This document shows positions 1 through 34,317 of a DNA stretch of 34,317 nucleotides, piece by piece. Source of the stretch: Crenarchaeota archaeon 13_1_40CM_3_52_10 (GTDB lineage Archaea; Thermoproteota; Bathyarchaeia; 40CM-2-53-6). The position numbers and the translations under genes were made by a program. The notes under the pieces were generated by a model. That model searched no databases. It had not been told where the DNA came from and was given only the letters and a program-made list of their open reading frames with translations. The DNA lies in contig MNGO01000070.1 in assembly GCA_001918765.1 (NCBI GenBank), positions 1 to 34,317 on the forward strand, read 5' to 3'. The first letter of the stretch is position 1. The number at the start of each line of letters is the position of its first letter.

Positions 1-243
1 TCCCTTCCGAATCTCGAAGGATTACCCATCCGTCCTTCGGTGGATACTTAGGACATAGTGAAGTATGTCCTGCCAGAATGCCAGCATCTTGTCGAATTCG
101 TTGCAGTCAATGACTATCGAGCCTATCTGAACTTGCAAAGTGTTTCCTCCTTGACGAAGGAGATAATTAATTACTGTTTTTTGTCGGGCCCCGGAAGCAC
201 TGCTCGCGACGCAATTCGGCTCTCGATGGCGAACTCGGATTTC

Positions 244-564
244 CTAGGACCCAATCTGTCCCGGAACCGTTGTCCGAGGAAACTTAGCCTTTGCAAGGCG
301 CAGGATTTGTCGAAAATCCGTTGCATTGGAAGGTTGGACAGCCCCGACTTTGTTCAGGAGTGTTTCAGCTATTTTCTTCTGGAGGACCTTTGAAGTCAAT
401 CCGAATACCTTTTCGAGGAGCGCAGCAAATGCTTCCGGTTCGCGGGCAGCGGTCTTCGTGTCGAAGAAGAAATTGACGCTCTTCCATGTGGTCGCGCCGA
501 GAATTTTGGACATCGTCTCGCTGACGGACTGGCTGACCAGATCATCGAAGCTCACCGCGCTCAT
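244..564 (-). CDS. Small protein resembling the ~90-aa NitrOD5-type domain of TACK archaeal proteins
   Basis: 106-aa ORF. The pattern 'SETMSKILGATTWKSVNFFF...REPEAFAALLEKVFGLTSKVLQKKIAETLLNKVG...FRQILRLAKAKF' resembles that domain from memory. Start overlaps the upstream minus-strand ORF by 4 nt (561-564). Confidence 0.6.
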   Translation of the reverse strand: MSAVSFDDLVSQSVSETMSKILGATTWKSVNFFFDTKTAAREPEAFAALLEKVFGLTSKVLQKKIAETLLNKVGAVQPSNATDFRQILRLAKAKFPRTTVPGQIGS

Positions 565-920
565 GATTTGAGGACCTTCGGTGTTTCAGTTGGAAGAGAA
601 ACTGTCGTGATAGGAGCAGGAGGATGGTAGGAGAGAAATCTGAGGGATCTCCAGCCGACGAATGTGGCGAAGACTGCCATTGATGCGGCGTGTAGGTAGA
701 GCCCCGTGTCCTCATAGCCAGTCGCGGCTAGAAACCCGATGGTCTCTGCGATGTGTGGGATTTCCGAGACGACCCAGATTAGGAGAAAGATGGATAGCTG
801 GAATCGGAAGCTGCCAAGGCTCTTGCCTTTGAACGCGAGCCGCGCGAATATTGCGAATGCTACGAGGATGAGTACTAGATTGAAGGTTTCGAACATTGTG
901 ATTATCGGATCACTTGCCAT
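561..920 (-). CDS. Small multi-pass membrane protein, unknown function
   Basis: 119-aa ORF with about 3-4 hydrophobic segments; tightly packed in a minus-strand operon-like run (1184 to 244). Confidence 0.65.
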   Translation of the reverse strand: MASDPIITMFETFNLVLILVAFAIFARLAFKGKSLGSFRFQLSIFLLIWVVSEIPHIAETIGFLAATGYEDTGLYLHAASMAVFATFVGWRSLRFLSYHPPAPITTVSLPTETPKVLKS

Positions 921-1184
921 CTATGCTATCCCCACTTTGGAGTAGTATGCTCCGAGACCTATCAGGAGGATGAGAGAGATCGGCTCGAAGACTGCGTCTG
1001 CTAGGAGTTCTTGCTGGAACCCGAAGGCAAGGTGGTAGAAGCCATGGACGACTGCAAAAAGTCCGAGCAGAAGAGAGAGGATTCTGAGACTATGGACCTT
1101 AACTTTGATCGCCATGATCAGTGGAATGATCCCCGCAGCCACCATTATCGTGAAGAGAACCATGCCTCCTGTTGCCAGGTCCAT
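921..1184 (-). CDS. Small membrane protein, unknown function
   Basis: 87-aa ORF with three hydrophobic segments; ends one nucleotide before the next ORF. Confidence 0.6.
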   Translation of the reverse strand: MDLATGGMVLFTIMVAAGIIPLIMAIKVKVHSLRILSLLLGLFAVVHGFYHLAFGFQQELLADAVFEPISLILLIGLGAYYSKVGIA

Positions 1185-1389
1185 TTTCGAATGCCTGGTT
1201 AGCTTGGGAACTGACTACTCCGATAAGAGACCCGTTACCGCGACTATTCAGATAGAGTGACACGGAGCCCAACATTGCATTGAGTCCCTCAACGAGAATA
1301 AAACCCGAAACCGAGGTTCGACTGTTAGTCCCTAGTCGTGCAGGGGTAGAACTAAGAACAAGCCAACGCACCGGTGCTTTGAGAAACCG

Positions 1390-2031
1390 GTGACTGGCTC
1401 GGTACCGGAGAAGAGGCTGGCCCTGATTCACAGGGTCATAGTGCCGGACAAGGAATATCCGAAGGAGTATGCTGTTCTGGTGACTGATAGCCGGTCAATT
1501 TTCATTCGCCTGGAGAAGACGAGGAGTAGCTATTGGCTTCGTGGCGAGATGAAGTTTGGAACCGCGCTAATGACCGACGTAATACCAAAGACTCTCGAAG
1601 ACTACGAACAAACCAGCGTGGAATCACTTATTGCCGATAATGCGAACCTCACTATCCCCCACGAAAAGGTTACTTCTCTGGTGCTGAGAAAGGAAGAGCC
1701 CGAATTCCGTGCACGTGAGTTTTTCGTCTGGCTGACGATGAGAAGGCAAGGGCATAGATTCCAAGTATACGACTTTGAGATGGGTTACCGGCAGAGCTCG
1801 AACGATGAAACGACGCTCAAGTTTTACATGGTGCCCTTGGGCGCTTACTTCAAGCCTAGAAGGCAAACCCAGACCAGGCAAACAATTCTCCGAGAATACG
1901 CCACAGATGCGCTCGGGATTTTCCAAAAGGTCCTCCGGGAAAAATCGTATCTTCACAAGACGATTCATGGCACAGTGCAGTTCGTGCCTAGCAATCGCGA
2001 AAACGGGATCGCGGGCCGTAGTCTAGAATAG
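1390..2031 (+). CDS. Hypothetical soluble protein
   Basis: 213-aa ORF with GTG start, the longest ORF here, with plausible composition. Confidence 0.65.
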   Translation: MTGSVPEKRLALIHRVIVPDKEYPKEYAVLVTDSRSIFIRLEKTRSSYWLRGEMKFGTALMTDVIPKTLEDYEQTSVESLIADNANLTIPHEKVTSLVLRKEEPEFRAREFFVWLTMRRQGHRFQVYDFEMGYRQSSNDETTLKFYMVPLGAYFKPRRQTQTRQTILREYATDALGIFQKVLREKSYLHKTIHGTVQFVPSNRENGIAGRSLE

Positions 2032-2034
2032 AAA

Positions 2035-2715
2035 CTATCCTTGGAGCTTCCTTGAATGCAACTTTCTTGGTACGAGCTGGAATATCAAGATCCCTAGGAG
2101 TCCGGCGAGAACGAGTACCGCGTTGTAGTTGAGAAGATAGCTTCCGGGAGCGAAGTTGGCCTGGACCCAGTTCTGCATATTGACGTTCGACGCGTACTCT
2201 CGCACAAGCCCGCCATAGATGATTATCAGCAGTACCGCTTCAACAAGCGCAATTGCAAGGGCTTTCGATCCTACGTTGAATGACGGGAGGTGAAATGACC
2301 GTTTCCCACCCTTCTTCGCCTCAGGGATCACTCCCCCTCCTAACGGGGTTCCTGCAACTCCGTTCTTTTGACCGACAAGGGCTTCCAGCTCGTAAAGTGC
2401 GGATTCGATCCGGTTGCTTGCTCGCCAGGTTCTTCTCATCGCGAGAAAGTACGTGCAAAGACCTACTCCGCCGATCAATAGCGGAATTGAGACGGGGAGG
2501 AAAATTGCGGCGGCCGATTCGTTCCATGGGATTAAGTTGCCAAGACCGAATCCTCCGAGCGCTCTAGTCGTGTAGATCCATGACCCGGTGCCTGCTCCTA
2601 TCGCAAGTAGCCCGAGACTGAGCTGGGCTCTTCCCTTCCAGTTGGTGCTTGGCGTGAAGACTGCTTGTACTCCTTTCTGCGCTGGCCTTCGCCTTTTCTT
2701 GACGCTAGTCGACAA
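2035..2715 (-). CDS. Membrane protein with basic N-terminus and about four TM segments
   Basis: 226-aa ORF immediately downstream of a ParA-like gene on the same strand. Confidence 0.7.
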   Translation of the reverse strand: MSTSVKKRRRPAQKGVQAVFTPSTNWKGRAQLSLGLLAIGAGTGSWIYTTRALGGFGLGNLIPWNESAAAIFLPVSIPLLIGGVGLCTYFLAMRRTWRASNRIESALYELEALVGQKNGVAGTPLGGGVIPEAKKGGKRSFHLPSFNVGSKALAIALVEAVLLIIIYGGLVREYASNVNMQNWVQANFAPGSYLLNYNAVLVLAGLLGILIFQLVPRKLHSRKLQG

Positions 2716-2721
2716 GTAGGA

Positions 2722-3516
2722 TCAGTCTGCTGTGGATCCGAGTTTGGTTAGGACAGTGTCAGCGAGCGATCCTTCGAGCAACTCCTTCGTAAGCCGCCTG
2801 TATTCCTCTGAGGCACTGTTCCTAGGGCTGTAGATTATCCCTGGTATTCCTTTGCTCGGCGCTTCAGCCATGCGGATGGATCGTGGGATGACGATCTTGA
2901 GGATGTGGTCGCCGAACGAGGTCCTGAGCTGCTGAACGACCTTTTTCGAGAGTCCTGTTCTCTTGTCGAAGAGCGTGAGCAGAATTCGATAGTCGAAGTC
3001 TGTTTTCGCGCGCGATTTTACGATTCGCATGAACTTCAGCAATGTCGGAAGCCCGTCCATCGACAAGAATTCAGATTGCACAGGCACGATCATGAGGTCG
3101 CATGCGACGATCGCGTTTACGGTTAGAATTCCGATGTTTGGTGGGCAATCGATAAGGATCGCGTCGTACTTGTGCCTGGCGACAGCGAGTGCCTCCCTCA
3201 GGACGAATTCGCGGCCGGGGATAGAGGATAGCTCGACCTCCGCTCCTGCAAGGTCCAGATTACTTGGAACGAGTGTTAGATTCTCGACCTTGGTCCCAAG
3301 CATTACTTCTTCGATCCTTCTCGACTGTGCGAGTGCATCGTAGACGGTGTAGAGTAGTTTGGATTTTTGGAAGCCGAGGCTGACTGTGGTGCTTCCTTGT
3401 GGATCGAGATCCACGAGCAGTACTTTTCGTCCTAGTTGTGCCAGCGCGGTGGCGAGGTTGACCGCTGTTGTGGTCTTGCCGGTTCCCCCTTTGTTGTTTG
3501 CGAAGCTTAAGATCAT
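2722..3516 (-). CDS. ParA/Soj-family (MinD-like) P-loop ATPase
   Basis: Deviant Walker A 'NNKGGTGKTTTAVNLA', 'VLLVDLDPQGS' and 'AILIDCPPN'. The track ORF extends to 3687, but the conserved domain starts at the internal Met (MILSFANNKGG) at 3516. Confidence 0.9.
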   Translation of the reverse strand: MILSFANNKGGTGKTTTAVNLATALAQLGRKVLLVDLDPQGSTTVSLGFQKSKLLYTVYDALAQSRRIEEVMLGTKVENLTLVPSNLDLAGAEVELSSIPGREFVLREALAVARHKYDAILIDCPPNIGILTVNAIVACDLMIVPVQSEFLSMDGLPTLLKFMRIVKSRAKTDFDYRILLTLFDKRTGLSKKVVQQLRTSFGDHILKIVIPRSIRMAEAPSKGIPGIIYSPRNSASEEYRRLTKELLEGSLADTVLTKLGSTAD

Positions 3517-3930
3517 GGTCGGGAACTGCTCGTAGCCTGAGGGTTTGGTATCAAATTCATGTGCAGATCGAGTTGAACCGAGCATCATCCCTGTAGGGTG
3601 ATTAGGCAGGAAGATGATGGGTGGTTCTAGACTTTCGGATATTTGCGTATGACAGTATATTACTGGCAATATGAACCGAGTGAGCACGTTGTTAGATAGT
3701 GGCAGAGAGATTGACGCCTAGTCCGTCACATTTTCATCATCTCGATGCAAGAAACGGGGGACCGGACCCGTAATATTCACACTTCCTTGTAAATCGCAGA
3801 TTATCTGAAAAACTCGAACCAGCGACCATTTTCGACGCCATCCTACCGAAATCTGGATCTGACCTTCTTAGGCAGAAGTTTTCAGGTGTAAACGAAGTCT
3901 TAATCAGCAGACAAGCCAATTTCCGATTTT

Positions 3931-4935
3931 ATGAACCGCGAAAGCATTCCTCCCCAATTATCTTCGGCGAAGAAAGAGGCGGCTACTCGCTTCTTGACCG
4001 ACAGCGCTAGGGCCGCGTATTCCACCAGAGCGGTCTCCTATCAGCTCGACCTCAACATCGTTGGCGTCGGAATTGGCAAGAAGATCAAAGGCGGGCAACC
4101 CACGGGTACGGATGCGGTTCGAGTATATGTGAATAGAAAATTTCCGAAGGCCCAGATTCCCCAGCCACAACTCGTGCCCGCGACAATACGGGGCGTCCCG
4201 ACGGACGTAGTTGAAACCGGAAGGTTCAAGGCCTTCACCGTGGCACCGGCACCAATAACCCCTAGAGACCGCTGGCGGCCTATCAGACCTGGAAGCTCTA
4301 TTGGTCCTCCCCCGATCGGAAACATGGTCGAGGCCGGGACCCTAGGCGCGATCGTGAAGAGTGGAGGCGCTCAATACATCCTGAGTAACAACCACGTACT
4401 CGCAAACGAAGACAAGCTCCCAGTTGGAACCGCCATATTCCAGCCTGCCCTTCTAGACAAGGGAGTCCAAGCAACCGATAGGGTCGGATCGCTCTCCAAA
4501 GTCGTTCCTCTGTCGCCTCGAGGAAGCAACAGTGTCGATTGTGCCATCGCCGCCATCGACAAGACCGTCCCCGCGGACCCTACTATTCTGCCGAAGGTGG
4601 GCAAGCTCGCAACCACATCTCCCATCGATGCTACTGACGGGATGAAGGTGCATAAGGTCGGCCGGACAACAGGCTACACTACCGGGTCCGTTCTAGACAT
4701 AAGCGCAGACGTCATCATACAATATGATATCGGAACTCTCACGTTTCAGGGGCAGATTCTGATCGCTCCAGACCAGGGTCAGATGTTCTCCGACGCGGGA
4801 GATTCTGGCTCGCTCATCGTAGACAGAGGGTTGGGCAGAGCGACTGGTCTGCTCTTCGGCGGTTCACCGAAGTCGACCATTGCCAACCACATCTCGGACG
4901 TTCTGACGGCGCTTCAGATCCAGCTTGCAGGATAG
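3931..4935 (+). CDS. Chymotrypsin/trypsin-fold serine protease with N-terminal domain
   Basis: 'ILSNNHVLA' (His), 'SVDCAIAAI' (Asp) and 'DAGDSGSLIV' (Ser nucleophile in GDSGS) in the correct order. Confidence 0.85.
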   Translation: MNRESIPPQLSSAKKEAATRFLTDSARAAYSTRAVSYQLDLNIVGVGIGKKIKGGQPTGTDAVRVYVNRKFPKAQIPQPQLVPATIRGVPTDVVETGRFKAFTVAPAPITPRDRWRPIRPGSSIGPPPIGNMVEAGTLGAIVKSGGAQYILSNNHVLANEDKLPVGTAIFQPALLDKGVQATDRVGSLSKVVPLSPRGSNSVDCAIAAIDKTVPADPTILPKVGKLATTSPIDATDGMKVHKVGRTTGYTTGSVLDISADVIIQYDIGTLTFQGQILIAPDQGQMFSDAGDSGSLIVDRGLGRATGLLFGGSPKSTIANHISDVLTALQIQLAG

Positions 4936-4976
4936 GTTCAAGTGAAAGACAACCGAACCCTCTAGATCTGAGAGAG

Positions 4977-5216
4977 TTGACTCTGCCGAAGACTCCTCCT
5001 GATTCTCGCGCTCTGAAACGAAAAGTGTCCGCCCAGATACTACAGCTCCCAGGAGTCAGCGGAATAGGTGTTCCAAAGGGCCAGCTTACAGTCTACTTAG
5101 AAGCGGATTCTGACGATATCAGAAATCGAGTACGAGAAGTTCTGAAAACGGTCTCCCCGGAAACCGATGTCGTGTTTCTGGTTACCGGGAAGTTCGCCAA
5201 GCAGGACCCCGATTGA
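4977..5216 (+). CDS. 79-aa protein resembling the N-terminal domain of the upstream protease
   Basis: TTG start. 'GVSGIGVPKGQLTVYLE...TDVVFLVTGKF' can be set against 'NIVGVGIGKK...DAVRVYV...TDVVETGRF' of the protease. Confidence 0.65.
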   Translation: MTLPKTPPDSRALKRKVSAQILQLPGVSGIGVPKGQLTVYLEADSDDIRNRVREVLKTVSPETDVVFLVTGKFAKQDPD

Positions 5217-5220
5217 AAAC

Positions 5221-5895
5221 ATGTCCTCGGTCCCTGGTAAAGAGAAAGGAATCGCCGAGACATTTGATGATCTAGCCCATAACCGTTGTTGCAAATACAA
5301 GTCGAACGGCCTCACCGCCAGCAGCCAAGTATTACTCGATTTCATCTCACAGAAGGGGCTAGTCGGGAAGACCATCTTGGAGATCGGGTGCGGAACAGGC
5401 TTCTTCGCCTTGGAAACCCTCAGATCCGGAGCGATCTCTTGCGTAGGCGTCGACCTCTCGTCAGTCGCGATTCATGAAGCAAACGAATTCGCGAAAGAGT
5501 CCGGCTTGCAGGATCGAGCGAGATTCGAGGTCTCAAACGCAGCCTCGACTCGGCAGCCTGCGTCCGATGTTGTCGTGATGGACAAGGTCCTATGCTGTTA
5601 TCCTGACGCGGATGCGCTTCTGAAGACCGCTTCCGATTCCTCAAGGGAGCTACTGGGTTTTGTTGTTCCGCGAAACGAAGGGCTGATGAAGCCAGCGATG
5701 AAGATAGGAACGGCGCTAATCAATCTGGTTGAGAAGCTGAGAAAGACTGGTTTCCGGCTGTACCTTCATCCCCTGCGCTCGATCGACCAACTTCTCTCTG
5801 AGAGGGGTTTCCAGCAGGCTAGCAAGGCCAAGTCTCGTTTCTGGCTGGTCTTCCTCTACAAGAAAACCGGATCAATCGAACCAGCGCAGGGGTAG
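5221..5895 (+). CDS. Class I SAM-dependent methyltransferase
   Basis: 'TILEIGCGTGFFALETLRSGAISCVGVDLSSVAI' is the SAM-binding motif I region. The track start is 5167; an ATG at 5221, just after the upstream stop, is more likely. Confidence 0.85.
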   Translation: MSSVPGKEKGIAETFDDLAHNRCCKYKSNGLTASSQVLLDFISQKGLVGKTILEIGCGTGFFALETLRSGAISCVGVDLSSVAIHEANEFAKESGLQDRARFEVSNAASTRQPASDVVVMDKVLCCYPDADALLKTASDSSRELLGFVVPRNEGLMKPAMKIGTALINLVEKLRKTGFRLYLHPLRSIDQLLSERGFQQASKAKSRFWLVFLYKKTGSIEPAQG

Positions 5896-5902
5896 GTTCG
5901 AC

Positions 5903-6586
5903 TTGGAAGTCAAACTAGTCATCGATCGGTTGAGGTCTCTCGGCGATCCGAAAGCTGTCGAAGGTATGACCCGTTTCGGAATTCAATCAAGCAATTCCTT
6001 TGGGGTTTCCGTTCCCCAGCTCCGGACCCTTGCCAGCGAGGTTGGACGGGATCATATGTTGGCAATGAAGCTGTGGGAGACCGGACTTCACGACGCGAGG
6101 CTCTTGGCAACAATGGTTGACGATCCTCGCAAGGTGACGCTTGAGCAGATGGACAAGTGGGTTCGCGACTTTGACTCATGGGACGTTGTTGATGGTTCCT
6201 GCGGGAACCTGTTCGACAAGACACCTTTTGCAGTGGCGAAGGCAAAGCAATGGTGTAAGCGCGAAGAGGAGTTCGTGAAGAGAGCCGGATTCGTCATGAT
6301 GGCCGAACTTGCGGTTCACGACAAAGAAGCGAAAGACAAGGTGTTCCTAGACTTTCTTCCTCTGATTGTCGGTGGGGCGTCTGACGAAAGGAATTTCGTC
6401 AAGAAGGCGGTTAACTGGGCTCTGAGACAGATAGGCAAGCGCAACATGAAGCTGAACAAGGCCGCAGTGTCCACAGCGCGAAGGATCCGGAAAATCGACT
6501 CGGGGGCCGCGAAGTGGGTTGCCGCGGACGCCCTAAGAGAACTGAAAAGCCCTCAAGTCCTAAAAAGGCTCCGGAAAACCAAGTAA
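5903..6586 (+). CDS. AlkD-like DNA alkylation repair protein (HEAT-like)
   Basis: TTG start. 'FGIQSSNSFGVSVPQLRTLASEVGRDHMLAMKLWETGLHDARLLATMVDDP...DSWDVVDGSCGNLF' is typical of the family. Confidence 0.9.
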   Translation: MEVKLVIDRLRSLGDPKAVEGMTRFGIQSSNSFGVSVPQLRTLASEVGRDHMLAMKLWETGLHDARLLATMVDDPRKVTLEQMDKWVRDFDSWDVVDGSCGNLFDKTPFAVAKAKQWCKREEEFVKRAGFVMMAELAVHDKEAKDKVFLDFLPLIVGGASDERNFVKKAVNWALRQIGKRNMKLNKAAVSTARRIRKIDSGAAKWVAADALRELKSPQVLKRLRKTK

Positions 6587-6635
6587 CCCTGAGAACACGG
6601 AACCCTCCTCCACAACTGTTCTTCTTCTGACATTT

Positions 6636-6677
6636 GTTTTTCCTTAACTGTCCTTTTCCTGTAACTATTTTTTTCCG
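6636..6677 (+). terminator. Probable T-rich transcription termination region downstream of the AlkD-like gene
   Basis: Repeated oligo-T tracts (tttgtttttcc, ccttttcc, ctatttttttcc) about 50-90 nt after the stop codon, consistent with archaeal oligo-T termination. Confidence 0.45.
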
Positions 6678-6835
6678 CTAACTAATATGCGACCCCCCAG
6701 GGTGGCTGATTTTCGCGAGCCCCGCCCTTCGTGGAACCATCCTCGGGATCGCGTCTCTCAGGTTAGAATCGCCCGCATCTCAGCTCTCTCGGGATAGACC
6801 CTGCCCGTTTGCCGATGAGGATCGCCAGCTGGTGT

Positions 6836-6855
6836 TACCCTATTGGCTTAGGGTA
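6836..6855. other. Perfect 7-bp inverted repeat, TACCCTA-ttggct-TAGGGTA
   Basis: Read directly from the intergenic sequence. Confidence 0.6.
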
Positions 6856-6976
6856 TGGTTACGATAGGAGCATTTGAGGATACTCGCGCTCGATCATTCC
6901 TGCCAGCCTTCGTTTAGGAGAGTGAAAGCGTACGTTTCGGAAGCTAGTTAGGAACAAGAAAGCAATCGATACTATA

Positions 6977-7417
6977 ATGGCCACTCTCCTAATGGTTGTC
7001 ATCGTGGTAGCGGCTTCGGTCATGGTCTTCGTATATGCAACAGGACTATTCGGCGCTTTGACGCGGGCTCCGAGCTATCAGAAGGAAGCCCTCGGTCTGG
7101 AATTCTCAAGTTTCGGGCCGATCAACGCCAACAGTAACGCTACTCTTTATCTCAGAAACACGGGAACGGTGCCCATCACGCTAGTAAGCTACTTTGTGAA
7201 GGACGCAAGTGGAAACCAGTACGCTCGAACCCCGTGGACAAACCAGCCCACCTTGGGACCGACAACGGGGGGTTGGTCTCAGGTATTGATCTCTTCGATC
7301 TGCAGCTGCCCCTATACTGGGACCGCGTTCACGTTCCAGATAGGACAGTCCTATACGATAACCCTGACTTCCTCTCTGGGGAGCCAGTTCTCCTTCTCTG
7401 TCGTAAGGTACAGCTAA
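6977..7417 (+). CDS. Archaeal pilin/archaellin-like secreted protein (class III signal peptide type)
   Basis: Hydrophobic N-terminus 'MATLLMVVIVVAASVMVFVYATGLFG' followed by a beta-rich domain. In-frame upstream codons encode RNKKAIDTI, but no canonical start precedes them. Confidence 0.7.
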   Translation: MATLLMVVIVVAASVMVFVYATGLFGALTRAPSYQKEALGLEFSSFGPINANSNATLYLRNTGTVPITLVSYFVKDASGNQYARTPWTNQPTLGPTTGGWSQVLISSICSCPYTGTAFTFQIGQSYTITLTSSLGSQFSFSVVRYS

Positions 7418-7699
7418 TCAGAGTCCACTTATCTTTTCATAGAATTCGACCAGGCTACGAGCAGCCGGTTCTTCCTGGTTGAATGCGAAGATCTTCATTC
7501 CCTTCTCATACCTCTCAAAGAGCAGTATCTTCGATTTCACCAACGGCTCAGCTATCCTCGCAACAGTCGAGGGAGACACGTCAAGCACTCGAGCGAGCCC
7601 TGCCTGGTTGAAGACCTTCTGACGGTTCTGTAGTAGATGCTCGATCAGCCGGACCTGAGCCTTTGACTGAAACAGATCAACCAATCTCACCAATGTCAC
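7418..7699 (-). CDS. Winged-helix HTH transcriptional regulator
   Basis: 'RLIEHLLQNRQKVFNQAGLARVLDVSPSTVARIAEPLVKSKILLFER' has HTH/wing character. Confidence 0.75.
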   Translation of the reverse strand: MTLVRLVDLFQSKAQVRLIEHLLQNRQKVFNQAGLARVLDVSPSTVARIAEPLVKSKILLFERYEKGMKIFAFNQEEPAARSLVEFYEKISGL

Positions 7700-7704
7700 C
7701 CCTT

Positions 7705-8385
7705 CTACGAGTAGACGACTCTGGTCCCGATATCCTTCCCCTGGAGAGCCCCGAGAATGTTGCCCGGGTCCGCGAGGGATACAAATCTAGTGGGTATCTT
7801 CGCTCTCTGCATAATCTTGATAGCTAGCGGGTCAAGCAACTCGTACCGGCCAGCGAAAACCTCCCCTCCCATAGCCCAGCTCAACAACTTGTCCACATTG
7901 ACTGAACGAATGAGCTTCGCCTTCGGATTCTTCTTAGGGTCGTCAGTATACACACCGTCAACATCAGTACCATTGACAAGTATCTCAGCTCGAGTAATCT
8001 CCGCCGCAAGCACGGCAACAGCATTAGTCGACTGGCCCGGTTGTAGTCCGCCCATCACCACTGCCTTCCCTGATCCAACGCAATGAGGCAAATCGGACAA
8101 CGTTGTGGGGATCTTTGAGGATGCTATCGAGCCCATCGCCAAACGCAATAGTTCCGCGTTCGCTCGTGTGATCTGGATCCCGAGAAGATCGCACGTAGAT
8201 TCTTCAGCACCCAGCTTCCTTGCAACCCCAATGTAAGTCCGAGCGTTCTCTCCACCCCCCGCAACAACTACGAGCTGGTTACCCTCTTCGACAAACCCAC
8301 TGAGAACCTCGCCCATGGCCTTGAGGGCCGTCACGTTTGGCTCGCGGCGGAATAGTGCGCCTCCGAGCTTCACAACTGCGCGCAT
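7705..8385 (-). CDS. pyrH: UMP kinase, archaeal type
   Basis: 'MRAVVKLGGALF', 'VVVAGGGENARTYIGVARKLG' and 'LVNGTDVDGVYTDDPKKNPKAKLI'. Confidence 0.92.
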   Translation of the reverse strand: MRAVVKLGGALFRREPNVTALKAMGEVLSGFVEEGNQLVVVAGGGENARTYIGVARKLGAEESTCDLLGIQITRANAELLRLAMGSIASSKIPTTLSDLPHCVGSGKAVVMGGLQPGQSTNAVAVLAAEITRAEILVNGTDVDGVYTDDPKKNPKAKLIRSVNVDKLLSWAMGGEVFAGRYELLDPLAIKIMQRAKIPTRFVSLADPGNILGALQGKDIGTRVVYS

Positions 8386-8524
8386 TCTCTCTCAACCCTC
8401 TGGCGGACGAGAGCTCAGTATATTAGAATGGAATGGAAGCCACCGGAGCGTTCTAAGATTCTTACAAAAACTCATCGGAAAAGCTGAATAGCCGTTCTAC
8501 CGAACAAAAAACGACTCTTCACCA

Positions 8525-11347
8525 ATGCTGTCATACGCTCTCAAAAGAATCGTACGGTCCTGGAAACTCTACGCATCCCTAATACTCGGGATGATGCTAG
8601 CGGCCACCTTCTTTGGCGGGATCAACGTAGGAGCGGACACTATTGGCAAACAGGCCCTCGACGCTCAACTCGTTAACACTCCTGTTGACATCTCGCTCAC
8701 GCCACTGTCGGGTGGAATATCGGTCCCCCGCTCCTCATTCGACAACGTCGCCCAAAGGGTACTAGGGGTCAGCGGAGTAGTTGCAGCCGAACTCGTAGGA
8801 AGCGAAACCCAACAGTTCTATCCATACAACGAGTCGATACCGTACATCAAAGCCATTCAAGACAGTTCGCTACTTTACCAGCACCTTACACTCTTGAGTG
8901 GCCGAAAAACTCTTCATGCAAATGAATCCCTCATCAACGCGGACTCGCAGTTTGCGCAGACCTACAAGTCAGGCGAGACCGTCAAGTACAGTCTTGGACA
9001 ACCTGGATGCAACTACAAGGGATGCCATTACAATGCAACGCTGACAGTCGTCGGCGAAGTACAACTGGACTCGGTAGCAGCTAACACTCTTGGCGTTAAC
9101 CCGATCTATTATGGGCCCTCGGGATCGACCGCGAAACCGGGCAGTACGCTCATCGTAAGCTGGGATCAGACGTTCGCCCCTATAGTCGACTGGGCTTACA
9201 GCCAAACTGGGTTCAGGGATTATTCCATTGGGGCTACGGTGAACGTTTACCTAGACCGAGCCAAGCTTCTGAGCGCGTTTAACGTCGAAAGCAGCATTAC
9301 ACAGGTTCAACGGATCGACGATCAAGTTGCGAACGTAGCCGCGCTGAACGGGTTCACCTCCCAACCGAACCTGATAAGTCCACTCCAGCAGTTCTCCTCC
9401 AGCATATTCGCCCTCCGGCTCACATTCACGATATTCTCCATCCCAGTCTTCTTCGTGGCATGGTTCGTGGGGAGAACCGTTTCCCAAGCGTCCTTCAACC
9501 TCCGTCGGAGGGAAATCGGGTTATTGATGACAAAGGGCTTCTCCCAGAGTCAGCTATTCAGACACTTCCTAGTCGAAGCCCTACTGGTTGGATTAATCGG
9601 AGGAGGTCTGGGACTCGCCGCAGCCGTATTGCTGAACCCCTACTTTGTCCAAGTGCTCAGCGGCAGCTATCAAACCGGAGTGTTCCTCAGCCAGGACACC
9701 GCGATCGCCACGATGATCTTCACCATCGTTCTCACGATACTCGCAATCTATTCGCCGGCTCGGGCGGCTGCAAGCATGGACCCCGCGAAGGCTCTACGAG
9801 AGTACGTCTATCTCGAAGACACCCGCCCATCGAAGAAGCGAGGGGCGATCATCGCCTTCTCCCTCGGCCTCTACAAGATAATCCTCCTTCTTCTCGGGAT
9901 TAACTTCCAGAACATCGGCCGCTATCTTTTCGGCGTAAACTTCCTCCTCGCCATTGTTCTGATAATCTTGGCAGTCCTCGACTATGGACTGAACATCATC
10001 GGGCCATTCCTCTTCCTCTACGGAGCCACACAGCTGTCAACCGGATTAGCGGCCCGTTTTCATAGGAGATTCGCATCAATCTCCAAACGCCTAGTAGGAG
10101 ATATCGCGTCCCTAGCGTCCAAGAGTGTCTTCCGAAACCCTCGCCGAGTTACCGCCCTAGTCTTCCTCGTCGCTTTGATAGCAGGCTATTCTATCTGGGT
10201 GATCGGCGACATGGCCAGTTTGCAAGACTACAACATTCGCCAAGCAGAGGTCCAAGTGGGCTCCGACCTGCGTGTTTCTGGCACGGGAAATTTCAACCTG
10301 ACCTATGCCACTGTGGTGGCGAGTCAACTGCGAAGCTGGAACAACATTACCGGAGCCACCCCGGAATCTGACAATACCCTTAGTCTCTCCTCTCGCTCCT
10401 CAATTACGATCAAAGCCATAGATCCGGCGACATGGAGACAGGGAGCATACTACGAACCTGAATGGTTCAGCGGGAACATTAACACGGTTTTCCAAAACAT
10501 GCAATCGAACAATCAAACCATCGTGCTCGATCATGGTCTTGCCTCATACTACAATATTCAACAGGGAGGGACAGTAATCGTAAGCCAGAACGTAAGCCTC
10601 ACTGTCATCAGCTTCTTTGGCCCCGACTACTCCCAACAGTCCCAAGGTCAACCTTTCGGATTTTCCTATTTTCAGCCCGAAGGATGGTCATTCGTTTCGC
10701 TGAAATTGATCGCTCAAAACCCATCCATTACAGGGATAAACTCTGTACTGGTCAAAGCAGGACCTGGAATCTCGTTCACGGACCTCGCAAGCTCAATACA
10801 GAAGGCCTATCCAACCCTGACAGTTAGGACAGCACAGGACAACACACGAGGAACTGGACCCATCGCTTCCAACGGAGCCCAGGCGAGCATTCAAGGTGCC
10901 GACGCGGTAATCGCTAACGGGACGCAGAATGTCCTGCGACTCGGAACAGTTTTCGCCGGACTCGCTGCTTCTATTGGAATCGGAGCAGTAACTTACACCG
11001 GCTTCAAGGAAAGGGAAAAGGAAACTACAATGCTCGCTGTGAGAGGACTGTCCTACAAACAGTTACTTGGACTCCTAGTCACAGAAGTCCTCCCGCTGGT
11101 GATCTTCGCGTTGATACTTGCAACAACAGTCGGACTGATCACGGTCCGAGGGGACAGCCTCGCACAGAATTCCCTGACCCCGAACTACGCGAGCCTCCTT
11201 GCCCCCCGGCGAGTAGTCTTTCCGCTCTGGGCCTCAGAGAACATTCTGGCAATAATCGGTCTACTATTTCTCGGCGTTTTTCTGCCTGCAATAACCGCTG
11301 CACGGAAAGACCTTTCAAAGATGAGCAGAACAGTGAGATTCGCATGA
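8525..11347 (+). CDS. ABC transporter permease, FtsX/MacB-like
   Basis: 940 aa. Two FtsX-like repeats (RREIGLLMTKGFSQSQLFRHFLVEALLVG; KEREKETTMLAVRGLSYKQLLGLLVTEVLPLV) with large extracytoplasmic domains. Confidence 0.88.
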   Translation: MLSYALKRIVRSWKLYASLILGMMLAATFFGGINVGADTIGKQALDAQLVNTPVDISLTPLSGGISVPRSSFDNVAQRVLGVSGVVAAELVGSETQQFYPYNESIPYIKAIQDSSLLYQHLTLLSGRKTLHANESLINADSQFAQTYKSGETVKYSLGQPGCNYKGCHYNATLTVVGEVQLDSVAANTLGVNPIYYGPSGSTAKPGSTLIVSWDQTFAPIVDWAYSQTGFRDYSIGATVNVYLDRAKLLSAFNVESSITQVQRIDDQVANVAALNGFTSQPNLISPLQQFSSSIFALRLTFTIFSIPVFFVAWFVGRTVSQASFNLRRREIGLLMTKGFSQSQLFRHFLVEALLVGLIGGGLGLAAAVLLNPYFVQVLSGSYQTGVFLSQDTAIATMIFTIVLTILAIYSPARAAASMDPAKALREYVYLEDTRPSKKRGAIIAFSLGLYKIILLLLGINFQNIGRYLFGVNFLLAIVLIILAVLDYGLNIIGPFLFLYGATQLSTGLAARFHRRFASISKRLVGDIASLASKSVFRNPRRVTALVFLVALIAGYSIWVIGDMASLQDYNIRQAEVQVGSDLRVSGTGNFNLTYATVVASQLRSWNNITGATPESDNTLSLSSRSSITIKAIDPATWRQGAYYEPEWFSGNINTVFQNMQSNNQTIVLDHGLASYYNIQQGGTVIVSQNVSLTVISFFGPDYSQQSQGQPFGFSYFQPEGWSFVSLKLIAQNPSITGINSVLVKAGPGISFTDLASSIQKAYPTLTVRTAQDNTRGTGPIASNGAQASIQGADAVIANGTQNVLRLGTVFAGLAASIGIGAVTYTGFKEREKETTMLAVRGLSYKQLLGLLVTEVLPLVIFALILATTVGLITVRGDSLAQNSLTPNYASLLAPRRVVFPLWASENILAIIGLLFLGVFLPAITAARKDLSKMSRTVRFA

Positions 11348-12240
11348 CCGCTGTCCCGGTTACAGTAGACTCTCTCGTCAAAGCCTACAAGCTCGGCCGA
11401 GTCGAAGTGCAAGCGCTACGCGGGATCAACCTCAAAGTCGAGGCGGGCGGCATGGTCTCGATCATCGGCCCCAGCGGCAGCGGAAAGACCACTTTGTTGA
11501 ACATTCTGGGAGGGCTTGACAGAGCTACCGCTGGAAATGTTCACGTCGGCAATACCGTTCTGACAGATCTAGATCCGACCCGGTTGGTCTATTATCGTCG
11601 CCAAATCGTCGGTCACATATTCCAGACCCTCAACCTCATACCCACGCTCACAGCTGCGGAAAACGTCGAGCTTCCCATGATGGCCATGGGAACGCCAGGC
11701 GGGACCCGCGCGGCCAGAACCAAAGAACTTCTCGGCATTGTAGGCCTCGCCGACAGACACGACCACAAGCCCGACGAGCTTAGCGGTGGAGAACAGCAAC
11801 GAGTCGCTATAGCAGCGGCGCTTGCCAACGACCCGCCTCTGCTCCTGGCGGATGAGCCAACTGGGGAATTGGACAGTGTAAACGCGAAGATGGTCACAGA
11901 CTTTCTTGTCAAGATAAACCGTGAGCTGGGAAAGACGCTGATAATGGTGACACACGATCAGAACGTTGCGAAGACAGCCAACAATATCATGAGGATAGAG
12001 GATGGAACGATCAAGTCATCACTCACGCCCAGCCAGATCGCGTCACAGGACACGTCAAGCTCGTACTTAGATCAGCTACGCTATCGCATGTCGGAACTTG
12101 AGAAACAAATGAAACAATTGGACGATGACTTCAAGACGGGCAAGCTTTCTGGTGACGATTACGCGGATCAACGCGTCAGACTACGACAGGTTAGGGCGGG
12201 TCTCCAGGACGAGCTTCAGAGGCAGGGAGTAATCGGCTAG
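11344..12240 (+). CDS. ABC transporter ATP-binding protein, LolD/MacB type, with C-terminal coiled-coil-like extension
   Basis: 'GPSGSGKTTLLNILGG', 'LSGGEQQRVAIAAAL', 'LLLADEPTGELD'. Overlaps the permease stop by 4 nt (ATGA). Confidence 0.95.
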   Translation: MTAVPVTVDSLVKAYKLGRVEVQALRGINLKVEAGGMVSIIGPSGSGKTTLLNILGGLDRATAGNVHVGNTVLTDLDPTRLVYYRRQIVGHIFQTLNLIPTLTAAENVELPMMAMGTPGGTRAARTKELLGIVGLADRHDHKPDELSGGEQQRVAIAAALANDPPLLLADEPTGELDSVNAKMVTDFLVKINRELGKTLIMVTHDQNVAKTANNIMRIEDGTIKSSLTPSQIASQDTSSSYLDQLRYRMSELEKQMKQLDDDFKTGKLSGDDYADQRVRLRQVRAGLQDELQRQGVIG

Positions 12241-12260
12241 CTCCGGCCCTGGAAAAAGCA

Positions 12261-12268
12261 TTTTTATA
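12261..12268 (+). promoter_or_regulatory. Candidate TATA box (TTTTTATA)
   Basis: A/T-rich TATA-like element about 38 nt before the ATG of a micro-ORF. Confidence 0.5.
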
Positions 12269-12306
12269 CGCAAAAACCAGCTATTCCAGTGAGGACTCGC
12301 CAGTAA

Positions 12307-12363
12307 ATGTGTAGCACGTGCGCGAAGCACAATCCGGGAAAGAAGAAAAAATCCAAGATGTGA
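12307..12363 (+). CDS. Candidate 18-aa microprotein MCSTCAKHNPGKKKKSKM
   Basis: ATG...TGA micro-ORF encoding a CxxCxxH motif and Lys-rich tail, with an upstream TATA-like box; absent from the ORF track, whose shortest entry is 60 aa. Confidence 0.45.
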   Translation: MCSTCAKHNPGKKKKSKM

Positions 12364-12426
12364 ACGAGCCGGCATAGAACCGTAGGTCACCGTCCTTCCT
12401 TTTTCTGCTCGGAGGTCGAATAGCCA

Positions 12427-13695
12427 GTGACCAGCTCAGTCGTAACCGCAGCGGACTCGGTCGCGCAGTTCAAGTTCCGACGAACACTAGAACAGCTCGC
12501 TCGCAAGGAAGGTCGAGGCACCGAACTCATCAGCCTATATGTTCCTCCCGACCGCAGAATACACGAAGTACTCGGCCAGCTCCGGGAGGAAGCTGGTACA
12601 GCTTCCAACATCAAATCACGCACGACACGCCAAGCCGTCCAAGACTCGATTGAACGAGTCATGCAACGCCTACGATTGTTCAAAGAACCACCCCCTACAG
12701 GGCTCGTGATCTTTGCCGGCATGATTCCCCAGAATGGTCTCGGGAGCGAACGGATGGAGATCTACGTGCTCACCCCTCCGGAGCCAATAACAGTCGGGTT
12801 CTACAGGTGCGACGCCCGCTTCCACGTCGAGCCCCTCCTAGCTCTCGTTGTCGAGAAAGATACCTACGGAATAATCGTGATCGACGGGACGGAAGCTGTG
12901 GTTGCAACTCTCAAGGGACGAAGAGTCGAGATCGTCAAGTCCTTCACCTCAGGAATACCCGGAAAGAGCCGTGCAGGCGGGCAGTCGGCTAGACGCTTCG
13001 AGCGCATTCGAGAAGGGGTCACCCACGACTACTACAAGCGCGTTGGTCAACACTTCAACGATATCATGCTTGCAATACCCGATCTCAAGGGAATTATTAT
13101 TGGCGGGCCCGGACCGACAAAATACGTTTGGTCAGAAGGAGAATATCTGCAGTACACGTTGAAGAAGAAGGTGCTCTCGGTCGTCGATACTAGCTACACG
13201 AGTGAGGCGGGCGTTGAGGAGGTTGTTGAGAAGAGCAGCGAGATCCTGAAAGGGGTCCGGTACAAGGAGGAGAAGCAGATGGTTCAGAAATTCCTCTACG
13301 AGCTAGGCCACGAAACCGGCAAAGGAGTCTTTGGAGAGCTACAGGTCCAGAAATATCTGGAAAAAGGCGTTGTCGACACTTTGTTGATCTCGGAGAAACT
13401 GGAGGGTCAGAGACTCGTCCTCAAATGCAAGAACTGCGGCAATCTGGAAGAATTTCGCGGGACAAGATACGAGGCGCACGCGCTCAAGAGCGAGCTTCCC
13501 ACACGACCATGCAAAAAGTGCGGCAAGCCAAACCTCGAGATCGTTGAGGATAGCGACATCATCGACAGCTTTCTAGACTTTGCAGAGAAGGGCGGAAGCA
13601 AGGTCGAGGTCATTTCAGAGGAGACCGAAGAGGGACGAATGCTCAGAGACGCGTTCGGAAAAGTCGCCGCAGTACTGCGCTACCCCGCCAACTAG
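12427..13695 (+). CDS. prf1: Peptide chain release factor aRF1
   Basis: GTG start; 'TASNIKSRTTR' (NIKS motif), 'SRAGGQSARRFERIRE' (GGQ motif) and a C-terminal Zn ribbon. Confidence 0.97.
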   Translation: MTSSVVTAADSVAQFKFRRTLEQLARKEGRGTELISLYVPPDRRIHEVLGQLREEAGTASNIKSRTTRQAVQDSIERVMQRLRLFKEPPPTGLVIFAGMIPQNGLGSERMEIYVLTPPEPITVGFYRCDARFHVEPLLALVVEKDTYGIIVIDGTEAVVATLKGRRVEIVKSFTSGIPGKSRAGGQSARRFERIREGVTHDYYKRVGQHFNDIMLAIPDLKGIIIGGPGPTKYVWSEGEYLQYTLKKKVLSVVDTSYTSEAGVEEVVEKSSEILKGVRYKEEKQMVQKFLYELGHETGKGVFGELQVQKYLEKGVVDTLLISEKLEGQRLVLKCKNCGNLEEFRGTRYEAHALKSELPTRPCKKCGKPNLEIVEDSDIIDSFLDFAEKGGSKVEVISEETEEGRMLRDAFGKVAAVLRYPAN

Positions 13696-13709
13696 TCAGG
13701 GAATCATCG

Positions 13710-14417
13710 ATGGCGCGCGCCAAAGCAATATTCTTCGACCTCGGAGAGACCCTCGTAACACAAAACATCGAAGACAACCTAGTCACCATGAAGGCCCTAG
13801 AAAAGATCAGCGAGATCCTACCTCGCAGCAAGTCGCCATCTGAACTTTTCACAACTTACAAGCAAGGCTACAAGGTGAACGAGGCCTTTCGCACCAAGCA
13901 TCACGTCGAGATTCCAATTCAGGCTTGGATGGTGCAGCTCTTGAGGCAGGCTCTTGGCCGTGAGCCTGAAGAAATCTTGGTGGAGGAGGCGATCAAGATA
14001 GTCGTCTCCGCCCGAGCGGAAAACGCGGTTGTGTTTCCGGACTCGAACCCTCTTCTCGAGAAACTTTCGAAAAAGAAAATCAAGCTGGGAATAATATCGA
14101 ACGTCTCGTCTCACGATGTCGCGGTGGAGATCCTTCGCAAAGTCGGGCTACTAGACTATTTTCACACAGTCGTAACATCCGCTTTCGTCGGGATCCGTAA
14201 GCCTGATCCTGGAATCTTTCTCTACGCGCTCCTGCAATTCAAGCTGCAACCAAAGCAAGCAGTAATCGTTGGTGATTCGGAGAAACACGATGTTTGGGGA
14301 GGCGCGATAACCGGCATGAAAACGGTTCTAGTCTCGAAGAGACCGGTGACCGAAAGCCTAGCCGATTATCGGTTTGCGAGTCTCGCTGATGCTTCAGCGA
14401 CTCTGGCCTCTCTATAG
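13710..14417 (+). CDS. HAD-superfamily hydrolase
   Basis: 'AIFFDLGETLV', 'LGIISNVSS', 'RKPDPGIFLYAL', 'VIVGDSEKHDVWGG'. Confidence 0.9.
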   Translation: MARAKAIFFDLGETLVTQNIEDNLVTMKALEKISEILPRSKSPSELFTTYKQGYKVNEAFRTKHHVEIPIQAWMVQLLRQALGREPEEILVEEAIKIVVSARAENAVVFPDSNPLLEKLSKKKIKLGIISNVSSHDVAVEILRKVGLLDYFHTVVTSAFVGIRKPDPGIFLYALLQFKLQPKQAVIVGDSEKHDVWGGAITGMKTVLVSKRPVTESLADYRFASLADASATLASL

Positions 14418-15266
14418 GTAGCTGGCGAGGAGCATACCTGCAACACCAAGCAGCAAGGAAAAGGGAAGGCCGGGAAACATCTCATACTTCGACAGCGCTT
14501 TGAAGCCCAGAAAGGTTCCGGCGAGTATTCCGATTGCGGCGGCGAAGAATGAGAGAACGCCTCCAAAGTATACAAGTGCTGTTGTCGCGACTAGCGAGTA
14601 GAAGACCATGTCTCCCATCCCAATTGTCAAATCCCCATGGGTGAAGACCGCGCCGGGAAGATCGCCCTCTTCAATCGTCTTCGCGAGGGCTCCAACAGGG
14701 CCTCGAAAAACGGCAACGATATCGTAGATCACGAGCGCTCCAATCAGAACCAGTGCAGTCAATGGGCCGATCGAGTAGCCCAAGAAAATCCCCGTGAGCG
14801 CACCTATGAGTGTCACTCCGATCAATTGATACTTTTTCGTCTTTCCAAATAACGTGATCGCGATCGCGACCGCTGTTCCGAGCGAGACTCCCAGTATGAT
14901 TATGGTTGCTAGAGGGTCCGCCGGAGGGTTCGGAATCAGAAGGAGAATCGAGGATGAGTACCAGAAGGCTACCGCGAAGGATACGATAAGAACGGCTGCT
15001 TTGATCAATGAACGGATGAAATTCATCCGGCCTCTTCGAACCATGAGGAACATTGCTGTCGCGCTTCCTCCGAGCGCGATAACGAAGATGACGGCGTTAA
15101 GGCTCGCCGAGCTCAAAGAGTCACCCTGGAAGGGAGTTACTTGAGCTGGCGGAACGACCTGGTTTGAAATCGGGTACCCCAGAAGACCAGTTACAGCTAG
15201 GCTGAGAATCACTGGGTAGAGGTGGCGTGGGCGGGGCTTGAAGGCCCTTTGTTCTTCCTCTGGCAT
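14412..15266 (-). CDS. Presenilin/signal-peptide-peptidase-family intramembrane aspartyl protease
   Basis: Multi-TM protein with 'YDIVAVF' (YD), 'GMGDMVFYS' (GxGD) and C-terminal 'PGLPFS' at the PAL position. Confidence 0.85.
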   Translation of the reverse strand: MPEEEQRAFKPRPRHLYPVILSLAVTGLLGYPISNQVVPPAQVTPFQGDSLSSASLNAVIFVIALGGSATAMFLMVRRGRMNFIRSLIKAAVLIVSFAVAFWYSSSILLLIPNPPADPLATIIILGVSLGTAVAIAITLFGKTKKYQLIGVTLIGALTGIFLGYSIGPLTALVLIGALVIYDIVAVFRGPVGALAKTIEEGDLPGAVFTHGDLTIGMGDMVFYSLVATTALVYFGGVLSFFAAAIGILAGTFLGFKALSKYEMFPGLPFSLLLGVAGMLLASYL

Positions 15267-15272
15267 GGAGCC

Positions 15273-16532
15273 CTAGATCTCGACAATGTCCCCAGTCTTA
15301 GGGGCCTTCGCGTCTAATCCCTGTTCCTTGGAGGCCCATTCGGCAAGTTTCTTGCAGTTTCCTTCCGCGCCGTGCACGATGAACACTTTCGTCTTCTTGT
15401 CCAGATCGGACAGTGTCAGTTCCAATTCTCGTCTGCCGCCGTGGGATGAGAAGTCGAACCTCTCTATTCTCGCGTCCACCGGTCGGGCCTTGCCATGGAT
15501 AACGAACTTCTTCCTCTCCAAGAGGATTCTGCCAGGGCTTCCGGGTACTTGGAAGCTGACCATGAACACCGCGTTCTGTTTCTTCGCAGCCACATTCTCC
15601 ATGTAGAAGACGGACGCGCCGCCCTTCAACATGCCTGCTGGAGATATTATCACGCCCGCGGTCTTTGCTGCCCTGCGCCGATCGTTCCACCCGTCGACCC
15701 AGTGAGCCATCTTACTAGCTCGCTCGAACACCGATGAGTCTCTTAGCGATGAGGGATATTTCAGCAACATTTCCATAGCGTCCAAGGCCATTCCATCGAC
15801 GAAAACCGGATGCTCGAAATGATAAGCAGAGAGTACCGATAGAAGCTCTTGGGATCGGCCGACACCGAAAGCGGGTACAAGGACTGTTCCGCCTCCCTCA
15901 ACCACTTCGGTTACCTTTTCGACAAACTCTTTTTCCAAACCATCCCGCATCGGATGGTCTTCTGTAGCGTACGTTCCCTCGATGATGATCGCATCCAAGT
16001 CCTTGTAATTACTCGGGTCTGCGCCGTCAACAAGCCTAGTTGGCTGACGGTTGAAATCGCCAGTGTAGAGTAGCCGTTTGCCCTCGGAGTTAATTATCGC
16101 CTGAGCGCTCCCCGGTATGTGGCCTGCATTGACTAGAGTGAGAGATGCGTCGCCGACATCGATCGACTGGTGATACTGAAGCTCCCGCGTGTGCTTTAGC
16201 ATCGTCTGGAGGTCCATGAACTCGTACGGCGCGTAGTATCCGCTGAGCTTGAGGAAGTCTTTGATGATCAGACTGGTAAGCGTGAAAGTTGGTTGTACTC
16301 CATAAAGTGGAACACCACCGTGAATGTAGAATATCGGAGCAGACCCAACATGGTCGAGGTGAGCGTGAGTAAGCACGATCGCCTCCACCTCTTTCGGAGG
16401 GATGTGCATCGGAAATCCTACGTGATGGTTCACCATCACGCCGTAATCCATGACGAGGTACTTGCTGCCGACGCTTACTGCGAATGCGGACCTGCCTACT
16501 TCCTGGCAGGCGCCTAAGAACCTGATTTTCAT
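15273..16532 (-). CDS. Metallo-beta-lactamase/beta-CASP ribonuclease (CPSF-related)
   Basis: 'LTHAHLDHVGSAP', 'LLYTGDFNRQPTRLV', 'VLVPAFGVGRSQELL', 'FSSHGGRRE', 'VFIVHGAEGNC'. Confidence 0.92.
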   Translation of the reverse strand: MKIRFLGACQEVGRSAFAVSVGSKYLVMDYGVMVNHHVGFPMHIPPKEVEAIVLTHAHLDHVGSAPIFYIHGGVPLYGVQPTFTLTSLIIKDFLKLSGYYAPYEFMDLQTMLKHTRELQYHQSIDVGDASLTLVNAGHIPGSAQAIINSEGKRLLYTGDFNRQPTRLVDGADPSNYKDLDAIIIEGTYATEDHPMRDGLEKEFVEKVTEVVEGGGTVLVPAFGVGRSQELLSVLSAYHFEHPVFVDGMALDAMEMLLKYPSSLRDSSVFERASKMAHWVDGWNDRRRAAKTAGVIISPAGMLKGGASVFYMENVAAKKQNAVFMVSFQVPGSPGRILLERKKFVIHGKARPVDARIERFDFSSHGGRRELELTLSDLDKKTKVFIVHGAEGNCKKLAEWASKEQGLDAKAPKTGDIVEI

Positions 16533-16695
16533 CAGTTCACCGTAACAGTATGAAATGGATTATCGCGAGGAATTCTAGTTCACTCTACGCGTGAACCGGT
16601 TTGAGAGACTACAATAAAAGCCCTACAATCGAGTCTCCGGAGAGATTTTTAGGCACGACAGGATAGACGAATCCCCTTACTCAGTTGGAATCAGA

Positions 16696-17394
16696 GTGCC
16701 AGTTCAGCTCCTCGTCGATTCAAAGAACCTCAAAGGCTCCACACTGATCACAGGGTTCCATGGTGTGGGACAGACTGGCTACATTGCCACCTCCTATATG
16801 ATTCACGCGCTGAAAGCCGAGCGCGTGGGATTTGTCCAAGTTGCAAACCCTCCACCCTGGGTCGGGACAGCCGACGGAGGACTGGTCACACCATTCGAAG
16901 TCTACCGAAGAGGCAAGACAGTCTTAGTCAAGCTGGAATTTTCTCCCCACAGATCCGAAGAGGCGGAGTTTGCGAAGGTCCTGGCAAGCTGGGCCGTGAA
17001 GGGCAAATTCAAAGACGCGATTCTGATCGGAGGATTGGATTCGTCGTTCAGGAATAACAACGATGATTTCTGTATCGTTCCGACCGGCGCGTATCTTGAC
17101 CGTGCTAAAGTGTTCAAGGCGCCAATCCTTGAGCCGGGCTTACTGGTCTATGGGCCACTGGCGGTGATGTTGAGTGAGTTTGAAATCCACGACTTCCCTG
17201 CCATCGCTGTTCTGCCATATGCTGAGCCAGCCAGGGCCGACCCTGCAGCTGCTGCGCTAGCTATCAGGAAGATTTCACAAGCGTACAATTTCAAGGTGAA
17301 CTTGAAAGAACTGTTGAAGGATGCAAAACTTATCGAGCGAGAGTTTGACCACAAATCGAGGCTTACGAAATCGCACGAGAGACTGTACTCCTAG
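16696..17394 (+). CDS. PAC2-family protein (proteasome assembly chaperone-like)
   Basis: GTG start; 'STLITGFHGVGQTGYIATSYMIHAL', 'DAILIGGLDSSF' and 'GPLAVMLSEFEIHDFPAIAVLPYA'. Confidence 0.85.
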   Translation: MPVQLLVDSKNLKGSTLITGFHGVGQTGYIATSYMIHALKAERVGFVQVANPPPWVGTADGGLVTPFEVYRRGKTVLVKLEFSPHRSEEAEFAKVLASWAVKGKFKDAILIGGLDSSFRNNNDDFCIVPTGAYLDRAKVFKAPILEPGLLVYGPLAVMLSEFEIHDFPAIAVLPYAEPARADPAAAALAIRKISQAYNFKVNLKELLKDAKLIEREFDHKSRLTKSHERLYS

Positions 17395-18965
17395 CCCAAG
17401 AGCCGAATGATCGAACCTACAGTACGGTCCGGCTTCGACCCTGTCGCATGGATTCTGATGACCTTGAGCTTCATAGATCGTCCCAAGAGTTCTTTTCCAA
17501 TCGCCACACCATATTCTCCCTCGGAAACCAGAAAAACCAGTTTCGGCGATAATCGTTTGACCCATTCGGCCACTTGCATGGCTCGCTGGTCGTACATTAT
17601 CGGGTCGCGACTGTCGAAGCTCTCGGTCTGCGCTAGCGGAAAAGTCTCGTCCAGCTCCATTGGCGCAGGCCCAAAGGGGATCGTGTAGAAGCAGATGGAC
17701 ACGTTCGACCTGTTTGCAAGCTTGCTAACTATGGGGAGGTTGCGAGGGTCCTCGTGATAGGGTCTCCTCCATCTACCGGGTAAGAGAACGACCGCCTTTC
17801 CTCTTTCTACTGGGACCCGAAGCCTCCTTGCACTGTAACGGACCATCTCGGGTCTGTGATCGCTGGCCTCGCCGAAATGGGAGATTCCACGAGGCTTGAC
17901 AGTGGGCGTAAACTGTTCCAGAAATGGGGAATGTTGAATGATCTTTGCCAGGAACTTCTTGAAAGCTGGGTTGGCGTAAGCACGATGCTCGAGAAGATCC
18001 CACAAATGGCCCTTTCTTATCGCTTCTCGGATCCTGCGTAGCTCTGAGCAGCAGGCGAGAAGATTGTGTTTCGACAAGAGTTGCTCTCTCTCAGTTGTGT
18101 CGAGATGTCTCATCTCTTCAGGGTTGATGTTGTCGCAGATCTTGCACATGCAGGCGAATTCCTCGATCTCGGCCAGTTCCTGGGTGCCATCAGAAGTGAG
18201 GTACCTGCCCGTCCGAGCATAAAGCGCGTAGGCAGCTGAATCGAACATGTCACAGCCGAGAGCGACTATGAATGGGAACATGGCAGGGTGGCCCGCGCCG
18301 AAAAGGTGCAAAGGGCGGGAGTGAGGGAGACCCTTCTTAGCAGCGACTATCATGTCCACTAGAACGTCGAACCGCTGCGCCTCCATCAATTCCGTAGGAC
18401 TGCCTAGCGCATAAATTGAGAATGGTCGCTTTCCCATCTCTACGGCGGACCGTCCGACCTCTTTGATGTGGACTCCGCCCTGGACCGGACCCACCCAGAG
18501 GATATCTGTCCGTTTGATTCTCTTTAGAGCCTCATCTGCCCTCCGAACCGTCTCGTCAACAGTCCATCCCGCTCGCCTTGCATCGCTGTGAAAGCCAGTG
18601 GGAAAATCAAGAATCACTCCAATATCAGTGTCAATCTTTTCCTGGTAAGCAACGATCTCTGCGGGCTTCACGCCGACATGGCCGTACTCAAGAATCTGGT
18701 AGGCCCCAGAATCTGTGGCCACCGTCTCTTTGAAACCCAGGGTCCCATGCACATCTTTCGGCAGTTGGCCCGGTCGGCCCCTCTTCAACAGGTAAGCATT
18801 GGTCATTATCGCTCTGATGCCCGACTCAAGATAGAATTTCGGATCGAGAACCGGGCGGTTCGGGTCCACGACCGGAAACATGTGGGGTGTTTGAAAGCTA
18901 CCGCTCTTGGTGGTCAGTGTTCCAATTCTGGCGAGAAGATCCTTGCCGTGTACCTGAAAGGACAA
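17391..18965 (-). CDS. tgtA: Archaeosine tRNA-guanine transglycosylase with C-terminal DUF5591-like region
   Basis: 'DSGAYQILEYG', 'GPVQGGVHIKEVGRSA', 'FGAGHPAMFPF' and a 'CMCKIC' zinc-site motif. C-terminal 'PFGPAPMELDETFPLAQTE' is reminiscent of DUF5591. Confidence 0.92.
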   Translation of the reverse strand: MSFQVHGKDLLARIGTLTTKSGSFQTPHMFPVVDPNRPVLDPKFYLESGIRAIMTNAYLLKRGRPGQLPKDVHGTLGFKETVATDSGAYQILEYGHVGVKPAEIVAYQEKIDTDIGVILDFPTGFHSDARRAGWTVDETVRRADEALKRIKRTDILWVGPVQGGVHIKEVGRSAVEMGKRPFSIYALGSPTELMEAQRFDVLVDMIVAAKKGLPHSRPLHLFGAGHPAMFPFIVALGCDMFDSAAYALYARTGRYLTSDGTQELAEIEEFACMCKICDNINPEEMRHLDTTEREQLLSKHNLLACCSELRRIREAIRKGHLWDLLEHRAYANPAFKKFLAKIIQHSPFLEQFTPTVKPRGISHFGEASDHRPEMVRYSARRLRVPVERGKAVVLLPGRWRRPYHEDPRNLPIVSKLANRSNVSICFYTIPFGPAPMELDETFPLAQTESFDSRDPIMYDQRAMQVAEWVKRLSPKLVFLVSEGEYGVAIGKELLGRSMKLKVIRIHATGSKPDRTVGSIIRLLG

Positions 18966-18973
18966 AACGGGAT

Positions 18974-19375
18974 TTAGGCCTTGACGCCTTTTTCCCTCAT
19001 GAACTCGTCAAAGACTCTCTGAACCCGCTCCGCGGCAGGACCAGTGCCCTCGATAATTCCCCTCTCGTTAACCCGTATCCTATCCATGACAACTATCACG
19101 CCTGCTTCATCCATCACCCGTACCATTCTTGGGAAAACACGTTCAAGCCTCTCACCAAGGCTCTGAAGATCAAACGGTTTCTCAAAACTAGATATCTGGA
19201 CAATCGTGTCCCCGTTCAGGAAGACCTTGTGAATATCTCCTGCATCCGACTTCGCATTCGTGAGACAGACGCTAAGGGTTTCCGTATCAACCCCCGTCAG
19301 AGTGCCGATGAAAGTCTTCCCCTGCGTGGTCAAAACGCTGACGTGCTTTTGGAGAAGATTTGAGAGTTCCTCCAT
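18974..19375 (-). CDS. Lsm/Sm-like RNA-binding protein with C-terminal extension
   Basis: 'LLQKHVSVLTTQGKTFIGTLTGVDTETLSVCLTNA...KVFLNGDTIVQI' has Sm1/Sm2-like patterns; about 60 extra residues at the C-terminus. Confidence 0.85.
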   Translation of the reverse strand: MEELSNLLQKHVSVLTTQGKTFIGTLTGVDTETLSVCLTNAKSDAGDIHKVFLNGDTIVQISSFEKPFDLQSLGERLERVFPRMVRVMDEAGVIVVMDRIRVNERGIIEGTGPAAERVQRVFDEFMREKGVKA

Positions 19376-19442
19376 GAACTTACGACCCGCGGTCGAAGAC
19401 AGTTATTCCAGCACCCTCGAACCGAGCTGACCGGGAGACCCG

Positions 19443-19667
19443 CTATATCACCTTTGGTTCAGATGCGGTCGTTCTCGGCATCTTCAGCTCTGCCACGATA
19501 GCCCTAGCTTCCCTCGCGTCTTTAGCAGAGGTGAGGATGGCCAGCTCGAGAATCTCAAATCGTCGCGAGCACTGAGAACACGTCTTGCTCTTGTTCCTGG
19601 AATCAGCAATCTGATAGGTCTGGCAACGCGGGCATTTGATAATCCAGAACCTCTTTCTCTCAGTCAT
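19443..19667 (-). CDS. Zinc-ribbon protein, DUF1922-like
   Basis: 'WIIKCPRCQTYQIADSRNKSKTCSQCSRRF' has CxxC...CxxC. The track ORF starts at 19709; the internal Met (MTERKRFW) at 19667 is more likely. Confidence 0.75.
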   Translation of the reverse strand: MTERKRFWIIKCPRCQTYQIADSRNKSKTCSQCSRRFEILELAILTSAKDAREARAIVAELKMPRTTASEPKVI

Positions 19668-20233
19668 AGCGTTCTCTCCAACTCTAACGGATCGTATCGA
19701 GCAAGCCAATTTACTACTCCAGACCTACCGGTTTTCCCTCTCGACAAAGCACGTAACGCTGCCCTGTAAACTGCCGGGGCCGATTTTCGAGTGGTGTCAA
19801 TCTCATACACTCTCCGGGGTCCCAGTAGCGAGCGAGACTCATGGAGAGATACGTCTAATATCTCAGCTTCTGTGTTTTCCCATGATTTTCTTTTCGTCCA
19901 CCCTCTCGCGCGCAAGCGCCTATACAGGACCATTGGGTCTAGGCGAAGTACGAAGGCTAATTTCACTGAGGATGTCGGGAGAAATCTTCCAATCAAGTGA
20001 GTTGGCAAAACTATTCCCTCGGATGATCGTGACAACGCCTCCAACCGCCTTCGAAGCTTTTCTTCATCGACAACATAGGTTTTCCTAGCTCTGTCAAAGC
20101 GAGTGTAGAGCTCTTCTTTCCTTACCAGATGGCTAAGTTCGATCAGCTTGAAACCTGATTTCTGGGAGAGTTTCCTGGCCAGTGTGGTTTTTCCGACTCC
20201 GGGTGTTCCGGTTATGAGTATGATGTTGGCCAA
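19664..20233 (-). CDS. AK6/Fap7-type adenylate kinase (P-loop)
   Basis: 'MANIILITGTPGVGKTTLARKLSQKSGFKLIELSHLV...YVVDEEKLRRRLEAL'. Confidence 0.9.
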   Translation of the reverse strand: MANIILITGTPGVGKTTLARKLSQKSGFKLIELSHLVRKEELYTRFDRARKTYVVDEEKLRRRLEALSRSSEGIVLPTHLIGRFLPTSSVKLAFVLRLDPMVLYRRLRARGWTKRKSWENTEAEILDVSLHESRSLLGPRRVYEIDTTRKSAPAVYRAALRALSRGKTGRSGVVNWLARYDPLELERTL

Positions 20234-20246
20234 GTTTGTGGTCTAG

Positions 20247-20357
20247 TGCTCCGGCCGGGACATTCAGGCTCTTTAGAGCCTTTTGAACCCGGGTCGCCGG
20301 ATCGAGAGTCCGGCATACTCTCGGCCAAACTTGTGGACCGGGCTATACTACCGGAGC
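20247..20357 (-). tRNA. tRNA-Glu (CTC), interrupted by candidate introns in the D-loop and T-loop
   Basis: Precursor on the minus strand: GCTCCGGTAGTATAGCCCGGTC[CACAAGTTTGGCCGAG]AGTATGCCGGACTCTCGATCCGGCGACCCGGGTTCAAA[AGGCTCTAAAGAGCCTGAATG]TCCCGGCCGGAGCA. Acceptor 7 bp (GCTCCGG/CCGGAGC), D stem GTAT/GTAT with G-U pairs, anticodon stem CCGGA/TCCGG around CT-CTC-GA, T stem CCGGG/CCCGG. Spliced length 74 nt. Confidence 0.88.
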
Positions 20358-20444
20358 ACAGGCTCCCAGAAAATAAGTTTCAGTTAAGGATTGTCGTTTT
20401 TCCGAACCTCACATGCGCCATTCACACTGGACATTTGCCCGGAA

Positions 20445-20663
20445 TCAACCCACATAGTGACGCAATAGACGCGGCACGATGAACAACAAAAGCACGAAAA
20501 TTATCGTTGCTGCTAGTGCAATCTTTTGCCGGTTTGTTAGCGTTTTTCCAGTCGGTGGGTGACTGGGTGGGGCGTAGGTAGGTGGAATTGAGTTGAAAGT
20601 AGCAAGGCTGACCCGTCCTTGGCATCGCCCCTTACGTGCCGAATCGGTTAAGGTAGCGCGCAA
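20445..20663 (-). CDS. Possible small tail-anchored membrane protein (start uncertain)
   Basis: 72 aa from a TTG; Pro-rich linker then 'KIALAATIIFVLLLFIVPRLLRHYVG', a single C-terminal TM. The track ORF runs to 20825, overlapping the thermosome gene. Confidence 0.4.
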   Translation of the reverse strand: MRATLTDSARKGRCQGRVSLATFNSIPPTYAPPSHPPTGKTLTNRQKIALAATIIFVLLLFIVPRLLRHYVG

Positions 20664-20766
20664 GAGCAGGACCTTGATATGAGAGACGAGAAGGGGGTGA
20701 AGACGGCCATTAGCCTCCCATGGCGAAGGCACTCGGTGGCAGGTAGATTTCTTGGTTATCGGATGG

Positions 20767-22383
20767 CTAATCTGGAGGCGGACCGCCTTTCGGTGGCGGA
20801 GGCGGCTTAGCCGCCGCGATAACATCGTCGATTCTCAGGATCATGGATGCGACTTCTACTGCAGATCCGATTGCGTGCTCCTTGACCTTAACCGGCTCCA
20901 ATACTCCTTCCTTCCACATGTCAGAAACTTCACCGGTATGAACGTTGATTCCACTCCAAAGGCCCTTGTTTTCGTGAGCTGCTCGTAGAGCTACCAGGAT
21001 GTCGATTTGTTCGAGGCCTGCGTTGTCTGAGAGGGTCCGCGGAATCGATTCCAGCGAATCGGCGAACGCCTCAACGGCCAACTGCTCTCTTCCTCCGATC
21101 TTCGGCGCGAGATCGCGAATTCTCTTCGCCAGCTCGATTTCAATTGCACCGCCCCCTGCGACTATCTTGTTCTTCTTGACAACATCAATGACGACTGAGA
21201 GGGCGTCCTTGAGGGCTCTCTCCGCTTCGTCAACAAGCCTTTCCAGGCCCGCTCTAATTAGGATGCTGACGGACTTCGGGTCCTTTGCATCCTCGATGAA
21301 GACCATTTTGTCGTCGCCTACCTTTCGCTCTTCAACAAGACCCGCGAATCCGAGGTCGGCGCTGCGAATGTCTTCCAAGTTGGTGATTATTCGGGCGCCT
21401 GTTGCTCTCGACAACTTCTCGATGTCCGACTTTTTGATTCTCCTAGCAGCCAGTATTCCGTTTTTGGCCATGAATGATTGAGCTACCTCGTCGATCCCCT
21501 TTTGGCAGAGAACAACGTTTGCGCCAGACTTTTTGACCTTCTCAACCATGTCTTTCATCAGCTTTGTCTCCTCGTCGAGGAAGGATTGCATCTGCTGCGG
21601 GTTGCTGATCTTGATCTCAGCGCTAAACTCGGTCTTCTCAATCTCCAGCGGCGTGTCCAAGAGTGCGATCTTCGCCTTCTCAATTCTCTTCGGCATGCCC
21701 GGATGGACGACCTCCTTGTCTACAATGACGCCCTTGATCAGCTCGGTGTCTAGGAGGCTCTTGCCTTCCTTTTTCACTAGCTGAATATTCTCTATATCGG
21801 CAAAGAAAGCGTCGCCTCTTTTCTCAATAACGTAGTTGACTGCGTCAACCGCGATATTCGCAAAGTGTTCCGTAGCCCCCCCAAGGGATTTCCCGCGCAT
21901 CGCGGTTACAGCAATCTTCCGAAGGATCTCGGTGTCTTTCAGGTCAACGGGTTTTCCGAGTTCGTTCAGAATCTCGCGCGCCTTCTCAGCGGCCTTTTTG
22001 AAACCGGCATTAATCACGGTCGGATGCAAACCCTTGTCGAGCAAGAGCTCCGCCCTTTTCAGTAGCTCACCGGCAAGAACGACAACAGATGTGGTTCCAT
22101 CCCCCACTTCATCATCTTGGGTCTTAGCTATCTCAACAAGCATCTTGGCAGCTGGATGCTGAACATCTAACTCGTCAAGTACGGTGGCTCCATCGCTTGT
22201 CACGGTAACGTCGCCGAGACTGTCGACAAGCATCTTGTCCATACCCCTCGGCCCGAGGGTCGTCTTGACAACTTCAGAAACGATTCTTGCGGCACTAATA
22301 TTGCTCCTCTGAGCGTCCTTCCCACGATTACGATTAGAGCCTTCTTTCAGAATCAGGATAGGTTGGTTAGTAAGATACGACAT
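20767..22383 (-). CDS. ths: Thermosome subunit (group II chaperonin)
   Basis: '[50 protein letters not shown]' and '[19 protein letters not shown]'. Confidence 0.98.
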
Positions 22384-22423
22384 TTACTCTTAGCACTCGG
22401 AAAGAGGGACCGGCGGAGTTGCG

Positions 22424-22435
22424 AATAAAAACCTT
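22424..22435 (-). promoter_or_regulatory. Candidate TATA box for the thermosome gene
   Basis: Minus strand 'AAGGTTTTTATT', about 45 nt upstream of the thermosome start. Confidence 0.4.
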
Positions 22436-22461
22436 ATCTCTACTGTGGGCGAGTTTTCGGG

Positions 22462-22683
22462 CTATTCCTTCTGTATGCGCTTAACAGCGAGACGGATATC
22501 CTCCGATCTCACTGTTTTCCGCCCCGCGTGCGTTGCTAGTTCCAGAGCTTCCTTTCCCACTCGGATGGCAAACTCTTCAACCACCTTTCTGAGTTCTTCC
22601 GCCGCATCGTCCCCTATTCGCCCGGCCCCGCCTCGTTTTATGAGCCGATGCACTGCAGCGGTTGATATCTCGCTCTCTCCCAA
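22462..22683 (-). CDS. Archaeal histone
   Basis: 73 aa: 'STAAVHRLIKRGGAGRIGDDAAEELRKVVEEFAIRVGKEALELATHAGRKTVRSEDIRLAVKRIQ'. Confidence 0.95.
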   Translation of the reverse strand: MGESEISTAAVHRLIKRGGAGRIGDDAAEELRKVVEEFAIRVGKEALELATHAGRKTVRSEDIRLAVKRIQKE

Positions 22684-22755
22684 GGATGGGACCGATTTCG
22701 GTTCCCAAACCAGAGTATAAAAGCGTTAGTCGAACGAGCCGGCGCTTTCGCGCCA

Positions 22756-22767
22756 ATATTTAAAAGT
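22756..22767 (+). promoter_or_regulatory. Candidate TATA box for the S17e gene
   Basis: 'AATATTTAAAAG' about 40-45 nt upstream of the GTG start. Confidence 0.5.
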
Positions 22768-22804
22768 CCACCAAAGGGCTCGCGGTCCTCTCGGATGTGC
22801 TAGC

Positions 22805-23047
22805 GTGGGAAAAGTTCGGATAGCCGCGGTCAAGAAAGTATCGAGAGAACTGGTCGCCCGGTATCCGGACAAGTTCAGCAAGAATTATGAAGAAAATAAG
22901 GTGGCCCTAGCCACACTTGTCGATGCGAGAACTAAGCGGCTTAGAAACAGGATCGTCGGCTACGTTACGCGGCTAAAGATAGTTGAAGAGAGGCGCGCTG
23001 CAGCACCAGGCGAAGTTGGACCCGAAGGACCAGACGACCAAGCATAG
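22805..23047 (+). CDS. rps17e: 30S ribosomal protein S17e
   Basis: 'MGKVRIAAVKKVSRELVARYPDKFSKNYEENKVAL...TKRLRNRIVGYVTRL'. Confidence 0.93.
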   Translation: MGKVRIAAVKKVSRELVARYPDKFSKNYEENKVALATLVDARTKRLRNRIVGYVTRLKIVEERRAAAPGEVGPEGPDDQA

Positions 23048-23068
23048 CACAGTTGGCCTAGCAGCCTC

Positions 23069-23920
23069 TTGGAAGCTCACTCTTCCCAAGGCTATTCGAT
23101 CGTCGGTGGCAGAATACCTATTCTTGTCACGCTCAAGAAGACATCGGATCTAAACCCGCACGAAGAGACAGTTGCCGAAGACCTGAAGAGACTCGTTGAC
23201 GCTCTGAAAGAAAACCCGGTCTTGCGACACCCAATCATAGCGGACATGAGAACGGGGATCGTTCTCGACGGGACGCACCGGCTGGCCGCGATCAAGCAGC
23301 TAAAGTGCAATTTCATTCCCTCGGCTCTCGTAGACTACGACGATCCCAAAATTGCAATAGAAAGGTGGTTTAGGCAACTTTCAGGATCCAACCTTCAGAG
23401 CCTTGAGAATGACCTCAGGCGACTGAAACCAAAGAACGTGAGTCTTGACGAATGCGAGGAGGGGCTGTCAAAGAGACGATGGTACGCGACGGTCGAGAAA
23501 CTCAAGTCCTATCTGGCGTTCCCGGTTCGTAGTCCAGACCCTTACCAGATGGTCCAAGATTCTCACAATATAGAAATCGCTGCTCGAAAACAGGGCGTTA
23601 GAATTACCTATCAAGACAACAAGGATATGGAAGCAACAGACTCAGAGAGTCTTGTCATGTCAACTATCAAGATAGAGAAAAAAGAGGTCGTAGAGACCGT
23701 TATGAAAGGAAAGTTGTTCCCTCCGAAATCTACCCGCCACCTTGTTCCCTCAAGGCCTTTGGGAGGAGGCGTCCCCGTCGATTGGCTAAGAGGTTCTGAT
23801 TTTTCTGAGGCACAGTCCCGATATCAGGAATACATTCAATCTAGGAAGGTTAAACGGCTACCTGAAGGATCACGGGTCGGTAGCAGGCGTTACTTGGAAG
23901 AGGTTTTCTTGTTTGAATGA
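23069..23920 (+). CDS. ParB/Srx-fold protein, SerK-like (possible free-serine kinase)
   Basis: TTG start; 'LVDALKENPVLRHPIIADMRTGIVLDGTHRLAAIKQL' is a ParB-like core with DGTHR. Confidence 0.7.
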   Translation: MEAHSSQGYSIVGGRIPILVTLKKTSDLNPHEETVAEDLKRLVDALKENPVLRHPIIADMRTGIVLDGTHRLAAIKQLKCNFIPSALVDYDDPKIAIERWFRQLSGSNLQSLENDLRRLKPKNVSLDECEEGLSKRRWYATVEKLKSYLAFPVRSPDPYQMVQDSHNIEIAARKQGVRITYQDNKDMEATDSESLVMSTIKIEKKEVVETVMKGKLFPPKSTRHLVPSRPLGGGVPVDWLRGSDFSEAQSRYQEYIQSRKVKRLPEGSRVGSRRYLEEVFLFE

Positions 23921-24230
23921 AGCCGCGACCATTCCAGTTGAACTCGTGCCGGTGAAGCTAATCGGAGTTCTCGGCTCGGCAGCCGGAAACCGGGAAATAG
24001 TGCTGCCGGCCCCGAATGTCTTAACCGTCCAAGAACTAATCTCTACGTTATTGAATACTGTGGGAAACAAGTTTTTCAGAGAACTTTTGGTCGATGCTGG
24101 AACCGAAGATCCCAGATCGAATGTCATCATATTATTGAATGATCAGGACTGCAATATTTTCGATGGGTTAATGACTCAGATCGAGCCCGGGACGAAGGTG
24201 ACGATCATTCCCGTGGCACACGGTGGCTAG
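23913..24230 (+). CDS. MoaD/ThiS/SAMP-like ubiquitin-fold protein
   Basis: Beta-grasp-like sequence ending in GG ('GTKVTIIPVAHGG'); 8-nt overlap with the upstream CDS. Confidence 0.8.
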   Translation: MNEAATIPVELVPVKLIGVLGSAAGNREIVLPAPNVLTVQELISTLLNTVGNKFFRELLVDAGTEDPRSNVIILLNDQDCNIFDGLMTQIEPGTKVTIIPVAHGG

Positions 24231-24421
24231 ACTTCAACTATCTCACATTTTAGTCGCCTGATGACATCGTCAGCGCGTTCCACTTTCACCTTGTGAGTGT
24301 AGAGCTGTCGGGGGGTTCGGAGCTTCAGCTTTACCAAGTCCTTGGTACGCTTCACCCGGCATTCTAAGGCACCCTCTGACAGACTGACGAATTGATCTGT
24401 ACTCGTAATCTCCGACGGCAT
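24227..24421 (-). CDS. rpl38e: 50S ribosomal protein L38e-like
   Basis: 64 aa; 'MPSEITSTDQFVSLSEGALECRVKRTKDLVKLKLRTPRQLYTHKVKVERADDVIRRL' follows the L38e pattern (MPxEI...F, VKI/VKR, KxKxRxxRxLYTxxV). Confidence 0.78.
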   Translation of the reverse strand: MPSEITSTDQFVSLSEGALECRVKRTKDLVKLKLRTPRQLYTHKVKVERADDVIRRLKCEIVEV

Positions 24422-24659
24422 TCTTAGACCCTGAAAGCCCGAGTTAGGCTCTCTAAAAACGGTTCGCCTGTTAGGACTCAGTACTCCAACCGGCTGTCGT
24501 CAACCTATTTTCTAAAACATTCTTCTTCATGGTGACCCCGGGTGGTCGATTTTTCCTACGCCCGTCCTTCACGGCTTCGGCTCTCGTAGCCGCACCAGCG
24601 AGAGAATCCATGAGCTATAATACCACGTAAACCCGATCATCCTGACCGGGGATTCCTGG

Positions 24660-25871
24660 TTGATTCGGATAGGCATCATCGGAAAGACAAATACTGGTAA
24701 AACCACCTTCTTCAACGCGGCGACCTCCAGCACAGCCGAAGTCTCGACCTATCCTTTCACAACAAAGGAACCCAACGTCGCCACAGGCCAAGTCCAGACG
24801 CTCTGTGTTTGTAGAGAACTCGGCCTAAAGGACAGACCGCGCAACTCGACATGTGTAGACGGCTGGCGATTCATACCCGTCGAGGTGCTCGACCTTCCCG
24901 GGCTAATCAAGGGAGCATGGAAAGGCAAAGGGCTTGGAACCCAGTTCCTAAACGTGGTCGCGCAAGCGGATGCCCTCCTCCATGTTGTCGACGCCTCAGG
25001 TAGCATAGACCCCGATGGAAAGATTGCGCACGCTGGAATGGGAAACCCAATACTGGATGTCTACGACATTGAAGAAGAGCTTGTTCTCTGGTTCAAGGTA
25101 TCTGTCGACAGGTCACTACAACGGCTCCGCAAACGACCTCTCAAATCGGGAGGCTACGACAAGGCTCTCGCCAAAGAGCTGGCTGGAATAGGAGTAAAGC
25201 TAGAACATGTAACCGCAGCTCTCAAAGCCGCAAACTTATCCACAAAACACCCGAAAGAGTGGAAGGATGAGGATTCCAGAAAATTCTCGGAAAACATACG
25301 GGTCGCTTCCAAACCAACCTTGATCATCGCCAACAAAATGGACCTCGCCTACTCCGAAAAGAATTTTGAGAAACTACGCGAAGAATTCAGCTCCCAACTC
25401 GTCATCCCAGCTTCTGGCGAAGCAGAACTCGCACTGAAACGAGCTCAAGAGAAAGGCTTCATACAATACGTTCCAGGCGAGGAGACCTTCAGGGTCCTCG
25501 ACGAATCGCGAATATCGAAGGACCAAGCTTGGGCCCTCGCGTATGTCCAGCAAAAGGTATTGACGAAACTCATGAGGACCGGAGTGGAGTTTGCACTCAA
25601 CTCCGCCGTCTTCAAGCTCCTAGGAATGAACGCAGTCTATCCAGTTGAGGACCCGAAAACCTTCTCTGACAAGAAAAGAAACGTCCTACCTGACGTTTTC
25701 CTGGTTCCACGCGAATACACACCGAAAGACCTCGCTAAGGAGATACACTCAGAACTAGCCGCGAAAATGCTCTACGCTATTGATACTCGAGATGGTCTGA
25801 GGTTACCCAACGATTATCTTCTCCGAGATCGCGACGTAATCTCGATCGTCACGGCCGCGCGCAAGAAGTAA
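24660..25871 (+). CDS. YchF/Obg-family translation-associated GTPase
   Basis: TTG start; 'GIIGKTNTGKTTFFNAAT', 'VLDLPGLIKGAWKGKGLGTQFLNVVAQADALLHVVDAS' and C-terminal TGS-like domain. Confidence 0.93.
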   Translation: MIRIGIIGKTNTGKTTFFNAATSSTAEVSTYPFTTKEPNVATGQVQTLCVCRELGLKDRPRNSTCVDGWRFIPVEVLDLPGLIKGAWKGKGLGTQFLNVVAQADALLHVVDASGSIDPDGKIAHAGMGNPILDVYDIEEELVLWFKVSVDRSLQRLRKRPLKSGGYDKALAKELAGIGVKLEHVTAALKAANLSTKHPKEWKDEDSRKFSENIRVASKPTLIIANKMDLAYSEKNFEKLREEFSSQLVIPASGEAELALKRAQEKGFIQYVPGEETFRVLDESRISKDQAWALAYVQQKVLTKLMRTGVEFALNSAVFKLLGMNAVYPVEDPKTFSDKKRNVLPDVFLVPREYTPKDLAKEIHSELAAKMLYAIDTRDGLRLPNDYLLRDRDVISIVTAARKK

Positions 25872-25962
25872 TTCCGCGTGAAAATATTCCTTTGGGAATA
25901 GGCTAACAAAAGTTAATAACAGAAGTTCCCCGCGGCTCATTCAAACTCTTGAGTTTGAGAAA

Positions 25963-27168
25963 ATGGTCCTAGTTGTCAACGAACTAAGACAGACCCCTGT
26001 GGGTGAACAAGGTCTCGAAATTGTCGAGAGAAAAGGACTCGGACACCCCGACCACATATGCGACGCCATAATGAACGAGGTTTCCGTCTCTCTAAGCAGA
26101 GAGTACATCAAACGGTACGGATCGGTTCTTCACCACAACATCGACAAAGGGCTCCTAGCAGCCGGAGAAGTCAGAAGAAACTTCGGTGGGGGCGAAGTCA
26201 AACGTCCCATGCTGATGGTCTTTGGAGACCGAGCCACCTATGACGTGGACGGGGACGCCGTCCCCATCGATGAGATAGCCGTCTCTACAGCAAAGAAATG
26301 GTTCAAGAAAAACCTCCGATTCGTCGACCCAGACAGACACGTTCGATACCAAGTCGAGCTGGCACGAGGATCGGAGGCCCTTAGAGACATATTCAGCCGA
26401 AAAGGAAAATTCTACGGGGCAAACGACACATCGGCCGCCGTAGGCTATGCCCCATTCACCCCTACCGAGACAATTGTCCTAGATACGGAACGCTACATCA
26501 ACTCGCCCAGCTTCAAGAAAGAATTCCCGGAAACCGGTGAAGATGTCAAGATAATGGGATCGCGGGAAGGAGGAGAACTGAACCTAACAATCGCTTTAGC
26601 TTTTGTCGATCGGTTGATTGAGAACGAGAACCAGTACTTCCAGCGCAAGTCCGAAGTCATCGAAGACGTAACGCGTTTCGTAAAGTCAAGAGTCAAGTTC
26701 GACGGAGTAAACATAGACATCAATACTCTAGACAAGAAAGGACGCGGTATGGGAGGAATATACCTCACAGTACTCGGAACCTCTGCCGACGACGGTGACG
26801 GTGGCCAAGTAGGACGCGGAAACCGAGTTAACGGCGTCATACCCTTGAACCGGCCAACATGCTCCGAAGCAGCAGCAGGCAAGAACCCTGTCAGCCACGT
26901 GGGCAAGATCTACAACCTTCTAACCTATGAAATAGCCCAACACGTCCATCAAAAGGTCCCCGGCGTGAAAGAAGTCTACGTCTGGCTACTAAGCCAGATC
27001 GGAAGATCGATAGACGACCCCAAAGTTGCTGGCATCGAGCTAATCCTCGACAAAGGAGTAGAACTGAAACAGGTCTCCAAAGCCACCTCAGAGATAGCGA
27101 AGTCAGATCTCAACAGCATTAATGACTTCACCAAGCGCTTGACCGAAGGTAAGATACCAGTCTGCTAG
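25963..27168 (+). CDS. mat: S-adenosylmethionine synthetase, archaeal type
   Basis: 'ERKGLGHPDHICDAIMNEVSVSLSREYIKRYGSVLHHNIDKGLLAAGEV' and 'GRGNRVNGVIPLNRPTCSEAAAGKNPVSHVGKIYN'. Confidence 0.97.
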   Translation: MVLVVNELRQTPVGEQGLEIVERKGLGHPDHICDAIMNEVSVSLSREYIKRYGSVLHHNIDKGLLAAGEVRRNFGGGEVKRPMLMVFGDRATYDVDGDAVPIDEIAVSTAKKWFKKNLRFVDPDRHVRYQVELARGSEALRDIFSRKGKFYGANDTSAAVGYAPFTPTETIVLDTERYINSPSFKKEFPETGEDVKIMGSREGGELNLTIALAFVDRLIENENQYFQRKSEVIEDVTRFVKSRVKFDGVNIDINTLDKKGRGMGGIYLTVLGTSADDGDGGQVGRGNRVNGVIPLNRPTCSEAAAGKNPVSHVGKIYNLLTYEIAQHVHQKVPGVKEVYVWLLSQIGRSIDDPKVAGIELILDKGVELKQVSKATSEIAKSDLNSINDFTKRLTEGKIPVC

Positions 27169-27181
27169 GCCAACAAAGCCC

Positions 27182-28297
27182 ATGAGTTCAACCTCACGGG
27201 CAGTTCTCGGTTGGATGTCCACGATAGGAGTGTTCGTCGCTGTTCTTTCTTACATCCTAGTTACGGCAACGGCCCCCACATTAATCACGGCAACACAACT
27301 CGGTAACGACCTCTCGAGTTTCAGCGGTCAACCCCCTCTGGGGGCTTTCTTCATCTATGCGAGGCTGCCTGTGATTGCGGTCTCCATCAACCTGCTGGCC
27401 GTAACCTACTTTTGTATCTTAGTTTTCGGAGCATGCTTCGTCGCAGCATTCCGATCAAGAGGCGGTTTCTTGCTATCACTAAAGAGGCTAACGAAAGTTG
27501 GACGAATCACGAGCTCATCCAATTGGCTGGTAGCAATGCCACTGGTCTCTTCAGCACTACTGATCGTTGTCGTGCTCGTCACGGAACTTCTAAGTGTGGC
27601 AGGGGTTCCATCTGGAACTCTCTGTAATCCCAAGATCAACCCATGCCCCACCCCGGCACAACTGTTCGCGGGCCTGGCGTATGCACCAATCGGTGAAGAA
27701 CTCGCATTCAGAATCATTACACCCTTGGGACTCGTAATCCCACTGAGGGTATTGTGGAGGAGACTCGTGACAAGACAAGGACCGTCGAAATCGAAGTTCC
27801 TTTCCTTAGTAGGTCTCTCTTTACTGTCCCCGGAACGTGCAAAGGCAAAGACAGGATATCCCACTTTCACTTTAAACGGATGGCGTGGAGTGCATTGGCT
27901 CGAATGGATCTTCATCGCGGTTTCGTCGATTTCGTTCGGCCTTGCTCACGTGGAGCCCGGAGGGGGGACAAATTGGGGGCAGGGAAAAGTTGTCACGGCG
28001 GGCATCTCCGGCATTGCTCTTGCGATTGTCTTCGTTGCTTACGGGGCATATGCGGCGGTACTCTTGCATTGGTTCTTTGACTTCTACTTTGAAGTCTTGG
28101 CGCTTGGTTTTCCTGTCTCGGGCTCGGGCAGCCTGTTCGCATTACTAGTCAACGTGATTAGTCTAGGTGGCTTGCTCGTAATCGGAACTCTGTCAATCAC
28201 TGTGGGGATAATCTGGTTCGCCAAGAGGATTCGTGATCGAGTGGGTCCAACGGCTTATAAGATACCCGAACCAGGAACTCTTCCTGTCCAGGCGTAG
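27182..28297 (+). CDS. CPBP-family intramembrane metalloprotease
   Basis: Multi-TM with 'IGEELAFRI' (EExxxR), 'ISFGLAHV' (FxxxH) and a later His-containing 'LLHWFFDFY'. Confidence 0.85.
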   Translation: MSSTSRAVLGWMSTIGVFVAVLSYILVTATAPTLITATQLGNDLSSFSGQPPLGAFFIYARLPVIAVSINLLAVTYFCILVFGACFVAAFRSRGGFLLSLKRLTKVGRITSSSNWLVAMPLVSSALLIVVVLVTELLSVAGVPSGTLCNPKINPCPTPAQLFAGLAYAPIGEELAFRIITPLGLVIPLRVLWRRLVTRQGPSKSKFLSLVGLSLLSPERAKAKTGYPTFTLNGWRGVHWLEWIFIAVSSISFGLAHVEPGGGTNWGQGKVVTAGISGIALAIVFVAYGAYAAVLLHWFFDFYFEVLALGFPVSGSGSLFALLVNVISLGGLLVIGTLSITVGIIWFAKRIRDRVGPTAYKIPEPGTLPVQA

Positions 28298-28333
28298 GAG
28301 CTTGCATCACCGCCAAGTTCGAAAGAACCGAAT

Positions 28334-30838
28334 TTGAGCCGTCTAGAGAGCAAGGCATCCGAAGATTCTTCGAAGACCGAATTAGGATCTAGTCTCAACT
28401 ACACTCTAAGCAAGAGCTACGACTCTGTCACCGAAGAAGCCAATTGGCGTGAGTATTGGCGACAGCACGACATTTACCACTTCGACCCTCATGACAAATC
28501 GCGCAAGGCCTTCAGTATCGACACACCACCACCATATCCCAGTGGTGATTTTCATGTTGGGAACGCGCTGAACTGGTGCTACATCGATTTCGTGGCTCGC
28601 TACAAGAGAATGAGAGGTTTCAACGTACACTTTCCCCAGGGTTGGGACTGCCACGGGCTTCCGACTGAGGTCCGAGTTGAGCAGACGTTCAAGATCCGAA
28701 AGAACGATGTGCCACCGGACCAGTTCGTCGAGATGTGCCGCAAGCTTACGGGCGAATACATCGCCAAAATGAAACAATCGATGAACCTGCTAGGAATATC
28801 CTCCGACTGGGCATTAGAATACAAGACAATGGATCCTTCATACTACAAGCTCACTCAACTCTCCTTCATCGAACTCTTCAAATCAGGGCACCTCTACCGC
28901 GGCGAGCACCCGGTAAACTGGTGTCCCCGTGACGAAACAGCGATAGCAGAAGCAGAAGTGGTGTACCAAGAACGTAAGGGGACGCTATACTACATGCGGT
29001 TCGGAGACCCCACTGGGGGAATCGAGATCGCATCGACTCGCCCCGAACTTCTCGCCGCCTGCGTTGGAATCGCAGTGCATCCAAAGGATGAGAAGTACAA
29101 GACGATAGTCGGAAAGACGGTTACTGTGCCCATCTTCGGGCAGAAAGCCCTCGTAATATCCGACGACGAGGTAGATCCCCGCTACGGTACAGGAGCGGTG
29201 ATGATCTGCACATTTGGCGACAAAACAGATGTTAGATGGCAGATGAAGTATCATCTCCCAGTCATCAAGGCGTTAACAGAAAATGGCAGACTGTCCGTCG
29301 ACGACCCACGGTTCAAGGGACTCAAAGCTGAGGAGGCAAGAAAGAAGATAGTTGCGGAACTTCAGGCCAAGGGACGAGTCAGCAAGACGGAAACGACACA
29401 ACAAAATATCGGAACATGTTGGCGATGCCAAACGCCCGTCGAGATTATCTCAAGACCCCAATGGTTCATGAAAACCCGAGACATGACGCAGAAGGTCGTC
29501 GATTGGGCAGGCAAGCTAGTTTGGGTTCCACCCTTCTCCAAACAACGACTCATCGATTGGGCTGAGTCTCTTGACTGGGACTGGGTAATCTCCCGACAGA
29601 GAATCTTTGCCACTCCCATACCCGTATGGTATTGCACTAAATGTGGGACAGTGATAGTTCCGGAAGAAAGCAAACTCCCAGTGGACCCTAGAAAAGACAC
29701 GTCCCCGGAGGAAAAATGTCCAGAGTGCGGTAGCAGTGAACTTCGAGGAGAAATGGACGTCCTTGACACGTGGATGGACTCATCGATAACAGCCGCAATT
29801 CACGCGGGCTGGCCCAACAAGTCAGATCTCTTCAAGCAACTCTTTCCGGCAGACCTCCAACCAAATGGCCTCGACATCGTCCGAACATGGGACTACTATC
29901 TGATGGTCAGAAGCCTCGCACTGTTTGGAACTGCGCCTTACAAGACTCTCCTAATCAATGGCATGGTGAAGGGAACCGACGGCCGTATGATGCACAAGTC
30001 CTACGGAAATTATGTGGTAGCAGACGAAGCGATCAAGAAAGCAGGCGCCGACGCGTTTCGCCAGTGGGCGGCGGCGGGAGGATCAACCGGCTACGATATT
30101 CCATTTCGTTGGAACGAACTCGAATACGGAAAGAAGTTCCTGACGAAGCTCTGGAACGTAACCAGGTTCATTCTCGCTAACACAGCCGAATCCATACCTC
30201 AGAAAAACCTTAGTACACTCTCGCTAATTGATCGTTGGCTTCTGGGCTCGCTTCACAACTTGACAAAGGAAGTATCCGAAGCCTTCGAAACCTTCCAATT
30301 CAACACAGCATTGGAAGCAATAAGGAACTTCACCTGGCACGCGCTCGCTGATGATTACTTAGAAGCAGTCAAACACAGACTCCAACCTGGGAGGGATCAG
30401 GCGGACCTCAAGGCAACCCAATATTGCCTGCGGGAAGCTCTACTGACCATTTGTAAGCTCCTTGCACCCATATGCCCCCATATGTCAGAGGCAGTCTACC
30501 ATCAATTCCCATCAACAGCCACCAAGAGCGTCCACCAAGAAAGCTGGCCTGAGCCCGACCAAACACTCGACGAAGCATCGATCCGCAACGGCAAGCTCCT
30601 CCTAGACCTAATTGCTCATGCTCGACGCGAAAAATCCGCCAAGGGTCTATCGCTGGGCTCGAATATCAAGAGAATCGTAATTAGTACTGAGGCCGAGCAC
30701 CTCCACCTTCTAAAGGAGAACGAGGAGACTATCCTTAGAACGCTCAAAGCAGATTCCATGGACCTTGAACGTTTTCCCCCAAACTCCAATCAAGCAAAAG
30801 AACCGGGCACAGGATTCAAGGTCGAAATCGTCGCCTAG
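28334..30838 (+). CDS. valS: Valyl-tRNA synthetase
   Basis: TTG start; 'TPPPYPSGDFHVGNALNWCYIDFVARYKRMRGFNVHFPQGWDCHGLPTE', 'GRMMHKSYGNYV' and the class I anticodon-binding domain. Confidence 0.96.
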   Translation: MSRLESKASEDSSKTELGSSLNYTLSKSYDSVTEEANWREYWRQHDIYHFDPHDKSRKAFSIDTPPPYPSGDFHVGNALNWCYIDFVARYKRMRGFNVHFPQGWDCHGLPTEVRVEQTFKIRKNDVPPDQFVEMCRKLTGEYIAKMKQSMNLLGISSDWALEYKTMDPSYYKLTQLSFIELFKSGHLYRGEHPVNWCPRDETAIAEAEVVYQERKGTLYYMRFGDPTGGIEIASTRPELLAACVGIAVHPKDEKYKTIVGKTVTVPIFGQKALVISDDEVDPRYGTGAVMICTFGDKTDVRWQMKYHLPVIKALTENGRLSVDDPRFKGLKAEEARKKIVAELQAKGRVSKTETTQQNIGTCWRCQTPVEIISRPQWFMKTRDMTQKVVDWAGKLVWVPPFSKQRLIDWAESLDWDWVISRQRIFATPIPVWYCTKCGTVIVPEESKLPVDPRKDTSPEEKCPECGSSELRGEMDVLDTWMDSSITAAIHAGWPNKSDLFKQLFPADLQPNGLDIVRTWDYYLMVRSLALFGTAPYKTLLINGMVKGTDGRMMHKSYGNYVVADEAIKKAGADAFRQWAAAGGSTGYDIPFRWNELEYGKKFLTKLWNVTRFILANTAESIPQKNLSTLSLIDRWLLGSLHNLTKEVSEAFETFQFNTALEAIRNFTWHALADDYLEAVKHRLQPGRDQADLKATQYCLREALLTICKLLAPICPHMSEAVYHQFPSTATKSVHQESWPEPDQTLDEASIRNGKLLLDLIAHARREKSAKGLSLGSNIKRIVISTEAEHLHLLKENEETILRTLKADSMDLERFPPNSNQAKEPGTGFKVEIVA

Positions 30839-31186
30839 GAACGTCTTTCCGTTTGAAACGCCAGAGGCTTAGAAAGCCAGCGAGCTAAGACCCGAATATT
30901 TGGTTTCTTCCCCCGCGTTCTATCAGACGATCGGAAGCTCTCTTCTGCTGACTATAATGAAGCCGAACCTACACCCAACAATCCAGCTAGGTTACGAATT
31001 CCTCGCAGATCCTGCGAGAACGTAGAAATGAGAGAACCAAGGCAGAATCAACGCCGTAGCCTGCGATGTTGAACGAAAGGATTCAGCGATTGAGAACTGT
31101 GCTGTTCCCAATTTGTTGTCCCCCTTAGACTCGAGTGCGGCGGATCGCTGAATTGGTGCCAAGAGCTTCTTGGAAGCGACGCGGGC

Positions 31187-31429
31187 TCAACGCCCTAGTG
31201 AGTCTCTAGTCTGCCTGTCTGCGAAGAGCTGGATACGTCCGCAGTTCTGGCAGACGAACGCGTCCAAGTGGAGGACCCCTTCGCCCAACTCTGCCCAGTT
31301 CCCAAACAGAAGGTGCGCGGCTCCACTCGTTCCTCCAGTCCTGAACGGAATGTCTCCCAAGTCCGTCATGGTGGTGTTGCAAGATGAACACTTTACGAGA
31401 ATGCCGGTTTGAGCTGCCGATTCCGACAT
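31187..31429 (-). CDS. Small zinc-ribbon protein
   Basis: 'VKCSSCNTTM...FVCQNCGRIQLF' has two CxxC knuckles. Confidence 0.75.
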   Translation of the reverse strand: MSESAAQTGILVKCSSCNTTMTDLGDIPFRTGGTSGAAHLLFGNWAELGEGVLHLDAFVCQNCGRIQLFADRQTRDSLGR

Positions 31430-31510
31430 TTTCTAACGCTAAGTAACTCCGTCGAATTGAAGCTTAAGCTTTGCTCGGGGGCGTGATTGGAGCCAACTGA
31501 GGGTCAAGTC

Positions 31511-31520
31511 TTATATCATA
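31511..31520 (+). promoter_or_regulatory. Candidate TATA box (TTATATCATA)
   Basis: Best TATA-like element upstream of the 31672 gene, about 150 nt before its ATG. Confidence 0.4.
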
Positions 31521-31671
31521 ACCACCACGAAAAACTGTTTCAGAAGGCGTCTTTGGGCCGACCGGTCAGAATGAGAATGGTTTCCCGCAAGTTATTGCTT
31601 GCAGCAATCTTTTCATATTGACCTTGGAAGAGTTCAGACCCCTTTGACAAACACAAGGATTGTAAGAAAAA

Positions 31672-32055
31672 ATGGGTGAAGAGAGACCGAGAAGAAGTTA
31701 CGGTAGAAAAGGAGGCTACTCTAGGAGCGGCGGAGGAAGCAGTGGAGGAGGTTATGGCAGAGGCGGAGGAGGGGGAAGCTACGGCCGCGGTGGAGGCGGC
31801 GGTGGAGGCAGAGGGTATGATCGCGGATACGACCGCGACCGCGGACAGGATCGGAACCGCGGACCAGCACCGGTGGAAGAAGGTCAAGAAGTCGACGTCA
31901 CCATAGACTCTGTCGGCAAGCGAGGGGACGGAATAGCCCGAATCAACAACTTCGTCGTCTTCGTGCCCGGCACGAACCAAGGCGACCAAGTGAAAGTTAG
32001 AATAACATCAGTGAGAGGCAACTTCGCGACCGGAGAGGTCGTAACAGGAGAATAA
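31672..32055 (+). CDS. RGG-box-rich protein with C-terminal TRAM domain
   Basis: N-terminal 'RRSYGRKGGYSRSGGGSSGGGYGRGGGGGSYGRGGGGGGGRGYDRGYDRDRG', then 'EGQEVDVTIDSVGKRGDGIARINNFVVFVPGTNQGDQVKVRITSVRGNFATGEVV' (TRAM). Confidence 0.9.
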   Translation: MGEERPRRSYGRKGGYSRSGGGSSGGGYGRGGGGGSYGRGGGGGGGRGYDRGYDRDRGQDRNRGPAPVEEGQEVDVTIDSVGKRGDGIARINNFVVFVPGTNQGDQVKVRITSVRGNFATGEVVTGE

Positions 32056-32058
32056 CCA

Positions 32059-32352
32059 TTGAAAATCGCAGAACTCAAACCTGGAATGAGAAGAGTTGAC
32101 GTCGCCGGAAAGATCGTCGACATGGAAACCCCTCGAGATGTGCAGACGAAGTTCGGACCCGGACAAGTAGCCAGCGCAACACTCCAAGACGAATCGGGAA
32201 CCGTCAAGGTTACTTTGTGGAACGAAAACATAACAAAAGTCGCAGTCAACGATACCGTCCAAATCGAAAACGGATACGTTGACTCGTTTAGAGGAGAACT
32301 TCAACTAAACGTCGGAAGATACGGAAAACTCGCAAAAGTCGAATCTGCCTAG
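32059..32352 (+). CDS. OB-fold nucleic-acid-binding protein (RPA/SSB-like)
   Basis: TTG start; 'VDVAGKIVDMETPRDVQTKFGPGQVASATLQDESGTVKVTLWNENITKVAVNDTVQIENGYV'. Confidence 0.88.
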   Translation: MKIAELKPGMRRVDVAGKIVDMETPRDVQTKFGPGQVASATLQDESGTVKVTLWNENITKVAVNDTVQIENGYVDSFRGELQLNVGRYGKLAKVESA

Positions 32353-32353
32353 A

Positions 32354-32366
32354 CCCGAATTTCGGG
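32354..32366. terminator. Small hairpin CCCGA-ATT-TCGGG between convergent genes
   Basis: 5-bp perfect inverted repeat immediately after the OB-fold stop codon. Confidence 0.3.
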
Positions 32367-32408
32367 ACGGTCAAATTCCCGGATCAACAAATCACAAGAA
32401 CCCTCTGA

Positions 32409-33230
32409 TCATTCGATACTGACTTTTGGAGTCGACGAGTCTGTCGCGCCCAGCGTGTATCTTGTGAGTACAGTTTTTCTTTGCTGGTTCTCGACCTGAG
32501 CAACGACTTCGACGAATCCCTCGATCTTCGTTCCTAGTATCTTCTTCTTCAGTAATTGATCGACTTGGAAAATCCCTGACTCATTGTACATGCTTATCTC
32601 CACGATGACTGGTTTCTGTTTGCTCTTTCGGATTTTCACGTCTCTGATCGACATTGCCGAAAGAGCATGGATATCTTTCTTCCCGGCCGTAAACGGAATT
32701 CTGGCCCGGCCCTCTTTCATATCCAAAGCGTCCGCTACTCTCACAACTCCAGCCTCGATTGTGAATTGTGGAATCTCGGATTCGTGAGCGTAAATCGTGT
32801 GAAGAGCCTCTGCAGTTACGATAGCCCTCTCCTTTTCCCCATAAATGCCCGCCAAGAGAACTGGTATGATCTGAGCGGCGAGAGAGACGCTAAAGATCTG
32901 ATGGTTCTCCCTATGGGCGACCATTCCCAGGTCGTGCAACACTGACCCAAGGAAAACGACAACCTCAGCGTCATCATTGGTGAGTTTATGGTCCGTGACG
33001 ATACTCGGTTCCACGCCAGCCTCGATCAGGTTTCGGAGAATCTTCAAACCAATGTTCGACACGATGGCGAAATGGACTCTCCCATGATCTGAAAGTCCAA
33101 GCCTCCGAACCGCATTGGTGTTTATGCAATCCCAGAGACTCTGAAGATACTCGTCACCATTGACGCGGTCAAGAACTGTCTTGAGTTTCTGGTTCGAATT
33201 GTAAGGCAGATTAATCGTAATAATGCTCAC
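32409..33230 (-). CDS. HD-domain phosphohydrolase
   Basis: 'LSDHGRVHFAIVSNIGLKIL', 'VVFLGSVLHDLGMVAHRENHQIFS' and 'VVRVADALDMKEGRARIPF'. Confidence 0.88.
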   Translation of the reverse strand: MSIITINLPYNSNQKLKTVLDRVNGDEYLQSLWDCINTNAVRRLGLSDHGRVHFAIVSNIGLKILRNLIEAGVEPSIVTDHKLTNDDAEVVVFLGSVLHDLGMVAHRENHQIFSVSLAAQIIPVLLAGIYGEKERAIVTAEALHTIYAHESEIPQFTIEAGVVRVADALDMKEGRARIPFTAGKKDIHALSAMSIRDVKIRKSKQKPVIVEISMYNESGIFQVDQLLKKKILGTKIEGFVEVVAQVENQQRKTVLTRYTLGATDSSTPKVSIE

Positions 33231-33336
33231 CGACAGGAGGTTTCTTCCCGTAGCGCTTCAAAAAGGTTCTCGAACCGGCGACACAAAACCAAATTACTCT
33301 CCAATTGGCGACCGCCTTGTACTGTGAGTTGTCGAC

Positions 33337-34107
33337 ATGAAGCTCGAAAACGTCGAATACGAGATCGCGAATCGTATCGCTCGGATTGAAATGAACCGTC
33401 CGCAAGTCCTCAACGCCCTTTCGAAGGGGATGTTTCGCGACCTGAGGAAGGCGTTGAGTATAGCCTCTAAAAACGGCGATGCGCGAGTTGTAGAGATAAC
33501 CGGGGCCGGAAAGGCGTTCTCCGCAGGTCTCGACATAAGAGAAGTCGGCGGCTTCAAATCTAGAGCTGAAGCAAAGGAATTCGTTTACGGACTAGTCAAG
33601 CCGTTCTGGGACCAACTCTTCAAGTGCAAAAAACCGGTCATATCACTCGTCGACGGACCAGCCTACGGTGCGGGGGCAGAAATTGCGCTCGCCTCCGACA
33701 TTGTCATCGCCTCGACAGAGTCGACTTTTGCCTTCTCAGGCGGACGAGTCGGGGCGCTCTGCTGCATCTCCGGAGTGATCGGACCTTCCCTCATGAATGG
33801 GAGAAAACTTGTTGAGATGAACTTAACCGGGTCCCCTCTTAGTGCAGATCAAGCAACGAACTATGGGCTTGTCAGCCATTCCGTTCCGAGAGAGGAACTC
33901 ACTCCAACATTGGAGAAGATCATTCGAGAGATAATGCACGTATCCCCTGTTTCCAACTCCAGCTTCAAACGAATCAGAAAGACAGATCTCTCAAAGACAA
34001 AACTAGAAACGGCATACAAGGAACTCTTTAGAACGATCACCAGCAAGGACTTTCGAGAGGGGTCGAGCGCTTTCGTAGCCAAGCGAATTCCCGAATATTA
34101 CCGATAA
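33337..34107 (+). CDS. Enoyl-CoA hydratase/isomerase (crotonase) family protein
   Basis: 'IARIEMNRPQVLNALSKGMFRDL', 'VVEITGAGKAFSAGLDIREVGG' and 'ISLVDGPAYGAGAEIALASDIVIAS'. Confidence 0.93.
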   Translation: MKLENVEYEIANRIARIEMNRPQVLNALSKGMFRDLRKALSIASKNGDARVVEITGAGKAFSAGLDIREVGGFKSRAEAKEFVYGLVKPFWDQLFKCKKPVISLVDGPAYGAGAEIALASDIVIASTESTFAFSGGRVGALCCISGVIGPSLMNGRKLVEMNLTGSPLSADQATNYGLVSHSVPREELTPTLEKIIREIMHVSPVSNSSFKRIRKTDLSKTKLETAYKELFRTITSKDFREGSSAFVAKRIPEYYR

Positions 34108-34231
34108 CGTGGTGCCTCGCACATTCCGAACTTCAGAAAAATAAAGAGATTTCGCGATCACTGTAAGATCAGACCCTCAGTGAAAGAGTCCTTATATCGG
34201 GTCCAGCGACCTGTTCAGGTAGGCTGGATAA

Positions 34232-34317
34232 ATGCAGGCTCTTGTCAGGGCCAGCAAGCCAGTACAATGGCAAAATAGAGGTGTAAGAATAACAAATGCG
34301 AGGAGGAAATTGGAAGG
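34232..34317 (+). CDS. Possible 5'-partial CDS running off the window end (MQALVRASKPVQWQNRGVRITNARRKLE...)
   Basis: ATG-started frame open to the window end, with TATA-like 'CTTATATC' near 34191-34198 upstream. Confidence 0.4.
   Translation, partial: MQALVRASKPVQWQNRGVRITNARRKLE

Follow-up and report, generated by a model that had tools for sequence, protein, structure and literature searches.

At positions 20247-20357, on the minus strand of the window (the whole stretch of DNA that was analysed, 34,317 nt), lies what is almost certainly a functional archaeal gene for tRNA-Glu(CTC), present in a single copy, with two predicted introns of the bulge-helix-bulge (BHB) type, one at position 20/21 and one at position 59/60. 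The window comes from contig 41 of a 74-contig, 1.33-Mb MAG that is 69% complete. Its organism is an uncultured soil member of the Bathyarchaeia and not of the Thermoproteales, in which, according to an earlier note on this DNA, multi-intron tRNAs are best known. The features of the locus, with tRNA positions where these apply, are as follows:

20247-20357, minus strand: tRNA-Glu(CTC) gene including the discriminator A73; CCA is not encoded; the spliced form is Glu(ctc) by ARAGORN
20335-20357, minus strand: exon 1, positions 1-20b, GCTCCGGTAGTATAGCCCGGTCC, compared with intronless orthologs
20337-20340, minus strand: core helix of the D junction, exon side CGGT, pairing 4/4 with GCCG at 20322-20325 in all D-intron-bearing relatives
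20320-20334, minus strand: intron 1, position 20/21, D-loop, 15 nt, ACAAGTTTGGCCGAG, predicted relaxed bulge-helix motif; missing in intronless class-mates
20322-20325, minus strand: core helix of the D junction, intron side GCCG, invariant in all D introns examined in the order
20282-20319, minus strand: exon 2, positions 21-59 (3' strand of the D-stem, anticodon arm, variable loop, 5' strand of the T-stem, TTCAAA)
20304-20306, minus strand: anticodon CTC (34-36), by ARAGORN on the spliced sequence
20284-20287, minus strand: central helix of the T junction, exon side TTCA (54-57)
20261-20281, minus strand: intron 2, position 59/60, T-loop, 21 nt, AGGCTCTAAAGAGCCTGAATG, predicted strict BHB; present throughout the order
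20267-20280, minus strand: inner helix of intron 2, GGCTC (20280-20276), loop TAAA, GAGCC (20271-20267), with covariation
20263-20266, minus strand: central helix of the T junction, intron side TGAA
20247-20260, minus strand: exon 3, positions 60-73, TCCCGGCCGGAGCA
19664-20233, minus strand: AAA_18 / adenylate-kinase-like gene, the downstream neighbour, with a TTG start 13 nt after A73

In its unspliced form the gene received no call from ARAGORN and had no match in Rfam when the raw window was searched, and a permissive Rfam scan of the window gave chance matches only. Once both inserts are removed the cloverleaf is complete, and ARAGORN reads the spliced 75-mer as tRNA-Glu(ctc) in which all three arms (D, anticodon and T) are complete, in agreement with the earlier claim that all stems are intact. 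Intronless orthologs from class-mates (e.g. G118) measure 74 nt vs 110 nt in the MAG, both without A73, and this gap of 36 nt equals 15 plus 21 nt. The orthologs and the call on the spliced form thus bear out the two non-canonical introns, in the D-loop and the T-loop, that the earlier note had proposed, and its statement that the gene has no canonical 37/38 intron holds as well. Some of its measurements need adjustment. The size of the T-loop insert, 21 nt, was right, whereas the D-loop insert, put at about 16 nt, measures 15 nt; a spliced product of 74 nt is correct without A73 and becomes 75 nt with it. The boundary of the D-loop intron can slide by 1 nt with the product unchanged, because intron 1 and exon 2 both start with A.

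At the T-loop, the predicted junction has the form of a full BHB. The T-stem (CCGGG/CCCGG) provides the outer helix, UUCA/UGAA forms 4/4 pairs in the central helix, and two bulges of 3 nt each (AA↓A and UG↓U, the arrow marking the cut) are followed by an inner helix of 5 bp, GGCUC/GAGCC. This hairpin had been recognized before; the pairing beside it had been given as TTC/GAA, and the splice-competent pairing would instead be UUCA/UGAA. Among shuffled T-loop inserts, a 4-bp central helix together with an inner helix of at least 5 bp arises at a frequency of 5.5e-5, a control that ignores relatedness. Further information comes from a comparison of 28 distinct 59/60 introns, mostly from the organism's own order and some from other archaea. 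Over four inner pairs, 101/111 cells (91%) are paired in the true register, against 50/106 (47%), 55/109 (50%), 69/112 (62%) and 30/112 (27%) with the partner slid by -2, -1, +1 and +2, again in a control that ignores relatedness. Inner-helix pairs 1-4 occur as several pair types, including G-C, C-G, A-T and T-A, and the sequences of the helix differ between families f1, f3, f4 and f5. One subclade of the genus forms only 3/4 pairs in its central helix. The case for predicted BHB introns is carried by comparison and covariation, because the fold-energy optimum alone lacks the BHB: at the T-loop, a 6x6 internal loop beats it by 2.3 kcal/mol.

The D junction, as judged from its pairing, is a relaxed hBH/BHL motif and not a strict BHB, so that the BHB-type junctions expected in the earlier note form at both sites, strict at one and relaxed at the other. 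Its core, CGGU/GCCG, is 4 bp long and has cut-site bulges CC↓A and AG↓A at 3-nt positions on both sides; an internal loop lies between this core and the D-stem, which would be the outer helix. The D-loop introns examined in the order are 11-23 nt long, and since the core partner is invariant, the D junction yields no covariation. The inner helix has 2 bp in the MAG, 0 in several relatives and 6 bp in G031. A junction this far from a strict BHB could be taken to mean that the T-loop insert alone is removed and the D-loop insert stays, giving a mature tRNA with an enlarged D-loop. We regard this as very unlikely: ARAGORN calls no tRNA when the T insert is removed and the D insert kept, the 4-bp core stands at the expected spacing in all D-intron-bearing relatives, and splicing would leave an 11-nt D-loop ending in A21, which equals the uninterrupted D-loop of intronless class-mates. 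Moreover, some archaeal splicing endonucleases accept BHL and relaxed forms as substrates (PMC12397907). Removal of both inserts is the reading preferred here. With the D insert removed and the T insert kept, ARAGORN does call a tRNA, its T-arm being distorted.

Relatives were examined for the same arrangement. Three genomes of the same genus (G004, G012 and G014; 94-95% complete) have one tRNA-Glu(CTC) copy each, with both introns present, and a second tRNA-Glu(CTC) was not found in the MAG; as far as the data reach, the search for another copy and the test for BHB-type junctions, both proposed earlier, went in favor of the intron reading. Across the order, the T-loop intron is found in all six families (f1-f6), the D-loop intron in f1, f3 and f5, and the canonical 37/38 anticodon intron in f2, f4 and f5, with all three in f5. 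One f2 genome, G019, has a D-loop insert of a different kind. Most of the class members listed outside the order have neither the D-loop nor the T-loop intron, and G055, a member of f9, carries a D-loop insert in Glu(TTC). The Glu(TTC) genes of the genus have the T-loop intron too. The nearest named records with the gene are soil 'Candidatus Bathyarchaeota archaeon' MAGs, e.g. isolates BA_4 and BA_25. The states found at this one gene form a ladder (59/60 with 37/38; 20/21 with 59/60; all three; none, in class-mates) that is useful for the study of intron gain and loss.

This distribution also bears on whether the gene could be a tRNA-Glu(CTC) pseudogene, decayed and bearing two insertions, with tRNA-Glu(TTC) reading GAG codons in its place. 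Such decay is extremely unlikely with all stems intact, with inserts that recur, accompanied by compensatory changes, at the same sites in numerous species from several families, and with no second CTC copy found; and while a tRNA-Glu(TTC) that could in principle wobble-read GAG exists in the genus, its genes there carry the T-loop intron themselves. That standard finders miss the gene is the other point in favor of decay. A functional gene with two introns remains our reading.

The genes for splicing are in keeping with a substrate of this kind. The MAG holds two genes that match the PF01974 profile, with 96 and 46 bits, which answers the count of endA-type subunits suggested with the first reading, and most genomes of the order likewise have two matches. 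The first, an EndA alpha subunit of 189 aa, matches A. pernix 3p1z with an E of 6e-42; in the alignment to 3p1z, the catalytic Y/H/K are intact and DFAVY, IDHAP and VRK are retained. In the crenarchaea-specific loop, K-P-K aligns to K44-P-R46 of A. pernix, so the loop lysine is present. In crenarchaeal enzymes, position 44 is reported to be conserved as lysine and position 46 as a basic residue, and the loop has been linked to broad specificity (PMC12397907). The second paralog, of 176 aa, aligns with the EndA fold and is missing the catalytic residues. An alpha subunit with catalytic residues and loop lysine beside a beta-like paralog favors the broad-specificity endonuclease that had been predicted from the gene: the pair would be of the (alpha-beta)2 type, with assembly and specificity read from sequence. 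RtcB was not found in this 69% complete MAG and is found in 36/38 genomes of the order. In four genomes (G010:C14, G017:C2, G004:C11 and G034:C118), an in-frame insert of ~1.5 kb interrupts RtcB, the presumed exon ligase, after about residue 50, the open frames being near 1000 aa; the insert is probably an intein.

What is observed is the sequence, its conservation, its pairing and the endonuclease genes; that the RNA is cut and joined, and which insert leaves first, is inferred. The tRNA-Glu(CTC) precursor would be transcribed whole, and EndA, as a putative (alpha-beta)2 heterotetramer, would cleave both strands of each bulge, at CC↓A and AG↓A in the D-loop and at AA↓A and UG↓U in the T-loop. 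The exons would then be joined, presumably by RtcB, into the 75-nt tRNA, to which CCA would be added.

The interrupted state is not confined to this gene. Run on nearly the whole MAG (1.329 Mb of contigs), ARAGORN returned Arg(GCG) as the sole intact tRNA, besides two malformed calls. A BHB-splicing search of the MAG gave two-intron genes for Glu(CTC), Met(CAT), Arg(CCG), Gly(CCC) and Thr(CGT) and a one-intron gene for Leu(TAG); the spliced forms all pass ARAGORN and the unspliced forms all fail. Two further solutions, L161 and L221, are probably in the wrong register and were left out of the count. A strict screen for acceptor plus T-arm picked out 13 candidates, of which 12 are tRNA-like, in the genome and 0 in the reversed genome. 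Many other tRNA genes of the MAG are interrupted in the D-loop, variable loop, anticodon or T-loop (e.g. L159, L165, L182, L187, L194 and L147). When genomes at least 93% complete were put through one search throughout, which counts Rfam tRNA matches and not introns, the median was 14 for the five genomes of f1, 21 for nine genomes from the other families of the order and 37 for 86 genomes of the class outside the order. Order and rest of class differ with a Mann-Whitney p of 4e-9, the genomes not being phylogenetically independent. The low counts in the order fit a pervasive disruption of tRNA genes; gene loss may also lie behind them. We lean towards the view that in the order of Bathyarchaeia that includes this soil genus most tRNA genes are broken by BHB introns, with minimal bulge-helix-loop introns of 11-15 nt. 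If this is true, the order would join Thermoproteales and soil Asgard archaea as a separate, independent case, and tRNA intron saturation would be recurrent and not bound to heat. Estimates of completeness and repertoire from tRNAs would be wrong for such soil MAGs unless BHB introns are searched for, because near-complete genomes of the family give less than half the Rfam tRNA counts of the rest of the class.

Non-canonical tRNA introns are well known from other archaea. Sites 20/21 and 59/60 are both listed among the non-canonical positions, and both hBH junctions and tRNAs with several introns are well established (PMC4090602). A close parallel is found in Thermoproteales such as Pyrobaculum and Thermofilum (PMC4090602, PMC3218864, PMC8450103), which are alike in these two sites, in having several introns per tRNA, in BHB/hBH junctions and in an (alpha-beta)2 EndA, the last being predicted here. 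In contrast to these hyperthermophilic hosts, the present introns belong to uncultured soil Bathyarchaeia, in which some D-loop introns are as short as 11 nt and have no inner helix. Caldiarchaeum subterraneum, from a different archaeal lineage, also has a multi-intron tRNA-Glu, and its tRNAs carry introns in the D-, V- and T-arms (PMC3293823); the likeness drawn here for its tRNA-Glu is that it has several introns. A comparable intron load has been published for Asgard archaea from wetland soil: in Atabeyarchaeia and Freyarchaeia, 92-95% of tRNA genes contain introns, often non-canonical and multiple (PMC11291895), and a Freyarchaeota record has a T-loop intron in tRNA-Glu, as in the MAG. These belong to another phylum, and the figures come from complete genomes, whereas ours is a 69% MAG with a partial survey.

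Outside the class, the 59/60 intron recurs in tRNA-Glu of Brockarchaeota, 'Thaumarchaeota', Woesearchaeota, Aenigmatarchaeota, Borrarchaeum and other Asgard records, with the same acceptor/T-arm, position and UUC(A/G)/UGAA core; these records were found by one exact pattern, and some of the genes hold further introns. In two of them, L061 (Thaumarchaeota SJ3.Bin70) and L075 (Brockarchaeota DRTY-1), tRNA-Glu seems to combine introns of the D-loop, the anticodon and the T-loop, and its D-loop intron again ends in GGCCGAA. No report on tRNA introns of Bathyarchaeia was found in the open-access literature, most subscription papers lying outside the search. The tRNA-Glu(CTC) gene is thus a well-supported example of a known intron class, in a clade for which no report was found.

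The region upstream of the gene is conserved. It contains an element, GGTTCGRAAAACGACAAYCCTTAACTGAAA, at 20378-20411 on the minus strand, that recurs in G006, G017, G008 and G011 beside unrelated non-tRNA sequence. A shared tRNA promoter ~20-55 nt upstream was considered for this element and rejected: the copies in relatives precede non-tRNA sequence and there is a single one in its own genome, so it is not a tRNA signal. Downstream, the gap between the 3' end of the tRNA and the TTG start of the adenylate-kinase-like gene (20234-20246, 13 nt) is an arrangement kept in the genus. Possibly the tRNA and this mRNA form a cotranscript in which the 5' end of the mRNA is made by 3' processing of the tRNA.
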